From positions 1 to 64,000 of the IMG/VR virus record IMGVR_UViG_3300006990_000020: a stretch of 64,000 nucleotides of DNA; one strand, written 5' to 3'. Below are positions 1 to 64,000 of the stretch, in pieces. Under the pieces are notes generated by a model. The model made no database searches. It had not been told where the DNA came from and saw only the letters and a list, made by a program, of their open reading frames with translations. This stretch comes from a virus. The translations under genes were made by a program, and so were the position numbers. The stretch's first letter is position 1, and the number at the start of each line of letters is the position of its first letter.

Positions 1-101
1 CTCAAAGACTCTGCATCCCCGCCGCTAAGGCCTTCTGCAAGTAACTCAACTAAACACTCTTTAACAATGCTCTTAAGCATGCTACGACTTACTTTTGCCA
101 T
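1..101 (-). CDS. N-terminus of a hypothetical head-region protein (cut by window edge)
   Basis: Reading the minus strand from 101 gives an open frame to the window edge, beginning MAKVSRSMLKSIVKECLVEL and continuing to a Gly-Gly segment. Only about 33 residues are visible. Its ATG overlaps the TAA of the gene before it in a TAATG junction, the same coupling used between several neighbours, which supports the start. I do not recognise the family. It follows the prohead protease, where T4-type genomes carry scaffold and capsid genes, so a head-assembly role is an inference from position only. Confidence 0.6.
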   Translation of the reverse strand, partial: MAKVSRSMLKSIVKECLVELLAEGLSGGDAESL

Positions 102-523
102 TAGTTATTAGCCTTTAAGAATGTTTCTACAACATTATTAAATTCTGATGCATCAATTGATGTCAAACCAGCACGAACCTGGACAGTCTTTCCTTTGTCT
201 CCACCATTAGCCGCCGCTGTATTATTAAAATATAATTTGGTACATCTTAAATACATTGGAATTGTAGTTTCAGAATCAAGAACCAACCCATTACTAGACG
301 TGGAAGCATCTTCTTTACAGAAATAAACAGACAGTGAAGTATTTGCATCTGTTTTAAAACTTAACCATTGAGTTATTTTTGGAAAAGAGAAAGATCTTAT
401 GTCATCATCTTCGTCTATCATGGAGTTTCCAACGATCAAACTTCTCATGTAAGGTACAGCACTGATTTGATATTCTGGTACAAAGTTATGTCCAACTGAT
501 CTTGGTATACTTGATATTGCCAT
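101..523 (-). CDS. hypothetical protein downstream of the prohead protease (140 aa)
   Basis: The start is placed at the ATG at 523 (MAISSIPRSVGHN), three codons inside the longest frame, because this ATG overlaps the TAA of the protease gene as TAATG and has GGAGTGG about ten bases upstream. The protein is 140 residues, without membrane segments or cysteine motifs; there is a single cysteine pair far apart and an acidic run (IDEDDD) near residue 36. I recognise no domain. Translational coupling to the protease on one side and to the next gene on the other suggests a head-assembly or minor virion protein, but that is inferred from position. Confidence 0.7.
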   Translation of the reverse strand: MAISSIPRSVGHNFVPEYQISAVPYMRSLIVGNSMIDEDDDIRSFSFPKITQWLSFKTDANTSLSVYFCKEDASTSSNGLVLDSETTIPMYLRCTKLYFNNTAAANGGDKGKTVQVRAGLTSIDASEFNNVVETFLKANN

Positions 524-1125
524 TATTTCCACTCCAATATATCGTTAAATATTCTATCAATTCTATCAGACTTGTTAAATACTTCATTTATGAACTGCGT
601 TGAAACCTCGCGGCCTTCTTTCATCATGAAAGCGCCAGGAGTACTTGGTTCACTTACGAAATCCCAACAAATAAGCTGAAAGTCGTCTTGCACAACCTGC
701 GTATGACCTTCAGATCTTGTGCTACCTACACCACGAGAAGAAATACCTAAGGTGACACCACTTTCAACAAGTGATTGAAGTATTTTACCACTTGGTGTAT
801 TAAGTATCTCAACTGTCCCGTAGACAATGTTACCTTCCATATACGCTTCTTTGATGTTATGAGAAGCATTTTTAAGCTCTACAACAGAAGAGTCTGGGTG
901 ATCTAGCTCACCTAAAGCTCTGTTTTCTTGAATGAACTTTTGGTAGTTTCTAATTTCTCTTTCAAGGATAGCCTTTGGATAAACACGTCCATTTTGATTT
1001 AACGTTTCAGCCTTTTGCAATATACCTTTCATAATAAGAGGCGCGCCAGATTCTCTTTGCTCTTTTATTACTTTAGGGTCATATTCAAAATTAACCCACT
1101 CTGTAATTAAACGTTGTGTATTCAC
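523..1125 (-). CDS. 21: prohead core protease, T4 gp21 / peptidase S77 family
   Basis: This 200-residue protein cuts scaffold and capsid proteins inside the prohead in T4-like phages. Visible hallmarks are the catalytic histidine in GELDHP (His76), the serine in GISSRG (Ser129/Ser130) and the conserved DFVSEPSTPGAF segment near residue 155, all in the order and spacing of the S77 family. The length is normal for gp21. The start codon is GTG at 1125, preceded by AAGGAGAG about nine bases upstream; there is no better ATG. It lies downstream of portal plus one unknown gene, where T4 has portal, 67, 68, then 21. Confidence in the family is high from the motifs and context. Confidence 0.93.
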   Translation of the reverse strand: MNTQRLITEWVNFEYDPKVIKEQRESGAPLIMKGILQKAETLNQNGRVYPKAILEREIRNYQKFIQENRALGELDHPDSSVVELKNASHNIKEAYMEGNIVYGTVEILNTPSGKILQSLVESGVTLGISSRGVGSTRSEGHTQVVQDDFQLICWDFVSEPSTPGAFMMKEGREVSTQFINEVFNKSDRIDRIFNDILEWK

Positions 1126-1129
1126 AGTA

Positions 1130-1957
1130 TTACTCTCCTTGTATCTCTTCTTTTAACTTTTCAATAGTTAAAAACTTTTGAAGATTCTCTTTGTTAACAA
1201 TGTTTACATTAGTATCCTGTATTTTAGAGAGAATTCTTGATCTTTTTTCAATTAAAATTCTATTATTACAACTCTTTAAATATGACTCGAGTACGTCTAG
1301 ACAATCTGACTTTGATTTTTTAAAGGCTTCAATTAAAGCCTCCTCATTGTCATCTACATATAGTCCTATAAGACCCTGTTGACCAAAGTTAAGTGTAGAC
1401 TTATATTTCTTATTAAATACTTCATTCATGAGTTGATAAGTTATTTTATCAACCTTTATAGGTTCAGAACTGGTTTTAGTGTCAACTGTCTCTGTTAACA
1501 TTCCGTGTAATTTTATTTCGTACTCTGTCATTTTATCAAAATTATTCGTGCTATTTCGCCACTCATTCAGCAATGTCTGGATTGTTGCATAAGTTCTGTA
1601 ACTTTCAACTTTTTCACTGAAAATAGTGCCTTTGCCAAATGTATAATTTAGGTCCTTGATAAGTAGAGACTTTTCTTTTTCAAGCCTATTACTATCAAAC
1701 ATATTATTACATGCTTTCCTAGCTTCACTAATAATTGAACTAGCCAATTGCTCCGGAGTGTTTTTTGTTGTAGCTAAAGCTTTAAAAAGCTTATACTCTT
1801 TATGAAGCTGACTTCCTTCACTGAAATGTTTTTTGATTATTCTTGTAGCCTTTTCAGCATTTGACTTGTCATCTTCAATAAGACTACCACAAACAAAATT
1901 AATTATTTGCTCGTAAATAATACCAACATTTCTTTTTTTATTGTGTGTTTTAGACAT
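1130..1957 (-). CDS. conserved hypothetical protein between portal and prohead protease (275 aa)
   Basis: The protein is soluble, Lys/Glu/Asn-rich and predicted mostly helical, opening with NVGIIYEQIINFVCGSLIE after a basic N-terminus. There is no membrane segment or recognisable catalytic motif. The ATG at 1957 directly follows the TAA of the portal gene, with GAGGG just upstream, so it is probably translated by coupling to the portal. T4 places the small core proteins gp67 and gp68 in this slot; this protein is larger and I see no real similarity to them. A role in prohead core or portal-scaffold assembly is an inference from location alone. Confidence 0.75.
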   Translation of the reverse strand: MSKTHNKKRNVGIIYEQIINFVCGSLIEDDKSNAEKATRIIKKHFSEGSQLHKEYKLFKALATTKNTPEQLASSIISEARKACNNMFDSNRLEKEKSLLIKDLNYTFGKGTIFSEKVESYRTYATIQTLLNEWRNSTNNFDKMTEYEIKLHGMLTETVDTKTSSEPIKVDKITYQLMNEVFNKKYKSTLNFGQQGLIGLYVDDNEEALIEAFKKSKSDCLDVLESYLKSCNNRILIEKRSRILSKIQDTNVNIVNKENLQKFLTIEKLKEEIQGE

Positions 1958-4018
1958 TTAGCCCTCGTCTTCTTCTTCAAATAATTTATCGTCTATAAGT
2001 ATATCATAGTCATCACCATTAGACTCACGTAATAACTTATTTTTACTGCCAATATTTAATGTGTCTGACATATTTTCTATATCTTTAAATAATCTTGAGT
2101 TAATTTGTCTATTGATAAAGTTAGAATTGACTGTACTCTGTGGCATAACACTATCCATTAGACCTGAAGGTGAAAGCTCTTTGTTTAAATCTTTAGCCGA
2201 ATATGGCTTGATTGGCTTTGTCATGTTTTGTGAAGGCGTTGTTTTTTGTATTCCTGACGCTTGAGTGCCTGTAAGTTTTCCTGTAGGATTGTGTTTAATT
2301 TTATAACTACTTCTTTTTTTGCTGACCTTATTGTTTGCTTTGATAGGGTTTGATGAATTGTCGTCATCTTCGTCTATGAGTCGTTCGATCTCTTCAAAAT
2401 CTTCCTCAGACATTAATGTTCCTTTTTTAATCTCTCCTGCGAATAAGTCACCTAGACCTCCACCTGAATCTGGTGATCCTCCTGCGTCACCTTCTACGCC
2501 GCCGGATCCTCCTCCAAATATATCACCTCCAGCATCTTCTCCACCAATAGGTTCACCTCCCATACCTTGTTGTGCACTTTCTCCCTCGTCACCAAATACA
2601 TTTTGAGAAGTTTCAGGAAGCTGAACTGTTTCGAGTTGCATGTCTCGAATTTTATCTTTTTCTCTTCCTTTTTCAATTCTTGCAATCTCATCATCATTAA
2701 GATCGATGATATGCTTTCTAATCCATTCACGGTCTACGAAACCTTCTGGAGCTTGTCCAGCAATTTCAAACTTTGTTCTAATTAGCTCCAGTTTTTGCTG
2801 CTGTGCAATACTTGATGGATTACTTAATTTAAGATCAAAGTCTAACAGGTTTTCTTCTGTGTACCCGTGTGTATACAAATGAATCATTGCAATCTTATTT
2901 AGCTCAGAAACAATTGTTTTTTGTATTCTCTGTATTGTTCTACTAAATCTAATGTCTTCTTGCGCAAGAGTAGCCTTTGCCCCAATGTCTTCGTCATAAC
3001 CTAAATAAGCTTTAGGAATCTTAAGCGCTGCAAAAAGCTTCTTTTGAATATATTCAACGTCTTCTATTGCTGTAGTGTTTGAACCACCAGCAAGTGTATC
3101 AATTCTTGTTCCGCTCTCTCCACCTCTTACAGGTAGGAAATAGTCTTCGTCGACTGAAAGTGGGTTGTATCTTAAATCAACTTGTCCTGTTGTTTTATCG
3201 ACTACTGCGTTCCTCTTAAGTGAAGTTTGTGCTTGTTCTAAGTAGTCAGCAATATTTTCAGGAGGTATGTTTCCTACATCTATATAAAAGACTCGTCTTT
3301 CTGGTGATCGAATTACACGATATACAAGCATTGCATCTTCAATTAAAATAAGCTGACGCCAAACTCTTCGTGCACCTTCTAAAACTGAAGATCCATATGG
3401 TAAAAATGCATCGTTACCAAGGAGTCTGAAGTGTGAAACTTGCCAGTTTTCTAAAACTTTGTTTCCTTGTGTAACCCATCTAAATCTTACAGCACCAGGG
3501 TCAGTTGGATCAAAGCCTTCTTCTCTTTCCATTTCTGCAATAGGAATAGGAAATGCATTAACTACTCCAAATTCTGGGTGAATATCGTTAAAAAGAAAAA
3601 AGTCTCCATACTTACAAAGATTTCTGACCCACATTGCTAAATTAAAGTCAATATTTAGTGTGTCATAAAACAGTTCATTAAGGATTTGTTTAATTTTTCT
3701 GTTTTCAGAGTAAATATGTAAAACATTGCCTTCAACATCAGGTGAGACGCATTCTTCTGAATAGATGTCAAGTGCAGACGAAATTTCAGGAGTTGCTTCC
3801 ATCTCACTAAAGTCTGAATATCTTGCCATTCTATCATAAGAACCGTATGCACTTAGCGTTGCGTTATAGACATCACTATGAGCTTTCTTAAAAACTTCAA
3901 GAGAAGTCTTTGAGTGACTTGTTGATTGTAAAGCTTTAATTTTTCGCTTAACAACAGGTCCTGATCTAAATAGTTGTGTTAACTTTTTAAAAAGATTTGG
4001 ATTTTTCTTGTCTGCCAT
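1958..4018 (-). CDS. 20: portal protein, T4 gp20 family
   Basis: This 686-residue protein should form the dodecameric portal at the head vertex through which DNA is packaged. The N-terminal two thirds have the portal-like run ATPEISSALDIYSEECVSPD near residue 75, GSSVLEGARRVWRQL near 215, SPERRVFYIDVGNIPP near 243, and the KIPKAYLGYDEDIGAKATLA segment near 340, typical of gp20 homologues. After about residue 480 comes an unusual Gly-rich, low-complexity linker (GG repeats to about 530) and an acidic, Ser/Lys-rich tail, making it longer than T4 gp20. It lies immediately downstream of the terminase (TAA then ATG two bases later, GGAAG as ribosome site), the standard T4 order. Confidence 0.93.
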   Translation of the reverse strand: MADKKNPNLFKKLTQLFRSGPVVKRKIKALQSTSHSKTSLEVFKKAHSDVYNATLSAYGSYDRMARYSDFSEMEATPEISSALDIYSEECVSPDVEGNVLHIYSENRKIKQILNELFYDTLNIDFNLAMWVRNLCKYGDFFLFNDIHPEFGVVNAFPIPIAEMEREEGFDPTDPGAVRFRWVTQGNKVLENWQVSHFRLLGNDAFLPYGSSVLEGARRVWRQLILIEDAMLVYRVIRSPERRVFYIDVGNIPPENIADYLEQAQTSLKRNAVVDKTTGQVDLRYNPLSVDEDYFLPVRGGESGTRIDTLAGGSNTTAIEDVEYIQKKLFAALKIPKAYLGYDEDIGAKATLAQEDIRFSRTIQRIQKTIVSELNKIAMIHLYTHGYTEENLLDFDLKLSNPSSIAQQQKLELIRTKFEIAGQAPEGFVDREWIRKHIIDLNDDEIARIEKGREKDKIRDMQLETVQLPETSQNVFGDEGESAQQGMGGEPIGGEDAGGDIFGGGSGGVEGDAGGSPDSGGGLGDLFAGEIKKGTLMSEEDFEEIERLIDEDDDNSSNPIKANNKVSKKRSSYKIKHNPTGKLTGTQASGIQKTTPSQNMTKPIKPYSAKDLNKELSPSGLMDSVMPQSTVNSNFINRQINSRLFKDIENMSDTLNIGSKNKLLRESNGDDYDILIDDKLFEEEDEG

Positions 4019-4020
4019 TA

Positions 4021-5640
4021 TTACTTCCTAGTTAGCCAGCTTAAGTCACCTAAAGGGTTTTTTCTGGATATGCCTTTGTCTCCTCCGAAACTCCTGTCAG
4101 GCATGTAAACGGGCATAAATGGGTTTACATGCGTCTGATTTGAGTTGTAAAACGGGGGTGATATTGTATTATCAACATTTGTATTGTTAACTTCCATGCC
4201 TCTAAGAATTGCATCTGCTTGTTGAATTTGTGTAGCTTTATATGTATCTGTATTACTCATTGCTATCCAACAACCAATTGCTAGCGACATTATTAGATCA
4301 TCGTTGTAACCTTTCATAGCTCCAACTTTTTTACCATTCCAAACGAAAGTCTTAAGTTCTGAATATAACCTTCTAGACTTTGTGTCTATTTTATTGTTTC
4401 TTAATGATTCTTCAAAGTTAGCAAGAATTTTTTCTCTACTTTCTTTACTCGTAGTAAATCCTGCTTTTCCTATATTAGAACCTTCGCCATACAAATATCT
4501 ATATTTTTCTTTTTCTGACGAAAAGTAAATATTCTTGTATTTAAGATCGTTTAATTTAACTAACATAGTATATCCATAAGCATTGTTTTCTGGACATATC
4601 ATTGCTTCGTTAAATCTGTTAGCTATATCATAAACTACAACAGCAAATTGGTCAGGTGGTATTTTGCCTTTAAATTCAGCTGCAATTTTTAATTTATTTG
4701 TGTCAATGACATGAAATGTAGAATAGTCGCCGCTATCTCCTCGAGATATGTCCGCTGATATAATGTATTTGTGTTCTCTTATCGGATAATCCCAGTACCA
4801 TATGTTTGATCCTGGGCCGCTTTTTTCCATAGGCTCTTGTGTTTGTATGCGTATATTTTCTAAAGCTTCGTTAGATAGAAACGTGTCGCCAGAAGATGAA
4901 AAGTCACAAAGAAGCTCTTGCGCAACCTGTTTCTTAGACATATTCTTGGTTTCTTTATCAAACCACTCATCAGCTCTTTCTGGATGTACATCCCACATTA
5001 GCTTAATAGGATTGAACTCGTTTTCTTTGCGATCAGCCTTCGTATATATTTCGTGGTATTGTCCTCCAACACCGTTCGGTGTCGAAAGAATAATTGCTCT
5101 ACCTCCTGTTGATAGTGTTGGGTATAAACCCATCCATAACTCATCAAAGTTTCTTACAAAAGCAGCCTCATCGACAATCAGTAAAGATAATGCTTCTGAT
5201 CGTCCAGCGTCTTCTGATGTTGGTACTGCTTTGATTTGTGATCCATTTGAAAACTCAACTTGTTGTTTGTTATTTGCTACTATTTGAGGAACTAATAGCC
5301 ATTTTGGCATTGATTTTATATAAGTCTTTACTTTTCTTATAAAGTTTTGTGCAACTGCAAGTTTGGTTGCAATAATCAATATGTTTTTCTCTTTATAAAA
5401 TGTAGCTTGCCAAACAGCGTACGCAGCTACTAGTGTTGAAAGACCTAACTGCCTAGACTTCAAAATAATATTAAATCTATGATCATTAAAGTCTTGAACA
5501 CAATCGTCTTGAAAAGGAAAAGTTTTAAAAGGAATTAGACCTCTAAGTGGATGTTGTATCTTGAGATATCTATTCATAAAGTAGACTGGGTCTTTGCCAC
5601 ACTTTATGATTTCATTTATTTGACCATTCCTTGACTTCAT
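4021..5640 (-). CDS. terL: terminase large subunit, T4 gp17 family (ATPase plus nuclease)
   Basis: This is the DNA-packaging motor and headful nuclease. The ATPase half shows the Walker A-like KSRQLGLST (residues 61-69), Walker B LLIVDEA (Asp157, Glu158) and the coupling motif STPNG (186-190). The RNase H-fold nuclease half shows SADISRGDSGDYS (Asp297), an acidic residue near 351 (CPEN) and YNDDLIMSL (Asp447/448), matching the three metal-binding acidic positions of gp17. At 539 residues it is somewhat shorter than T4 gp17. The gene is followed by portal. The ribosome site is weak (GAG upstream of a TAATAATCATG junction), so expression may depend on coupling to the gene at 5646-6020. I see no small terminase gene in the window. 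Confidence 0.96.
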   Translation of the reverse strand: MKSRNGQINEIIKCGKDPVYFMNRYLKIQHPLRGLIPFKTFPFQDDCVQDFNDHRFNIILKSRQLGLSTLVAAYAVWQATFYKEKNILIIATKLAVAQNFIRKVKTYIKSMPKWLLVPQIVANNKQQVEFSNGSQIKAVPTSEDAGRSEALSLLIVDEAAFVRNFDELWMGLYPTLSTGGRAIILSTPNGVGGQYHEIYTKADRKENEFNPIKLMWDVHPERADEWFDKETKNMSKKQVAQELLCDFSSSGDTFLSNEALENIRIQTQEPMEKSGPGSNIWYWDYPIREHKYIISADISRGDSGDYSTFHVIDTNKLKIAAEFKGKIPPDQFAVVVYDIANRFNEAMICPENNAYGYTMLVKLNDLKYKNIYFSSEKEKYRYLYGEGSNIGKAGFTTSKESREKILANFEESLRNNKIDTKSRRLYSELKTFVWNGKKVGAMKGYNDDLIMSLAIGCWIAMSNTDTYKATQIQQADAILRGMEVNNTNVDNTISPPFYNSNQTHVNPFMPVYMPDRSFGGDKGISRKNPLGDLSWLTRK

Positions 5641-5645
5641 GATTA

Positions 5646-6020
5646 TTAAGCAATCTCAAACTTTTTTGTGTAGCTGTACTTTATTTTTCGAAAAGGGCTG
5701 TATGGGCTAACTGTCAATGTTTCGCAATTGTCAAATTCACCAATTGCTTTTGTTTGAAGATTTTCATTTAACTCAGACTTAAACTCAGACTTAATAATTC
5801 TAAGTCTTGATGCAATCATATCTTTTGATTCTTTTACTAGTAATGACATCTGCATTGTTAAATCAGAGTCTTTACCGATATTTAAAATTGTCCTATAAGA
5901 AATGTGTAACTCATTATTGTTGACAATTTTTGCAACAGTTTTTCTATCACCACCTTCTGACTTATAACTGTAGACATTGTCTATTGCGCTACCTAAAGCA
6001 TTAATTGTTTTGTAATCCAT
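5646..6020 (-). CDS. hypothetical protein upstream of terminase (124 aa)
   Basis: I do not recognise this protein. It is 124 residues, soluble, mixed alpha/beta by appearance, with one cysteine and no membrane segment. The N-terminal part is TINALGSAIDNVYSYKSEG, the middle is helical (LLVKESKDMIASRLRIIKSE), and the C-terminus is beta-like and basic. It ends five bases before the terminase start, so the two are probably co-translated. The ribosome site is AAGGA about thirteen bases upstream. The position next to large terminase invites comparison with small terminases, but no DNA-binding or oligomerisation motif is evident and I do not claim that. Confidence 0.7.
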   Translation of the reverse strand: MDYKTINALGSAIDNVYSYKSEGGDRKTVAKIVNNNELHISYRTILNIGKDSDLTMQMSLLVKESKDMIASRLRIIKSEFKSELNENLQTKAIGEFDNCETLTVSPYSPFRKIKYSYTKKFEIA

Positions 6021-6043
6021 AGTTTATAATTCCTTTTTTATAC

Positions 6044-6055
6044 AGATATATATCT
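6044..6055. promoter_or_regulatory. perfect 12-bp AT palindrome in the gap before the terminase unit
   Basis: AGATATATATCT is a perfect palindrome in the 44-base gap between the small zinc-ribbon gene and the 124-residue gene. On the minus strand it is followed by TATAAAAAAGG and then the start codon at 6020. It could contain a promoter -10 box or a protein-binding site for the packaging and head genes. The evidence is only position and symmetry. Confidence 0.2.
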
Positions 6056-6064
6056 TATTAAGTA

Positions 6065-6316
6065 TTAACTTGGTCTCCAACCTTTTTCCCATTTTTCTTT
6101 GTTTGGATAATAATAAATTAAATAACACTCTTCGCAACATCCTTCTTTTTTCATTTCTTCGACGTCTTCAACAGTTGCTATTAACTTTTTACAAATAGGA
6201 CAGTCTAAAGAAATAGATTCTACACCAAATGGTCTGACATATCTAATGCCATTAACGTATGCTTCTTCGTTGTCTTTGTCAATTTTAATCCAGTCCCAGT
6301 CATTTGAATTCAACAT
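6065..6316 (-). CDS. small zinc-ribbon protein (83 aa)
   Basis: The preferred start is the ATG at 6316 (MLNSNDWDWIKI): it has a strong GAGAGGAAA ribosome site about eight bases upstream and overlaps the end of the Mre11-Rad50 gene by only 17 bases, whereas the longer frame from 6361 lacks a good site. The 83-residue protein carries CPICKK and GCCEECY about 25 residues later, a four-cysteine pattern that should bind one zinc. The rest is Trp/Tyr- and Lys/Glu-rich and ends KEKWEKGWRPS. Small zinc ribbons of this type in phages often bind nucleic acid or RNA polymerase, but nothing here fixes a function. Confidence 0.75.
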   Translation of the reverse strand: MLNSNDWDWIKIDKDNEEAYVNGIRYVRPFGVESISLDCPICKKLIATVEDVEEMKKEGCCEECYLIYYYPNKEKWEKGWRPS

Positions 6317-9300
6317 AAGAATCGTTTCCTCTCGTTGTAATTTCAATATTTCTATCAACAATGTCTTTTATTGCGTCAACATGTGATATTACTATTATTG
6401 ATTTAAAAAACTTGCGTAAACTCTGGAGTAGTCTTCCACAAGATTCTATGTTTGTCGAGTCAAGTGATCCAAAACCTTCGTCAATAATAAACATATCAGA
6501 TTTAGGAAGTGATGAAATGTTAATAAGCGCTACTCTTATTGCAATAGAAGTAATCATTTTTTCCATTCCACTTGCACATTCTATAATTCTCTTTGAATCA
6601 CCGTAATCAATGTAAACTTCTAATGCATTATTGCAATCCTCTAGAGAAATCGTAAAACCAACTACTCCACTGAGGATTGATTTTATTTCGCTGTTGATTT
6701 TAGGTAGACTATTTCTAATTAGCATTGAAGGAATTCCTTTTTTAGAAACCGCTGTTGAAAACAAGTCAAAGGTTTTCCATTCGTCAATTAATTTTTCATA
6801 TTTTGTTTTATTGTTTCTATTTTCCTCTATTTTGGAATTAAAATCAATAGTATTAAATTCACAACTTCTTATGTTGTTTTCAACAGAGTATATTAAATCG
6901 TTAATCTGTTTTATTTGCTGTTTGACATTTTCTAATTTTCTGGATTGTATATCATCTGTGTAATCCTCTAACTCTAGACATAATTCTGTGAATTTTTTAT
7001 CTTCTTCGACTAGTTGTTCCATTGCAATATCAGAAATGCTTTGCTTTTCTTTTAAACTTTCATTTTCTAAACCTATCTTATACTCTTTATTTAAAACGTC
7101 ATTATACCTTTTTATGTTTTTCTCTATGTTGTCGCTGCTCAGTCTATCAAAAGAAGACTTAATACTTGCTATTTCTTTTATTATTAAATCAAGCTCAGCT
7201 TTAGTATTAGGTAAAGATGTTTTTGCTTCATGAGCGTTTTTTATAAATCTACAACTTAAAAACTTGTCTTCACATGGGACACTATCTAATATTCTAAGCT
7301 CGCTTTTAAGCCTGTCATTCTGCTTAGATAAAGAGTTTTTCTGTGAATTAAAGTTGTCTAATTTCTTTTTAAGGTTATTAAGATTCTCTTTGTCATTTTC
7401 TAAATCTTCAATAGAGTAGCTGTTCTTGAACTCGTTTATGGTTTTAATTTTAAGTAAATTTTCAGCTAATTTCTGGCTGTATTTTCTTTTCTTTTCAGAT
7501 TCACTAGAAATTTTATTTTTAATAAAGGCAAGTTTTTGTTTTGCTTTGTCGTAAGTAAAGCCTGATGGGTGTGATCTAAAGGTGTCTTCAATTTTGCGCT
7601 GTTCTATCTTAAGCTCAACATCTTTATCTCTTAAACTGTTAATTTTTATTTTTAAGTCAGACTTTAGAGAATTAGATTCCTTGATTTTTTGCAAGTAGTC
7701 TTTCTCTATTGTCACCCAGTTTTTTTCGTCTGTATTTTTAAGTCTATTTTTTAAAACAATATAGTTTTCTCTTGAAGTTCTATATAAGTCTTCATATATC
7801 TCTAAGTGTAAAAACTTAGATAGAACGCTTTTTCTTGCTGAAGATTTTTCTTTAACAAATGTATTCATTTCACCTTGCGAAGCAAAAGTTGTATAGAGAA
7901 AATCGTCTGATGTTCCAATTAACTTTCTAAGTATTTTCTCTGTTTCTCTGCGCTGTTCTTCAGTCTCGTCTAGTGAATATTGATCTTTCAAGTTAATTAA
8001 TTCAAGCTTAGTAGTTGCTGAGGTTATGCCTTTTTTATTAGTCTTCTTAGTCGTCTCTCTGATAACCTCATATGAATTAGTTCCAACACTAAAATTAATC
8101 TTTGACTTGCATGTACCTTTTCTAGTATTAACTACATCTTGATTTTTAATAGATCCTCTGTCTGTAGTATTGAAAAGAGTATACATTATTGTGCCAGGAA
8201 TAGATGATTTTCCTGCTCGATTATTTCCAAATATTCCTACGACACCATTTAAATTTTTAAAGTTGATGTTATTTCCTTTACCGTAAGCAAAAGTATTATC
8301 AAACTCCATATTATTAATTGACCATTTTTGCCCATGAACATCTAATAAGTTCTCTGGTATTTTATCTAGGTGAGAAGTAAAATGAGAATCAACCTTAGCA
8401 AAAACATCTTCTTCTAGACCTTCATAGAAATTATTAATTAAACTCTTTCTATCACCAGATTTTCTAATATCATAAGACGTAATATTCTTGTCTTTAATTT
8501 TTACATCATCTAAATTGTTTTGCGTACTTGTATTTTGATAGACTATTTCGTGAGCTTTTTTCTCAAACTTTAGATAATGATGCAAAACCTTGATTTCAGC
8601 TTGTGATATTTCACAATCAGCTCTTATTCTAAATCTAACACCAGTCTTGACTTTTTCACAAAAAATAATTGTCTCTTCTAGCGATCCTCTCCAGTCAATA
8701 GTAATAAATGCCTTAGGATTATCTATATTAACAAATCTACTCTTATATTCATATCTGCTTTTAATATCCCATATTAAATATCCTTTTTTAATATCTTCGC
8801 CGTAGTTTTGCTGGATTGTTGAACCAGGATAAGCTACTCTCTTTTCACTGTCTAAATATTGTAACTTATGGATATCACCTAGGAAAACAAAGTCGTAGCC
8901 GTCAAAAAAGTTTAAGTTAACTTCACCTTCTAGTTCCCAGTCTACGTCTGTTTTTGATCCCCAGACTGCACCGTGAAAGCATGCAATATTAATGCTGTTT
9001 TCTATAGGTTTGACATCCTTCCAACCTTTTTCGTCAAAGCAAGAAAAAATACACCAGTTTAAATTCTGATTATCAATTTTATGGTCTGTTTGGTAATTAC
9101 CACTTTTCTTGTAAAGTTTTAAACGTGGGTTATCCAGAGCATTAACAATAGGCGTTATTGCATCTTGTCGGTCTTCGTTTAAAATCAAACCATCATGATT
9201 TCCTAAGATGATATGTGTCTCTGCTATATTTGCTAAAGAATCAAACCACCAATGAAGACACTCAATAAGCTCTGGGGTGATTCCTTGCGTCTTAGAATGA

Positions 9301-9440
9301 ACAATATCACCACCGATAAAAATTAGATCAGGTGACTCTTTTTTTAATGAGGAAAAAAGTCTTGTAAAAACAGTCTTGTACTCTTCGTGTCTTTTTAGAC
9401 TGCGCCAGTGGATATCTGAAATGTGTGCTATTTTTAACAT
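6300..9440 (-). CDS. single-chain Mre11-Rad50 (SbcD-SbcC, T4 gp47-gp46) fusion
   Basis: One uninterrupted 1046-residue frame contains both subunits of the recombination nuclease complex. Residues 1 to about 230 are an Mre11/SbcD phosphoesterase: SDIHW (Asp9, His11), GGDIVH (Asp45), GNHDG (Asn81, His82), FHGAVWG (His156) and LGDIHKL (His191). Residues about 375 to 1046 are a Rad50/SbcC ATPase: Walker A GNNRAGKSS (405-413), the Q-loop region FASQGEM near 520, a long charged coiled coil split by a C-x6-C pair (Cys723, Cys730) where the zinc hook should be, signature CASGMEKM near 957 and Walker B MFIIDEGFGSLD near 985. In T4 these are two genes that resect DNA ends for recombination-dependent replication. 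No ribosome site is obvious before the ATG at 9440; a small hairpin (9450-9472) lies just upstream. Confidence 0.93.
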   Translation of the reverse strand: MLKIAHISDIHWRSLKRHEEYKTVFTRLFSSLKKESPDLIFIGGDIVHSKTQGITPELIECLHWWFDSLANIAETHIILGNHDGLILNEDRQDAITPIVNALDNPRLKLYKKSGNYQTDHKIDNQNLNWCIFSCFDEKGWKDVKPIENSINIACFHGAVWGSKTDVDWELEGEVNLNFFDGYDFVFLGDIHKLQYLDSEKRVAYPGSTIQQNYGEDIKKGYLIWDIKSRYEYKSRFVNIDNPKAFITIDWRGSLEETIIFCEKVKTGVRFRIRADCEISQAEIKVLHHYLKFEKKAHEIVYQNTSTQNNLDDVKIKDKNITSYDIRKSGDRKSLINNFYEGLEEDVFAKVDSHFTSHLDKIPENLLDVHGQKWSINNMEFDNTFAYGKGNNINFKNLNGVVGIFGNNRAGKSSIPGTIMYTLFNTTDRGSIKNQDVVNTRKGTCKSKINFSVGTNSYEVIRETTKKTNKKGITSATTKLELINLKDQYSLDETEEQRRETEKILRKLIGTSDDFLYTTFASQGEMNTFVKEKSSARKSVLSKFLHLEIYEDLYRTSRENYIVLKNRLKNTDEKNWVTIEKDYLQKIKESNSLKSDLKIKINSLRDKDVELKIEQRKIEDTFRSHPSGFTYDKAKQKLAFIKNKISSESEKKRKYSQKLAENLLKIKTINEFKNSYSIEDLENDKENLNNLKKKLDNFNSQKNSLSKQNDRLKSELRILDSVPCEDKFLSCRFIKNAHEAKTSLPNTKAELDLIIKEIASIKSSFDRLSSDNIEKNIKRYNDVLNKEYKIGLENESLKEKQSISDIAMEQLVEEDKKFTELCLELEDYTDDIQSRKLENVKQQIKQINDLIYSVENNIRSCEFNTIDFNSKIEENRNNKTKYEKLIDEWKTFDLFSTAVSKKGIPSMLIRNSLPKINSEIKSILSGVVGFTISLEDCNNALEVYIDYGDSKRIIECASGMEKMITSIAIRVALINISSLPKSDMFIIDEGFGSLDSTNIESCGRLLQSLRKFFKSIIVISHVDAIKDIVDRNIEITTRGNDSYVEFK

Positions 9441-9443
9441 AAT

Positions 9444-10415
9444 TTAAAGCATTGCTATTTTTGAGAGCAATGTATCTTCTTTCTTGTAAAGGTTTGCTTC
9501 GTCAAGAGTCTTCATAAATTGTGAATGTGTCATATCACCTACATCATCTGCAGACCTTGTGTCTAAAATATTGACATTGACATCATATGAGTATAACACT
9601 TCAGCAATCTGCATTGATTTATAATACACATCACTATCTAATGCTAGGTTGACTTCGGTTTTATTTTCAACTATCTTTAGAAATAGTTTCATATCAGGTG
9701 TTAAAGATGAACCTAAAAGACAAGTTGAATTATCGTTTGTTTTTAATAAATCTAAAGGTCCTTCAACAATTGTTAGAGGCCTATTCCAGTCAATATTAAT
9801 TTCATTAAATATAATGTTTTTCTTTTTAACATCAGCATTTTTATATTTAAAGGGACTATTTCCAGGTTCATCGATTTTTCTAGAAGTATAAAAATTTATC
9901 TCACCGTTAGCATCTAATGAAGGTAAAATAAGTGATCTTCTAAACTCTTGATCAAGTGAGTATCCCAATCTTAGAAACCATATTTTATGTTTAGATACTC
10001 CTCTTTTTAGTGCGTATTTAAACACGTCTCTAACATCTGGGTTTATAGATCCAAATGCATTTGCTAAGAGCTTGAAACCTCTAGGTGTTTCAACTAATTC
10101 AATTTCTTCAATGTCTTCTTCATCTTCAAATAATGATTTTTTTCTCAAAGACTTTTGAAAATAAATACTAGAAGAATCTACTTTAGAGCTGTTAAGTTTT
10201 GATATTACATAAGATATATTACTACCTTTTTTGCTGCAAATCCAACAATGATAAAGATTTTTTTCTAAATGAATTACTAGTTTTAATTTTTTCTTGTTTG
10301 GGTGTTTACAAAATGGACACCAAATAGATGCATTGACACCGTCCTTTGATAGATTAACGTTAAGGAATGATTCGAGAAAACTAAATTTCTCTTCAATTGA
10401 TTTTTGTCTTGTCAT
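9444..10415 (-). CDS. DNA primase (CHC2 zinc finger plus TOPRIM)
   Basis: The 323-residue protein starts with a CHC2-type zinc domain: CPFCKHPNKKK (Cys33, Cys36) and YHCWICSKKG (His56, Cys57, Cys60). The central and C-terminal part carries a TOPRIM fold with LTIVEGPLDLL (catalytic glutamate near residue 217) and LALDSDVY (near 255), which bind the metal for primer synthesis. This is the layout of DnaG-type and T4 gp61-type primases, in a compact form with no helicase domain and no obvious helicase-binding extension. The start overlaps the RuvC-like gene by 23 bases, with AAGG upstream; the Mre11-Rad50 gene follows four bases after the stop. The cluster is therefore a replication/recombination operon. 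Confidence 0.9.
   Translation of the reverse strand: MTRQKSIEEKFSFLESFLNVNLSKDGVNASIWCPFCKHPNKKKLKLVIHLEKNLYHCWICSKKGSNISYVISKLNSSKVDSSSIYFQKSLRKKSLFEDEEDIEEIELVETPRGFKLLANAFGSINPDVRDVFKYALKRGVSKHKIWFLRLGYSLDQEFRRSLILPSLDANGEINFYTSRKIDEPGNSPFKYKNADVKKKNIIFNEINIDWNRPLTIVEGPLDLLKTNDNSTCLLGSSLTPDMKLFLKIVENKTEVNLALDSDVYYKSMQIAEVLYSYDVNVNILDTRSADDVGDMTHSQFMKTLDEANLYKKEDTLLSKIAML
9450..9472 (-). other. small hairpin immediately upstream of the Mre11-Rad50 start
   Basis: On the minus strand CATTGCT pairs perfectly with AGCAATG across a nine-base loop, overlapping the last codons of the primase gene and ending ten bases before the ATG at 9440, where no purine-rich ribosome site is visible. It may affect translation of the fusion gene. 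The stem is only seven base pairs, so chance is possible. Confidence 0.3.
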
Positions 10416-10962
10416 ATAAATAAGCCTTACATATTACATATGCGTCAGACATATCATAACAACATTCGTCATATTTTACAAGTCCTTTATTTGGTCCACT
10501 TTTAAGCACCTTCTCAGGCCAAATAAAATTTTCTCTTTCTCTAACCCATTCAAATACTTGCTCTTTTGTAGACTTGTCTAAAGTTTTATCAATTTTTATT
10601 TGTAAATTCTTCCTAGCTGTGTTTACACTAATATATACAGGTTTACTACCAAGCTCAGTATATGCTAAATAAGATACTATCCCATTAAACCTAGTTAATT
10701 TAGATAGAGTTTTAGCAGAAGACAATCCTCTCTTAAAAGACTGAAGTGCTTCTTCTATAGAAATTTCTACTTTATTATTTATATCGTATCTATTTTTAAG
10801 TTCATTAAAGTAATTTTGTACCTCTAAAGATTTGTCAAATATACACTTTATTTTCTTTAAATTAATATTTTCTAAATTTATTAATTTTTCTTTGTAATCT
10901 AACAAACAAACTCCAATAATAGATGTAGAAATATCTAGTCCTATATAACATACTTTTTGCAT
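10393..10962 (-). CDS. RuvC-like Holliday junction resolvase / RNase H-fold nuclease
   Basis: This 189-residue protein has the four acidic positions of the RuvC superfamily: IGLDISTSIIGVCLL (Asp10) at the N-terminus, EISIEEAL (Glu70/Glu71) in the middle, and CCYDMSDAYVICKAYL (Asp170, Asp173) at the C-terminus, where the last helix carries the DxxDA signature. The length matches RuvC (about 170-190). Resolving branched DNA before packaging is done by an unrelated enzyme (endonuclease VII) in T4; phages with RuvC-like enzymes probably use them for the same purpose. The ATG overlaps the stop of the 1104-residue structural gene as TAATG, and the primase start overlaps its end, so it is the first gene of the replication trio. 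Confidence 0.88.
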   Translation of the reverse strand: MQKVCYIGLDISTSIIGVCLLDYKEKLINLENINLKKIKCIFDKSLEVQNYFNELKNRYDINNKVEISIEEALQSFKRGLSSAKTLSKLTRFNGIVSYLAYTELGSKPVYISVNTARKNLQIKIDKTLDKSTKEQVFEWVRERENFIWPEKVLKSGPNKGLVKYDECCYDMSDAYVICKAYLYDKTKIN

Positions 10963-13900
10963 TAATAATCCATTTTAACTCTAAATAAGACATTGTCGCT
11001 ATCCTTTTTAGCAAATGGTTGTGCTAGTTTAACTGATGCGACTACATTTAGATTTTCATCATGAAGATCTATATCTGTAATATAAACAAAACTTTCATCA
11101 GAGTTAAATGCAGACGCATCTAGTTTCAAAAAATCTGTTTTAGACTTATTTTTAGTTTGATTTGTTTCACCACTTTGCGCCGGCAAATTTAACTCAAATA
11201 TATTTGTGTTAGTTTTAGATTTTGCTTTTATCGAGATATTTGTCTTACCTAAACACCAAACTGATGGGTGATGGAGCATCGATATTCCCTCATTGTAGAT
11301 TATACCTCCACTTGTACACCATTCAGCATGCTTTGTCAAACAATCAGCTCTATATAATGTCCCGAGTCTAGTATCTTTAAAGGTAAGTTGTATACCAGAA
11401 GAAAGAGGTAAATCCACATCTTTTATTTCAAATGTCTCTCTTTTAATAGAATTGTTAAAAACCTGAGTAGAGATGCAATGAATCGTTGATATGTTCTCAT
11501 AGTTATTTAATTCTATAGAGTCTAAAGGACTGTTTATTTTCTTATAAACTATACTTTCGCTATTACTGATACTTTTTGTGTCATAAACTTCATTTTCTGA
11601 TATTGCATTTTCATAGCTAGAATAGAAAGATCTTTGCGCAGGATTAGAAAAACTGCCAAAAAAACCTTGTCTTTCGTTTAAGTTTGGAGTCATTACAGAT
11701 CCGTTATATTGTCCATTACTATAGCTTTGTCTATAACTACTAATTGATTTGACTGTTGCAATATCTTCATTTAAAACGTAAAGTGAGAGAGGAACACTAT
11801 TGTCATTGTGGTAGTTTGATAGAGAAATATTTAGTAATTTATCACTATTTTCTTTAAATCTAGGTATTGTATCTAATCTAAACTGAGGTCCGACAAATGA
11901 GGCACCTGCTGATAAAAGCCTGCCAACTTTAGAAGCTATATCATAATATCTCTCCTCAGTATTGTTTGTTAATATATTACGTCTTTGAGACCTAGACTTA
12001 AAAACACTAAATCTCTTATCACTTTTTTCTAAATTAACTATATCTAGACGTGTATTATCAAATCTATCTGTATGAATTTGATATAGCTCATTTCTGTCGT
12101 AGTCAAAGTTATCCTTGTTATAGTATTGTTCTTGCATCCCATTATCATTTGGGAGAATCATGTAATTTCTATAGATGATATTATTAGTTTGATGATTGTA
12201 GTTACTTAAATTAGCAATTTCATCACTATTTAAGATTGAACTATCAAAAACCTTAAAAAGAAGATCATCAGCAGTCCCACCTCTTTTTACGACCTTGTTT
12301 AGATTGTAGTTATTTAGAATATTGTCTGGGGACAGTAAAAAGCAATCTGCATATCTATCTTGATCTATGTTATTACCAATAACTATGTTAGGCTGAGTTT
12401 TTGAAACAAACTCCCTACAAAAGTGTTCAACAGAAACATCAGTACCACCAGTAAAAGAATAAAAAACAGGATTAATTGGGTAGTTGTACGATATGTTTTC
12501 TAGTTTTACTTTGAAGTCAGTTAACTGTGGTATCCTATCACTTGATATATCTTGGTTTTCACTGTTTAAATATGGTCCTCTGAGACTGTTTGGTGCAGTG
12601 CCAATAATAGGACTGCCAAATAAACCACCGTCACCTATAGGGGAAAAAGCTTTATAGGGAGCCGAGAGATTTACTAGGCCTTTCTTTTTTACGTCTTGTG
12701 AGTAGTAATAAAAAGGAACATAAAAAATTAAATCATGCGTCGAGCTTTCTTTTTCAATAGAAGATACTCCTTTTCTAGATATCTCTAAACATTTGTCTAT
12801 ATCTAGAAATTGTTTGTAAACCCTAACATCAGCTATCTCGGCAGAAAGTGCTTTACTAGTAGACAATGAAATATAATCAGAATTTTGTTCGCTTAAACTA
12901 TTTTCAAGATCATATGTATTGCTGGTGTTATGAATATCACTTAAAACAGAATCAATCTGCGACCCTAGATTGATATGTTTATTGACGTAAGGTCCTTTGT
13001 TATCATCTTGATTTGTTAAGCTTCTTGAAAAGCACTTATTTACAAAATCACTTATGTCGTTCTTTACAACGTTATGCTTGTTTCCTATTTCAATATAACT
13101 ATTATTGATAGTATTTTGATCAATATTACCTGACTGACCATGTTTTTCGCCAACAATTTTACCGTCAACACAAAGTGTAAAATCATATGTATTGTTGTTT
13201 TTCTTATAACACAGGTTAACTAAATGCCAATTATTATATTTCAGTAAATTATCAGAAGTTAAGTAATCTAGATTATTGTTTTGACTATTAATATCTGTAA
13301 TATCGAAATCATTATTTTCTAGATTATTAAAAGTACTGTTTCCGAACTGCGTGTACAATCTAAAACAATTAGTTAAACCCTTTTCATCTACGCCAGTTCC
13401 TTTTACTAGAAAAACAGATATCACACCTGGGATATTAATTATACAACCCGGATTAAAGTGTTTTCCACTATTGTTTTTATATTTAGGATTAATATAGAAT
13501 GATACTGTAAAGTCTTCTAACTCTTTAAAATTATACTGTTGTTTCAAATTACTATCATAAGCTAAATTAGGATATACTAAGCAATTTTCATGAGTGATAC
13601 TGTCACTAAAGTGTGAGTTTGTTTTTGATCCAATATTGAAAAAGTTTAAACTATTATAATTCTTAAAACCCCAAGTAGACTCGTAAAAATTATTATAATC
13701 AATACGTTTAGCGTAGAAATTTCTTATATTTTTTATTGAAGACTTCTTAAAATAATTTATATCATCAATAATATAACCACATTTGACTCTTTCAATATTA
13801 AACTTATAGCTGTCACTAGATACTTTAACTCGCTGGAGACCTGCTGCAGATAAAGCATTTTTTTTTACGCTAGCACCCGCTGAAGCTTTTAATAACGTCA

Positions 13901-14276
13901 GTGATAGATGTTCTTCCGAAGTAAAATTATCCCTTACTTGCTGTGATATATTAGTGTCGAAAAAGTTATTTGAGATCGAAAAAGCATTTTCTTCTGCAGA
14001 CTTAGACTTTTCAATAACGCCTAAAGGATTAGCATCTTGATCGTCTAGTGAGCCCTTAAAAGATTTGTAGATTGTTGCATTGACGTTGAAAACTTTTTCT
14101 TTACCTAACGATCCTAGACTAATAGCTTTAGAGTTTCTAAATCCGTGCTCTCCAATACTATCTATTTCAAGTCTATCAAGAAAACTATCGTTTGATGCTG
14201 AAACGTAGTTGATTTCCGGTTCAAGTTCAACTTTTGTATGAACTTTCATGTTTCTATTGATAATATTAAGAGTCAT
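10962..14276 (-). CDS. large virion protein with LamG-like domain (1104 aa)
   Basis: This is a Ser/Asn/Asp-rich structural protein. Residues about 245-510 look like a concanavalin/LamG fold: the strand FTVSFYINPKY, then YNNWHLVNLCYKKNNNTYDF with VDGKIVGEKHG, and later LSAEIADVRVYKQFLDI, the typical last strands of LamG-3 domains. The rest is unrecognised. The final 40 residues (VYITDIDLHDENLNVVASVK ... FRVKMDY) match the end of the neighbouring 448-residue protein (YITTVGLYDSNNNLLAVAK ... VRIDY). This suggests a shared C-terminal interface or folding module. There is no signal peptide or membrane segment. Carbohydrate or surface binding is plausible for the LamG-like part, which would make this a tail or capsid decoration protein; that is inference. 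Confidence 0.8.
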   Translation of the reverse strand: MTLNIINRNMKVHTKVELEPEINYVSASNDSFLDRLEIDSIGEHGFRNSKAISLGSLGKEKVFNVNATIYKSFKGSLDDQDANPLGVIEKSKSAEENAFSISNNFFDTNISQQVRDNFTSEEHLSLTLLKASAGASVKKNALSAAGLQRVKVSSDSYKFNIERVKCGYIIDDINYFKKSSIKNIRNFYAKRIDYNNFYESTWGFKNYNSLNFFNIGSKTNSHFSDSITHENCLVYPNLAYDSNLKQQYNFKELEDFTVSFYINPKYKNNSGKHFNPGCIINIPGVISVFLVKGTGVDEKGLTNCFRLYTQFGNSTFNNLENNDFDITDINSQNNNLDYLTSDNLLKYNNWHLVNLCYKKNNNTYDFTLCVDGKIVGEKHGQSGNIDQNTINNSYIEIGNKHNVVKNDISDFVNKCFSRSLTNQDDNKGPYVNKHINLGSQIDSVLSDIHNTSNTYDLENSLSEQNSDYISLSTSKALSAEIADVRVYKQFLDIDKCLEISRKGVSSIEKESSTHDLIFYVPFYYYSQDVKKKGLVNLSAPYKAFSPIGDGGLFGSPIIGTAPNSLRGPYLNSENQDISSDRIPQLTDFKVKLENISYNYPINPVFYSFTGGTDVSVEHFCREFVSKTQPNIVIGNNIDQDRYADCFLLSPDNILNNYNLNKVVKRGGTADDLLFKVFDSSILNSDEIANLSNYNHQTNNIIYRNYMILPNDNGMQEQYYNKDNFDYDRNELYQIHTDRFDNTRLDIVNLEKSDKRFSVFKSRSQRRNILTNNTEERYYDIASKVGRLLSAGASFVGPQFRLDTIPRFKENSDKLLNISLSNYHNDNSVPLSLYVLNEDIATVKSISSYRQSYSNGQYNGSVMTPNLNERQGFFGSFSNPAQRSFYSSYENAISENEVYDTKSISNSESIVYKKINSPLDSIELNNYENISTIHCISTQVFNNSIKRETFEIKDVDLPLSSGIQLTFKDTRLGTLYRADCLTKHAEWCTSGGIIYNEGISMLHHPSVWCLGKTNISIKAKSKTNTNIFELNLPAQSGETNQTKNKSKTDFLKLDASAFNSDESFVYITDIDLHDENLNVVASVKLAQPFAKKDSDNVLFRVKMDY

Positions 14277-14288
14277 TTTTTTTCCAAG

Positions 14289-15635
14289 CTAGTAATCTAT
14301 TCTTACACTAACTGATAAATCAGTCTCAGTATTTTTCTCAATGGGTCTAGATGTCTTAGCCACAGCTAATAAGTTATTGTTTGAATCATAAAGACCTACT
14401 GTAGTAATATAAGCGAAAGGATTGCTCCCGCCTAGATCATCTGGGTCTTCTATAAATCTAAGTGTACCATCGTCTTTTCTGTAAGACGGGTTTCTAGAAT
14501 AATTTGCTTGGCTCGGTGCTACTCTGCAAATGTAAACAGAAGAGTTAATGAATGTATGATTTAAAAATCCAGCAGCAGTTGCATTTGTTCTTCCAAATCT
14601 TGTAGTACAGACGTGATCTACGATATCATCAATTGAGCCAGAAACCCAGAAGTTAGGAATAAAACTACCACTAAATGTAAGTGTCCCGGAATTAAAAGAA
14701 TCAGCAATAGTCGTAGAGTCGGTATTTGAAGATACAGCAGAAATAGATCCGGAAATGTTTTGATCAACGTCAAATATCTTTTTTGCGTCTAATACAATTA
14801 CACCTTTTTCGTAGAAAATTAATCCTACATTTCCATCATCGCCTGACGAACCTGACCTTTTAAGCGTACCAATACTCCCACCAGAACCTGTTACTCTAAG
14901 TGCAGTACTAGCCCCACTATCAGATAATAATAACGCTGTTGCATCATTTGTATTGATTCCTATGTTTGGCCCCGTGGATGTGTCATTTGCATGTTCGAAT
15001 AACTTTATTACAAACTCATCTTTTACAATCGCGTCTCGTGTAAAGAGTCTTTTAATATTAACAAACAATGCTTCGTCAATTCTCTCATCATAAGACAAAT
15101 TACTAGTACCAGACTCTACATCTACAAAAGAAGACTCATACGGCGCCGTAAAGTAATTTTCTGAATCTCCGAGAAGATACTGCGCATATTGTTTATATAC
15201 GTTGATCTTCTCTCTCATCATCAATACGCTATTTTTGAATATTTTCTTTCCATGTGCATCGATTCCTGTTGGATTGCCATTTTCATCTTCTAGACCCTTC
15301 GTTAAGTCTAAAGCATTTGTAACTGCTGTACTTTCTGAAAAGCAACCAATCGTAATGTCTAGAAGTTCGTTAGCAGTTTGTGTCTCATGATCTTGATCAA
15401 AAACTGTTTGAAAAAGAGAGCTAGTAACTGCTGAAGTATTTGGATCAAGTCCTCCTGTTACAAAGACTTCATATTTTTTTCTTGTCTTTGTATCTGTCTG
15501 AGGAGTTTGAGAAGATTCTCCTGATACACTAGCTATGTCTACTTGTAGTATGTCTACTAATTGCTTAACTCTAGACGTATTTCTAACAACATCTTGATCT
15601 CTAATTGGGAATATTGCGTTTTGTAAATCACTCAT
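14289..15635 (-). CDS. virion structural protein (448 aa) sharing C-terminal module with the 1104-aa protein
   Basis: The N-terminus MSDLQNAIFPIRDQDVVRNT leads into a Thr/Ser-rich protein with an internal helical segment (SVLMMREKINVYKQYAQYLLG, residues about 155-176) and a Ser/Gly-rich beta region (GSGGSIGTLKRSGSSGDDG near 270). The last 40 residues, ending VSVRIDY, are clearly related to the end of the 1104-residue protein encoded next. I do not recognise a named family. Its place in the run of tail and baseplate genes, its composition and its shared tail module make a virion component likely. The start ATG is preceded by AAGG at about thirteen bases. Confidence 0.75.
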   Translation of the reverse strand: MSDLQNAIFPIRDQDVVRNTSRVKQLVDILQVDIASVSGESSQTPQTDTKTRKKYEVFVTGGLDPNTSAVTSSLFQTVFDQDHETQTANELLDITIGCFSESTAVTNALDLTKGLEDENGNPTGIDAHGKKIFKNSVLMMREKINVYKQYAQYLLGDSENYFTAPYESSFVDVESGTSNLSYDERIDEALFVNIKRLFTRDAIVKDEFVIKLFEHANDTSTGPNIGINTNDATALLLSDSGASTALRVTGSGGSIGTLKRSGSSGDDGNVGLIFYEKGVIVLDAKKIFDVDQNISGSISAVSSNTDSTTIADSFNSGTLTFSGSFIPNFWVSGSIDDIVDHVCTTRFGRTNATAAGFLNHTFINSSVYICRVAPSQANYSRNPSYRKDDGTLRFIEDPDDLGGSNPFAYITTVGLYDSNNNLLAVAKTSRPIEKNTETDLSVSVRIDY

Positions 15636-15652
15636 TAATTGATTACCTTATA

Positions 15653-16396
15653 TTAAGTTAGTTTATTGCTGGAAATTGTCACAGGAACAATAAGCGTTGC
15701 ATTAGTTCTATTACCAATAATTTCTACTTGTGTTCTTATTGTTGTCCTGTCAGCTTCTAAAGAATAGTATTTAAAACTAGAGTCTGTAGTGACGTCAATT
15801 GACGATATAACAATTTCAGCTGAAACTTGGCCGTTAAACTCATTACTTGAAGTTTTAGACAACCCAACGTTGTATGTTGCAATATCATTTTTAATTGAAG
15901 TTAAACCTTTAGCATTATTAACTGATAATAGCTTATTAAAGACTCTTACTTTAAAGAAATCGTCAACAATTTTAGCATTATTGAGATCAAAATCTTCATC
16001 TTGATTGATTGTTGTTTTGACTCTAATTGTTACCCTTTTAAATGCTTCAGAAGAAGAAGATAAAGATGAAAGCTGCACAGGAGACGTAGTACCATCCAAA
16101 ACAACATCAGGATATGCTAATACTCGGGTTGTATCATTTGAAAGTGTGATTAGTGGATACTTGATTGCAAGATTCTCATTTGTAATAGCTTCAAAAATAG
16201 GTGTATTCTTCTCTATTTTTTCTTTGCCTAGAGCAATACCGTACTGCTCGATAATCGAGTAATCGACTTCGTCGTCTCCTAATTTAAATTTTGTAATGTT
16301 GAAAGATCCGTCATTTCTTGAAAGTAACTCACGACCCTTATCAGTTAAAACTGCATCAATAATAATATTGTTAGTCGCATGATTTAAAAAACCCAT
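15653..16396 (-). CDS. virion structural protein with N-terminal GFLN module (247 aa)
   Basis: The protein begins MGFLNHATNNIIIDAVLTDK and continues with GRELLSRNDGSFNITKF and GDDEVDY, a module that recurs in a divergent form at the start of the 335-residue protein at 26271-27278 (GFLNKKSRILDYKLTENGR). The C-terminal two thirds are beta-rich with no recognised domain. I associate this N-terminal motif with structural proteins of large marine phages, but cannot name a T4 counterpart. It has an excellent ribosome site (AAAAGGAG) and is the first gene after a perfect T4-type late promoter box, so it probably heads a late transcript that continues into the 448- and 1104-residue genes. Confidence 0.78.
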   Translation of the reverse strand: MGFLNHATNNIIIDAVLTDKGRELLSRNDGSFNITKFKLGDDEVDYSIIEQYGIALGKEKIEKNTPIFEAITNENLAIKYPLITLSNDTTRVLAYPDVVLDGTTSPVQLSSLSSSSEAFKRVTIRVKTTINQDEDFDLNNAKIVDDFFKVRVFNKLLSVNNAKGLTSIKNDIATYNVGLSKTSSNEFNGQVSAEIVISSIDVTTDSSFKYYSLEADRTTIRTQVEIIGNRTNATLIVPVTISSNKLT

Positions 16397-16421
16397 TTAG
16401 CTTTCTCCTTTTATTTAATTA

Positions 16422-16429
16422 TATTTATA
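16422..16429 (-). promoter_or_regulatory. T4-type late promoter box TATAAATA
   Basis: The minus strand reads CACTATATAAATATAATT, about 26 bases before the start codon at 16396 with AAAAGGAG in between. TATAAATA is exactly the -10 element recognised by gp55-type late sigma factors, and a gp55-like gene is present at 41073-41807. Of the exact matches I found it is the only one in a gap between genes, which supports a real promoter for the 16396-10962 block. Confidence 0.55.
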
Positions 16430-16441
16430 TAGTGATAAAGT

Positions 16442-18088
16442 TTAACCAAAATTACTAATAGTAAATTTATCACTTCGATAAACTAAGCTATTTAGATTAC
16501 TAAAAGTAAACTGGTACTCTACATTTTTTTCTTGTGGGAATAGTTTTTCATCTTCGCTACTTGACAAAACTGAACCATAATCAGGTGTTATGTATACACT
16601 TATTTTTTTAGGATTTTTAACAATAGGCATATTGTCTACAACATCAACTTTGTTTTCAAAAAACATAGACTTATTTCTAATAGTTTCGTTAGGATAACCT
16701 ACTCTTGCACCATGAGATGCAACAGAGTCAACTATGAGTTCATCTCTAAGAAAATCATAATATATAGCTATTTGTTCACTGTAATTTGATACCATGCCAT
16801 GTGCATCAATAGATCTAACTGTATAGATACAAAGTATGTTTTTATTGTACGTTTTATCTTCGAAGAAGTCTGGTATATATCCAGGTGTTTTGTCTATATT
16901 GTTAGCAGAGACCAATTCTATTAATTCATACGCATCTGTTTGAAGGTGACCTTCAAGCTGGCGTGTTAATACAAAAGGCTCTTCAAGGCTTTTCCTTTTT
17001 AATATTTGGTATCCTTTGACATCATTCTCATAGTCTGTAGGATGACGCCATTTTAAAAAAAGCTTGTCGACGAGCTTATCATATTCAGCTGAGATGCCTG
17101 TTGGAGGAGGAGGCGGATTAAATTCCTTACAAATTAAATCATTACTGATATATGGTTCGGTGCATAATAGAAAATGATCTAACATAAATCTGTTTTCTTC
17201 ACTTAAACACATAAAATGATAGACGTAGTGACAAACATATCTATACGTCTCCCCGTATTTAATAGCTTCGTCTTCTAAAGTTTCATTGAAAATACTTTTA
17301 GACTTACTATCTCTTGGTACAAACTTAGCACACTTAAAATTATAAATGTCATCTTCTTTACAAAACTTTTCAACATACAAACCACAAAAAACTGCATTTT
17401 TGTCAATATAATCTTGTACATCACCAAAATTAATAGACTTAGAAATAGGTTTTAAATTAGGAAGTAATACTCCAGACTTAAATTTTTCAACAGAGTCTTT
17501 TTTGTTTTTTCTTGCGTTATAAACTTCTTCACTGTTGATAAGTTGTTGGTAATTTTTTATGTTTTCTGAGTTGAAAACTTCAACATACTCTTTATTTCCA
17601 TACGCAGTCTCATATAGCATATCCATTTCAAAACTTACTTTTTTAGACTTATCTAAACCTCTAAAGTCATTTTCGTCAAAGTCTGAGTTTTTTCCTGAAT
17701 ATATCTTGAAAAAAGATTTTAAGTCATTTATTTTATGATCCTGTATTAAAGATATTTTCGAAGGAGAAAGCATATCGATTCTATTAAAAAAACTTCTATC
17801 TTCTTCATATAAATTTCTATTAGATAAATCAGACAAAAAAGAAGCAAATATCTCTTCAAAGATATTTGCTTCTGAAGTGATTCCTATACTTTTAGGATGT
17901 TCTAAATTAATTCTTATGAATCTGTTTTTACTGTAGTTTGTTTCTCTGTTAGTTATAATGTTATCATCTATTATAGATTCTTTGTCATCATAACTGTTGT
18001 ATATGAAATCAAACTTGCACTCTATCTCCCTAGAATCAAACTTGTCTGCTATTGATACAATGACGTCACTTACATTATCTAAAATCAT
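16442..18088 (-). CDS. virion protein with fibronectin type III-like domains (548 aa)
   Basis: The start is set at the ATG at 18088 (MILDNVSDVIVS): GAGGT lies ten bases upstream and the previous gene ends one base before it, whereas the longer frame would need a TTG at 18103. The N-terminal half is charged and helical. After a proline run (NPPPPPTGISAEYDKL, near residue 325) comes an Fn3-like domain with LFLKWRHPTDYENDVKGYQI and a following YTVRSIDAHGMVSNYSEQI strand pair; the C-terminal 100 residues are beta-rich. A terminator-like hairpin is embedded near codons 72-83. Fn3-like domains are common in tail and baseplate proteins. The exact role is unknown. Confidence 0.78.
   Translation of the reverse strand: MILDNVSDVIVSIADKFDSREIECKFDFIYNSYDDKESIIDDNIITNRETNYSKNRFIRINLEHPKSIGITSEANIFEEIFASFLSDLSNRNLYEEDRSFFNRIDMLSPSKISLIQDHKINDLKSFFKIYSGKNSDFDENDFRGLDKSKKVSFEMDMLYETAYGNKEYVEVFNSENIKNYQQLINSEEVYNARKNKKDSVEKFKSGVLLPNLKPISKSINFGDVQDYIDKNAVFCGLYVEKFCKEDDIYNFKCAKFVPRDSKSKSIFNETLEDEAIKYGETYRYVCHYVYHFMCLSEENRFMLDHFLLCTEPYISNDLICKEFNPPPPPTGISAEYDKLVDKLFLKWRHPTDYENDVKGYQILKRKSLEEPFVLTRQLEGHLQTDAYELIELVSANNIDKTPGYIPDFFEDKTYNKNILCIYTVRSIDAHGMVSNYSEQIAIYYDFLRDELIVDSVASHGARVGYPNETIRNKSMFFENKVDVVDNMPIVKNPKKISVYITPDYGSVLSSSEDEKLFPQEKNVEYQFTFSNLNSLVYRSDKFTISNFG
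17835..17873 (-). terminator. terminator-like hairpin inside the 548-aa structural gene
   Basis: On the minus strand AGAAGCAAATATCT pairs over 14 perfect base pairs with AGATATTTGCTTCT around a six-base loop (TTGAAG), and the descending arm runs straight into TTTTT. The form is that of an intrinsic terminator, though the stem is AT-rich. It sits about 215 bases inside the gene, shortly after the end of the 1876-residue gene, so it could partly stop transcripts coming from upstream. Confidence 0.5.
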
Positions 18089-18089
18089 A

Positions 18090-21000
18090 TTAAAGTACCT
18101 CAAAGCTTATGTAATAACTTATGCACAGGCTTTTATTAAGAGATCCAACGGGACTATTAAAAGAACCTAGTCCCATATCGATTATTTCGTTGCTGCTCGA
18201 TCCTGTGTCTATACTAATTAGGTCTCTGTTAACTACTATGTTAAAAACATCATATATGTTGTTTGGTATCATAGCTAAAATAAGATCTTGTTGTGACATG
18301 TCTCTGTCTAAGTCTTTTATAAACTTATGATAAAATTCATTATTTTTTAAAACTTTACTATTTCCTAGCGTTTGAGTGTATTCTTTGTCATTTTCAACAA
18401 AGTCATCACTTAAAATATTTTCATCAATTTTTCCTATAGCATTTTTCAAGCTTTCAATATCAACTGAATTTAATAAGCTGATTGTTTCTTTATTTATTAA
18501 ATTGTCTAATTTTTCTCCGTTTAATTTAATGTTCTCGTTTAAAGGAGACTGTGTGATAAAGTCTAGATGGCTTATAGCAGAAGAAATAATATTGTCATCA
18601 TAAACACTTGAAGATAACAAGCTAGTATTTGCGTTTAAAACTACTCGACCCTCTTCAGCGGCTAGACTAAAAATATCACTTAAAAGATTTTTAACTTCTG
18701 ATATTGCGATATCCTTAGACACAACATTATACCTCTCAGATATTTTTTGTGTATCATTGTATATTCCGCAAAAGTCAAAAAAGTTACTAGATAAACTAGA
18801 CATAAAATTACTTGTCAATCCTGTTAACATTGGAGTATAATACTTTGAGATAGACTTGTATTCAATTTCAGGATATTTTAAATTAACAGGTTGAATATTT
18901 ATCTTCAAAAAACCTCTTGTACCGATTTTGTTTGCAATTTTAAAATCTATTGGTATTTTTAATATGTCTAGTAAACTATTCACTTCACTACTTGAATAAT
19001 TTCCTATTAAGTTTAAACTTTGAAGTCCTCTGTTGTAGCTATTATTATAAAAAAGCTTTCTATGATTAAACATGTTTTCGTTTTCATATTTTTGTCTATT
19101 ACTATTATAAAGGTTGTTTCTTATAAACGTTTCGTTAAAAATATTTTTATAAAACATTATTTCTTGAATATCCTTAGATAACTTGTTCTGATAGAACTCG
19201 TCAAATATATGGTCTTGTATATTAATTGAGCTTATTCCTTGAATACTATTTATTGTTTTGCTAATTTCTTCTATGTTTTTTTCGAGCTCTTTTTTGTTTT
19301 CTATCTCTAGAATTTTATTCGACTCTAGATTTGCAAAATAACCATGTATAATATCCAAACACAAAGATTCAGATATATCGCTGTTTTGCAGTATTTTATT
19401 TACTACTTGTAATTCAAAGAATCTTTTTGTGTGTATAACATCCCTATTGATAACCGCAGGAGAGTTTTGTAAAATAATATCGCTAGTTTGATATTCTGGA
19501 TTTTCCAACTGTTCAGAATTTTGACTAAGTATTGACTTTATATCACTAACTACAAAAGAACGATTTTCTATGCTAGAATTCAAAATATTGTAGTCTTTAA
19601 CAAAAAACCTGAACTCGTCAATAGACATGTCTTTATTTATAGACTCTAGTCTTATTTTTTCTTCTGTATACGTATTGTAACTTTCAAAACTTTGTAAGTA
19701 TATGATAGAAAAAACTTCAAGAATATCTTGAGTTATTCTTGTCAAATAAGTATTGTTATCTATGAATTTAAATACTTCTTCAACGTTGTTTATATTGTCA
19801 TATTTTATATCAAAAACAGATAACAAGTCTGTACAGATATCTGTTATTTTTCTAGAAAAGGTATTTCTTTTTGTTGAAAGATAAAAATAACTCATAGGTA
19901 TATAGACAAATGAGTTGCGGTATGGGACTACAAGCTTTCCTAAGCCATCATTGTTCAAACCTCTAATATCACTTTTTAATACTCTTTTAAACAAATTATA
20001 CGTTATTTTTAAATCAATGCCTTTGTTTATTTCATCTTTTGCAAAGTTAAAGCCTTTTTTTGAGTAAGATGAGTCTTCTTCGCTTTTTTCGTAAAAAACA
20101 GTACCTGTTTCTTCTTCATTGATAAAAACATCGTAGTTGTATGACATGTTAGAACTAGCCTGGTACAGGTTTTCTCTTAACTCTCTTTTTTTATTGTTTA
20201 TGTTGGCTTGACTACTAAAGAAGTTGTCATTTATAGTCGAAGATTTTCTTATAGCACTGCCAGACACAGATTTAATTGCATCTTCTTTTTTTCCAAATTC
20301 TTTGACTACATAATGTCCAGGAAAAACTAACTCACACATATTTCCGTCTACATAATCTAGACTTAAACCATTAATAGCATCTACAGAAGTTAAATTAAAA
20401 GATTTAATATTATTCATACTGTTAGTATGAACTGATCTGATGATCTTGTTGTTCATGCTGTAAATGTTTTCTTTATTGAATATCACGTTAACAAAGTTGT
20501 TAATAATTTCTTCACCAAAAATTTTTCTTAAATCATCACTAATGTCTTTGTTTAATGTTTTACTACTTGATTTTCCTCCAAAACGAGAAGATGGCAATTT
20601 ATATACAGACTTTATTTGACTATCTATTCCACATGATTTAATGATTGAATTAGCTAGTATAATCTTACAAACATCTTTAACTTCGTTTGCATTGTTTCTA
20701 TTTATACCAGAGAGTGATTTTGCTAATAAAACATCAAATCCAAAATAATTAGATATGTTTGAAAAGCTACGAGGATAATCGCTTTCTAATTCAAACATAT
20801 CAATATTGTCGCTTAATATCCTGTTTAATAAAGTTGATTTACTTCTAACAAAAGACTTTGTATAAATTTTGGACAAATATTTTCTAAACTCTTTTGAAGT
20901 AAAAAGCTTATTGTCTTCAATGTCATTGTCTTTGTCAATAACTAACTTTGTCGTATTTTTATTTTCTGAGTTAAATTCTTCAACGAAGTTGTTCTTATAA

Positions 21001-23720
21001 AATCCTTTACTTGTTATAAAAGGGCTTTCTTCAAAAGTATCAATACAATTTTCTTTAAATGTATCATAAAGAAGAGTAAAGTTGTCTTGTTGAACTATTT
21101 TAGATTTTACCTTGTCAAATATAGATTGAAATATCTTATTGTCTGAACGTTTTTTTCTTATTAAATTAATAACGTTTGATATTTTTAAAGTTAAATGTGC
21201 AACATTATTTTTTTCACTAAAGACACTTAAAACATTATCAGTTGTGTTTCTTTTGTTCAAAAATCTTTCGTCAGCATCCTTTATTGATTTTATTTTGATA
21301 TCATTTAAACCTAAGTCTTTTATTTTTTTATTACTGTAGTTAGACAAAATGACATCTTTAATTTCTTTTGAATTTAAAAAGCTGTTGCTTGTACTAAAAA
21401 CAAAACAGTCGTTTTTTATTTTTTCAATATCACTTTCATATATGTTACCTCTGTCTTTTAAAGACGTATTAAACAAAGAAGAAATATTGTCAACATCATC
21501 ATCACTATCTCGAATATTTTGTAATTTTGTGGCGAAGTCGCTAAAAGTTGTTATGCTTATGTTGTCTTTTGTTCTTATAACATAGTCATCCAAATAGCTT
21601 TCAAAAGATGTTGACGAACTAGTGCTTGTAATTTTTACTGTGTTATTTAAAGTATTTTCTCCTCCATTTATAAATTTAGAGTATTTTACTTTTAAAAAAT
21701 CAAGAAAAGAATCCACAGCGTTTATATAAGATAACCCAAAACTGCTATTATTTAATAATGACCCAACATCATTACCACCAGTGTTAACATCTTCAGAAAA
21801 GTTATAAGGACCGCTAAACAGACTTTCTTTTATTTTATCCTTAATTTCACTTTCACTGTCAATACTGCTCCGATTATTATGTGATGATAAGTCTGCTATC
21901 GATCTATTAGTCAGTGTAACATCATTTCCTTCCTCTAGTCTTTCAATAGAATTAGGTGATGTGTTTTTTGTAAAATATCTCGTAGGTAGCTTTAAAAAAC
22001 AAGGTAATAAATACGCATTACTAGAATTATATTTAGTATCGACGTCCAAATATATTTTCTCAAATAAAAACTCATTGCTGCTAAAGCTCTGATCTCCTGT
22101 CACTCTATTTGGATCTTTATCTACTGCTTTAATAGAAAATATATTATTGTCTATTTCATTTTGATTGGAACGATTAACACTTTTTTTACCAGCCAAGCTT
22201 TTTCTGTTTTTATAACTTGTCCCTCTTGTATTAGTATCTTCGCCTTCGTTATATTTTTCACCAGTATCAATAATATCACTTCCAGAAAAAAACAAAAGAG
22301 AGTTAATAACAGTTAAAGGCTCATAGTTTTCGTTTACTAACGTCTCATCAATATTTTTCAATACTTTGTCAATATTTAAAGTATTGCCTGTAACTGCTAA
22401 AAACTCTAGTTTTTTATTGCTAAATATCCTAGAGTTAATATTTAAATCTTTAAACTGTATTATTGGGTACTTGTTAAAAGCATCACCATTTATTTTTTTT
22501 CTTATACTTGAACTGTAATAATTTAAGTTTAACACATCATCAGAATTTGGGTAAATGCTGTTTTGACCAACAGCATAATTTACCATAAATTGTCCTACAA
22601 GTCTATCAGTATTAACAATTTTAAAGTTTGACACACTATTACTAAATCTAACGTCTTTTTCTTTGTAGTCAAATCCTGAGATATTTTTGTAGAATATTTC
22701 TAAATTTTCCTTGCTTAATATAGACTTTGAAGACTTATGCTGTAAGTCTAAAAGTACTTCGTCATCTCCTCCAGTTAGTTTTTTGTAGTTGTTACTATTT
22801 AAAAGTATTTGATTTGATATTTTTCCAATAAAATCACTTTTTCCTTCTTTTATGAAGTTTTCAATTATATTTCCGTAATTAATTTCGTTTTCTAGTCTAT
22901 TACTTAATTTTGAAGTTTTATTGATTTTATTTACAAGTCTTATCGATTTATTGTAACTTTCTTGAATTAATTCGTTATGTTTGAAGTCGTCAACGTATAA
23001 AAACAGTCTGTCAGAATGTGACTCTTTAATTTCTATTTCACTGTTTTTCAAATTAAGTAGTGTTGAGTTTTCTTGACTTCTAAAGTCCAAGAAAAGCAAA
23101 TTTGTATCAAATTCCCCAGATGACAGTTTGTTTATCTTGAATATTTCATGCGAAAGAACTTTGATATTTGTATTTTGCATGCTCTTTCTTGATCTTTCGA
23201 TCAACTTTCCTAAACTAGTAAAAGAAAACTCATCAATACTGAAGTCACCTTCAACAAAATCCCCTTCAGTAAAATCTAACAAAAAAGTATCATCTGGCAA
23301 TAAATCCACAACCTCAACGAGTTGACTTATTCTTGTATCATCAATGCTGTCTTGACTCGTTGAGGTTATTCTATTTCCCGAAAAAGATGACGTTAGTCTA
23401 TCAACCACAGTGTTAGGATTTTGTATTTCATTTGTTTGTTGATTGTCAACATTACTCACAGCGTTTTCTAAGTCACTAAAGTCTTCTATTTCTAAACTTG
23501 ATTTTGTGAATGTTCTTAATACTCGATTTTGCTGACTCAGTATTTTAGACTCTAAGTTTTTTTTAAAAATAATAGGGTCTAGTTTAATTTGATACTCTTT
23601 TTCTTTTTGACTGTTAAGATCATTAATAGGACTATCATTAACAGACTTAAGTCCTGAGCTTTTACCAGAAGAACGAACTAATATACTTGAAGACCCTGTG
23701 CTTTGTTTGATTACTGGCAT
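18090..23720 (-). CDS. giant hypothetical virion protein (1876 aa)
   Basis: This is the largest gene in the window and I recognise no domain in it. The protein is very rich in Asn, Ser, Asp, Lys and Ile, has no convincing membrane segments and no long heptad coiled coil, so it does not look like a tape measure protein. There are repeated charged helical stretches (for example ENKKELEKNIEEISKTI near 1475) separated by Ser/Asn-rich segments. Codon and base use match the neighbours. It is preceded by a 114-base gap with a leader hairpin and AAGGAAAG. Its place in the baseplate/tail block suggests a peripheral tail or baseplate protein. It overlaps no neighbour and ends one base before the next start. 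Confidence 0.75.
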   Translation of the reverse strand: MPVIKQSTGSSSILVRSSGKSSGLKSVNDSPINDLNSQKEKEYQIKLDPIIFKKNLESKILSQQNRVLRTFTKSSLEIEDFSDLENAVSNVDNQQTNEIQNPNTVVDRLTSSFSGNRITSTSQDSIDDTRISQLVEVVDLLPDDTFLLDFTEGDFVEGDFSIDEFSFTSLGKLIERSRKSMQNTNIKVLSHEIFKINKLSSGEFDTNLLFLDFRSQENSTLLNLKNSEIEIKESHSDRLFLYVDDFKHNELIQESYNKSIRLVNKINKTSKLSNRLENEINYGNIIENFIKEGKSDFIGKISNQILLNSNNYKKLTGGDDEVLLDLQHKSSKSILSKENLEIFYKNISGFDYKEKDVRFSNSVSNFKIVNTDRLVGQFMVNYAVGQNSIYPNSDDVLNLNYYSSSIRKKINGDAFNKYPIIQFKDLNINSRIFSNKKLEFLAVTGNTLNIDKVLKNIDETLVNENYEPLTVINSLLFFSGSDIIDTGEKYNEGEDTNTRGTSYKNRKSLAGKKSVNRSNQNEIDNNIFSIKAVDKDPNRVTGDQSFSSNEFLFEKIYLDVDTKYNSSNAYLLPCFLKLPTRYFTKNTSPNSIERLEEGNDVTLTNRSIADLSSHNNRSSIDSESEIKDKIKESLFSGPYNFSEDVNTGGNDVGSLLNNSSFGLSYINAVDSFLDFLKVKYSKFINGGENTLNNTVKITSTSSSTSFESYLDDYVIRTKDNISITTFSDFATKLQNIRDSDDDVDNISSLFNTSLKDRGNIYESDIEKIKNDCFVFSTSNSFLNSKEIKDVILSNYSNKKIKDLGLNDIKIKSIKDADERFLNKRNTTDNVLSVFSEKNNVAHLTLKISNVINLIRKKRSDNKIFQSIFDKVKSKIVQQDNFTLLYDTFKENCIDTFEESPFITSKGFYKNNFVEEFNSENKNTTKLVIDKDNDIEDNKLFTSKEFRKYLSKIYTKSFVRSKSTLLNRILSDNIDMFELESDYPRSFSNISNYFGFDVLLAKSLSGINRNNANEVKDVCKIILANSIIKSCGIDSQIKSVYKLPSSRFGGKSSSKTLNKDISDDLRKIFGEEIINNFVNVIFNKENIYSMNNKIIRSVHTNSMNNIKSFNLTSVDAINGLSLDYVDGNMCELVFPGHYVVKEFGKKEDAIKSVSGSAIRKSSTINDNFFSSQANINNKKRELRENLYQASSNMSYNYDVFINEEETGTVFYEKSEEDSSYSKKGFNFAKDEINKGIDLKITYNLFKRVLKSDIRGLNNDGLGKLVVPYRNSFVYIPMSYFYLSTKRNTFSRKITDICTDLLSVFDIKYDNINNVEEVFKFIDNNTYLTRITQDILEVFSIIYLQSFESYNTYTEEKIRLESINKDMSIDEFRFFVKDYNILNSSIENRSFVVSDIKSILSQNSEQLENPEYQTSDIILQNSPAVINRDVIHTKRFFELQVVNKILQNSDISESLCLDIIHGYFANLESNKILEIENKKELEKNIEEISKTINSIQGISSINIQDHIFDEFYQNKLSKDIQEIMFYKNIFNETFIRNNLYNSNRQKYENENMFNHRKLFYNNSYNRGLQSLNLIGNYSSSEVNSLLDILKIPIDFKIANKIGTRGFLKINIQPVNLKYPEIEYKSISKYYTPMLTGLTSNFMSSLSSNFFDFCGIYNDTQKISERYNVVSKDIAISEVKNLLSDIFSLAAEEGRVVLNANTSLLSSSVYDDNIISSAISHLDFITQSPLNENIKLNGEKLDNLINKETISLLNSVDIESLKNAIGKIDENILSDDFVENDKEYTQTLGNSKVLKNNEFYHKFIKDLDRDMSQQDLILAMIPNNIYDVFNIVVNRDLISIDTGSSSNEIIDMGLGSFNSPVGSLNKSLCISYYISFEVL
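23310..23367. repeat. 13-bp perfect inverted repeat near the 5' end of the 1876-aa gene
   Basis: AACCTCAACGAGT at 23310-23322 is perfectly complementary to ACTCGTTGAGGTT at 23355-23367, with a 32-base spacer. There is no T-tract on either side, so it is not a simple terminator. In the minus-strand mRNA it could fold into a long-loop hairpin about 350-410 bases after the start codon. Confidence 0.5.
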
Positions 23721-23834
23721 TTGTTTTTACAACTTTCCTTATAGATTATTAAGTCTCTTTGAAAGTAATCGCAGACTTAAAACTGATTATTCATAAACTA
23801 TAATGCTAAGTATTATTATAACCAAGCATTCCTA
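23721..23834 (-). promoter_or_regulatory. 114-base leader and probable promoter region of the 1876-aa gene
   Basis: No gene fits here. On the minus strand the order is: an AATACTTAGCAT element (23814-23803), ATTATAGTTTAT (23804-23793) that recurs in the 62260-62330 gap, an 8-bp hairpin (TTAAGTCT/AGACTTAA, 23749-23780, 16-base loop), then AAGGAAAG before the start at 23720. The opposite strand shows TATAAT. A promoter followed by a structured leader is likely, but the start site cannot be fixed. Confidence 0.4.
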
Positions 23835-26267
23835 TTATAGTAAATCTTCTTTTGTAATTGATATCTCTTGCAAAATTTTTCCTTGACTATTAGAAAGATT
23901 AGTTATACCAAAAACTTTTCTAACAAAATCTTCTCTGTTTGAATTGAAAGTCTTTTTATATCCTAGATTGAAAACGTCTGTTAGCTCAGAAGTGCTATAG
24001 TTAGGATTTAAATTAGAAATTATTTCTACTATCTTACTTTTACTTTCATTTATCTCTTCCGAACTCTTGTTCTTTGGAGAGCCTAGACACTTTGTAACTT
24101 TTTGACTAAGTAATATAGGTTCTAATGTTGTTCGAAAACTACAATTAAAATCTCTAGATAAACCATTAAAGTTTCTTTCTTTTACAAACAATAAGTCTCT
24201 TTTGATTGTAGCTTCTACATCAAGAATATTTAAATTTACCAGATTAGCAGTTTTGCTTTGATTTTTTATGTTATAATCTGTCTTCGAATCAGTACTTATA
24301 GAAGGTATGTCACTTAAAAAACAATAATGTTGTATGCTGAAAAGCGTCATGTTATTGTTAACAGATAAGGTTTTTTCTATTTTTACAAGTATAGATCCTA
24401 AAACTTCTCTCCTACTATCGACAGAGCTCAAAGGATTAACAAGCGTATTTAAAATCATATCAGGAAAAAAGTCTAATTTTTGAATACTTGGCAAGTTATC
24501 ATTAATAAAATCCTTCAACATGAACTCAAATGTCTGATCAATTGATTCTCCACTAATTAAAGTTAAAAGATCGTCCACGTTTGTCGTGTTTTTTTGTGAA
24601 ACTATTTGAATTTTTTCTTTCATCTTATTTTCTAAAAATCTAAACGAACTTATACTCTGCCTAAATTCACTTGTAATAATTTCCCCTTCTGCTTTGAAAG
24701 GCCCAACCCTTATCACGTTTGGACTTGCACTTGTTGAAGGCTGGAGAGTGTTATAAAAATTAACAAAAACTTCTTTAATATTATCTAGATTAAAATACAA
24801 ATTAATATTATTACTATCATTATAACTTTCTATTTTATTGTTAGAATTAATTAGAACTGAGTTTTCTTCTGAGAGGCTTTTGTCAAAATAAAACTCTTCA
24901 ACAGACACATTTCTTTGTCCAGTAGTTTCTGTATCGTCATAAACGACGAAGTCGAAGCTTATTGCGTTTTTAAAAACTTTTTGTTTTTTATGCAAAGAAT
25001 TGTTAAAAGACAAAGTTAATTTGTTTAAGAAACTACTCTCATTATTGTTGTCTTTTAATATGCTTAAAACAAAAACTTTCTTGTCTTTGATGTCATTACT
25101 AAAATTGAATCTTTGAATATCTTCAAATGCTTGAGTTAAATTTTCTTTACTAAAGCTTTCTTCTTTTATTAACGTCATGTCTTCAATTTTAATACTATTA
25201 AACAACGTACTTGATGCACTAAGCACTACTTTGTAATACACTTTTATTTTGCTCAAGTTTTCATTAATTGATCTGTTGTATAACTTTGTTATTACGTCTT
25301 TGTAGTCTTGATTTTTTAAGCAATTAAGTTTAAAATTTCTTTTTAATATGCTTATAAGTGATATATCTTCTTCTAGAAAATCTGATATTCTTGATGTGTC
25401 AACAGAAATTAATTTCAATTCTGACGGCCTAGGGGTGTCTAAATTGTCTACTAAATAAAAGCTCAAATTTACTAGCAAACCTCCAGATTCTTCGCTATTG
25501 ACAATTTCTTGAATAGCTTGTTCGTTAACCATAATCTCAGTACCGGTATCTTCTACAAATACTATATTTTCATTGCTAGACGAACTACTAAAACTAAACT
25601 TACTAAGTCTTAATCTAAAACCATCTAAGACTTCGTTAAGTCGACTAGATAAAACATTTAATTTTATTTTTTGACTTAACTCAGACTCACTTTCAATGTA
25701 ATTTTGAATATTACGTGATCTAGTCTCAATATTGTCTACAACTTCGTTTTTTTCGTTTAACGCATATACTCTAATGAAAAAGTCATTAAATTCTTCTTTA
25801 ATGTTTGTTATTTGATCTGTACCAGGCTTAAATTTACCGCTTGTTATTATAGTTGCGTCAACAATATCTTGTAAATCAGTAGAAGTGACAACTTCAAACA
25901 TATCCACGTCAGCGGCAGGAATATTAACATTAAAAATATTTCCTTTAAAACTAACTTGATCTTTTGAATTAACGATATTTTTTGCGTAAATACTTTTATA
26001 AATATTGCTATTTTTTTCATCTACAACATCATTGATTTTGTAAGACTTTTTGTTGTCTGAATTGTTCTTTATATGATAAGGTTTTTTAACTGTGTTTGTA
26101 AAAGAAACAGGTGTAAAAGTAACCAGTATTTTTTTTACATTAAAAAAACTAGAGCTATTTTTCGACATCTCTATTGGTATATAAAACTTACCATCCGCTG
26201 ATGCAGAAAATGAGCTGTTTAATTTTATTTTTTTTAAAACCTGACCTGTTTTTGACTTTGCTAGCAT
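23835..26267 (-). CDS. hypothetical virion protein (810 aa)
   Basis: I do not recognise this protein. It begins MLAKSKTGQVLKKIKLNSSF and appears beta-rich in its first half (many short alternating hydrophobic strands, for example FYIPIEMSKNSSSFFNVKKI) and more helical and charged at the end. There are no cysteine motifs or membrane segments. Three or more immunoglobulin-like repeats are possible but not clear. It starts four bases after the stop of the 335-residue gene, and is followed by the largest gap on the minus strand within this block, so it probably closes a transcript or is read through into the 1876-residue gene. A virion role is inferred from context and composition. Confidence 0.72.
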   Translation of the reverse strand: MLAKSKTGQVLKKIKLNSSFSASADGKFYIPIEMSKNSSSFFNVKKILVTFTPVSFTNTVKKPYHIKNNSDNKKSYKINDVVDEKNSNIYKSIYAKNIVNSKDQVSFKGNIFNVNIPAADVDMFEVVTSTDLQDIVDATIITSGKFKPGTDQITNIKEEFNDFFIRVYALNEKNEVVDNIETRSRNIQNYIESESELSQKIKLNVLSSRLNEVLDGFRLRLSKFSFSSSSSNENIVFVEDTGTEIMVNEQAIQEIVNSEESGGLLVNLSFYLVDNLDTPRPSELKLISVDTSRISDFLEEDISLISILKRNFKLNCLKNQDYKDVITKLYNRSINENLSKIKVYYKVVLSASSTLFNSIKIEDMTLIKEESFSKENLTQAFEDIQRFNFSNDIKDKKVFVLSILKDNNNESSFLNKLTLSFNNSLHKKQKVFKNAISFDFVVYDDTETTGQRNVSVEEFYFDKSLSEENSVLINSNNKIESYNDSNNINLYFNLDNIKEVFVNFYNTLQPSTSASPNVIRVGPFKAEGEIITSEFRQSISSFRFLENKMKEKIQIVSQKNTTNVDDLLTLISGESIDQTFEFMLKDFINDNLPSIQKLDFFPDMILNTLVNPLSSVDSRREVLGSILVKIEKTLSVNNNMTLFSIQHYCFLSDIPSISTDSKTDYNIKNQSKTANLVNLNILDVEATIKRDLLFVKERNFNGLSRDFNCSFRTTLEPILLSQKVTKCLGSPKNKSSEEINESKSKIVEIISNLNPNYSTSELTDVFNLGYKKTFNSNREDFVRKVFGITNLSNSQGKILQEISITKEDLL

Positions 26268-26270
26268 TGA

Positions 26271-27278
26271 CTACTCTACTACAACTGTAAACATATTTAC
26301 AAATTTATAATTAACTATACTTTTTCTTCCGCCTGTCCTGTTTTCAATATTAAACTTTTCTTCAATATTTTTATCGACAATAAACTTGCCTACAAGAAAA
26401 ACGTTAATAAATCGATTTCTATTTTTATCAAAAACTTTTCCTAGATTAATAAACGGAAGTTTTCTTAGACTGCCAGAAACAACTTCATGCATTTCAAAGT
26501 GAAAAACATCATCAGACTTCAACGTAGAAGAATCTAGTTTATATCTTAAATAGTGAAACTTTGTCGAACTTTCTTTTTCGAGTATTGAAATTGTTTTTGA
26601 AATTACTTCTGATCTAGAATCTGTTTCTAATATTTTATTTTTGATGTCGAATGTCTTGAATATTGAAGTTTTATTACCTTCTAAATCAATACTATTTTCG
26701 ATTAAAGGTAATCCGTCTTGATTGATCGGCATCATTTTTTTAAACTTTAATATTTCATTAAATCTCTTGTCATCTTTAATTTCTGCTATGTTTTCTATGT
26801 TTTCATTTAAAACTTTAACTGTTGGATACTTTCTAGAAATAATGCTGTCATAAAAATCAAAGTTAGTGCTTATTGTTATTTCATCAAATATAAAACTAGT
26901 TTCGAAAATACCTTTTGAGTTTGTTAAAGTTTTGTTAATTAAAAACTTTCTAGATGCAAGATTTTCGACTGTTAGATTTTGAGCCTGAGTCACAGAAAAA
27001 AAACTATTAACTGGATTATCATATGTGAGCTTGCTTGACAAAAAATACTCAGGATTGGTTTGAAGTCCTGGATCAGTAGTAGTCTCAAAAGGAAGATAAT
27101 AAATCTCAGAATCAGATACTCTTTGACCATCAACAGCAGTCTTGCTCTGGTACACAATTGATCTATCAGAAAAAGTGTAATACTTAAACCTTATGTCCCC
27201 TGACGCTAGTTGATTTCTACCATTTTCAGTGAGTTTGTAGTCTAAAATCCTACTTTTTTTATTTAAAAAACCTGACAT
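26271..27278 (-). CDS. virion structural protein, divergent GFLN-module paralogue (335 aa)
   Basis: The first 45 residues, MSGFLNKKSRILDYKLTENG followed by RNQLASGDIRFKYYTFSD, align with the start of the 247-residue protein at 15653-16396 (GFLN, then Leu-Thr-x-x-Gly-Arg, then a beta strand ending in Val-Asp/Val-Tyr). The remainder, with IVNYKFVNMFTVVVE at the C-terminus, is not recognised. Two divergent copies in one structural block suggest two rings or two positions in the same tail structure. The ribosome site is AAAGGAAG, seven bases from the ATG. Confidence 0.75.
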   Translation of the reverse strand: MSGFLNKKSRILDYKLTENGRNQLASGDIRFKYYTFSDRSIVYQSKTAVDGQRVSDSEIYYLPFETTTDPGLQTNPEYFLSSKLTYDNPVNSFFSVTQAQNLTVENLASRKFLINKTLTNSKGIFETSFIFDEITISTNFDFYDSIISRKYPTVKVLNENIENIAEIKDDKRFNEILKFKKMMPINQDGLPLIENSIDLEGNKTSIFKTFDIKNKILETDSRSEVISKTISILEKESSTKFHYLRYKLDSSTLKSDDVFHFEMHEVVSGSLRKLPFINLGKVFDKNRNRFINVFLVGKFIVDKNIEEKFNIENRTGGRKSIVNYKFVNMFTVVVE

Positions 27279-27307
27279 TTATCTTCCTTTACTTTTCTTA
27301 AACAACG

Positions 27308-27319
27308 ATGCTAATTATT
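27308..27319 (-). promoter_or_regulatory. AATAATTAGCAT element before the 335-aa gene
   Basis: This is one copy of a 12-mer that recurs in or beside several gaps. The minus strand continues CGTTGTTTAAGA, so the 24 bases match the element upstream of the 1876-residue gene at 19 positions. The TAA stop of the 740-residue gene lies inside it. Its function is unknown. Confidence 0.3.
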
Positions 27320-29537
27320 CGACAAAAGGATTTGGGTAGTCAATTGTTGAGTTTCGTGTCGGATTTTGAGTAATTGTAGAAGTCTTTTTAGTCAAGAAGT
27401 TAGTCATAAATAGTTTTTTGACTAAAAAGACTTTATTTTTGTCTTTCCTGTAAGCTGATGATTTAAAATAATAAAGTTTGTCTTTTGGTTGACCAAACTT
27501 TAAATAGCTTAGATAGCTGCTGTTGTAAAAAACAGCACCACCAACTGAAGATGGGTCGTTGTCTACAAGTTTTTCGTTGCTATTTTTAACTTTCAAATAA
27601 TTGTTGAAAGATTTGCTATTAGAGTTAAAAAGTGAGCCAGAGTCAATATTAGGTATACTTAAAGCACCACCAATAGGCAGCGGTAAAGACACATATACAT
27701 TTGCATCATAATATGCACCTTTATTAAGATAAATGTTACTCATACCAACACTGTCAACAATATTGTCTGTATTTCCTAGAACGTTAACAGTTCCTTTAAG
27801 ACTATAATTCTGTCTATTATTAGAAAAGTATTTTGAGTTTCTCATGTATCTACCTACTAGCTCGATAGATACTTTGTCATGTAATATTGAAATGTCTTTT
27901 CCTAATTTTGAAGTATTGAGATGACTTATATTTTTGTTTGTATCAAAAGAAAATCCTAAAATTAAGTTGTCGCTAGGATGTAAAACATATCCATTTTCTT
28001 TTTTGGACTCACTTCCAAACGACAAAGTAACATTATTATCATCTGTAGATGTCTTTAGGTTTTTTTGAGGCTCAAATACTGTGCTTAATGATCTTTCTGA
28101 CCTATAAATGCAACCCGACCTAGTCTCAAATTTAGAAGAAGGATATATCTGGAATTGACTAATTGTTTCTAATCTATCATTATATACAGGCATTGCCACA
28201 GTGCCATATGATTCAATACTTTTTCTAACAAAATCAATTTCAGCAAAATTAGAAGACAAAGAAGGCTGCTGTATTGTCTCGCTATAATAGTTTGCATCAC
28301 TTTTAATTTTTTGTTTATCTATTACACTATCAGTATTAATAGAGCTTGAGTAGTTAACAAAATTAGTGTAGGCAACTAATTCTCTTTGAGAAGACTGTTT
28401 TTCTGGATAAGTTATGCTTTCTTGATCTATAGATCCAGTAATTACTTGAGTTGATTCACTTACAGTACCTGTATTTGTCATTACTGTGTATGTATTATAT
28501 GTCGAAGGAGAAACACCACCAATTTCATGATTTATAAGTTTCGTGCTAATTTGACTTGTATTATAATACTCAATTGTCTTAGTGTTGTCTTCTAAGTTTT
28601 CAAATGATATTCCATTTAAGTTTGACCTTTGATTAATAACAAAAAAAGTAAGTGAATTTAGAATTGAAGAATTGTCTGTGGTAGTTGACTCTGCCTTTAA
28701 TGTATTGCATATATTAACTCTAATACCTTCTAAAACAAAGACGTCTGTTATGTGATGTTTGAGTGGAAAAAAGTGCCTTTTCATGCCTTGAAATCTTTTT
28801 TCGTAAGGAAATCCAAAAGTGTTGATTGGTGTTGCATTACTTGATTGCAAAATTTTATTCTGCTTATTTGATTCTAAGCTGTTAAAGGCAATCGGCGCTT
28901 TTAGAAATTCATCAATGTTTTCAAAATAGTTTTTATCAACATCTAGCACGTATTCCCAGTTTTTATCTTCAAAATTAAAAAACACAACGTTTCCGTTGTG
29001 AGTATTGTAGTTTTCACCTAATAATGAAACTTGACTAGGATCGCTAGATTTCTTATTGAAGGAGAGTCGACAGTCACTAGAAAACTCTAAGTCAATAGGA
29101 ATTACATGTGAAGACGTTGTTTCCTGATCTGTTCTTTTATTTTTATTATCAACAAAAGGAGTCGAGTATGTGTCTAGATCTTCATGATTTTCCAAGATAA
29201 AATTACTACAGATACCTCTTGTAACTAATTTACTGACTGTGTCTATAGTGTTAAATTCGTTAGGAGAATGCAGGACTTTGTTGTTTGACTTAAATCTGTC
29301 ATTTACACAAAAGACTGGATTAACATTGTCATATACAAAATTTATTGTATTATTGTCGTTATAAGGATTGATATTTACTTTTTTAGATACACTTGAAAAA
29401 TTGTAGTCTGGAAGCGTAAATCTATCATAAGACTTTTCTTTCTTTACTATGTTCTTTAAAGATCTAGTTAAGATACCCGACTTTTTCCTGTATGAACCGT
29501 TTGAAAATAAATTAGGCTTATTTCTTATTTTTGGCAT
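27315..29537 (-). CDS. hypothetical virion protein (740 aa)
   Basis: The protein starts MPKIRNKPNLFSNGSYRKKS, is basic for 60 residues and then Ser/Asn/Thr-rich and beta-like. Near residue 520-550 is VLHPSDNLILGFSFDTNKN followed by a strand ending IELVGRYMRNSKY, a pattern I associate with large marine-phage structural proteins. No enzymatic motif is present. The ATG overlaps closely with the stop of the 350-residue gene (one base between), and its ribosome site is weak, so translation is probably coupled. A terminator-like hairpin is embedded at codons about 180-185. Confidence 0.72.
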   Translation of the reverse strand: MPKIRNKPNLFSNGSYRKKSGILTRSLKNIVKKEKSYDRFTLPDYNFSSVSKKVNINPYNDNNTINFVYDNVNPVFCVNDRFKSNNKVLHSPNEFNTIDTVSKLVTRGICSNFILENHEDLDTYSTPFVDNKNKRTDQETTSSHVIPIDLEFSSDCRLSFNKKSSDPSQVSLLGENYNTHNGNVVFFNFEDKNWEYVLDVDKNYFENIDEFLKAPIAFNSLESNKQNKILQSSNATPINTFGFPYEKRFQGMKRHFFPLKHHITDVFVLEGIRVNICNTLKAESTTTDNSSILNSLTFFVINQRSNLNGISFENLEDNTKTIEYYNTSQISTKLINHEIGGVSPSTYNTYTVMTNTGTVSESTQVITGSIDQESITYPEKQSSQRELVAYTNFVNYSSSINTDSVIDKQKIKSDANYYSETIQQPSLSSNFAEIDFVRKSIESYGTVAMPVYNDRLETISQFQIYPSSKFETRSGCIYRSERSLSTVFEPQKNLKTSTDDNNVTLSFGSESKKENGYVLHPSDNLILGFSFDTNKNISHLNTSKLGKDISILHDKVSIELVGRYMRNSKYFSNNRQNYSLKGTVNVLGNTDNIVDSVGMSNIYLNKGAYYDANVYVSLPLPIGGALSIPNIDSGSLFNSNSKSFNNYLKVKNSNEKLVDNDPSSVGGAVFYNSSYLSYLKFGQPKDKLYYFKSSAYRKDKNKVFLVKKLFMTNFLTKKTSTITQNPTRNSTIDYPNPFVE
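28977..29000 (-). terminator. terminator-like hairpin with GAAA loop inside the 740-aa gene
   Basis: On the minus strand CACAACG and CGTTGTG form a seven-pair stem closed by the tetraloop GAAA (a stable GNRA type), followed at once by TTTTTT and AATTTTG. This is a textbook intrinsic terminator in shape, but it lies in frame inside a structural gene, about 540 bases after its start. Confidence 0.5.
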
Positions 29538-29538
29538 A

Positions 29539-30591
29539 TCAATCTATACTTTCATAGTAAAATAAAGAATCATGTCCGTTATTAAGAGAGTAGTCAATTG
29601 ATCTTCCTCTAGCTGCATAAATTCTTTCTTCTTCTATTACATTATAATATTTTTTGTTCTGCATTAAAATGTCATTCATACTACCATCTGAAAGCTTGTC
29701 GTAAAATATATGAGGGTCATTCTTTATTTTTGGGTTGTTTTTTTGATTGTCGATGTCATTATACGGTTTTATTTTTTGTGATTCAAACTTAACAAATCTT
29801 GGTTCATTACTTATTTTTGTTGTATTTTTAAATTTTGCTACAACATTAGACGTAGTTTTTGTAATCGGGTTATAATCATAGTTGATACTCTCAAGAACAA
29901 CTTTTTTTGATCTATTGTACAAAATACCTGGCAATAAATTGTCTTCAAATGGAAAAGATTGTTTTTCTTCCTTAGTAAAATAATCTTGTATAGAAACATT
30001 TTCTTCTAAAGAGTTAGTACCATTTTTTGTTGCAAACCCTCTTAAACCTCTTATTTTGTCGACTCCTATACTAGTAAACTTAATATTGCTTAATATATTG
30101 AAATGATCAATATTATTTCCTCTTTTATGAATATTAGTCCTATTAAACTGTATTGGATATATAAATCGTTGAATGTCACTTTCGTCAAGTGATACAAAAT
30201 CAACCATATTCAGCCTAGGTCTATCCTGATATGCTACGCTATCAAGTTCAAGAAACAACTCGTTTTTACTAGCTTCACCATATCTTTTTCTATAAACCTC
30301 TTGAAAAGGCTTAAGTTGAACTTGTCCTTCTTTTTCTTCCTTGAAAGGTTTAATTTTATAGCTTTGATCTTCTCTTGTTACTTCTTTATATCTTTGATCA
30401 AGAATATTTTTCTGTATTCTTTCATTTTCTTCTCTAACGTCAAAGCCTATTTTAATCCTCTTATTTGTATCTTCCTTGAAACTTGATTTGCTTTTATTGA
30501 AGTGTCTTTCAATATTGCTATAGTTGACAATGTATCCAAAACCTTCTTTGAAAAGATGACTTTCAAAACCCTTAATATTAATTACTTTCAA
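29539..30591 (-). CDS. hypothetical virion protein with TTG start (350 aa)
   Basis: The start codon appears to be TTG at 30591: GAGG lies seven bases upstream, the previous gene ends ten bases before, and there is no in-frame Met for more than 100 codons. The protein is highly charged, with many Lys, Glu, Asn and Phe residues (KPFKEEKEGQVQLKPFQEVY near residue 82) and no cysteine or membrane segment. I do not recognise it. It is tightly packed between the 1192- and 740-residue genes, so it is probably another component of the same tail or baseplate substructure. Confidence 0.7.
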   Translation of the reverse strand: MKVINIKGFESHLFKEGFGYIVNYSNIERHFNKSKSSFKEDTNKRIKIGFDVREENERIQKNILDQRYKEVTREDQSYKIKPFKEEKEGQVQLKPFQEVYRKRYGEASKNELFLELDSVAYQDRPRLNMVDFVSLDESDIQRFIYPIQFNRTNIHKRGNNIDHFNILSNIKFTSIGVDKIRGLRGFATKNGTNSLEENVSIQDYFTKEEKQSFPFEDNLLPGILYNRSKKVVLESINYDYNPITKTTSNVVAKFKNTTKISNEPRFVKFESQKIKPYNDIDNQKNNPKIKNDPHIFYDKLSDGSMNDILMQNKKYYNVIEEERIYAARGRSIDYSLNNGHDSLFYYESID

Positions 30592-30600
30592 TTTTAAACC

Positions 30601-33600
30601 TCATTTGTTCCTTGAAAAAACTCTGACTGCATTGTCTCTATTAAACATGTTAGAAGAGCCCACAAAGATATCTTCTCTAATATCAGAATTATCCCAGTAA
30701 GTCGTATTAAGATATCTTGTATCATATCTAGAATAATCTAAGTTTCTATCGACAACAGAAAATCTACTGTCGCTGTTTTTGTAAGTATATTTAGGTCTTT
30801 CAGCTATATGAGATTCATATACAAAGTTAAACCCATTATAGTGAACCTTACTTGGTATTGCATCATCAAGAATTCCTTCAAGTATGTTGTCAAAGTATTT
30901 ATAGATTTGGTAAAGTTGTCTTATGTTTATTTCGCTTTCAAGTTTGTTAAAAAATACTGATTTTAACTCTTCTAAACTTTGATATCTGTCTTCATAAAGA
31001 GAAGAACGGTTACTTAAAGTTTTTGTAAAAAAGTCATTGACTTGAATCATTTTTGACATTTCGTTGTTAATAAAGTTACTTATTGAAAAGTCAATTGTAA
31101 ATCTTACATCTTCGAAATCCACAAACCTGCTCTCAGTAGAAAAATCCGGACTTTTGTTAACAATACCATGTTCAGTTATTAATTCTTCTGATTCAAATGA
31201 ATTAATATTAACTCTAGAATAGTTTTCTGGAAAATCAACGCTACTAGCTTGTCTCAGATTGACATAGTCAAAACTATTTATTGGACTAGAATTTTGTAAA
31301 TCGTCAGGTATGTGGAGATATAGCACGTTATTGTCTTTATTGATTTTAGATGTGTCATTAATCAATGTTATTTTATCACCATTAACAATCTCGGGCAAAT
31401 TATTGATTACTGTGTTAAATCTTTCTTTTAAATTAATATTATATAACAAGTCGTTATTGGAATTAAAAGGACTTGGGTTCATGTTGTCGTTTTTTAAACC
31501 ATAACAAAAAAGATCAGTTTTGTGAATTTTAATATCTTGATCTGAAAGATGTTTTTTCCAGACCCTAACTCCCGCAAGATGACAAGCGTTTTCAACTACA
31601 TAACTCATATTGGCATATTGATTCGCAGATATAGGATATATACTTTGCTGCCCTATTTTTAGCTTAATAACATTTAGTGAACTCGATGGCACCTTGTTAG
31701 GAATATTTACTACTAAACTCTTTTTTTGAGACTCACAGTTTTTAGACCCGAAGTCCATCCCAGATATAATAAGATCGTAAACAGAGTAGTTGTCTGTTTT
31801 TTTCTTTTTGTTAACACATATATATACCAGTTTTCCAGTTAAAATATCAACGTCATTTAATTCTAGTACTTTTATTTGACTATTGATATTTGTTTCGTTA
31901 ACATATAACGAAAGCTTTCCTTTTGGTGAGTTGCTATTATTTGTATTTTTCTTAAAAACTAGATTAATAAGTGGATGAACATCAACAGTCGACTCATCTC
32001 CTGCGTCTAGTCTAAATAAAGACTGTTCATTAGGTAACGAAGAAATATCGTCCTTGTTAAACTTTAAAAAAGCTTCTATAGAAAAATCTTTATCGAATGC
32101 TCCTAAGTCTGTAGGCTGAAAGTTTATTCTGTTAGAATTCAGCAAAACTCTATTTATTGGAAGGCCGGTGTCGTCATACGTAGCAATTAAATTAGAAATA
32201 TAAGCATCAAAGAAGTTTACAAACTTGACATTTTCAACGCTTCTCACGAAACCTTCTGATATGTTTAACTTGTTTTGAGAATTAAATTCTCTAAATCTGA
32301 TGAAAGTATCAGATTCAAGTCCGAAAGAATTAAACACAGACTTTAGACCCTTTATAGTTCCTTTGCTTCTAACAAAGTCTTGTGAGTTAATTAAAAATCT
32401 TTTCCATAAATTATTTTGAATCTGCCTTATAGACGTAGGACTAAACATTTTGTCATAAGTAAGATTTTTATTGTCTAGTTTTTCAATTATCGGACTTGGA
32501 AATATCTCCTTAAAATCTATACCGATCTGCTTAAGGGCATAAGGTAATATGACGCCAGCATGATTCGAGTTCTCATTAAGATCATCATAGTCAATTTTAA
32601 GTATTTTAACAATATGATCAACATAACACTTAAGCCCATCAAAAAACCTAGACCATATTGAAAGTAAATTAAAAATTGTTGAATTGTTAGGCTTTGTTAT
32701 TCCCATTAATTCAATTTCATTTCCTTTGATTTGAATTGACTCTTTTGATGCATATATGTCTGGTAAACCATCAAAGTCTGACCCATCAACAAATATATAT
32801 TTTGGAAATAATTTGAAGAATGAGTTTGGGTTTTCTTTGTCATATTCTTCAGCTGCTAATAGTATTTGATTTTGTTGATCTTTAATAGAAGAATAATTTA
32901 AAAATATCACAGGTGCATAGTCTTCTTTTTCATAAATGACAGGGGTTTTGATCTCTATATTGTTATAAGAAAATTTTGTTCTAAAACTACTTGACACAGA
33001 AGATTCTGGGTAAAGACTGTTATCAGAGTTTTTTCTTATAAGTCCATGTACTCTATTTCCACTGCTATCGAGTGTTATATGATTATTTGTAAAAGCACCA
33101 CTTGGTTCATTAAACTTGTAATATACTTGAAGACTTCCTCTTGCATGTATTTCTTTTTGACTTTCGTCATAGATGTCATTTATTGTTCTATTTCCTATGA
33201 AAAATCTAAATTCGTCTAAGGCACCCTTGAGCCCAGAAGTTTTACCCGTATCAAGCGTTCCACCTGCGGCGTATAAATGACTAGCTCCATTTCCTATATT
33301 AACATTAGACGTCAAGACAGACTGTTCGAACTTTGAGTTACTTGATATTGACCCTTCGCTTGTAGCTTGAACCTTTAAACCATTTTTATATATTCTAATG
33401 AGTCTCTTGCCTTTTAACGACAAAACTGAAGTGTTTATGTGAACAAACTCATTAACAGGTATCGTTGCATAACATTTTTGATATTCGTTTTCATGGTTAA
33501 TTAAAATGTTTAATTGACATGTATTAGTTGTATCATTAAAGTTATTTAGAAATATTGTGATTCCTTTGTTTTCACTCTTTTTTTGAAAAACTATTTGCAC

Positions 33601-34179
33601 AGCGTTTTCTGTAGTATCAGTATCAACCCATAGCCAAAAATCAAACGAGAACTTTCTTTTATTAAAGTCGAAAAGCCCTTGTTTCTTTTGCCCTTTAAAG
33701 TCATCTAAAATATTTCCAGTCTTGTCTATTACAAAAACTTCGTTATCACCATTAAATCTAAGGTAATTTAAAGATTTCGGCACTTTATTGTCAAGAATAT
33801 ATTTCGTAAATCCATCTAATGATTTGTAATACTGGAAGAATTCATATTCAGACTTGTCATAAGGAAACTCATTGAAGATCTTTTCATATGCATAATGAAC
33901 TTTGCTTACTGCAGAGTCAAAAAATACATGGTTTTCAAACTTTGAAAAGTCTAGGTCTTCAAGTTGCTGTGTTGAGAAAAAGCCATCATAGCCGTCTAGT
34001 CTTCCAAAAAATTCATTAATATTTTGTGAATTAACTTCGTCGCTAGTTTTTACAGTATGCTTTGACTTTCTATTTCTTTCAACAGAACTGTTTTGAATTG
34101 TTCTGTTGTACGAGGTTTTTTTAAGTTTTGCATCGTTTCTTAAAACTTTTTCAAGGGATGCTGATCCAGGTGGTGCCAT
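30601..34179 (-). CDS. large virion protein with two LamG-like domains (1192 aa)
   Basis: Two concanavalin/LamG-like domains can be seen. The first spans about residues 160-370: FSFDFWLWVDTDTTENAVQI, then FVHINTSVLSLKGKRLIRIY, then LKGALDEFRFFIGNRTIND. The second spans about 690-890: FSIEAFLKFNKDDISSLPNE, LSLYVNETN and CHLAGVRVWKKHLSDQDI. The N-terminus and the C-terminal 300 residues are not recognised. The 1104-residue protein has a related LamG-like part, so the phage carries at least three such folds. The ATG overlaps the stop of the 725-residue gene as TAATG, with GAGG upstream. Glycan binding or tail decoration is the usual inference for such domains. Confidence 0.82.
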   Translation of the reverse strand: MAPPGSASLEKVLRNDAKLKKTSYNRTIQNSSVERNRKSKHTVKTSDEVNSQNINEFFGRLDGYDGFFSTQQLEDLDFSKFENHVFFDSAVSKVHYAYEKIFNEFPYDKSEYEFFQYYKSLDGFTKYILDNKVPKSLNYLRFNGDNEVFVIDKTGNILDDFKGQKKQGLFDFNKRKFSFDFWLWVDTDTTENAVQIVFQKKSENKGITIFLNNFNDTTNTCQLNILINHENEYQKCYATIPVNEFVHINTSVLSLKGKRLIRIYKNGLKVQATSEGSISSNSKFEQSVLTSNVNIGNGASHLYAAGGTLDTGKTSGLKGALDEFRFFIGNRTINDIYDESQKEIHARGSLQVYYKFNEPSGAFTNNHITLDSSGNRVHGLIRKNSDNSLYPESSVSSSFRTKFSYNNIEIKTPVIYEKEDYAPVIFLNYSSIKDQQNQILLAAEEYDKENPNSFFKLFPKYIFVDGSDFDGLPDIYASKESIQIKGNEIELMGITKPNNSTIFNLLSIWSRFFDGLKCYVDHIVKILKIDYDDLNENSNHAGVILPYALKQIGIDFKEIFPSPIIEKLDNKNLTYDKMFSPTSIRQIQNNLWKRFLINSQDFVRSKGTIKGLKSVFNSFGLESDTFIRFREFNSQNKLNISEGFVRSVENVKFVNFFDAYISNLIATYDDTGLPINRVLLNSNRINFQPTDLGAFDKDFSIEAFLKFNKDDISSLPNEQSLFRLDAGDESTVDVHPLINLVFKKNTNNSNSPKGKLSLYVNETNINSQIKVLELNDVDILTGKLVYICVNKKKKTDNYSVYDLIISGMDFGSKNCESQKKSLVVNIPNKVPSSSLNVIKLKIGQQSIYPISANQYANMSYVVENACHLAGVRVWKKHLSDQDIKIHKTDLFCYGLKNDNMNPSPFNSNNDLLYNINLKERFNTVINNLPEIVNGDKITLINDTSKINKDNNVLYLHIPDDLQNSSPINSFDYVNLRQASSVDFPENYSRVNINSFESEELITEHGIVNKSPDFSTESRFVDFEDVRFTIDFSISNFINNEMSKMIQVNDFFTKTLSNRSSLYEDRYQSLEELKSVFFNKLESEINIRQLYQIYKYFDNILEGILDDAIPSKVHYNGFNFVYESHIAERPKYTYKNSDSRFSVVDRNLDYSRYDTRYLNTTYWDNSDIREDIFVGSSNMFNRDNAVRVFSRNK

Positions 34180-36356
34180 TATTTAAACCTCACAATCAAC
34201 TTTCTATCTTCGATTTTCTTTTTAAGGCCTGTTAAGGGATCTGTATACTCAAATACAAATCCTACACGGAGTCCTTTATATATTTTTGATGCATGTAAGT
34301 TCGCTATATAAAATTTACCATTAAAAAACATTGAAGTATCGTCAAAAGATGCATCGTTTTCTAATAAAGTTTTTCCTGTATCGACATCATACATTTTATA
34401 ACTTATCATACCCAAATCTTCAGATACTAAGTCAAAAGGTACCTTGATAGATTTGTATTGTCTTGCCATGTCAATAAAACTAAACTTTAAAGTTTTTATA
34501 GCATCATCAGCACTAATTTCTTTTTGCTGTGTATCTAAAACAACCCTGAGCTTCTTAAACAAGTCCTCTTCTGAAGTTTCAGGCAAATGAAAATCTACTT
34601 TTTCATTTTTAAGAAGATATTTTTTTCCACCATTTGCAACATAGTATTTAAAGTCGATTTCAACTTTACTATTTTTCTCTAAATCACTTTGAAACTTACT
34701 GCTGCTATTAAATCTACTTATTGTAGACAATGTGGCACCGTTTGGACCAGGAACAGTAAATTTCTTAATTCCTGATAGTGTGCTTCCCTTATAGTCACTT
34801 ACTGTAGTTGATGATATTGTTGCAGCAAAAATATTAAAATTGGTCTTGTTTTCTTTTAAAATAATTGAGTTGTTGGCATCAACATTTTTAACTACAAAAC
34901 TTTCCTGTGTTAAAGTCGGTTCAGAATGTGATATTTTAATCTCTTTTTTAATGTTATCAACACTTGAGTTAACGTTAAAGTCAGCAGTTGAAATTAGTGT
35001 AGAAAGACTGTCAAGTGATGTTGTTCCTGAAGTTAGCGTAAAACTAGAAATATTGACAACTCTCGCTGCGTCAACTACATTGTCGATTGTCGATCCGTTA
35101 GTGTTAAATCCAAATGTTGTTAGTGTACCTGAAGTGTTAGTGATTGATAAGTAATCACCTGCTGCAGGTGTTCTTAGAAGTCTCAAAACCGTTTCACTTA
35201 TTGTTTCGTCCTCGTATCTCATCTGCAGATGAGTATCCTCTCCAGGAAAAGAAGTCAACTTTTTATTAATAAGATTTGTTACGTAAAAGTCTTCTTTGAC
35301 ATCTAAGAACCTTTTTTTGTTATCAAAATTAACAATTTCAAAATTTTCATCTTTTGTCTTAACTTGAAGTTTTGGTCTGTTAAACATATAAGACAGATTT
35401 CTGCTTCCTAGTCTTTTTAAGAAATAAGTGTTTTCATCAAACAAATTGTCATAAGCTATTTCTATGACAAATGTTTGTGTCTTATTTTCTGGAGCTGGCG
35501 CGGATAAGAAGTGTTCGACATAACTTGTTATATCAAAAACTACATCTTCATTACCTTTAACTACTGTGAATGTAGACTCATATGTGGACCCAGCATACAC
35601 TTCAGCGTCTGTTACAAACCCCGGAACACTCCAGTTTTTGCTTTTGTTAATTGTCTCAAAGCTAGCGCCTCCTTTGTCTGAAAAGTGCAGGGTGTCCCTG
35701 CCAATGCCTTCGTCAAAGTCATAATTAAGAGGTCTAATTCTTAAAGTATAGTCTTTGCTCGAAGTTGCAGCTGCACCGACATCTGATAGTGTAATAAAAG
35801 TTTTATATTGATCGGTATTAAATATAGATTCTTCTTTGTCCGAAATGTGATCGTCTAGTATACTTGCTAAATCAAAATTAATCAAAACTGCTGAATGTTC
35901 AAACCTTTTAAAACTCTTTATACTAATCGATGCTTGTCCTTCTGGAACAGTGATTATAGTGTCGCCAGAAGCTCCAGGATTGTCCTGTATTAATAAGATT
36001 TCTGTACTGCTTAGTTTATATGCGCTAATAGCAAAGCCAACAACGTTGTTTATTTCTGTGATCAAACTATCAAAAGAAATAAATCTTGTATTTTGGCCAT
36101 TAAAGTCTGCCTGTAGACCAGTATCATATTCAAATGTTTTAGAAACTCCTAGTGAATCAATAATTGTCACAGTATTTCCGTCTGTAAGATTACTCACTAT
36201 GAGTAGTGCTCTAGACTTTACATTTTTGTTTTCTTGATATATCTTAAAAAGATCAAGTGTCGATGCTTGACCAAAGTTTGCTGAAACGCCTTGATTTAAT
36301 GACGTTGAAAGATCTGTTATAAACGTGTCTTTTTTTGCAATTTTAGTAATAATCAT
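34179..36356 (-). CDS. virion protein with DNRLRE-like fold and two copies of an inserted domain (725 aa)
   Basis: The opening KKDTFITDLSTSLNQGVSAN, then GQASTLDLFKIY and, after an insertion, HSAVLINFDLASI resemble the DNRLRE/disaggregatase-type domain found in phage structural proteins (Thr-Phe-Ile-x, Asn-x-Gly, Leu-x-Leu, then Phe-Asp-Leu). Two similar beta-rich inserts interrupt it: residues about 55-150 (TVTIIDSLGVSKTFEYD ... LLIQDNPGASGDTIIT) and about 400-510 (YLSITNTSGTLTTFGFN ... NNSIILKE). The C-terminal 200 residues are beta-rich (VDFHLPETSEEDLFKKLRVV). The start has GGAACGGATGA upstream. Its place directly after the gp6-like baseplate wedge gene suggests a baseplate-attached component. 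Confidence 0.8.
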   Translation of the reverse strand: MIITKIAKKDTFITDLSTSLNQGVSANFGQASTLDLFKIYQENKNVKSRALLIVSNLTDGNTVTIIDSLGVSKTFEYDTGLQADFNGQNTRFISFDSLITEINNVVGFAISAYKLSSTEILLIQDNPGASGDTIITVPEGQASISIKSFKRFEHSAVLINFDLASILDDHISDKEESIFNTDQYKTFITLSDVGAAATSSKDYTLRIRPLNYDFDEGIGRDTLHFSDKGGASFETINKSKNWSVPGFVTDAEVYAGSTYESTFTVVKGNEDVVFDITSYVEHFLSAPAPENKTQTFVIEIAYDNLFDENTYFLKRLGSRNLSYMFNRPKLQVKTKDENFEIVNFDNKKRFLDVKEDFYVTNLINKKLTSFPGEDTHLQMRYEDETISETVLRLLRTPAAGDYLSITNTSGTLTTFGFNTNGSTIDNVVDAARVVNISSFTLTSGTTSLDSLSTLISTADFNVNSSVDNIKKEIKISHSEPTLTQESFVVKNVDANNSIILKENKTNFNIFAATISSTTVSDYKGSTLSGIKKFTVPGPNGATLSTISRFNSSSKFQSDLEKNSKVEIDFKYYVANGGKKYLLKNEKVDFHLPETSEEDLFKKLRVVLDTQQKEISADDAIKTLKFSFIDMARQYKSIKVPFDLVSEDLGMISYKMYDVDTGKTLLENDASFDDTSMFFNGKFYIANLHASKIYKGLRVGFVFEYTDPLTGLKKKIEDRKLIVRFK

Positions 36357-36360
36357 TTAA

Positions 36361-38235
36361 TCATCCGTTCCTAACAACAATGTCAAAGTCTAAATGTTTA
36401 AGTTCAAATATTCCACCTCTATTGGGAAATATAAATCCGTCTTGAAACTGTTGTTGTGGAGAAAAAGAGTTTCTTGCATATTCAATATCAATTTCTTCTT
36501 CATCATCAAAAAAGTCGTCTTGAAAATTCTTAGACGTTATAAAATTTTCAGGCAAAGTAACAATACTAGAAACCCCAGGAGTATTCAGTACTATATTAAC
36601 AATATCATTGACATTAATTGCCTCGTTTATCTGGAGTATTTCAAATCTCATATTTTGTACTATTCTAGAAATTACATTGTCAAGTACTTCTTCGACAGTA
36701 TAGTTTGACTTGATTTTCAATGTTAAGTCAATACCAAAGTTAAAAATTGGTGCATCTATAATATTGAAACTATCACCTAAAACTCTATGTTCATCAATGT
36801 AATTTTTCAAGTTAATCTTTAATGCATCGTTTGCATAGACATATTGTCCTTCTTGGTTTCGACATATGACAAAAATATCTTTAGCAAGGTTTGTATACTC
36901 ATTATTTAAGACAGCAACTTTGTGAACTTTTCCAAAGTCCGAAGGCATTGTATAAATTCTTGATATTAAATCTTTCTGGTTGACAATTCTGTTTTGCATC
37001 GTAATTGCATTTGGGATTTGATTTCTCATCTCTTCTAAAGATAAACTATTAGATCCACCCACAGCTTCTTCTTCATTTAATGCATCTAAAGACTCTAAGA
37101 TTTGATCTGTAATTTCTTCCAAAGACTGTCCTGATGGCGGACTCTCTATGTTATAATAAGGAAAAACTATTATAGGCCTGACAATAGTTTCTATAGATTC
37201 TTCTGGAACATTATGATTAACACCACCACCATGAACATACTTTACTGTGACGGTTTTGCCTGCAGGTGAAACGCCTAGAGAGTTAGAAGTTAAAAGTGCG
37301 CCTGGATCAATTGAAATACTGTTGTCATAATCTCTATGTTTTAAAGGCAAAATAAAATCTTCAGGATTCGTTAGTAAGTTATCTTCTATAGTTTTACCTC
37401 TACCATTTCCAAATCTAATTGCTGAGGTGTTGTTTAAAAAGTTTCTTTCAACCGTATATCTGAATGGTGCAACAGTTGGATAGAAATATTTTTCTTTGGC
37501 ATTTTCAACTTTTAAATAAACTGTGCTCTGGCTCAAAAAGTCTACTTCATAGTATTCATTTAAGTCGTTGTCTAATATGCTAGTAATTTTTTGTATATTA
37601 GGGTTTTGTAAATTATAGCTTAAAAACAAATCTTGATCGTCTGATGGGAAAGACACAGTCTCAGTTGCAAAGTCTCCGCTTGTACAAAGGCCCTTCTTTT
37701 TAAGGATTAATGTTTGAGGGGAACCATCATCATCAACTTCTGCAACCTCCTTTTCGTATCCAAAACCAAAATCAACATCTTCAGCGAGAATAAAGTTTAT
37801 TCCACTAACTGATGTCAAGACCGTGCCAGCTTTAACAATAGGCAGTTGATATTCTAAAGGTTGCAAAGCGTTAAGTGGAGCTGCGTCGTCAATATCAACT
37901 TCAACAAAAAAGCTAACATTGACACTTGACGCTGTTGCGCCACCACCTTTTATTCCAGCACGTCTCAAGTGACTAATTATATTCTCAGAATTAACTGAGT
38001 TTTCATAGTTTAATTCGTTCATTTGCTGGTCAACGTAATAAGTTAAAGAGTCACCAACAATTGAAGCAAAATCAAGAAGCATTCCACCTAAAGAACTTTC
38101 AGAAAAGTCCTGTATTTGATTTGAAAAGTTTGAGCGAGCATAATTTAATAACTCACCTCTAAACTCATCAAAGGTTTTATTGATATATTGATCTTTTCTT
38201 TGGTTTTTAAGCTTTTTTGTTATATTAGCTGACAT
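36361..38235 (-). CDS. 6: baseplate wedge protein, T4 gp6 / phage J family
   Basis: The 624-residue protein has the opening typical of gp6 homologues: a basic N-terminus, then TFDEFRGELLNYARSNFSNQ and SSLGGMLLDFASIVGDSLTY with YYVDQQMNELNYENS. A later NVNDIVNIVLNTPGVSSI (near residue 555) is the conserved C-terminal piece that contacts neighbouring wedges. In T4 gp6 forms the inner ring of the baseplate wedge. It directly follows the gp25 gene (TAATG overlap, strong GGAGGTCC), the same partnership as in T4 and most contractile injection systems. Size and order both fit. Confidence 0.9.
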   Translation of the reverse strand: MSANITKKLKNQRKDQYINKTFDEFRGELLNYARSNFSNQIQDFSESSLGGMLLDFASIVGDSLTYYVDQQMNELNYENSVNSENIISHLRRAGIKGGGATASSVNVSFFVEVDIDDAAPLNALQPLEYQLPIVKAGTVLTSVSGINFILAEDVDFGFGYEKEVAEVDDDGSPQTLILKKKGLCTSGDFATETVSFPSDDQDLFLSYNLQNPNIQKITSILDNDLNEYYEVDFLSQSTVYLKVENAKEKYFYPTVAPFRYTVERNFLNNTSAIRFGNGRGKTIEDNLLTNPEDFILPLKHRDYDNSISIDPGALLTSNSLGVSPAGKTVTVKYVHGGGVNHNVPEESIETIVRPIIVFPYYNIESPPSGQSLEEITDQILESLDALNEEEAVGGSNSLSLEEMRNQIPNAITMQNRIVNQKDLISRIYTMPSDFGKVHKVAVLNNEYTNLAKDIFVICRNQEGQYVYANDALKINLKNYIDEHRVLGDSFNIIDAPIFNFGIDLTLKIKSNYTVEEVLDNVISRIVQNMRFEILQINEAINVNDIVNIVLNTPGVSSIVTLPENFITSKNFQDDFFDDEEEIDIEYARNSFSPQQQFQDGFIFPNRGGIFELKHLDFDIVVRNG

Positions 38236-38729
38236 TAAGCGGACCTCCTAATTGTCAATTCTATGCTATTAGTTTCATTTTCAAAGCCTTCTATTGAATA
38301 TCTTATAACTACTTTGAAAAAGTCAGCACTGTCTTCTTCGTTGTTTGTTATGTTTTTGCTTTCAAAATCTAATAGTTGTATGAAAGGAAAATATTTCCTT
38401 ACACTGATACTTACTTCTTCCATAACTATGCTTTCAATTTGTTCGACAGTCAAATCAGTTCTATTATAAATAGAAGATATACTTGTTCCAAAATCAGGCT
38501 TGCATAAAAGTTCTCCTTTTTTTGTTAATAAAAAAGTTTTGAAATTATTTGAAACTTGACTCTTAATGTTTTTATTCATTTTAAACAAAGTCTCGTTCGG
38601 AGAAAAGCTTTTCTCTAAAGGCATACGTATTCCAAGCGGAAGATCTTCTGAAGAATTGCTTTGTTCAATATTCTTCTTAATACTTTCTACTTCTTGAATG
38701 CTTTTGCCTGTATTTTTAAAAATAGTCAT
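38235..38729 (-). CDS. 25: baseplate wedge protein, T4 gp25 family
   Basis: This 164-residue protein carries the gp25 core: FLLTKKGELLCKPDFGTSIS then SIYNRTDLTVEQIESIVMEE and SVRKYFPFIQLLDFES. The family initiates sheath polymerisation at the baseplate and is related to the lysozyme-like W protein of other contractile systems. It is slightly longer than T4 gp25 at the N-terminus, with a basic lead (KNTGKSIQEVESIKKNIEQS). GAGG precedes the ATG, and an AATAATTAGCAT element lies only eleven bases before the start codon. Confidence 0.9.
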   Translation of the reverse strand: MTIFKNTGKSIQEVESIKKNIEQSNSSEDLPLGIRMPLEKSFSPNETLFKMNKNIKSQVSNNFKTFLLTKKGELLCKPDFGTSISSIYNRTDLTVEQIESIVMEEVSISVRKYFPFIQLLDFESKNITNNEEDSADFFKVVIRYSIEGFENETNSIELTIRRSA

Positions 38730-38739
38730 AAATACCTCA

Positions 38740-38751
38740 ATGCTAATTATT
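38740..38751 (-). promoter_or_regulatory. AATAATTAGCAT element before the gp25-like gene
   Basis: An exact copy of the 12-mer found before the 335-residue gene. It ends only eleven bases from the start codon at 38729, with GAGG in between, so it is too close to be a normal -10 box for this gene. An RNA-level or processing role fits this copy better than a promoter. Confidence 0.3.
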
Positions 38752-38767
38752 TAATGAAGTATATTGC

Positions 38768-40672
38768 TTAGGATGTTTTGCTTATTTTACTTAAAATTTT
38801 ATCAATATTGTCTTCTATTTTTGACAGTCTTTGTGATAAATCTTGTTCTCTTTTCATTTGCGCTTGACTAATACTTCTCTCCAGTTCAGTCGTCGCAGAT
38901 ATGCTTTTAACTTCTATGTTTTTGACTGCTGTAGTTAGACTTAGATTCAAAGAAGTTAATAGTTCAATAATAATGCCGATACTAACTGCAGCAGTCCCAG
39001 CTCCTGCGATAGCTGCTGGACTCTGTGACGTTATTTTGCTTGAAATACTCGATAGCGCTAAAGTAAACTCATTTGAAATTGATTTGTTTATGTCTTTTCT
39101 AGTCGACAAGACGCTTTCTAGTAAAGTTTTAGTTACATGCATATCTTCCCTAGAAACGTCTAATATTTCTTGCAAATAAGATTTAAGTTGCTCACCCAAG
39201 ACAAGAGATTGCATTTCTTCGCTTTCACCTAATCTTATAAGCGATCCTTTGCCGTTTTTAAAAGTTCCTTTGCTTTTTTCTAAGTCGGAACTTCCGATAA
39301 ATATCCTATTTCCGTCTATTAATATATCGCCGTCTCTATTAATCCTAATTGCTGAAATGGTGTCTTTATTAGATTCTTTGTCATTATACTCTTTGATTAT
39401 TCCAATTTCTCCATCGCTTTTTCTACAAAGCAAAGAAATACTGCTTGATGTCATGTTGATATTTGGAATATCTTTATTAAGATTTTGATCTTCAACTATT
39501 TTTGAAAACTTTCCTAAATTAAATTTTTTCTGGTCATCTTTTAAGCTACTACTCACCTCAGTCTCTTCTAAGTCATGACTGTAAGCTGTAAGATTTAATT
39601 TTTTGTCCAGAAATTGGTTTGCATCATCATAAAAGTCATATGACTCTGTCAAAGTGAGTCGAGATGCATCCTCTATTACACTAGTAGCACCCTCAGAAAA
39701 GCTACTTTTATAATCTTTATCCTGTGTGCTATAGAATTCTGGGTGCTTTAATCTTTCTTCTTTATTGTCATATGCAACTACATTAGGTAATTTTTTACTC
39801 TTGAACTGCTTAACAATAAACTCCTTACCAACATGTTCTAAGCCTTTTTTGTCTATTAGCGTTCCTTTGATTTCTCTAAAATCATTTTTAACAAACTTAC
39901 CAATACCAGCTGATATTGTTACTTCACCTTGATTACTAACATTGCTATATTGACTATTACTAGAGTTAACAGAAGACAGTCTGATTAAAGTATTGTTTGA
40001 TCCTTGTATAATCGTATCCCCAGGTAGCTTAGTCACATGCGGGACAAATCTGTGTCTTCTGTTGTTTATGTAATTGTTTATATAAGAAAGTTCAATATCG
40101 TCTAACTCAAAAGTTTTTTCTGCAAAGGAAGTATAAGGCATAACCATTTTTGTTTCTAAAAACTCATTATGGCTTTTTTGATTTCTTTTTTTGTTTGCGC
40201 CTTTTACGTTTTTATTTTGTCTTTCCAGATCTTTTGAAAGTGTACTATTGATTATTCCAATCAAGCTATCTCTGTCGCCGTATGTATAATTAACATCTTC
40301 AGATGTTGAAAATGCATGAATTCTGCTTACCCAATAAGAGTTAATATCAAAACTAGAGTTAAAAAGGGTTGGGTCTTTTTCGTACTTATAAATCCACACA
40401 TACTCACCAACTTTTAGAGGCATTTTAAAGTGTGAAGAAAAGAATGGAAGGGATATAAAGTAGCTAGAGCTTTCTCCGTCTCTATGAACAATAGATTTAG
40501 AAAAAACAGTTTGATCTGGTAATATGCTTAAAAAGTCAACTAAGTTTTTAGACTTTTTACTGTCGTTAAAGAACTTAGTAGTTAGATCTAGCTTTGACAA
40601 CTCGCTATATACAGCATTACCATTACTTTTTTCACTATTTATAATATATAAACATCTTGACTTTATAAACAT
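38768..40672 (-). CDS. baseplate hub/spike-like protein with OB and beta-helix-like parts (634 aa)
   Basis: The N-terminal 130 residues (FFSSHFKMPLKVGEYVWIYK, then YWVSRIHAF) look like the OB-fold of spike and hub proteins of the gp5/VgrG type. The middle contains GDTIIQGSNNTLIRLSS (near residue 225) and later IRINRDGDILIDGNRIFIG (near 450), the repeated Gly-Asp and Ile pattern of beta-helix or needle segments. The C-terminal 140 residues are a helical coiled coil (ELERSISQAQMKREQDLSQR). No lysozyme motif is seen. Position next to gp25 and gp6 supports a baseplate role. Whether it is the true central spike or an accessory hub protein is unsure. Confidence 0.65.
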   Translation of the reverse strand: MFIKSRCLYIINSEKSNGNAVYSELSKLDLTTKFFNDSKKSKNLVDFLSILPDQTVFSKSIVHRDGESSSYFISLPFFSSHFKMPLKVGEYVWIYKYEKDPTLFNSSFDINSYWVSRIHAFSTSEDVNYTYGDRDSLIGIINSTLSKDLERQNKNVKGANKKRNQKSHNEFLETKMVMPYTSFAEKTFELDDIELSYINNYINNRRHRFVPHVTKLPGDTIIQGSNNTLIRLSSVNSSNSQYSNVSNQGEVTISAGIGKFVKNDFREIKGTLIDKKGLEHVGKEFIVKQFKSKKLPNVVAYDNKEERLKHPEFYSTQDKDYKSSFSEGATSVIEDASRLTLTESYDFYDDANQFLDKKLNLTAYSHDLEETEVSSSLKDDQKKFNLGKFSKIVEDQNLNKDIPNINMTSSSISLLCRKSDGEIGIIKEYNDKESNKDTISAIRINRDGDILIDGNRIFIGSSDLEKSKGTFKNGKGSLIRLGESEEMQSLVLGEQLKSYLQEILDVSREDMHVTKTLLESVLSTRKDINKSISNEFTLALSSISSKITSQSPAAIAGAGTAAVSIGIIIELLTSLNLSLTTAVKNIEVKSISATTELERSISQAQMKREQDLSQRLSKIEDNIDKILSKISKTS

Positions 40673-40693
40673 ATAGACATCACTTAATCTAAC

Positions 40694-41062
40694 TTAAACG
40701 TTAATTTTGTTAAAGATATCATCATCTGATATCTGTTCTGTTTTTTCTTCTTCTTTTGCAATCAGCTCAGCTAACTTAAGTATTTGATCGTTTGATTTGC
40801 TCATTCTCTCAATATACTTTGACATAATCGCACCAATATTCATGTGTTCGTTAATCCCACCTTGCATAGAAATATATGCATCATTGAACATCATTTTTGA
40901 CTTTTCTCTGTCCTCTAAAGCATTTTCATATATCTCTTTCCAGAGCATCTTTTTCTTGTCTTCTAGCGAGTCAATATTGTCAAGAATATCAGAAAAATTC
41001 TTTATTTGATTTTCTTTTTCATCATTTTTATCAATATTTTTTGATATTTTTTCAACATTCAT
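40694..41062 (-). CDS. small helical hypothetical protein after the late sigma gene (122 aa)
   Basis: The start is taken at the ATG at 41062 (MNVEKISKNIDKNDEK), which has AAGGAC eight bases upstream; the longer frame overlaps the sigma gene and lacks a good site. The 122-residue protein is highly charged and helical throughout (LDNIDSLEDKKKMLWKEIYE, then QILKLAELIAKEEEKTEQ), with a central Met-rich helix (MSKYIERMS). It ends in an acidic tail. I do not recognise it. It lies between the sigma factor and the baseplate genes; an assembly chaperone or a regulator would both fit. Confidence 0.7.
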   Translation of the reverse strand: MNVEKISKNIDKNDEKENQIKNFSDILDNIDSLEDKKKMLWKEIYENALEDREKSKMMFNDAYISMQGGINEHMNIGAIMSKYIERMSKSNDQILKLAELIAKEEEKTEQISDDDIFNKINV

Positions 41063-41072
41063 TTTCTTGTCC

Positions 41073-41807
41073 TTAAAATAAATAAAAGTCTGTATTAGGC
41101 CCAGACATTTTCTTAAAGTGTTTTCTAATATTAGACAAACTAGCACTAAGTTCTGTGCTGTTTAGACCTGATATTTCTCTGAGATAGACAAATATTGCAC
41201 GTTTATTTAAGAAGTCTAAGTCGTCAACATTATTAAATATTTGCTGTATTGCATCAACGCAATTCAAGTCTCTTTGATCCTTAAGCTTGTGACGTATTCT
41301 GTTTGTCATCTCCATAAGCATAGGTACTAAGATTTCTTGATCAATATTATTTTCATAAGCTTTGGCAACATCTGGTTCTATTCTATTAAGCTGGTGCTTT
41401 TCGTAAGAAGTAAAGTCATCTTTACAGTCTATGTTGACGCTTCTTCGTGCGTGCTTATAATGACGTCTTGCATGGATTGTGAGCCAGTTTTTTGCAACAA
41501 CATTAAAATAAGAAAAGGCTTTTGTACCATTATCAGGTTTCCACTTTGGTATTGTTTCATATAGAAATGTTACACAGTCATGCTTCAAGTGATTAATATC
41601 CTCAATAGCTGACTTAAATTGATATACTGAAACCAGACTATTAACTAATTCCTCAAAAGCCGGCTGAATGTGCTCAGAATATGTTTGATCTTTTTTTCTC
41701 TTGTGATCTAATTTCTGGTATTCGGCAATTTTTTGTTGTGTTAATGCTGTGAAATAGTAATTTTTCTTTTTCTTTTTCTTATTAGTTAAAGCTATCGTTT
41801 CACTCAT
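41073..41807 (-). CDS. 55: late-transcription sigma factor, T4 gp55-like
   Basis: This 244-residue protein has a poly-lysine N-terminus (KKKKKK) followed by a sigma region 2-like helical core: IQPAFEELVNSLVSVYQFKS, DCVTFLYETIPKWKPD and KAFSYFNVVAKNWLTIHARR, which match the gp55 pattern of sigma region 2 (promoter melting) with little or no region 4. The C-terminal LREISGLNSTELSASLSNIR and HFKKMSGPNTDFYLF end resembles the sliding-clamp-binding tail of gp55. In T4, gp55 guides host RNA polymerase to TATAAATA late promoters; such a box is found at 16422-16429. The ATG has GGAAAG about twelve bases upstream. Confidence 0.87.
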   Translation of the reverse strand: MSETIALTNKKKKKKNYYFTALTQQKIAEYQKLDHKRKKDQTYSEHIQPAFEELVNSLVSVYQFKSAIEDINHLKHDCVTFLYETIPKWKPDNGTKAFSYFNVVAKNWLTIHARRHYKHARRSVNIDCKDDFTSYEKHQLNRIEPDVAKAYENNIDQEILVPMLMEMTNRIRHKLKDQRDLNCVDAIQQIFNNVDDLDFLNKRAIFVYLREISGLNSTELSASLSNIRKHFKKMSGPNTDFYLF

Positions 41808-41824
41808 TTTGGTTGACTTTCCAT

Positions 41825-42139
41825 TTATTTCACTTCTTCTGTCTCTTCTGACTCTTCTTCTATTTTTTCTTTTATCTCTACAGAATTAGAAAGTCTTTCT
41901 GCGACATACAAAATAGATAGTCTGACTTCATAAATTTCTTCTACTATTCTCTTAATCTCAGGACTATCAAAAAAAACAGGTATCTTAAGGATTTCACTGA
42001 GGCTTTGATATTTCTGATCTATTGCGTCCAAAGAATCTTCTATAGCTTCTTGAACTCTTAAGACTGCTATAGCAAACTTAAAGCAGAAGTAACCAAAGAA
42101 GACTGTTGTGAAAGCCAATATTATTTCTAAAATACTCAT
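41825..42139 (-). CDS. small membrane-anchored protein (104 aa)
   Basis: The likely start is the ATG at 42139 (MSILEIILAFTTVFFGYFCF), one base after the stop of the glycosyltransferase; a GTG twelve bases further up is possible. Residues 1-26 form one hydrophobic transmembrane helix. The rest is a soluble helical segment with QKYQSLSEILKIPVFFDSPE, a motif I associate with small conserved proteins of T4-like marine phages, and an extremely acidic C-terminus (EEESEETEEVK). The topology would place the acidic tail in the cytoplasm. Function unknown. Confidence 0.72.
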   Translation of the reverse strand: MSILEIILAFTTVFFGYFCFKFAIAVLRVQEAIEDSLDAIDQKYQSLSEILKIPVFFDSPEIKRIVEEIYEVRLSILYVAERLSNSVEIKEKIEEESEETEEVK

Positions 42140-42140
42140 C

Positions 42141-43310
42141 TTATAAATCACTCTTAAAAAATTTTTTATAATTATCTATTATATTCTCAATAGAATAATT
42201 TTGTTTAATAAAATTTTTCCGATAGTTAGCTACTTTCCTGTACTTTTCTTCGTTTTCAAAGAAATCTTCAAGGCATTTCATCATACTTTCTCCTTTAAAC
42301 TCTGCCCACTTAGGCGTAGAATCTAAATCAACAAATCTGCTATCATGATCAAAATCTATTAAGTCATAGTCAATCTTTACAAAGTCATCATGCATAAATT
42401 CTTTATAAGCTGAATAGTTTGTTGCAATGACAGGGAGACCACAAGCAGCTGCTTCTAATATAGGCAAACCAAAACCTTCAGCTCTTGTCCCAGACAGTAT
42501 GCAAGATATTTTACTTGATTTGTATATTTTAACTAAATCTTTAATAGAAGCACTTCCAAAAAGCATAGTAATTTTGCTTAACTTATCTATACCGAACTCA
42601 TCTTCCAAAAGCAATTTTATACTCTTTAGATCACTTTTTGTATGCTTTCCGTAGTTGATTTTTAAAACAACACCAATATCTTTGTCTTCTACAAAGTCCA
42701 AAGCACACTTAATGGTTTTAATAATGTTTTTTCTGTCTGACCTACTGTCATTGCTTGTAACTTGTGATATCACATATATGTTTTTGTTATATTTTAGCTT
42801 GTGCAATACGTCAGTCTTAAAATCTTCATGATTGTCAATGTAACCGAAGTAGGCTTCGTTTATTACTTTGATCTTCGTGTATAGTTTTTTACCTGTTTTC
42901 TTAGAAGTTTTAACGAAAGCTGCTTTTGTAAACTCAGAAGGAACAATTATTTTGCTCATCTTGTTTGCTTCGTCAATCCACGATGATTTTACTATGTCTG
43001 CTTCAAATCCTGCAGTAATTCCAATATTTTTCTTTGCTAAGTTTTTCCATTCATCGGGTAACAAAACTTGAAAAGATTCATCAAAATTAACATTACTCGT
43101 AGGTTTTTTTGCATATGCCAAAATATCTTTAACAATACCACAGTTATATTCTTGATTTAATACCCAAGAAGTATTTCCCCAATTTGTCGGTATTATATAA
43201 AGGTCTATGTTTGGTCTTTTTAACAAAGCTTTGAACACCTGCCTGCAATGTTCACCATATCCTGAAACTGTTAAAATTGGTCCTTTTAATAAAACTTTTT
43301 TCTTAATCAA
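42141..43310 (-). CDS. glycosyltransferase, GT4 family (389 aa)
   Basis: This is a GT-B fold glycosyltransferase. The C-terminal donor-binding half has SRSDRKNIIKTIKCALDFVE near residue 195 and SGTRAEGFGLPILEAAACGL near 275, containing the EGFGLPILE (Glu-x7-Glu) motif that holds the nucleotide sugar. The N-terminal half has the Gly-rich acceptor-side loop (SGYGEHCRQVFKALL). The start codon is probably TTG at 43310, with GGAGATAG upstream and an 8-base overlap with the previous glycosyltransferase; no ATG fits near the start. Phage enzymes of this kind glycosylate phage DNA, virion proteins or host surface sugars; the target is not visible here. Confidence 0.88.
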   Translation of the reverse strand: MIKKKVLLKGPILTVSGYGEHCRQVFKALLKRPNIDLYIIPTNWGNTSWVLNQEYNCGIVKDILAYAKKPTSNVNFDESFQVLLPDEWKNLAKKNIGITAGFEADIVKSSWIDEANKMSKIIVPSEFTKAAFVKTSKKTGKKLYTKIKVINEAYFGYIDNHEDFKTDVLHKLKYNKNIYVISQVTSNDSRSDRKNIIKTIKCALDFVEDKDIGVVLKINYGKHTKSDLKSIKLLLEDEFGIDKLSKITMLFGSASIKDLVKIYKSSKISCILSGTRAEGFGLPILEAAACGLPVIATNYSAYKEFMHDDFVKIDYDLIDFDHDSRFVDLDSTPKWAEFKGESMMKCLEDFFENEEKYRKVANYRKNFIKQNYSIENIIDNYKKFFKSDL

Positions 43311-44547
43311 AGTTTACTATCTCCAATCCAAATTCTTTTTTAATGTTATGTTTTTGAATAGTGTTGTGAATTGACTCATGCCAAAGATCAATTGTTGTGT
43401 CATAATCAAAAGCTTTTTTGGCGTATTGTTCAACTTTTTTACTCAATACAGACATGTTTTCTGGACTAATCTTAAACAAAGAAAAAATAGCTTTTGCTAC
43501 GTCGTGACAGTCAACATAATCTTCATATATGTAAGGAATACTTTGGCTTCCAGCAATTGACTTAACTTTTGGTTCAAGAGCAACTCCATTTTCTGAGTTG
43601 TCTTCAAAATCAACAACTTGTCTATATAAGCCTCCAGTTTTGGTAGCTATAATTGGGTTTCCAACTTGCATAGACTGTAATGTTGTTAGTCCAAAGCCTT
43701 CGTTATAACTGATGTTAATACACACGTCAGAAATATTATGAATTGTATTGATCAACTCATCACTTAACTTCTCAGCAGACAATGCTAAAGTATCAGTTAT
43801 ATCTAACATTTCAGCAACTGCAATGAGATTTTGTCCTGCTTTATCGTTCGGATTTGTATGTAACAAAAGAGTCACTCTGTCTCTTTCTACGTCACTTAAC
43901 ATGTCAACAAAATACTTCCAGGAAAGAAGAACATCAGCTGGTCGCTTTCTTTTACAATTTCTATTCATCCATAAACAAACAAAGTTGTCTTTTCTTTTCT
44001 CCCCTAGAATTCTTTCTTTTTCTGCTTGAATTTTATCAATAGACATTCTAAAAAACTCGTCTTGAGGAAATGCATGAGGAATAAATCTTGTTTTCTCTGG
44101 ATATTTTTTGCTACAAAGTTTATATGTCAAATAAGAGTGACAATTAATTGCGTCAGTTGCATCATATAAGGCGTCATTAAAGTTTGGATATGGTTCATTG
44201 TCCCAAACATGCCACCACAAAATAGGACACACTTGTTTAATCTCATCTTCAATCTCAAATAACCACTCAAAAAATCTAGGATCAGAAAAAATAATTAAAG
44301 CATCAGGCTTTTCATTTAAAAGAACAGATCTTAACAGCGTTTTGTTACCAAAACCATCTATTGGTTTAATTAAAAAGTTATCACATACCTTAACAGTATC
44401 ATAGTTGCTATGCTTAATAGCAGCCCCTAGTTGTATAAAAGTCATGTCTTTCTTTCCAAGAAGACCTTTAACTAAATAGTTTGTTTGAACACCTACACCG
44501 CTAGGTGATTGAGCATGGTCTGAAATTATTAGTATTTTCTTTTTCAT
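43303..44547 (-). CDS. glycosyltransferase, GT4 family (414 aa)
   Basis: The second GT-B enzyme starts KKKILIISDHAQSPSGVGVQ and has CPILWWHVWDNEPYPNFN (residues about 125-140), VCLWMNRNCKRKRPADVLLS near 190 and INISYNEGFGLTTLQSMQVG near 285. In the last motif the usual second glutamate of Glu-x7-Glu is replaced by glutamine (EGFGLTTLQ), a change seen in some active family members. It is longer than its partner and only distantly similar, so this is not a recent duplication. It lies seven bases after the nuclease gene, with AAGGAAA as ribosome site. The pair probably acts in one glycosylation pathway. Confidence 0.87.
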   Translation of the reverse strand: MKKKILIISDHAQSPSGVGVQTNYLVKGLLGKKDMTFIQLGAAIKHSNYDTVKVCDNFLIKPIDGFGNKTLLRSVLLNEKPDALIIFSDPRFFEWLFEIEDEIKQVCPILWWHVWDNEPYPNFNDALYDATDAINCHSYLTYKLCSKKYPEKTRFIPHAFPQDEFFRMSIDKIQAEKERILGEKRKDNFVCLWMNRNCKRKRPADVLLSWKYFVDMLSDVERDRVTLLLHTNPNDKAGQNLIAVAEMLDITDTLALSAEKLSDELINTIHNISDVCINISYNEGFGLTTLQSMQVGNPIIATKTGGLYRQVVDFEDNSENGVALEPKVKSIAGSQSIPYIYEDYVDCHDVAKAIFSLFKISPENMSVLSKKVEQYAKKAFDYDTTIDLWHESIHNTIQKHNIKKEFGLEIVNFD

Positions 44548-44553
44548 GTTTCC

Positions 44554-45393
44554 TTACGTACAATGGTCAGTTTCAGGTTTATTGAATTCGCAAAACATAC
44601 AAGAATTTTTATTCTTGAGATACATTCCTTTTTCAACAGTTTTAATCATACTTCTTACAAGTTTGTTACTTTTATCTAAAGTTTTAGGGCCACTAGAAAC
44701 TTTTATTAACTGACATGATTTTCCGACTTTTTTTACTTTTTTAAGTAAAACAAAACCACACTGTATTTTTTTCATATCAATATGATTTTTTGTTCCCCAG
44801 AAATATTTATATAGTACGACTTGAGCGTGGGTCAAAAAGTCTCTTTGTTTGTCTAAAGACCAACCTCTTCCATTTGAAGTCTTCCAGTCAATAACCCAGT
44901 ACTTATAGTCGCCTGCATGTGGAACTTTGATAATACAGTCGATAAAGCCTTTAAACTTTGTTGTTAAACCTGGAATATTTTCATACAAATCTTCCTCAGC
45001 ACTTACAAACTCCCATCCAGGAAATGTTGTGTCTAAAAAGTCAGGTAAAGATAATAAACTAGCTTCAGACCAATCAGTCCAGTCTTTTTGTTTGTTATGC
45101 TTGTACTTCCATCCTTGAAGTTCAGCTCTTATCTTTTGTAATTGTATAAAATCTTCAGAGTCAAATCCATGTTCTTCCCAAGCAAGACGAATTTTTTCTT
45201 TAGTTTCATCTATTTTTAATTCTTTTGTTTTTAAGAAATGCTCGCATGCGTCATGAATAATCGTTCCATAATGCAAATGAGGAGATTCCTCAAAAGTTTT
45301 TAGCTTATCAACATATAAGAGCTTGTGGCGCCATCCACATTCTTTCCACTGTCGTACTTCTGAATATGAGATATGTTCTTTTAAAATAGTCAT
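44554..45393 (-). CDS. PD-(D/E)XK nuclease with Cas4/AddB-type iron-sulfur cysteines (279 aa)
   Basis: The start is the ATG at 45393 (MTILKEHISYSE), with GCGAGG about seven bases upstream; the longer frame begins with TTG and lacks a site. Nuclease motifs appear in order: TIIHDACEHF (His47), FKGFIDCII (Asp152), WVIDWKTS (Asp169, Lys171) and the QVVLYKY helix (Gln191). One cysteine near the N-terminus (KECGWR, Cys19) and three at the C-terminus (CMFCEF plus the penultimate Cys; 265, 268, 278) give the 1+3 pattern that binds a 4Fe-4S cluster in Cas4, AddB and related RecB-type nucleases. There is no CRISPR array or cas gene nearby, so a replication or recombination exonuclease is likely. Confidence 0.85.
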   Translation of the reverse strand: MTILKEHISYSEVRQWKECGWRHKLLYVDKLKTFEESPHLHYGTIIHDACEHFLKTKELKIDETKEKIRLAWEEHGFDSEDFIQLQKIRAELQGWKYKHNKQKDWTDWSEASLLSLPDFLDTTFPGWEFVSAEEDLYENIPGLTTKFKGFIDCIIKVPHAGDYKYWVIDWKTSNGRGWSLDKQRDFLTHAQVVLYKYFWGTKNHIDMKKIQCGFVLLKKVKKVGKSCQLIKVSSGPKTLDKSNKLVRSMIKTVEKGMYLKNKNSCMFCEFNKPETDHCT

Positions 45394-45554
45394 TATAGAC
45401 CTCGCTTTCAAATAATATTGTATGATGCCAACGAATATTTTAAAAACTTAATATGAATACTTAGTAAATGCTTAGCTTGTTTAATATTTAGTATGTACAG
45501 CTTTATATATATTTAATCGATTAAAATTCATATTCTTAAGAAAGGAATTACAAT
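45394..45554. promoter_or_regulatory. 161-base divergent intergenic region
   Basis: This gap separates the leftward nuclease operon from the rightward fibre gene, so it should contain promoters for both strands. On the plus strand there are AATACTTAGTAA (45456-45467) and AATATTTAGTAT (45483-45494), both variants of the recurring intergenic 12-mer, then CTTTATATATATTTAATC around 45510 as a possible -10 region, and AAGAAAGGA before the ATG at 45555. The left side contains CAATATTATTTG before GCGAGG. I see no hairpin terminator and no gene. Confidence 0.4.
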
Positions 45555-47063
45555 ATGGCAACATATACAGATCAACTGGTTGTGTACAGTGCAGGATCGT
45601 TAAAGAAGATGGGAGACAGTGAAACGATCGAAATTCACGGAATTACAGTTCCCGATGGTGGTCTAACACTTGCATCTACTGTAGTAACTTCAACTGCAGA
45701 TGAACTTAACTTTCTTGACGGCGCGACTTCTGCTAACAATACAGCAGACAAAGCTGCTATTCTAGGAACGAGTGGTAATCTAGATATTACTGGCAATCTA
45801 GATATTACTGGCAATTTAACAGTAAACGGTACTACTACGACTGTTAATTCAACAACTTTGACAGTCGATGATAAAAACCTTGAGCTTGGAAGTGTTGACA
45901 CCCCAACAGACACCACCGCTGATGGTGGGGGTATTACGCTAAAAGGTGCAACAGACAAAACATTATCTTGGGTCAACTCAACAGACTCATGGACTTCTTC
46001 TGAGCACCTTGATCTTGCTAGTGGTAAAGATTTTAAAATTGCAAACAGTTCAGTTCTGAGTGCTACAACATTAGGCTCAGCTGTAGTTTCTTCTTCGCTA
46101 ACTAGTGTTGGTACACTTACATCACTTGCTGTTGATAACATTAGAGTTGATGGTACTACAATTGGTCATGTTGATGATATTGATCTTATTACATTAACAG
46201 ATGGACTCGTTACAGTTGCAGGAGAAATAAGTGTAACTACTCTTGATATTGGTGGGACAAATGTTACGTCAACAGCAGCAGATTTAAACATTTTAGATGG
46301 CGTAACAGCAACTGCAGCAGAACTCAACACCCTTGATGGTGGCACAAGCGCAAGTTCTATTACAGTTGTTGATGGAGATAGAGTTGTCATGAATGACAAT
46401 GGGACGATGCTGCAAGTTGCAGCTTCAACACTTAAATCCTATTTCCAGACAAATGTAACAGCTTCATCAATCGCCGCTGATGATATTGGTGCAGGTGATG
46501 CCGCGGTCGAGATCACAACTACTTCGGGTAACATATTGATTGATGCGCCATCTGGTCAAAGCATTGATCTTCAAGTTAATAATAGTAACGTTGTAGAGAT
46601 TGCAAGTGATGAAGTAACTATAAGTCAAAAACTTGTTCTTGATGCTAGCGCAGGAATCACACTACCTGTTAGTCCTGCAAACTCAGCGATCTCTTCAGGC
46701 GATATTATTTCTCTTTCGATTGGCGGCGGAGCGTCTGCGGGAGCTGACTTGGCAGATGCAGACGCTGGTGCAGAGACTGTGCAAATACCGGCTGGGGTTG
46801 CACTAGATGCTGTTAGTGGTGCATCAGGCGGCACTTTAGACTGTCATACAATTTCCGGATCAAAAATTACTGTTAATTTAGCATCTGCTGAAACAATTGA
46901 TCTAGGTATGCCTGTTTATCTTTCGACTACAGCAGGAAAAGCCACAGGGACAGTCCCGACTTCAGGATATGTTTACGAGCTTGGAATCTCACTAGCTGTA
47001 GTGAGCTCTGCATCTACAGCATCAATTCTCTGGAGGCCGCAATTTATTGCTGATCTTGGTTAA
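45555..47063 (+). CDS. tail-fibre-like structural protein (502 aa), plus strand
   Basis: The protein is Thr/Ser/Ala/Gly-rich and repetitive: three copies of an Ala-x-x-Leu-Asn-x-Leu-Asp-Gly motif (ADELNFLDGATSA near 52, ADLNILDGVTA near 234, AELNTLDGGTSA near 250), LDITGNLDITGNLTVNG (75-91) and VNSTTLTVDDKNLELG, all typical of phage fibre and whisker proteins with trimeric beta structure. The C-terminus GMPVYLSTTAGKATGTVPTS then LWRPQFIADLG is a common ending of marine phage fibres. No receptor-binding tip domain is recognisable. Unlike nearly all other structural genes it is on the plus strand, with its own AAAGGA site, so it is transcribed separately. Confidence 0.83.
   Translation: MATYTDQLVVYSAGSLKKMGDSETIEIHGITVPDGGLTLASTVVTSTADELNFLDGATSANNTADKAAILGTSGNLDITGNLDITGNLTVNGTTTTVNSTTLTVDDKNLELGSVDTPTDTTADGGGITLKGATDKTLSWVNSTDSWTSSEHLDLASGKDFKIANSSVLSATTLGSAVVSSSLTSVGTLTSLAVDNIRVDGTTIGHVDDIDLITLTDGLVTVAGEISVTTLDIGGTNVTSTAADLNILDGVTATAAELNTLDGGTSASSITVVDGDRVVMNDNGTMLQVAASTLKSYFQTNVTASSIAADDIGAGDAAVEITTTSGNILIDAPSGQSIDLQVNNSNVVEIASDEVTISQKLVLDASAGITLPVSPANSAISSGDIISLSIGGGASAGADLADADAGAETVQIPAGVALDAVSGASGGTLDCHTISGSKITVNLASAETIDLGMPVYLSTTAGKATGTVPTSGYVYELGISLAVVSSASTASILWRPQFIADLG
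45780..45815 (+). repeat. 18-bp perfect tandem repeat (two copies)
   Basis: CTAGATATTACTGGCAAT is repeated head to tail at 45780-45797 and 45798-45815, encoding LDITGN twice in the fibre-like protein. Being a multiple of three, gain or loss of a copy by slippage would keep the frame and only change fibre length. Confidence 0.8.
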
Positions 47064-47159
47064 TTAAGGTAAATAATTAGCAACACAAGTGTCTAATCAT
47101 TTAAACTCTTAGTCTATTAACAGATATAATTAATATTTAGTTAATAAACAGGAGTTTTT
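47064..47159 (+). promoter_or_regulatory. 96-base intergenic region with recurring elements
   Basis: There is no gene here. The plus strand has AATAATTAGCAA (47072-47083) just after the fibre stop, GATATAATTAATATTTAG (around 47123-47140) which holds a possible -10 box, an inverted repeat TATTAAC/GTTAATA (47115-47121 and 47140-47146), and CAGGAG before the ATG at 47160. TTAACAGATATAA also occurs on the minus strand of the 53844-53908 gap. A promoter for the two small downstream genes is likely. Confidence 0.35.
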
Positions 47160-47504
47160 ATGTATAACAAAGAAGTAAAAATTGGCTTAGGTGAAGCTGT
47201 TTCTAGACTTCTCAAGCTTGAACTGACTAGAATTAATGGTCTTTACAAGATGCCTGAGCTAGCAGTTAAAGAAAGAGACATGCTTTTTGAAGCGCTAAAT
47301 GAGATTAAAATTAATTTAGGCTTCGATTGTGACGGTGATGGCGTACCAGACACAGTTGAGATATTTGAACAAAGTGCTAGCACATCATGCTGTAGAATAT
47401 CAAGCCTATCAGAAACGTCTGCTGAAAAGGTGGAAGTTAAGCCTGTTGAGGTTCCTAAGAAGTCTGCCCGCGGCAGACGCAAAAAATCAAAGAAGCAATC
47501 ATAG
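47160..47504 (+). CDS. small protein with Ca-binding DxDGDGxPD motif and basic tail (114 aa)
   Basis: The N-terminal 60 residues are helical (LGEAVSRLLKLELTRINGLY, then MLFEALNEIKINLG). Next comes DCDGDGVPDTVEIF (residues about 60-73), which matches the calcium-binding loop of thrombospondin type 3 and dockerin-like repeats: Asp at positions 1, 3, 5 and 9 with a following Glu. Two adjacent cysteines follow (STSCCRIS). The last 25 residues are strongly basic (KKSARGRRKKSKKQS), suggesting nucleic-acid or membrane-surface contact. A single such loop is rare in a protein this small. The ribosome site CAGGAG is clear. I do not recognise a family. Confidence 0.75.
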   Translation: MYNKEVKIGLGEAVSRLLKLELTRINGLYKMPELAVKERDMLFEALNEIKINLGFDCDGDGVPDTVEIFEQSASTSCCRISSLSETSAEKVEVKPVEVPKKSARGRRKKSKKQS

Positions 47505-47516
47505 GAGTAACCAGAA

Positions 47517-47792
47517 ATGACACTGTTTGAACTTTTGGCTTGTTATGGCCTAACCTTTGGATTGATGAATAAAACATTGTGGCTTCAAAACAGATCACAA
47601 TTTGCTTCATCTTTATTGAACTGCTCTTACTGTACAGGATTTCACAGTGGATGGATCATATATTTAATATCATATCTCAACAAACTAGACGTCAAAGACA
47701 GTAGCAACTTAAAAAATTTAATACTGTACTCTTTTGCTAGCGCATGCTTCTGTTATGTTCTAGATGTCTTTGTACAAAAAATAGAAGAATAG
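47517..47792 (+). CDS. small membrane protein with CxxCTGFHxGW motif, DUF1360-like (91 aa)
   Basis: The protein has hydrophobic segments at residues 1-16 (LFELLACYGLTFGLM), about 43-58 (GWIIYLISYL) and about 68-84 (LILYSFASACFCYVLDVF). Between the first two lies LLNCSYCTGFHSGW, resembling the Cys-x-x-Cys-x-Gly-Phe/Trp motif of DUF1360 proteins found in phages and Bacillus. Their function is unknown. It is co-transcribed with the Ca-motif gene (thirteen bases apart, ATAGGAG site) and ends eight bases before the end of a convergent minus-strand gene. Confidence 0.75.
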   Translation: MTLFELLACYGLTFGLMNKTLWLQNRSQFASSLLNCSYCTGFHSGWIIYLISYLNKLDVKDSSNLKNLILYSFASACFCYVLDVFVQKIEE

Positions 47793-47799
47793 AGAACAA

Positions 47800-48321
47800 T
47801 CAAGACCAAATGTCATCTTCATCTAACTCAATGTCATTTGCAACCTCATAATTCTGATAGAATGTTTCAACTTCTGGCAGCGCTTTATTGTCTAAATCAA
47901 TAGTTATACTATGCTCTTCGTTTGTGCTTAAAACATTAATTGTTTTAGTTGAAATATTGTTTTTTGCAACAACGTTGTTTGTATATGAATAAGACAAATT
48001 GTTGTCTACAGTCAAAGTACTTTCATTTCCTATGAAAGAATCAGAAAGCTGCCTTTGAGAACTTGAAGAGGAAACGTTAGCGAATGCGAAACCTAGGTTG
48101 ACATAGCTAACAGCAGGATGAGATAAGTTTTGAATAACATTGATTGATATAGAACTGTTTGTTCGAATCAGACTTTTACTGTTTGTATAAGATAGAGTTG
48201 GAGTATACTCAACATTACTATACGCAGAAGAATATTCGCTACTGTTAGCCATTCCTCTTTTCTCATTGTCAACAAAAATCGATGCTGAGTTTTTAGCTCT
48301 ACTTATACCTGTAAGACTCAT
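47800..48321 (-). CDS. hypothetical virion-like protein (173 aa)
   Basis: A Ser/Asn/Thr-rich protein of 173 residues with beta-strand character (SIRTNSS-like segments, YVNLGFAFANVSSSSS near 75-90) and an acidic C-terminus (NDIELDEDDIWS). There is no cysteine and no membrane segment. It is the last gene of the leftward fibre operon and shares the composition of the fibre proteins, so it may be a fibre-associated or chaperone-like component. AAGGA precedes the ATG. No homology is recognised. Confidence 0.68.
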   Translation of the reverse strand: MSLTGISRAKNSASIFVDNEKRGMANSSEYSSAYSNVEYTPTLSYTNSKSLIRTNSSISINVIQNLSHPAVSYVNLGFAFANVSSSSSQRQLSDSFIGNESTLTVDNNLSYSYTNNVVAKNNISTKTINVLSTNEEHSITIDLDNKALPEVETFYQNYEVANDIELDEDDIWS

Positions 48322-48335
48322 ATCTATAATCCTTC

Positions 48336-50288
48336 TTAAAGACTGAATGCTGCTGATATTGATATTGGACCGGGACCACTCACAGTAATAGGAACGTTTG
48401 TATCAGTTGTAGTTGTTGTTGTTACTGTGATTGAAGTAGAACTGTTACTTGTAAACTGTGCATTGGCGCCGTCAATTTTAAGTTGTACGCTTTTTGCGAT
48501 CCTAGCACTGCTACTATCATATGCATTAACATTTACAGACGTCGAGATGTTTGAACCTGAGTAAGTTAGGGATGTATTTGCAAAGTCTATTGTAACTGTG
48601 CTCGGTAAAGCGTCTGCTATTAAGTGCACTTTATGATCGATGACAGCAAAAGTACTATCAATAGAATTTGATACTGCTGTAGTGTTGTCTGCTTTTGAAG
48701 AAAGCCCTATTATTCTTCCACTACTATCCTGTGTAACTCCTACAAAGTCTCCAGGCTCAGAAGCTGTCTCAGACCAGCCGTTATTCCATGTATAAATCTT
48801 TAATTCACCAGAAGTCACAACTGCTATTTTGTTTCTGTCTGTATTCAAGTGAACAAAATCAAATGCATTCACTTGGATTGAGCTATGAAAAGTTAAACTT
48901 GAAAAGTCTGTGCTATCAATTTGATATGATACCATATTTTTCGCAGTAGCGCTTTGACGTGCGACTCCTGCTGGAGAGCTGTATGATGGCAAATAATGTA
49001 GATAATAACTGCCACTAACTTCTGTAATGAAAAGATTAGAACGCGTCATCGCTCCCAAATTATCGCTAGAAGTTAGTGGATAAGTTAAATAGTCTGTAAC
49101 TGAGCCTGATGGGTATACCATAGAGCAGTTATTTGCTGTTAATGATCCTGCATTAGAATTTGATGATTTATCCCACTGTAGATAGAGAAAGCTGATTTCA
49201 AAAGATTCATTAGCTACTGGATAGTAAGCATAACAAATATCAGTTTCACCGCTAATAGGCGAATCTATAAACTGTGAAGCTCTTGCTCTAAGCATAACCT
49301 TTACAGCTGCTGATGCTGTGGTAATATTAGACTTTGTTATTGTTGCAACAGTGTTTATTGTTCCACTTGAAACGTCATAAGATTCTGCAGTGAATATATT
49401 ATCTACTCTATTTTCAAACGTAGCATTTTGTTGAGCGTAACTATTTGAGTTTTCATGAGTTTCTAGAAACATTAGAGTGTTGTCGTTATTTTTACCGCAA
49501 TAGTAAAAATTATTTGGCTCAAAATCGTCGTAAGCGCCGCCAATACTCGAGGCACCTTGATTAGGACTTAATATTGTAGTTTGATCATTTAAAACCAAAC
49601 TCCCGTCATCTTCTACAGTCTCATAAGAAGCTCTAGAAACGTGATTAGCTAGTGTTTTGAAATAATAAGAACTGTGAGAATCATATCGCGCGTGATAAGA
49701 AATAAAGTATATATACTTGTTTGCTGTATCAACATAAACAGGATATTTGTGACCGTGGAAATTTTGGCTTTGAATAGTTGACAAGCCAGTAGCAACGGCA
49801 TCTGGGTTGGAAAAATCATTTCCTTCTACAAAGAAATATGTTTGTGCATAAGGCATATAAGTTTGAACACCGTAAGGCAGCATAATCAAATGAAAGTTTT
49901 TTCCACCTGTAGAAGTAAAACTAAAAACGTTTGAAGACATATTCAGAGTTTGATCTGATTCTAAATTATGATCTCTGCTACCCATACTGCTATAGAAACT
50001 TATTGGGCCACCTAGAGAGTTTCCTGTATTTTGACCTGTTTGCAAGCTAGGCGCTTTAGCAATAAGAGCTGAGGCAATAAATCCATTGACTAATTCTTCT
50101 TTAACTTTGTTATTTAAAAGCGCTGTGCATGGTTTTTCAAATAATGGATAGAGTGTATTAGCATCGTATGGACGACTGTCTATCCATAACGTGCTGTCAC
50201 TTGGGTTAATAACTACACCCGTATTAGTTTCTCCTGCTGAATATCTGTTGCCTTTTTTTGTTACATTAAATTTTTTAAATATTGCCAT
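48336..50288 (-). CDS. virion protein, possible propeller plus C-terminal Ig-like domain (650 aa)
   Basis: It starts MAIFKKFNVTKKGNRYSAGE and includes STLWIDSRPYDANTLYPLFE (near 31-50). Residues about 130-540 contain repeated short strands ending in Trp/Tyr and Asp-Ser pairs (for example WNNGWSETASEPGDFVGVTQ then DSSGRIIGLSSKAD), which would suit a beta-propeller or a large beta-helix. The C-terminal 90 residues (VTIDFANTSLTYSGSNISTS, then SVQLKIDGANAQFTS) look like a bacterial Ig-like fold. A receptor-binding or adhesin role in the fibre operon is plausible. The ATG overlaps the stop of the 82-residue gene as TAATG. Confidence 0.75.
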   Translation of the reverse strand: MAIFKKFNVTKKGNRYSAGETNTGVVINPSDSTLWIDSRPYDANTLYPLFEKPCTALLNNKVKEELVNGFIASALIAKAPSLQTGQNTGNSLGGPISFYSSMGSRDHNLESDQTLNMSSNVFSFTSTGGKNFHLIMLPYGVQTYMPYAQTYFFVEGNDFSNPDAVATGLSTIQSQNFHGHKYPVYVDTANKYIYFISYHARYDSHSSYYFKTLANHVSRASYETVEDDGSLVLNDQTTILSPNQGASSIGGAYDDFEPNNFYYCGKNNDNTLMFLETHENSNSYAQQNATFENRVDNIFTAESYDVSSGTINTVATITKSNITTASAAVKVMLRARASQFIDSPISGETDICYAYYPVANESFEISFLYLQWDKSSNSNAGSLTANNCSMVYPSGSVTDYLTYPLTSSDNLGAMTRSNLFITEVSGSYYLHYLPSYSSPAGVARQSATAKNMVSYQIDSTDFSSLTFHSSIQVNAFDFVHLNTDRNKIAVVTSGELKIYTWNNGWSETASEPGDFVGVTQDSSGRIIGLSSKADNTTAVSNSIDSTFAVIDHKVHLIADALPSTVTIDFANTSLTYSGSNISTSVNVNAYDSSSARIAKSVQLKIDGANAQFTSNSSTSITVTTTTTTDTNVPITVSGPGPISISAAFSL

Positions 50289-50536
50289 TATTCTTCTTCT
50301 CCCAAAGGTGACTCAGTGTCAATTCTTCTAGCAAGACTATTTGTTAAAAACCAACTGTAAGCTTCATTAATATTAGCAAAAGGCGCATTTCTAGGTGATC
50401 CGGGAATAGAAGGATTACCAATAGTCTTTTTAATGAGAATACCATTGTGATCTTTGATCAAGAGGTCACCGCTAATTATTTCTAGATTTACATAAATAGG
50501 TAAGCCGTTTTCATCGACATTTATTTGATGTTTCAT
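50288..50536 (-). CDS. small hypothetical protein in the fibre operon (82 aa)
   Basis: The 82-residue protein (MKHQINVDENGLPIYVNLEI ...) is mostly beta-like for the first half, followed by ANINEAYSWFLTNSLARRID and an acidic end. It has no cysteine or membrane segment. It is coupled to the 650-residue gene by a TAATG junction. The ribosome site is weak (GTGAG about 14 bases away). An attachment or chaperone function for the adhesin-like partner is a guess. Confidence 0.65.
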   Translation of the reverse strand: MKHQINVDENGLPIYVNLEIISGDLLIKDHNGILIKKTIGNPSIPGSPRNAPFANINEAYSWFLTNSLARRIDTESPLGEEE

Positions 50537-50562
50537 AATATTTAAATACTCACTTTCTATCT

Positions 50563-50943
50563 TTAAGAATTTTTATAGAGAAAGCTAATTATTGCTTCTC
50601 CACCAGGGTCGCTTGATGTTGTAGATACGACACTATATGTTACTTCGTCACCTGCACTAATAGGAAAAGAAAAAACTGCGTTCGTTTCTTGACTCACATC
50701 ATTTGCAGCAAAAACAGCATCAAAAATAATAGCTTGACTTGAAGAGCCAATGTTTTTATAAAATCTTAAAATAGTACTTCCCGTTCCCGTTGCATTATCT
50801 TTCAATTCACAAACGATCTTGTTTAAAACAATATCGATTTTAGGCACCCAAGGAGTACTACTATTACCGACATTAAACTTCTTTTTAATATAAAGATCTT
50901 TTTGAAACGTTTCTTTATATTGAATTTGTTGTATATAAGTCAT
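50563..50943 (-). CDS. small beta-rich virion protein (126 aa)
   Basis: This 126-residue protein has IDIVLNKIVCELKDNATGTG then STILRFYKNIGSSSQAIIFD and a C-terminal strand pair AGDEVTYSVVSTTSSDPGGE and AIISFLYKNS, a compact beta-sandwich pattern seen in phage fibre-tip and head-decoration proteins. The ribosome site GAGGAAAGG is unusually far (about 17 bases) from the ATG at 50943. It lies directly downstream of the 954-residue fibre gene, so it may be a fibre tip or assembly partner; this is inferred from position. Confidence 0.68.
   Translation of the reverse strand: MTYIQQIQYKETFQKDLYIKKKFNVGNSSTPWVPKIDIVLNKIVCELKDNATGTGSTILRFYKNIGSSSQAIIFDAVFAANDVSQETNAVFSFPISAGDEVTYSVVSTTSSDPGGEAIISFLYKNS
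50582..50593 (-). promoter_or_regulatory. AATAATTAGCTT element near the end of the 126-aa gene
   Basis: This near copy of the recurring 12-mer lies inside the last codons of the 126-residue gene, about 45 bases before the 82-residue gene start. It is the loop of an imperfect hairpin (GAGAAGC / GCTTTCTC on the minus strand). Being in coding sequence it is weaker evidence than the other copies. Confidence 0.2.
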
Positions 50944-50978
50944 TATATTTAATTAATACCTTTCCTCTTCAACCTAAC

Positions 50979-53843
50979 TTAAATAATGTACCAGTCTTTA
51001 CCAGAACTTCCACCAGAAACGATCGTATAACTATCGTATTGACTCATCGTAATACTTGTTTGACCGTCAATAAGATCATCAGTTCCACCCAAGGAGCCTC
51101 TTTGCTCTGCGTTTATAGTTACTTGACCAGAACCAATATTTTTAATATTATATTTAAATCCTGCAGAGATTGAATTGTTTGCTATGTTTGGAACTGTCCA
51201 AGCTAAAGCATTTGTACTATCAAAAACATAGATTTTTTCTATTTCTCCTGAGGTTGGTGCTGCTAATGTACCTGTAGCTGCTGAAGTGGATGTTAAACTT
51301 GGTAAAGATGATGACGATGAACCACCAGAAACAGTTGACCAGTATAAATTAACTTCATCTACAGGCGAACCACTATTTCCACCGTCTGTTGTTAAAATTT
51401 GACCTGCAGTTCCTGCGTCTGTTGGGAGTTTATATTCAGTTGTAGCACTAAGCTTACCGGGAGTTGACAAAGAAATATAGTTTTTGTTTTGTCCTACAGG
51501 GTTAGATGAGCCATCGCCTCCGTCGTAAAGTCTTAAAGAGCTATTGTAAACGTTCGAACCACTATTGTCTTGTGGTATAACTGACAAGGCACCAAGATCA
51601 GGCATCACAGAAATAAGATGATCTGACTGTAAAATTGTAGATTCCTGGCCGCTTAGTCCAACACCATAGTTTGCATAAAAGTCACTGTCAAATACTGCGT
51701 GCACAAGTCTTTTAGTTGAACCACCCAATCTAAACTGTGAGCATGTAATAGTTCCAGTTAAATTTAGACTTTGACTATCAACCCATTCAGCGCTTGTGTT
51801 GCTGTATGTTAACACAGCGTTGTCTGTTGGTAAAGCAACATTAACGTCAGAGAGATCGCCTATTTCATTAGGTGTAACGGGAGGAATATATCCTCTGTTG
51901 TAAAAAAAGTTTGGATGTGTATAATCATTGTCATAAACTTCTATTTCAATGAAACCTGATGACTTATTTAGTGTGACAGAAGTTGCCCCGGGGTGGGCTG
52001 TACTTCCTGCGCCAGCTGAGTATATGTATGTGTCTTTAGTTGATGCGTTCCAATCGTGTGGTCTAATTATTATGGTATGATTATTTTGATCTATAAAAGT
52101 AGATGCAATTTTTATTTTTTGGCCGGCCTTTAATCGAGAAGAACCCGTTGCAGTAACGTCAGGAAGAGTAAATGTATAAGTACCAATTGAGGAAGCAGTA
52201 ATTCCGGACGGCCAAAATATTCTGCTGTTATCAAAGTCTGCTACAGTTATGACTCTCTCATGTGTTGAATAAATACTATTACCAAATGCGTAAGTATTTC
52301 TACCGGTGGAAGTTATTGACCTTGAGTTTAGGTTTCCAGATAACCATTTACTACTAGATTCATCGTAATAAAGTGCATCATAATTTTCCGGAGAAGATGT
52401 TGTCACATCTGTTAGTGCTGAAAGTGTGCTAGCTCCTCCAGAACTTTGATCGACCCATGATAGCGCACCGCTACCATTAGTTTTAAGTATTTGGTCTGCA
52501 TTTCCGTCTGTATTTGGAAGTGTAAGTGTATAATTAGCTCCCGCGCTGTGGGGTGGGCCTTTAAGTGTAATACCATGACTGTTGTTCTCACAGTTTAGAA
52601 CAATTCGACCGCTACCGCTAGTAGTATTGCCTCGAATCTTAAATGAACCCGAGCCATCAGGTGCGACCTCAATATTGCCATTAGAAACCGAGCTTATAAG
52701 ATTTCCGTTGACATCCAAGTTTCCACCAAGCTGTGGTGTGGTGTCTTCAACAATATTTGAAAGGCTGCCAGCGCCAAGGCCTGCAACAAAATTAGCACGT
52801 GTCATTTTCTTAATTGCAGAAGCTGAACTGTCATAAATCAAAATTTCGTCTGCATCTTGTACCGATGTTTCAACTGTTTGACCGTTAATATCGACGTTTA
52901 GTGTATTACCTGTTTTTGTTAAAGCATCTCCTGCTGAGATTTGTCCTGCACTTGAAAATTTTACAAACTCAACGTCAGACGTACCAACTGTTACGATACT
53001 ATCAGTAGACAGAACAAATCCTGCGTCTGCATTGTTATTCCCCTCTTCAACAAAGAAAAAAGCACCTGAGTTAAACTCAGCTGGCACATCCATATCAGAA
53101 CTTCTTGTTAAAGTTAACGTGCTTCCAGACTTATCACCTACTGTATATATGCCATTCCATCTATTTGAAACGCCAGAGCTGTTTGAATCAACACCGTCTT
53201 TAATTAAGACTCTATCCCCATCGTCTAAATTAATACCGTCAACTTCATATGAGTTCGTCGATGAATCAAATCCTCCTTCACCATTTACTAGAGTTAATGT
53301 TGTACTACTAGCAGTCGAAGACATTGTAAAAGAAGTAGTTGTTGCTGCTCTAACAGAGTCATATATGTCAAGACCTGATGCTACGGAGTCTACATAACTT
53401 TTTGTTGCAGCATGCTGGTCAGCAGTAGGAACATTATTAATTAATAAAGTGTCAGTTACAATATTGCCAAAAGTAACTGTGTCACTTGTTGATAAACCGA
53501 GAGTAGATCTAACTGTTGAAGGATCTTCATATCCAAATGCACCCTGTGCTGTTGAAACTATAAATTTATCTGCAGCATCAACTTCTGATAATTGATTTAG
53601 ATCCTCTAACGTGCCAGTGATTGGGCTAGACTGCGATGAGATTGTATATTGACTACCTGCAGTTGTTGTCTTAGTTATAGTAATGTTGTTACCTGCTGCA
53701 ATTAAGTCACTGCCTTCAGTGTTAACTAATTCATCAAAAGATCCGGAAACAGCATTGATTTCTTTCCACGTAAGATTACTACTACCTTTTATACCTATTT
53801 TTCCTTCGCCATCTGCGCGAGGAACTAAATTTTTTGTCGTCAT
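50979..53843 (-). CDS. tail fibre protein (954 aa)
   Basis: The N-terminus, MTTKNLVPRADGEGKIGIKG followed by NLTWKEINAVSGSF, is the anchor segment commonly found in marine T4-like tail fibres. Further along are LINNVPTADQHAATKSYVDS (near 130), a fibre repeat in many phages, IGDLSDVNVALPTDNAVLTY (near 672) and LSALTDVTTSSPENYDALYY (near 475), both of the Leu-Ser/Thr-Asp-Val repeat type. The C-terminus, EIEKIYVFDSTNALAWTVPN to the end, is Ser/Gly/Thr-rich and beta-like. Trimeric fibre structure and host binding are inferred from the family. TGGAG lies about twelve bases before the ATG. Confidence 0.85.
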   Translation of the reverse strand: MTTKNLVPRADGEGKIGIKGSSNLTWKEINAVSGSFDELVNTEGSDLIAAGNNITITKTTTAGSQYTISSQSSPITGTLEDLNQLSEVDAADKFIVSTAQGAFGYEDPSTVRSTLGLSTSDTVTFGNIVTDTLLINNVPTADQHAATKSYVDSVASGLDIYDSVRAATTTSFTMSSTASSTTLTLVNGEGGFDSSTNSYEVDGINLDDGDRVLIKDGVDSNSSGVSNRWNGIYTVGDKSGSTLTLTRSSDMDVPAEFNSGAFFFVEEGNNNADAGFVLSTDSIVTVGTSDVEFVKFSSAGQISAGDALTKTGNTLNVDINGQTVETSVQDADEILIYDSSASAIKKMTRANFVAGLGAGSLSNIVEDTTPQLGGNLDVNGNLISSVSNGNIEVAPDGSGSFKIRGNTTSGSGRIVLNCENNSHGITLKGPPHSAGANYTLTLPNTDGNADQILKTNGSGALSWVDQSSGGASTLSALTDVTTSSPENYDALYYDESSSKWLSGNLNSRSITSTGRNTYAFGNSIYSTHERVITVADFDNSRIFWPSGITASSIGTYTFTLPDVTATGSSRLKAGQKIKIASTFIDQNNHTIIIRPHDWNASTKDTYIYSAGAGSTAHPGATSVTLNKSSGFIEIEVYDNDYTHPNFFYNRGYIPPVTPNEIGDLSDVNVALPTDNAVLTYSNTSAEWVDSQSLNLTGTITCSQFRLGGSTKRLVHAVFDSDFYANYGVGLSGQESTILQSDHLISVMPDLGALSVIPQDNSGSNVYNSSLRLYDGGDGSSNPVGQNKNYISLSTPGKLSATTEYKLPTDAGTAGQILTTDGGNSGSPVDEVNLYWSTVSGGSSSSSLPSLTSTSAATGTLAAPTSGEIEKIYVFDSTNALAWTVPNIANNSISAGFKYNIKNIGSGQVTINAEQRGSLGGTDDLIDGQTSITMSQYDSYTIVSGGSSGKDWYII

Positions 53844-53908
53844 ATTGTATTTGCTCCAGTTTATTTAATACTAATTATTAACACAAATATGTTTATGCTT
53901 TATATCTG
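53844..53908 (-). promoter_or_regulatory. 65-base gap before the 954-aa fibre gene
   Basis: On the minus strand the order is TTAACAGATATAAAGCATAA (a possible -10 region), then AATAATTAGTAT (53879-53868, the recurring 12-mer) and AAACTGGAG before the ATG at 53843. TTAACAGATATAA is shared with the plus-strand gap at 47064-47159. A promoter is likely; no gene or hairpin was seen. Confidence 0.35.
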
Positions 53909-54490
53909 TTAACTATTTAAATTATACCCGTTATTTGCATAAGGATTATGAAAATAAAATCCAGTGCCATCACGACCTGTATTAGATAACTCTGCGGACT
54001 GTAATGATCCTGTTGGGCCGCTAAAGTCTATTCTAAATGCATCTCCTCCACCTCTGTCACCCACCATTGCTTTAATAGCATAAAAGACTCCTGCAGTAAG
54101 CGTAACAGACCCGTCGCTATTAATTTCGCCATGCGCACCACCAGCATCACAAAGTGCATTGTTTTTATTTAAGTTCCATTCTAATGGCTCTGCGTTTGAA
54201 CCAACCCATAAATAACCTGCATCATCACATCTTATTCTAAAGTGCCATGTCCCAGAGACATCAGGTCTAAATAAACCACAGATCACATGAGTATCAAGGT
54301 CTGAAATTGTTCCTGATCTGTTGACTTGCGCTAGCACGCCTTCGTCAACCCAAGACTCGTCTAAATATCCTTCTAATCTACTAGGATCGTCATTTGTACC
54401 TTCATGATCACCAGAATTGTCTGTGTTTATATAACGATCGAACTTCCTTATATACAAACCACTTACTAATTTCTTTCTAAACACAATCAT
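53909..54490 (-). CDS. PA14/GLEYA-like adhesin domain protein (193 aa)
   Basis: Almost the whole protein is one PA14-like domain: GVLAQVNRSGTISDLDTHVI then GLFRPDVSGTWHFRIRCDDA, GYLWVGSNAEPLEW and LTAGVFYAIKAMVGDRGGGD with AFRIDFSGPTG. The Phe-x-x-x-x-Asp-Asp-x-Gly-x-Leu-Trp-Val pattern with the aspartate pair is the sugar/calcium-binding part of PA14 and GLEYA lectin domains. It is a carbohydrate-binding candidate at the fibre tip, acting on host surface glycans. It sits between two fibre-type genes. The ATG at 54490 is preceded by GGAC. Confidence 0.8.
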   Translation of the reverse strand: MIVFRKKLVSGLYIRKFDRYINTDNSGDHEGTNDDPSRLEGYLDESWVDEGVLAQVNRSGTISDLDTHVICGLFRPDVSGTWHFRIRCDDAGYLWVGSNAEPLEWNLNKNNALCDAGGAHGEINSDGSVTLTAGVFYAIKAMVGDRGGGDAFRIDFSGPTGSLQSAELSNTGRDGTGFYFHNPYANNGYNLNS

Positions 54491-54496
54491 TCTGGA

Positions 54497-55597
54497 TTAA
54501 GTCCTCACTAAGTGCAAGTTAGCTCTTAAACCTTGCGCGTTTGCAGGAGTTGTTGTTATTGCAAATGTAATTACGTCACCACTGTCACAGACTGCATTAG
54601 TAACAGTGGTTGTGGTTGCAGAAGTGTTTGTTCCTGATAGTGATAAACTTATCATAGAATTACTATCTGTTGTATTTGTAACAGTTATAGTTACATTTCC
54701 GCTCGTCGTGTGTTGATCTAGATAAAGGTCTAATCCTGTAACTGTCAACCCATATGGACAGTTAAATCTAAAAGCGTTTGTATCTGTTTGAACATCTAAA
54801 CCTGGAATACTAAGTTCTGTCACAATAGACTCAGGTAAACTACTAAAACTTACCACGCCTAATCCATCTGTCGATAAAAATTGACCGCTACTGCCATCAG
54901 ATGTTGGAAGCGTATAGGGACTAGCACTAGATTGATCATTGACATCGCCTATAAAAAAGTATCCTTGATCCAGATTAGGCGTTGCATTTGTTCTACCTGC
55001 TCCCCCTACAATCAATTCACCATTGCTGCTGTGTGATTTTATTATTTTCCCTATATTTTGTATTAGACTACTGCCTGCTGGCGGTGTGTTAACAAAACCA
55101 CCTGGAGTTAAATCACTTACATAAAGAGTGTCACCTTCACTATAAGATGTATTTGTGTCTATTCCTTTAAAAAGACCACTGTAGACAACATAACCCTCTT
55201 GCTCAGCTGCAATGTCATGCTGTACAAATCCAAATGCAGGCATTGTTGCGGATGAGCTTGAAGAAGCCAAAGAAACTTCAGGCTTATTTCCACTATGACC
55301 TGTAATACACACAATTTGTCCTTTCAAAAGCGTAGTTGTTGATGACGGGTTCTTAACAGGAAAAGAAAGTGCTTTAGGTAAAGAATCACCTTGAAGAAGA
55401 GCGATATCTCCATCTTCGTCTGGGAAAGTAATTGTTCTATCACTTGTTGGGTCTGTGATTGCTATCTCAAGCTCAAAATTATTATCTGTTGAACCTTCAA
55501 AAGCTAAGCCGCCGCTACTAATAACCATCCTATCTGTAGGCTTGATTACTTTTGTTCTTCCGTTATCATAGTAGCTAAATTTACTAATGTCCGTCAT
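54497..55597 (-). CDS. fibre-like protein with GQIVxITG module (366 aa)
   Basis: The protein starts MTDISKFSYYDNGRTKVIKP and contains the common phage fibre piece TSDRTITFPDEDGDIALLQG (residues about 52-72). A module from about 93 to 205, TLLKGQIVCITGHSGNKPEV then YSEGDTLYVSDLTPGGF and LIQNIGKIIKSHSSNGELIV, is widespread in marine phage structural proteins. The final 100 residues are a Thr-rich beta domain (TSGNVTITVTNTTDSNSM). AAGGAG gives a strong ribosome site. It is probably part of the fibre or collar, but no T4 counterpart is clear. Confidence 0.78.
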   Translation of the reverse strand: MTDISKFSYYDNGRTKVIKPTDRMVISSGGLAFEGSTDNNFELEIAITDPTSDRTITFPDEDGDIALLQGDSLPKALSFPVKNPSSTTTLLKGQIVCITGHSGNKPEVSLASSSSSATMPAFGFVQHDIAAEQEGYVVYSGLFKGIDTNTSYSEGDTLYVSDLTPGGFVNTPPAGSSLIQNIGKIIKSHSSNGELIVGGAGRTNATPNLDQGYFFIGDVNDQSSASPYTLPTSDGSSGQFLSTDGLGVVSFSSLPESIVTELSIPGLDVQTDTNAFRFNCPYGLTVTGLDLYLDQHTTSGNVTITVTNTTDSNSMISLSLSGTNTSATTTTVTNAVCDSGDVITFAITTTPANAQGLRANLHLVRT

Positions 55598-55602
55598 TTA
55601 AA

Positions 55603-56436
55603 TTACTCCTTTGTTGTTATGTTTCCGTTGTCATCAAACTCAAAATACAAGTCTCTAGCATCGTTTCTTTTAGTAGTAACGTATTTTATTGTATTTATTA
55701 TGTTGTCGTTATCTAGCGTCATATTGAAGTCAAGAGAAAATAGTCCGGTGTCACCGTCCAAAATTTTAGTTGCTCTTAAATTGTCACTATTAGCCGGGTC
55801 TGGCTCCCAAAGAGAACTTAGTGATGAATTACTTGTTTCGTTAGACTTTTTTCCAATATAAATAAAAGCTTCAATATAGTCAGGATCAGCGCTGTTTGTA
55901 CCTTCTCCTGGGTTTTGTTGAAAGAATACACCGTTGAAATAATCAAAATACCAGTATCTTTCATCTGTGACTGTTATTAATTCTCCACTACCTTTCGTAG
56001 TAGCATCTCCGCCAATATAAGCTTTAACCTCATATACTACACCAAAAGAGGGTGGAACTATTTGAACATCTCCTGCAGATGAATGAATTGCTTTGTTACT
56101 TATAAAGTTGCCTTCTCCTGACTTATCGCTTGTTGACGAAGATGAGTAGTTCGCAGGAAGACTAGAAAAGTAACCATGATATAGAGGCCCAGGTTGCACA
56201 GCTTCTGGAGCAAAGGAAAGAGGAAGCCTTACATATTCAACAATGTCGTCAGTTACGTCATAAAGATTTTCATTTAATGGGTTGGCAGGTATTACTTCAC
56301 CAAAAACAGTCTGAGCACTAATTGTAATACCTGTAGTTTTAGGTTCGTTAAAAACTTCAGCTTGATTTTTTGTATGTGCTTTCCCAGAAAGCTTTTTTAA
56401 GGAAATTTGTTGTCGAGTGTCACTTGTAAAACTCAT
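55603..56436 (-). CDS. virion structural protein in the fibre operon (277 aa)
   Basis: The 277-residue protein is beta-rich, with EYVRLPLSFAPEAVQPGPLY (near 69-90), VPPSFGVVYEVKAYIGGDAT (near 130) and RYWYFDYFNGVFFQQNPGEG (near 160-180). The Trp/Tyr/Phe run followed by Asn-Gly-Val-Phe-Phe-Gln is a pattern of phage neck or fibre-base proteins I cannot name. It closes with an acidic, Asp/Asn-rich end. Translation is close to the 366-residue gene. Function is inferred from position. Confidence 0.72.
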   Translation of the reverse strand: MSFTSDTRQQISLKKLSGKAHTKNQAEVFNEPKTTGITISAQTVFGEVIPANPLNENLYDVTDDIVEYVRLPLSFAPEAVQPGPLYHGYFSSLPANYSSSSTSDKSGEGNFISNKAIHSSAGDVQIVPPSFGVVYEVKAYIGGDATTKGSGELITVTDERYWYFDYFNGVFFQQNPGEGTNSADPDYIEAFIYIGKKSNETSNSSLSSLWEPDPANSDNLRATKILDGDTGLFSLDFNMTLDNDNIINTIKYVTTKRNDARDLYFEFDDNGNITTKE

Positions 56437-56439
56437 TTT

Positions 56440-59400
56440 TTAGCTCCAGACTAATTCTATTCTGTTTATATCACCAGACCAATTTTGTCCAGCTACGATT
56501 TTAACGATAACTTCGTCTCCCGGAAAAACATAAACAGTACCAAAAGTTACGTTATTTGTTATACCTAAACCAGAATTTCCTACAGTAGAAGTCAAACTTC
56601 CACTTAAACAGCCGTCGTTGTCTTGAAACTGTGCAGTTGCAAAAGGTATTGCTAAATCTAGAAAACCAGTACTTTGACTGTTTGTAGTAGTAGGTAATTT
56701 AATAAATACATTAATATTATTTCCTGTTAAAGAAACAGTGTTGTCAACTATAGATGCATTATTTCCTTTGATTTTTAAACTAAAACCGAATTTTGATGCA
56801 CCTGAGTTGTTTTCAAATTTTCTATAAAAAGTTCTATTGCCTGATGTTATAGAGTAATTAGGGTTTGCAGTAGGTCCAACTAGTGATGCACTATTACTAA
56901 AGTTTGATGTTGGGTAAATCAATTTATTATCAAAAAACTGCAATCCTGTATTAAAGTTTGCATTTAAACCTGTCAAGCTTTCTAATGAAGACCAAGAACC
57001 ATTACTAATGTCTGTTTGACCGTTGTATACGTCGTCTTTGAGTCTATAAGTCTCTGCAGAAAAATCTTCAACCAAAGCAGTCTCAGTATCGTTAACTGTG
57101 TAAATCAAAGGACTTGCAGACTGTACACTATTGCTTGTAAAAGATACACTCAAAGGATGTCTAACACGACAAGACACTTCAGCATTCAACAAGCTCCCAG
57201 GGATTGATTTAACAATATCAAAATCAATTAATGCATTAATATTTATGTCTTCGTCGTAAGCAGAAGAAACATTTACGTCCAAATCAGGTAACACACTTGA
57301 TGATGCATTATAAATACTGTTGACAATGCCTGTTCCATTTACATCGATTGATGTAACCGTAGAATTACTTGTGATTGGAAAAGAAATAGCCGTGCTTGAG
57401 CTGTCATAAATATTTTTATAAGCATTAGATACTGTTGTTTGACAAGTTGCTCGAGCTGAAGAGAAGTAATTTACTCCTGATAGATAGTTGGGTGGTGTAG
57501 TTCCTTGCACAAAAGTATTTGTAGGAATTGCAAGCGGGGTAAATGACATAGATGAATATTCGCTATTTACCCATTCAACATAGTTTGTTTCAAATACATT
57601 TGTTCCTCCATCAAGATCGTGAATTACTCTTGCATAATTCCATCCGTATCTCTGATCTGAAGTGTTGATTTGATAACTTCCTGTTCTGTAAAAGTATCGA
57701 TAATCAGGCAAGTTATTATTGTCTCTACCTACAAGTGCTTCTGTTATATTAAGGAAACCTGTGTTGTTTGAGTTTAAAGAGTTACCGCTGGAAAACGTAA
57801 ATAAGTTAACTGTACATTGGGGGATGATTGTTCCGTTGACTTCAAGCTTTAACTCTCCAACATTTGCTTTTCCGCCTCCCCAAGCGTTTGCTGGGTAGTT
57901 ATTTCCTTGTGACGACGTTGTTTCATTTATTTCCCCGTTTATCGATACAGATCCATCAAATATGCCTCTTCTAAGATTATTAGAAAATGACGTCATCCTA
58001 TATTCATCATTAGCATTAACTTGGTTTGAGCTACCTAAACTTCCAACATTTTGGTATGAGCTTTTAGCAAGGTTTGCACCAAAGCTTAGATTTCCTGTAA
58101 CACCTGAGTTATTAGAATCTATATTGGTTGTGTCAGGAGACGGCAAAACAGAACCAACAGCTCCAAAGTTAACATTCAAGTAATCTATTTCTCCAAGCCA
58201 AGTCTTGTTAGACTCTACTTTGACAAGAATCGATTCATTGTTACCAATTGCAGATGTTCCAAACGTTAAGTAGTTATTTGGGTTTTGTGATATATTGTTA
58301 GTAAAAGATCCAATCTTACCACCACTACCATCTGGATTTATTGTGTTATAAGAAAAGTCTGTTGCTGTGTCTAACCAAGATGAAGACCCTGGGAGTTTAA
58401 AATAAAGCTTAAAGTTGTTATTGTTACTTCCTAAACTAGTAGAATGAGAAAGTATTTGACCTACACCACTAATATTATAGCGAATGTCTCTGACTTCACT
58501 TCCCGTAGTATTTGTATATTTTCTTATATATCTTTTAGTGCCAGCGTTTATATTCCCGTTAGAATAATCTGGATTACCTGATGGTCCGTTTAACAAAGTA
58601 GAAAAATTTCCACTATTTATAATGTTTGTATTTTTCGTAGACATGAGTTTGTCATTATAGACAAGAAGACCGTCGTCATATCCAGAATTACCGGATGTTA
58701 TTCGTTGTGTTGAGGACCATTGATTTGATGTGTTGCTGATATCAGATTGATTGTTAAATGTTGTACTAATTAGTCTGTGACTTTCATCTCTAAACTCCTC
58801 ACTAGTATTGTTACTAAAGCTTGATGAATTGTCAATTAAAATTTCTGACTGGCTTGACAAAGTTAAACTCTGGTTAATCGATTTGTATGGGTGAAAAACA
58901 CTACAGCCTACTTCAATACCTGGGTTTGCTTCAGTAATAATTCTACCTGAACTTGGTAGACTTATTGTTCCTGTGCTTTGTACATTCAAGTTTTTAGTAT
59001 GATCTTCAGTTGCTATATTAATTTGACTAATACTAGAATCAGGAAACAAAATAGAAGATCCGCTAGGCATGGAAGAAGCATCAATGCTAGACGCAATTGT
59101 GCTGTAAGTATATTTATAGAAATTAGATATACTTGCAGAGTAATCTGCAGTACCGCCAGTAAAATATTCTACTCCGCTTAGATGTTTACTACCTGCTAGA
59201 TTTAAAGTTAATCCAGAAGATAAAACAGATAAATTTTCGTTATTGTCGTCATTTACCCACTGCGCAAACCCAGTTATTTTATCGACCTGACCAGGTATTA
59301 CATGTTTAACTTGTACATAGTTAAAACCATTGACTTGATCTGCATGATGAATAATCCAGTTGCCAGTTCTATGAGTAAAAGTAGAAAATTCTTGTTCAGA

Positions 59401-60345
59401 TGCAAACTTTCCTGGAGATGATTCACTTAAGTTTTTGAAACCGCTACCGTTAGAGTTTAAATGGTTTCCTGTTCCCGATCCTGGGGCACCTAGTCCTACA
59501 GAAGTCGTTAAATCAATAGAATGGATTTCATTACCATTTAGAAAAAGCTTGAGCTCTCCTTCATTTGCTGAAGAAAAGGAGTTCTCAGGATAGTTTACAA
59601 TATTATTTGTATAAACATCACTGCTCTGTAGGTCGTTCAGTACTCCTTCAATATTTGTTGTTTTTCGAAAAACACCGAGCTTGTAATGAAGTTTATCATT
59701 AGTTGTTTGTGAATTTTCTGCCTGATACAAACCATTGACATCAACGACTGGGTATCCTTCGAGCGCAATAACAGAAGTATATCCAGGTGATTGATCATTA
59801 TTTAGCCCAAAAGATAAATAAGAGCTTAGTGCAGGTGGTGACGGATCTTCGACTGTGAAGTCTTGGAGTTCCGGAGCTTGTCTTGGTGCTAAGCCTTTTA
59901 AAACTTCATTAAATCTGTCGACTACAGTCCCAACAGAAGTATTGTCTGTAAAGTCTGTAAAGAGTCCGTCTAAATAACTACCGTCTTCTGCTGTCCCTAT
60001 ATTTATTCCTCCAGAATGTATAATAGAACCAGAAACTGATAGAGAGCCTGTTGAAACAGCATCTACTTCAACGACATGATTTTCAGTATATAAAGTTCCA
60101 CTTACTACTACATCGCCGCCAAACAAAGTTACAGACTTATCTGAGTTATTTTCTTTGCCATCTATTGCTCCACTGACAAATAGGAAAACATCAGATCCAA
60201 CGTTAGATAAAAGTCCTGACGGGACTGATCCTTCATTGTCAGGTGCATCTGTGTCTGCATAAACTGTTATTTTAGGATTCGGTGCGGATCCTGAGCCAAT
60301 TAAGGCTTTGGTTCTAATCTGATCACTTAAAAAGTCTTTTGCCAT
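56440..60345 (-). CDS. giant fibre protein with two ~565-residue tandem copies (1301 aa)
   Basis: The first ~150 residues form an N-terminal anchor (LYTENHVVEVDAVSTGSLSV, then GLFTDFTDNTSVGTVVDRFN near 128). The rest contains two related large units. Unit one begins near residue 260 (NEGELKLFLNGNEIHSIDL) and has VNGFNYVQVKHVIPGQVDKI, LSGVEYFTGG and VGCSVFHPY. Unit two begins near 828 (NVGELKLEVNGTIIPQCTV) with YGWNYARVIHDLDGGTNVFE, LSGVNYFSS and SCRVRHPL in the same order. The copies match throughout but are diverged, so the duplication is old. A beta-rich fold and a fibre role are likely. Its ATG overlaps the stop of the 72-residue gene (TAATG). Confidence 0.82.
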   Translation of the reverse strand: MAKDFLSDQIRTKALIGSGSAPNPKITVYADTDAPDNEGSVPSGLLSNVGSDVFLFVSGAIDGKENNSDKSVTLFGGDVVVSGTLYTENHVVEVDAVSTGSLSVSGSIIHSGGINIGTAEDGSYLDGLFTDFTDNTSVGTVVDRFNEVLKGLAPRQAPELQDFTVEDPSPPALSSYLSFGLNNDQSPGYTSVIALEGYPVVDVNGLYQAENSQTTNDKLHYKLGVFRKTTNIEGVLNDLQSSDVYTNNIVNYPENSFSSANEGELKLFLNGNEIHSIDLTTSVGLGAPGSGTGNHLNSNGSGFKNLSESSPGKFASEQEFSTFTHRTGNWIIHHADQVNGFNYVQVKHVIPGQVDKITGFAQWVNDDNNENLSVLSSGLTLNLAGSKHLSGVEYFTGGTADYSASISNFYKYTYSTIASSIDASSMPSGSSILFPDSSISQINIATEDHTKNLNVQSTGTISLPSSGRIITEANPGIEVGCSVFHPYKSINQSLTLSSQSEILIDNSSSFSNNTSEEFRDESHRLISTTFNNQSDISNTSNQWSSTQRITSGNSGYDDGLLVYNDKLMSTKNTNIINSGNFSTLLNGPSGNPDYSNGNINAGTKRYIRKYTNTTGSEVRDIRYNISGVGQILSHSTSLGSNNNNFKLYFKLPGSSSWLDTATDFSYNTINPDGSGGKIGSFTNNISQNPNNYLTFGTSAIGNNESILVKVESNKTWLGEIDYLNVNFGAVGSVLPSPDTTNIDSNNSGVTGNLSFGANLAKSSYQNVGSLGSSNQVNANDEYRMTSFSNNLRRGIFDGSVSINGEINETTSSQGNNYPANAWGGGKANVGELKLEVNGTIIPQCTVNLFTFSSGNSLNSNNTGFLNITEALVGRDNNNLPDYRYFYRTGSYQINTSDQRYGWNYARVIHDLDGGTNVFETNYVEWVNSEYSSMSFTPLAIPTNTFVQGTTPPNYLSGVNYFSSARATCQTTVSNAYKNIYDSSSTAISFPITSNSTVTSIDVNGTGIVNSIYNASSSVLPDLDVNVSSAYDEDININALIDFDIVKSIPGSLLNAEVSCRVRHPLSVSFTSNSVQSASPLIYTVNDTETALVEDFSAETYRLKDDVYNGQTDISNGSWSSLESLTGLNANFNTGLQFFDNKLIYPTSNFSNSASLVGPTANPNYSITSGNRTFYRKFENNSGASKFGFSLKIKGNNASIVDNTVSLTGNNINVFIKLPTTTNSQSTGFLDLAIPFATAQFQDNDGCLSGSLTSTVGNSGLGITNNVTFGTVYVFPGDEVIVKIVAGQNWSGDINRIELVWS

Positions 60346-60563
60346 TACGATTCGCTTTCTATTGCAATATAGTTAACAGTTAATTCTAAATCATTGTTTT
60401 TCTGTACAACAAAAAAACTATTTTGAACGTCTGCTAAATATAAGCTTGTATTGTTATTAGGTGTTAGTTTAATTACAGGTAAGCTTGCAAACGCTTCTTC
60501 GAAAGTAACAGTTTTTTCTCTTTCTCCAGCAGAAAAGCTTATTATTCCTCTAGCAAAGCTCAT
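60345..60563 (-). CDS. small fibre-associated beta-sandwich protein (72 aa)
   Basis: The 72-residue protein has REKTVTFEEAFASLPVIKLT, closely resembling the neighbouring 106-residue protein (EETYTFTETYTQIPVIAATP): a Thr-x-Thr-Phe strand, an aromatic turn and a Pro-Val-Ile strand. Both probably have a small H-type-lectin-like or fibre-base fold. It ends with a strand FVVQKNNDLELTVNYIAIE. It is coupled by TAATG to the giant fibre gene, with CGAGG upstream of its own start. Confidence 0.7.
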   Translation of the reverse strand: MSFARGIISFSAGEREKTVTFEEAFASLPVIKLTPNNNTSLYLADVQNSFFVVQKNNDLELTVNYIAIESES

Positions 60564-60564
60564 A

Positions 60565-60885
60565 TCAGTTTTCCTCGTTTATAAACACTTGAACGTGGAC
60601 TTTGCCTGTAAAGTTTGATGAAGACTCTATTGTTACTGTTGTACTTGTCAATGACGTGATGAAAACATTAACATTGTCATCTGCAGGCGTAGCAGCAATA
60701 ACAGGAATTTGAGTGTACGTTTCAGTAAAAGTGTACGTTTCTTCATGAGAGTTATTAAAGTCTAGTATAGTAACTTCTGACGCACCCTGACCAAGCATGT
60801 TTATCTCATCATAGATAGGCCTAGTTCTAATCAAAGGATACACCTTTTTGTATCTGTTTAAATCATATTTGCTTTTAATAAACAT
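60565..60885 (-). CDS. small beta-sandwich paralogue of the 72-aa protein (106 aa)
   Basis: After a basic N-terminal 30 residues (KSKYDLNRYKKVYPLIRTRP) comes the domain shared with the 72-residue protein: EETYTFTETYTQIPVIAATP, then ADDNVNVFITSLTSTTVTIE and SSNFTGKVHVQVFINEEN. The last part, Ser-Ser-x-Phe-x-Gly-x-Val-His-Val-Gln, resembles the carbohydrate-binding strands of H-type lectin-like phage domains. It stands directly upstream of its paralogue, with AGGATGA as ribosome site. Confidence 0.7.
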   Translation of the reverse strand: MFIKSKYDLNRYKKVYPLIRTRPIYDEINMLGQGASEVTILDFNNSHEETYTFTETYTQIPVIAATPADDNVNVFITSLTSTTVTIESSSNFTGKVHVQVFINEEN

Positions 60886-60900
60886 GTATCATCCTATTAG

Positions 60901-62259
60901 TTAAAGAAGTTTTGCTGCAACGTTTGCCAATTCTGATCTGTATCCTTTTTCAAAGTTAACGTGACCAGTGACAATTTCATTCTTAAGTTTCTCTATGATA
61001 ATTGTTAAACCATTTGAGTCTTTATCTATATATGGCAAATCAACTTGCTCTATATCTCCAAGCAAAACTATTTTAGAGTTTTTGCCTGTCCTCGTAATTA
61101 CAGTTTTAAGTTCATGAACTGTTGCATTTTGTGCTTCGTCTACAATGATGACTGCATCATTAAAGCTTCGACCTCTTATATACGAGAGAGGTGCAATATC
61201 AATAGTTCCTTTTTCCATCATGATGTCGAAGTAAGATAAGTCACCAAATTGATTTCTAAAATTATCAACAATAGGTGCTAACCAAGGTGACATTTTTTCG
61301 TTTAATGTTCCTGGGAGAAAACCTATATCTTTACCAACAGTCTGGATTGGTCTAGTAAAAATAATTCTGTTCTTTTGTTCTCTTTCTATTTTTTTAAGTG
61401 CAGACATGAGTGTCAAATAGGTTTTGCCACTTCCAGGCACACCAGTCAACGTAACCAGTGGAATATTGTCATCTTCTAAAAGATTTAATGCAAATATCTG
61501 CTCTTTGTTTTTCGCTTCAATTCCTAACTTGCTATAAAGTTCAGACTTAGACTTAATTAACTCTAAAGCGTTACCACGTTTGGCGCAAAGCGCTGATCCT
61601 GAATTGTTGTCAATTGATTTTAACACTACAAATTCATTTTGCGATATTGTTAAAGGATCAATACCTACTGTCTTAACAAGTGTACTCATTGCCAAAGACT
61701 TATGACTATATAGAGAATTAATTACGCCGGCATCTACGTGAATTTCTTTGTATCCTTTGAAAATGCCATCATTGTCTTTCTTGTTCTTAATAAAAGAATA
61801 ATCAGCATAGTAGTCATTAGCATCGAGACCAGCTGCATCAGCTTTAACTCTTAGGTTTATATCTTTAGTAACTATTATTACCTTTTGATTAGACAAACCG
61901 TTTTGATTTCGTTTTACATAGTTTGCATTAGACAAGATCATGTTGTCATTATTAGTTTTGTCTAGAGTATCAATACCTTCCCAACATTGGTCTGTTATGA
62001 CTTTAATAAGAGTTTTGCTGTCTTTAATCTCTGATGGGTATATGCCTTCATTTAGGCTTCCTTCGCTTCTTATTTCATCAAGAAATCTATTGAAGTATCT
62101 TGAGTTTTCTCCTAAAATTCCTTCTCTGCTTTTAAACCTATCTAGTTCTTCTAAGACTGTCATAGGAATGTATATATCGTTATCTTTTAAATTAAAGATA
62201 CAGTTCCTGTCATAAAGCAGCACGCTAGTATCAATAACAAATATTTTTCGATCAGACAT
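60901..62259 (-). CDS. phoH: PIN-domain PhoH-like ATPase (PhoH2 type, 452 aa)
   Basis: The N-terminal 150 residues are a PIN nuclease domain: FVIDTSVLLYD (Asp10), VLEELDRFK (Glu38/39), TNNDNMILSNA (Asp105) and IIVTKDINLR (Asp133). After a linker, residues about 255-445 form the PhoH RecA-like ATPase: Walker A GVPGSGKTYL (273-282), RPIQTVGKDIGFLPGTLNEK, Walker B AVIIVDEAQNA (369-379) and LLGDIEQVDLP. The domain order and length fit PhoH2-type proteins, in which the PIN part is an RNA-degrading toxin and the ATPase an RNA helicase. Phage PhoH genes are very common in marine phages and their role is unsettled. GGAAAGG precedes the ATG. Confidence 0.94.
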   Translation of the reverse strand: MSDRKIFVIDTSVLLYDRNCIFNLKDNDIYIPMTVLEELDRFKSREGILGENSRYFNRFLDEIRSEGSLNEGIYPSEIKDSKTLIKVITDQCWEGIDTLDKTNNDNMILSNANYVKRNQNGLSNQKVIIVTKDINLRVKADAAGLDANDYYADYSFIKNKKDNDGIFKGYKEIHVDAGVINSLYSHKSLAMSTLVKTVGIDPLTISQNEFVVLKSIDNNSGSALCAKRGNALELIKSKSELYSKLGIEAKNKEQIFALNLLEDDNIPLVTLTGVPGSGKTYLTLMSALKKIEREQKNRIIFTRPIQTVGKDIGFLPGTLNEKMSPWLAPIVDNFRNQFGDLSYFDIMMEKGTIDIAPLSYIRGRSFNDAVIIVDEAQNATVHELKTVITRTGKNSKIVLLGDIEQVDLPYIDKDSNGLTIIIEKLKNEIVTGHVNFEKGYRSELANVAAKLL

Positions 62260-62330
62260 TTATAAAACCTTTCCAAAAGTTATAAACTATAATAGTAAAT
62301 ATTTTAGTAATAAGAAAGGTTTATATTATT
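62260..62330. promoter_or_regulatory. 71-base divergent promoter region
   Basis: This gap separates PhoH (minus) and the sigma-like gene (plus). It contains ATAAACTATAAT (62282-62293, plus), which holds a TATAAT box on the plus strand and ATTATAGTTTAT on the minus strand; the same 12 bases occur at 23793-23804. Both flanks carry GAAAGG ribosome sites in opposite directions. It is probably a back-to-back promoter, needed because the hairpin at 62371-62421 would stop leftward transcripts before PhoH. Confidence 0.45.
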
Positions 62331-62609
62331 ATGAGTATTAAAGATACAACATGCTTTACAGCACACAAACAAAAAAACAAGTCGTGCCAGAATAAAAAAT
62401 GTAGATTCTGGCACGACTTGTCTGATTCAAATGACTGTATGATCAATAAAGTTAATCAAACAGAAGATATTACCCTACAAGAAGTAGGAAATTTTTTTGG
62501 CATTACAAGAATGAGAGTTTGTCAGATTGAAAAAGCTTCTTTAGATAAGCTAAGAAAAAAGTCTTACTTGTCTGATGATAAGGTAAACTTAACAAAGTCT
62601 CCGGAATAG
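62331..62609 (+). CDS. Cys-rich small protein with sigma region 4-like helix-turn-helix (92 aa)
   Basis: The first 40 residues hold four cysteines in a zinc-like spacing (Cys8, Cys19, Cys24 and Cys36, in KSCQNKKCRFWHDL and DCMI). From about residue 46, DITLQEVGNFFGITRMRVCQ followed by IEKASLDKLRK is a clear helix-turn-helix of the sigma-70 region 4 type, with the Thr-Arg-x-x-Val-x-Gln-Ile-Glu recognition pattern. Region 2 is absent, so it cannot be a full sigma factor. It could bind -35 DNA or RNA polymerase and redirect transcription. It is divergently transcribed from PhoH and its 3' end overlaps the convergent Hc1-like gene by 46 bases. The ribosome site (GAAAGG) is about 13 bases away. 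Confidence 0.8.
   Translation: MSIKDTTCFTAHKQKNKSCQNKKCRFWHDLSDSNDCMINKVNQTEDITLQEVGNFFGITRMRVCQIEKASLDKLRKKSYLSDDKVNLTKSPE
62371..62421 (-). terminator. strong intrinsic terminator (minus strand) inside the sigma-like gene
   Basis: ACAAGTCGTGCCAGAAT (62377-62393) is perfectly complementary to ATTCTGGCACGACTTGT (62405-62421), 17 base pairs with an 11-base loop. Read on the minus strand the descending arm is followed by TTTTTT and GTTTG, a classical intrinsic terminator. It would end the leftward transcript from the small genes at 64000-62564. It lies antisense within codons 16-31 of the plus-strand gene, whose mRNA would also carry the hairpin. Confidence 0.85.
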
Positions 62610-62800
62610 TTCTTTAAAAGTCGCAAGCTTTTCCTAAGTCTTGTTCCTGCAGCCTTGTTTCCACCGGAGTTTTTTAGCATATCTGTCTCCATAGACTCTA
62701 GCAAAACCTTAAGCCTAGAATAATGCTCTGTGACAGAAGCTGGATCAATCGTGGTATCGTTATCTAATGAGTCAATTTGGTCGTCAACATGATCTGACAT
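62564..62800 (-). CDS. small Hc1-like (histone H1-like) protein (78 aa)
   Basis: After an acidic N-terminus (MSDHVDDQIDSLDNDTTIDP) the protein reads EHYSRLKVLLESMETDMLKN then GGNKAAGTRLRKSLRLLKNY and SGDFVKFTLSSDK. The pattern Leu-Leu-x-Ser-Met-x-x-Asp, Gly-Asn-Lys-Ala-Ala, Arg-x-Arg-Lys is that of the N-terminal domain of chlamydial Hc1 and related bacterial histone H1-like proteins. The long Lys/Ala-rich tail of Hc1 is absent, so direct DNA compaction is not assured. It is the last gene before the terminator, with AAAGGAAC as ribosome site, and its 3' end overlaps the convergent sigma-like gene. Confidence 0.75.
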   Translation of the reverse strand: MSDHVDDQIDSLDNDTTIDPASVTEHYSRLKVLLESMETDMLKNSGGNKAAGTRLRKSLRLLKNYSGDFVKFTLSSDK

Positions 62801-62829
62801 TTTTTGTTCCTTTCAATATTTTAGTAGTG

Positions 62830-63054
62830 TTATAGTATCAAAGATTCTTTTTTTTGTAAATCAGAATTTTGGCCTGGTTTCACAATAGACGTTATTTCTC
62901 TCATCATATCAGCATTTTCTAGCTCTAAAGCTAGAAACTCAATAATTTTAACAATCTCTTGCTCGTTAACACCAAAACTAATAATTTCTTGATGGATATC
63001 TCTACATTTTTGAATTGACTTAAAGTCTGTTAATTCATTTGGATTTAAATTCAT
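62830..63054 (-). CDS. small helical hypothetical protein (74 aa)
   Basis: This 74-residue protein is all-helical and acidic: FKSIQKCRDIHQEIISFGVN then QEIVKIIEFLALELENADMM. There is one cysteine and no membrane segment. I recognise a resemblance to small conserved phage proteins without known function but cannot name one. The ATG overlaps the stop of the zinc-ribbon gene as TAATG, with AGAGGT upstream, so it belongs to the operon leading to the Hc1-like gene. Confidence 0.7.
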   Translation of the reverse strand: MNLNPNELTDFKSIQKCRDIHQEIISFGVNEQEIVKIIEFLALELENADMMREITSIVKPGQNSDLQKKESLIL

Positions 63055-63530
63055 TATAAGTACCTCTGGAGTATTTCTTTTTTAAGTTTAAAACTATTGT
63101 CTTCGTCTATATTCAAAGCTTTTAAAATAACGTTATTATCAGACTCTTTTCTTTCTAAAACAACACTGCCTGAAATGTTGTTTTCTAATATGTGCTCTAT
63201 CATTTCCCAGTCTGATACGTCTAGACTGGACTTTTCTAGAAGCGATACAATTTTTTCAAAGCCTTGAGCTTCTAAGTTAAATTTTATATCGTCTTTTGAC
63301 GTAATTAAACTTTTTACGTCTTCTTGTCCCCATTTAACCTCACTTTTAAATACCTCATAGACTCTATGAATAATACCACAGTTATTACACGCCACATACT
63401 TTTCTTTAATATCACCGTTTTCATCTACTTGAGAGAAAACAGGTATTTTATGATAAATAGGTTTGGACTTGTTTTTAAAAATAGATAAGACACATTGGCA
63501 TTCTATTAGATGTTTAACATGATCAGACAT
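63054..63530 (-). CDS. zinc-ribbon protein (158 aa)
   Basis: The start at 63530 (MSDHVKHLIECQCVLS) is preferred over a GTG four codons upstream; it overlaps the previous gene by eight bases in an ATGTCTGA junction. Cys-x-Cys (ECQC) near residue 10 and CNNCG near residue 50 provide four zinc ligands, spanning about 40 residues; the intervening strand is KPIYHKIPVFSQVDENGDIK. The remaining 100 residues are helical and acidic (FEKIVSLLEKSSLDVSDWEM). Function unknown; the ribbon fits nucleic-acid or polymerase binding. Confidence 0.75.
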   Translation of the reverse strand: MSDHVKHLIECQCVLSIFKNKSKPIYHKIPVFSQVDENGDIKEKYVACNNCGIIHRVYEVFKSEVKWGQEDVKSLITSKDDIKFNLEAQGFEKIVSLLEKSSLDVSDWEMIEHILENNISGSVVLERKESDNNVILKALNIDEDNSFKLKKEILQRYL

Positions 63531-64000
63531 TTTTTTCTTCACTTTTTATTTTGACAACACAACCTATTTGGTTTATACTGTTAACTATAGAATCAGTCAT
63601 TTGATTAATGTAATCAAAAGATTTTTTTGGATAATGAACATTATCATGCTTGATTACTCCTCCTGTTGCTATTTGATTATAAAGTCTAACAGCAGACTTC
63701 ATGTCTTGTATTAATTTTATTTCTTTTTCTGGAATAGAAATTTTTGTAATGTTTGGAGAAAGCCTGTTTTTTCTCTTTATTAAATATTGCTGCAAGCTGG
63801 GGTCGTAGCTTTTAGATATTTTTTCTGTTATTTTATTAACTGCACTTACTGGTTTATCATAAAACTCAATAAAGTCTTTGCTTAGTTTTAATTTGACAAT
63901 ATTCGACTTTTTTAACAAGTCTTTATAGAAAACATCTCCAGCTTCTGCGGAAACTTTTTCTACGTTAAGCGCTGAGCATATGTCATCAAGAAGAAAAGGA
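63523..64000 (-). CDS. C-terminal part of a hypothetical protein, cut by the window edge
   Basis: The frame is open through the right edge: translated from base 64000 it reads LLDDICSALNVEKVSAEAGD then VFYKDLLKKSNIVKLKLSKD, and no ATG lies between the edge and 63919. The visible 158 codons are therefore the C-terminal part of a longer gene. It is basic, helical and without cysteine motifs except one near the end. Its stop overlaps the start of the zinc-ribbon gene. I recognise no domain. Confidence 0.7.
   Translation of the reverse strand, partial: PFLLDDICSALNVEKVSAEAGDVFYKDLLKKSNIVKLKLSKDFIEFYDKPVSAVNKITEKISKSYDPSLQQYLIKRKNRLSPNITKISIPEKEIKLIQDMKSAVRLYNQIATGGVIKHDNVHYPKKSFDYINQMTDSIVNSINQIGCVVKIKSEEKNV

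Follow-up and report, generated by a model that had tools for sequence, protein, structure and literature searches.

A single-chain Mre11–Rad50 protein encoded by a phage

The fused gene and its neighbours

The 64,000-nucleotide stretch of viral DNA analysed here (the window, positions 1 to 64,000 of IMG/VR record IMGVR_UViG_3300006990_000020) carries on its minus strand, at positions 6300–9440, a gene in which homologues of Mre11 (SbcD) and Rad50 (SbcC) are joined. The open reading frame begins with an ATG and continues for 1046 codons with no internal stops, and the original prediction, made from the letters alone, that both enzymes lie in one continuous frame is borne out by the database matches of its product: Pfam Metallophos on residues 2–192 (E = 1.4e-12), Pfam AAA_23 on residues 382–590 and the SbcC family phrog_77 on residues 293–1044 (E = 8e-46). 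When the fused protein is used as the query, the solved structures nearest in sequence are chains of Rad50, SbcC and SbcD, and matches to SbcD and SbcC, at the level of both domains and folds, span almost the entire chain. The window protein is thus a genuine single-chain Mre11–Rad50, with both homologues on one polypeptide and Mre11 first, the arrangement by which Yoshida, Claverie and Ogata defined such fusions (Yoshida et al. 2011, PMC3175470).

Directly upstream on the same strand (9444–10415, −) lies a gene for a primase-like protein with a CHC2 zinc finger (PF01807, phrog_47), and, of 166 loci containing both genes, 144 share this arrangement, with the fused gene next to the primase on the downstream side and on the same strand. 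Downstream in the window come two small ORFs, the first of them zinc-ribbon-like, and then the large terminase and the portal. This first ORF (6065–6361, −) overlaps the 3′ end of the fused gene; its sequence shows a zinc-ribbon-like pattern, CPIC...CCEEC, 74 loci have homologues, and no Pfam family matches it. On the other side, the start of the primase gene is overlapped by an ORF (10393–10962, −) with a weak match to phrog_159, a RuvC-like resolvase, which together with the fused nuclease makes up a recombination cluster beside the terminase and portal. Elsewhere in the window, a 452-residue PIN and PhoH fusion protein (60901–62259, −) is an ordinary phage PhoH-type gene.

Domains and catalytic motifs

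To describe the protein, an AlphaFold2 model of the fused chain (mean pLDDT 84.8, pTM 0.52) was compared with solved structures and read together with the Pfam matches and an alignment of 64 diverse sequences, in which the catalytic residues of both halves are invariant or almost so. Residues 1–303 (8532–9440, −) form a calcineurin-like nuclease followed by a capping domain, as in Mre11 and SbcD, and superpose on the nuclease and capping domains of Staphylococcus aureus SbcD (7dog_A) with a Z score of 25.8 (VIA-align). The motif residues of this half are D9, H11, D45, N81-H82, H156 and G188-D189-I190-H191. The expectation that every Mre11 metal motif up to His191 would be present therefore stands for D9/H11, D45, N81-H82, H156 and H191 but needs amending at two motifs: GDxxD reads GDIVH, with His in place of the third Asp, and GHxH reads GDIH, with Asp189 in place of the first His.

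The Rad50 half possesses the full set of ABC-ATPase motifs expected of Rad50/SbcC, split by a long coiled coil. Its N-lobe (residues 372–545; 7806–8327, −), identified by domain match, model and alignment, contains Walker A (GNNRAGKS, 405–412) and the Q-loop (Q522). The C-lobe (residues 896–1046; 6303–6755, −), recognised in the model and the alignment, contains the signature S957-G-M-E960, Walker B (D987-E988), the D-loop Asp (D994) and the H-loop His (H1020), so that Walker A at 405 and Walker B near 985 are found where they had been predicted. Together the two lobes match the SbcC head 7yzp_C with a Z score of 31.2. Between them, residues 546–895 (6756–7805, −) are modelled as an antiparallel coiled coil with arms of about 150 residues each and helices within 547–720 and 734–898. 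The stretch containing the ABC signature (6555–6572, −; residues 957–962) reads SGMEKM as against the canonical SGGE, and SGME is present in 63 of the 64 aligned sequences.

Between the two halves, the AlphaFold2 secondary structure places two helices (328–339 and 344–358) within residues 328–358 (8367–8459, −), the position occupied in Mre11 by the helix-loop-helix that binds Rad50. From its position, this element is a putative helix-loop-helix. It is followed in the model by a linker of 13 residues (359–371; 8328–8366, −) that leads into the Rad50 head at its first strand.

Proposed assembly and activity of the single chain

In the two-gene complex the stoichiometry is already two Mre11 to two Rad50; fixing the ratio at 1:1 by fusion, as had been proposed, would therefore not change it. 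The further proposal, that fusion removes the need for a capping interaction, is contradicted, since the capping domain and two helices at the Rad50-binding position are both retained in the model. With a probability of about 0.88, we read the protein as the single-chain Mre11–Rad50 nuclease-ATPase of a large marine tailed phage, acting in DNA-end processing as a homodimer equivalent to M2R2; that it forms dimers, binds in cis, is enzymatically active and takes part in replication is our inference. Two chains would pair through their N-terminal nuclease domains to give the M2R2 equivalent, the two ABC heads would engage on ATP binding, and in each chain the helix-loop-helix would dock at the root of that same chain's coil. 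DNA ends would be opened and resected for recombination-dependent replication and repair, and host DNA might also be degraded, as it is by T4 gp46/gp47.

The linker is where this reading meets its strongest competitor. If the fusion instead acted in trans, or formed larger oligomers, the nuclease half of one chain would serve the Rad50 half of another, and assembly would be changed in the way that the original prediction suggested. The segment spanning residues 304–371, with about 68 residues and weak sequence conservation (mean majority fraction 0.29–0.38 in the 64 aligned sequences), could reach another chain, and the model, with a pTM of only 0.52, does not fix how nuclease, helix-loop-helix and heads are placed with respect to one another, in cis or in trans. 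Against this, the length of the equivalent segment hardly varies, being 65–71 residues in 64/64 sequences, and the 13 residues from helix-loop-helix to head agree with the cis link of 28 Å, or 9–12 residues, that was calculated in 2011 from the Thermotoga complex (PMC3175470). We therefore regard action in trans as unlikely.

Less likely still is that the nuclease half is altered or inactive and that the protein serves mainly as an ATP-driven DNA tether. What speaks for it is that the first His of GHxH is Asp in all 64 aligned sequences and that the ABC signature is likewise non-canonical; with GDIH for GHxH and SGME for SGGE, activity could differ. Asp is, however, a usual metal ligand, every other metal or catalytic residue is kept, and GDLH is also found in the T5-like D12 proteins of phages My1 and PG07. 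Mimivirus R555 has Asp at the same place (PMC3175470).

Distribution and relationships of the fusion

That two adjacent genes have been joined by a lost stop codon, through an assembly or base-calling artefact, has a negligible chance and is rejected, because a separately assembled contig of 8816 bp (L005), with 12 mismatches to the window, spans the whole gene in one piece with only one synonymous difference, and because about 140 full-length fused frames are present in related loci from isolates as well as metagenomes. Neither are the relatives nearly all two-gene forms with a stop codon lost only here: the full-length fusion is present in 79 of 84 related virus-contig loci, and the other five are cut by a contig end. 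This first search favoured full-length matches and was repeated with the Mre11 half alone, using queries from distant members. Among the best 80 loci so obtained, 60 are complete fusions and 20 run off the contig with the frame still open (16 of them already beyond Walker A), whilst none has the split two-gene form.

The fusion is therefore not peculiar to the window phage but is fixed in a large clade of marine phages, which answers the question of how widely it occurs among phage proteins. Sequenced isolates have it as well: it is encoded in one frame by Microcystis phage Mel-JY01 (WWT39521.1), Tenacibaculum phages pT24, PTm1 and PTm5, Chryseobacterium phages MA9V-1/2 and Sphingomonas phage PAU (gp288), and also by a 735-kb metagenomic megaphage (LR756501). 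These proteins differ from the window protein in their sequence (about 30% identity or less), in having a CxxC hook and, in most cases, in their greater length (1201–1326 residues). Fusions also occur on contigs within bacterial and archaeal metagenome-assembled genomes, where they are probably phage DNA binned with these genomes. A search of plasmids gave weak SbcC matches only.

One apparent natural split pair, in the 484-kb phage LR756508 (LR756508.1, L002 3944–8169), was rejected as such, as what breaks the fused frame there is a 305-residue ORF that matches a TnsA-like endonuclease. The ORF lies directly after the active-site motif GDIHK(R)Q; no Rfam intron was found at the interruption, and the insert appears to be a mobile element lodged in a conserved stretch of the active site.

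Six relatives on contigs of 133–242 kb and Mel-JY01 each have a single match to metallophosphoesterases and a single full match to SbcC, both in the same frame, and no separate gp46/gp47 pair was detected in these records, which may be incomplete. The fused gene is probably the window phage's only version of Mre11–Rad50, though its own record is a 73.7-kb fragment and a second copy could lie elsewhere in the phage.

As had been claimed of T4 and most of its relatives, separate genes are indeed found in T4, in the cyanophages S-SKS1 and P-TIM68, in the T5-like phages My1 and PG07 and in the SPO1-like phages ESa1 and 043JT007, as well as in Moorella phage MTATph1. T4 gp47/gp46 and the S-SKS1 and P-TIM68 homologues are the same two enzymes, in large tailed phages and with the same expected role, but they are encoded by two genes with small ORFs between them and have GHFH or GHYH, a shorter SbcC and a CxxC hook. 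The D12/D13 pairs of Pectobacterium phage My1 and Vibrio phage PG07 share the GDxH active-site variant with the window protein, and differ from it in having a CxxC hook and two genes. The 20-base overlap between these two genes could plausibly represent a stage on the way to fusion. Escherichia coli SbcC and SbcD have the fold of both halves (Z scores of 31.2 for the SbcC head and 24.4 for SbcD) but are encoded by two genes, with 14–23% identity over the structurally aligned residues.

Three trees were built, from the Rad50 half, from the Mre11 half and from both halves with E. coli SbcCD, LR756508 being left out. Each of the three contains a branch that has all 23 fused rows on the same side. 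For the combined tree this branch has an ultrafast bootstrap of 100 and an SH-aLRT of 99, with T4, the T5-like and SPO1-like phages, the cyanophages and E. coli on the opposite side. One fusion (or one split) is consequently enough for the sampled phages. The trees, in which the root was not inferred and branches are long, cover phages (0305phi8-36 aside) and E. coli, and so do not conflict with the several origins that the 2011 study put forward for a wider set of fusions, with eukaryotic and giant-virus members such as Mimivirus R555, which was not monophyletic (PMC3175470).

Fusions of this kind were already published in that year, the examples being Mimivirus R555, Bacillus phage 0305phi8-36 and a plasmid SbcDC (Yoshida et al. 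2011, PMC3175470). Like the window protein, they have Mre11 at the N-terminus and Rad50 at the C-terminus and keep the capping domain, a helix-loop-helix region, putative in the window protein, and a short linker. R555 has His for the third Asp and Asp for the first His of GHxH (PMC3175470), by this published description the same two active-site changes as here. R555-like genes were reported as abundant in aquatic virus metagenomes, on scaffolds that also carry phage primases (PMC3175470), as does the window locus. Our literature search, whose scope took in few subscription journals, found no subsequent publication dealing specifically with fusions of this type in phages. What is added here is a complete gene in its genomic context, the apex described below and the placing of the sampled phage fusions on one side of a branch. 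The complete loci confirm what the 2011 study could check on a few long scaffolds only (PMC3175470), namely that a large group of marine phages carries the fusion as a standard component, and a natural single-chain enzyme of about 1040 residues could be convenient for structural work on a complex that otherwise has two subunits.

The apex of the coiled coil

The least expected feature found is the apex of the coiled coil. Where Rad50 and SbcC have a CxxC zinc hook, the window protein has none; at the turn between the coil arms in the model, residues 723–730 (7251–7274, −) form a hook-like CEDKFLSC, a C-x6-C arrangement that is found in 56 of the 64 aligned sequences. The mean majority fraction is 0.68 at the apex, comparable to the head lobes (0.66 and 0.72), as against 0.36 in the surrounding coil. 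CxxC hooks are the form seen in the sister group, among the fusions of Bacteroidota phages and in almost every two-gene phage examined.

It is possible, though we put it forward only tentatively, that a large clade of marine phages has a distinct conserved hook, P-C-x6-C-x-[FY]-[IV], in place of CxxC. Its single-chain enzymes might then be tethered through another metal geometry, or free of metal, and would represent a separate, minimal homodimeric class of Mre11–Rad50 with a single origin and a subsequent spread among large marine phages. In most of the relatives the apex sequence is PCGDxFPTCKF, and it is strongly conserved.
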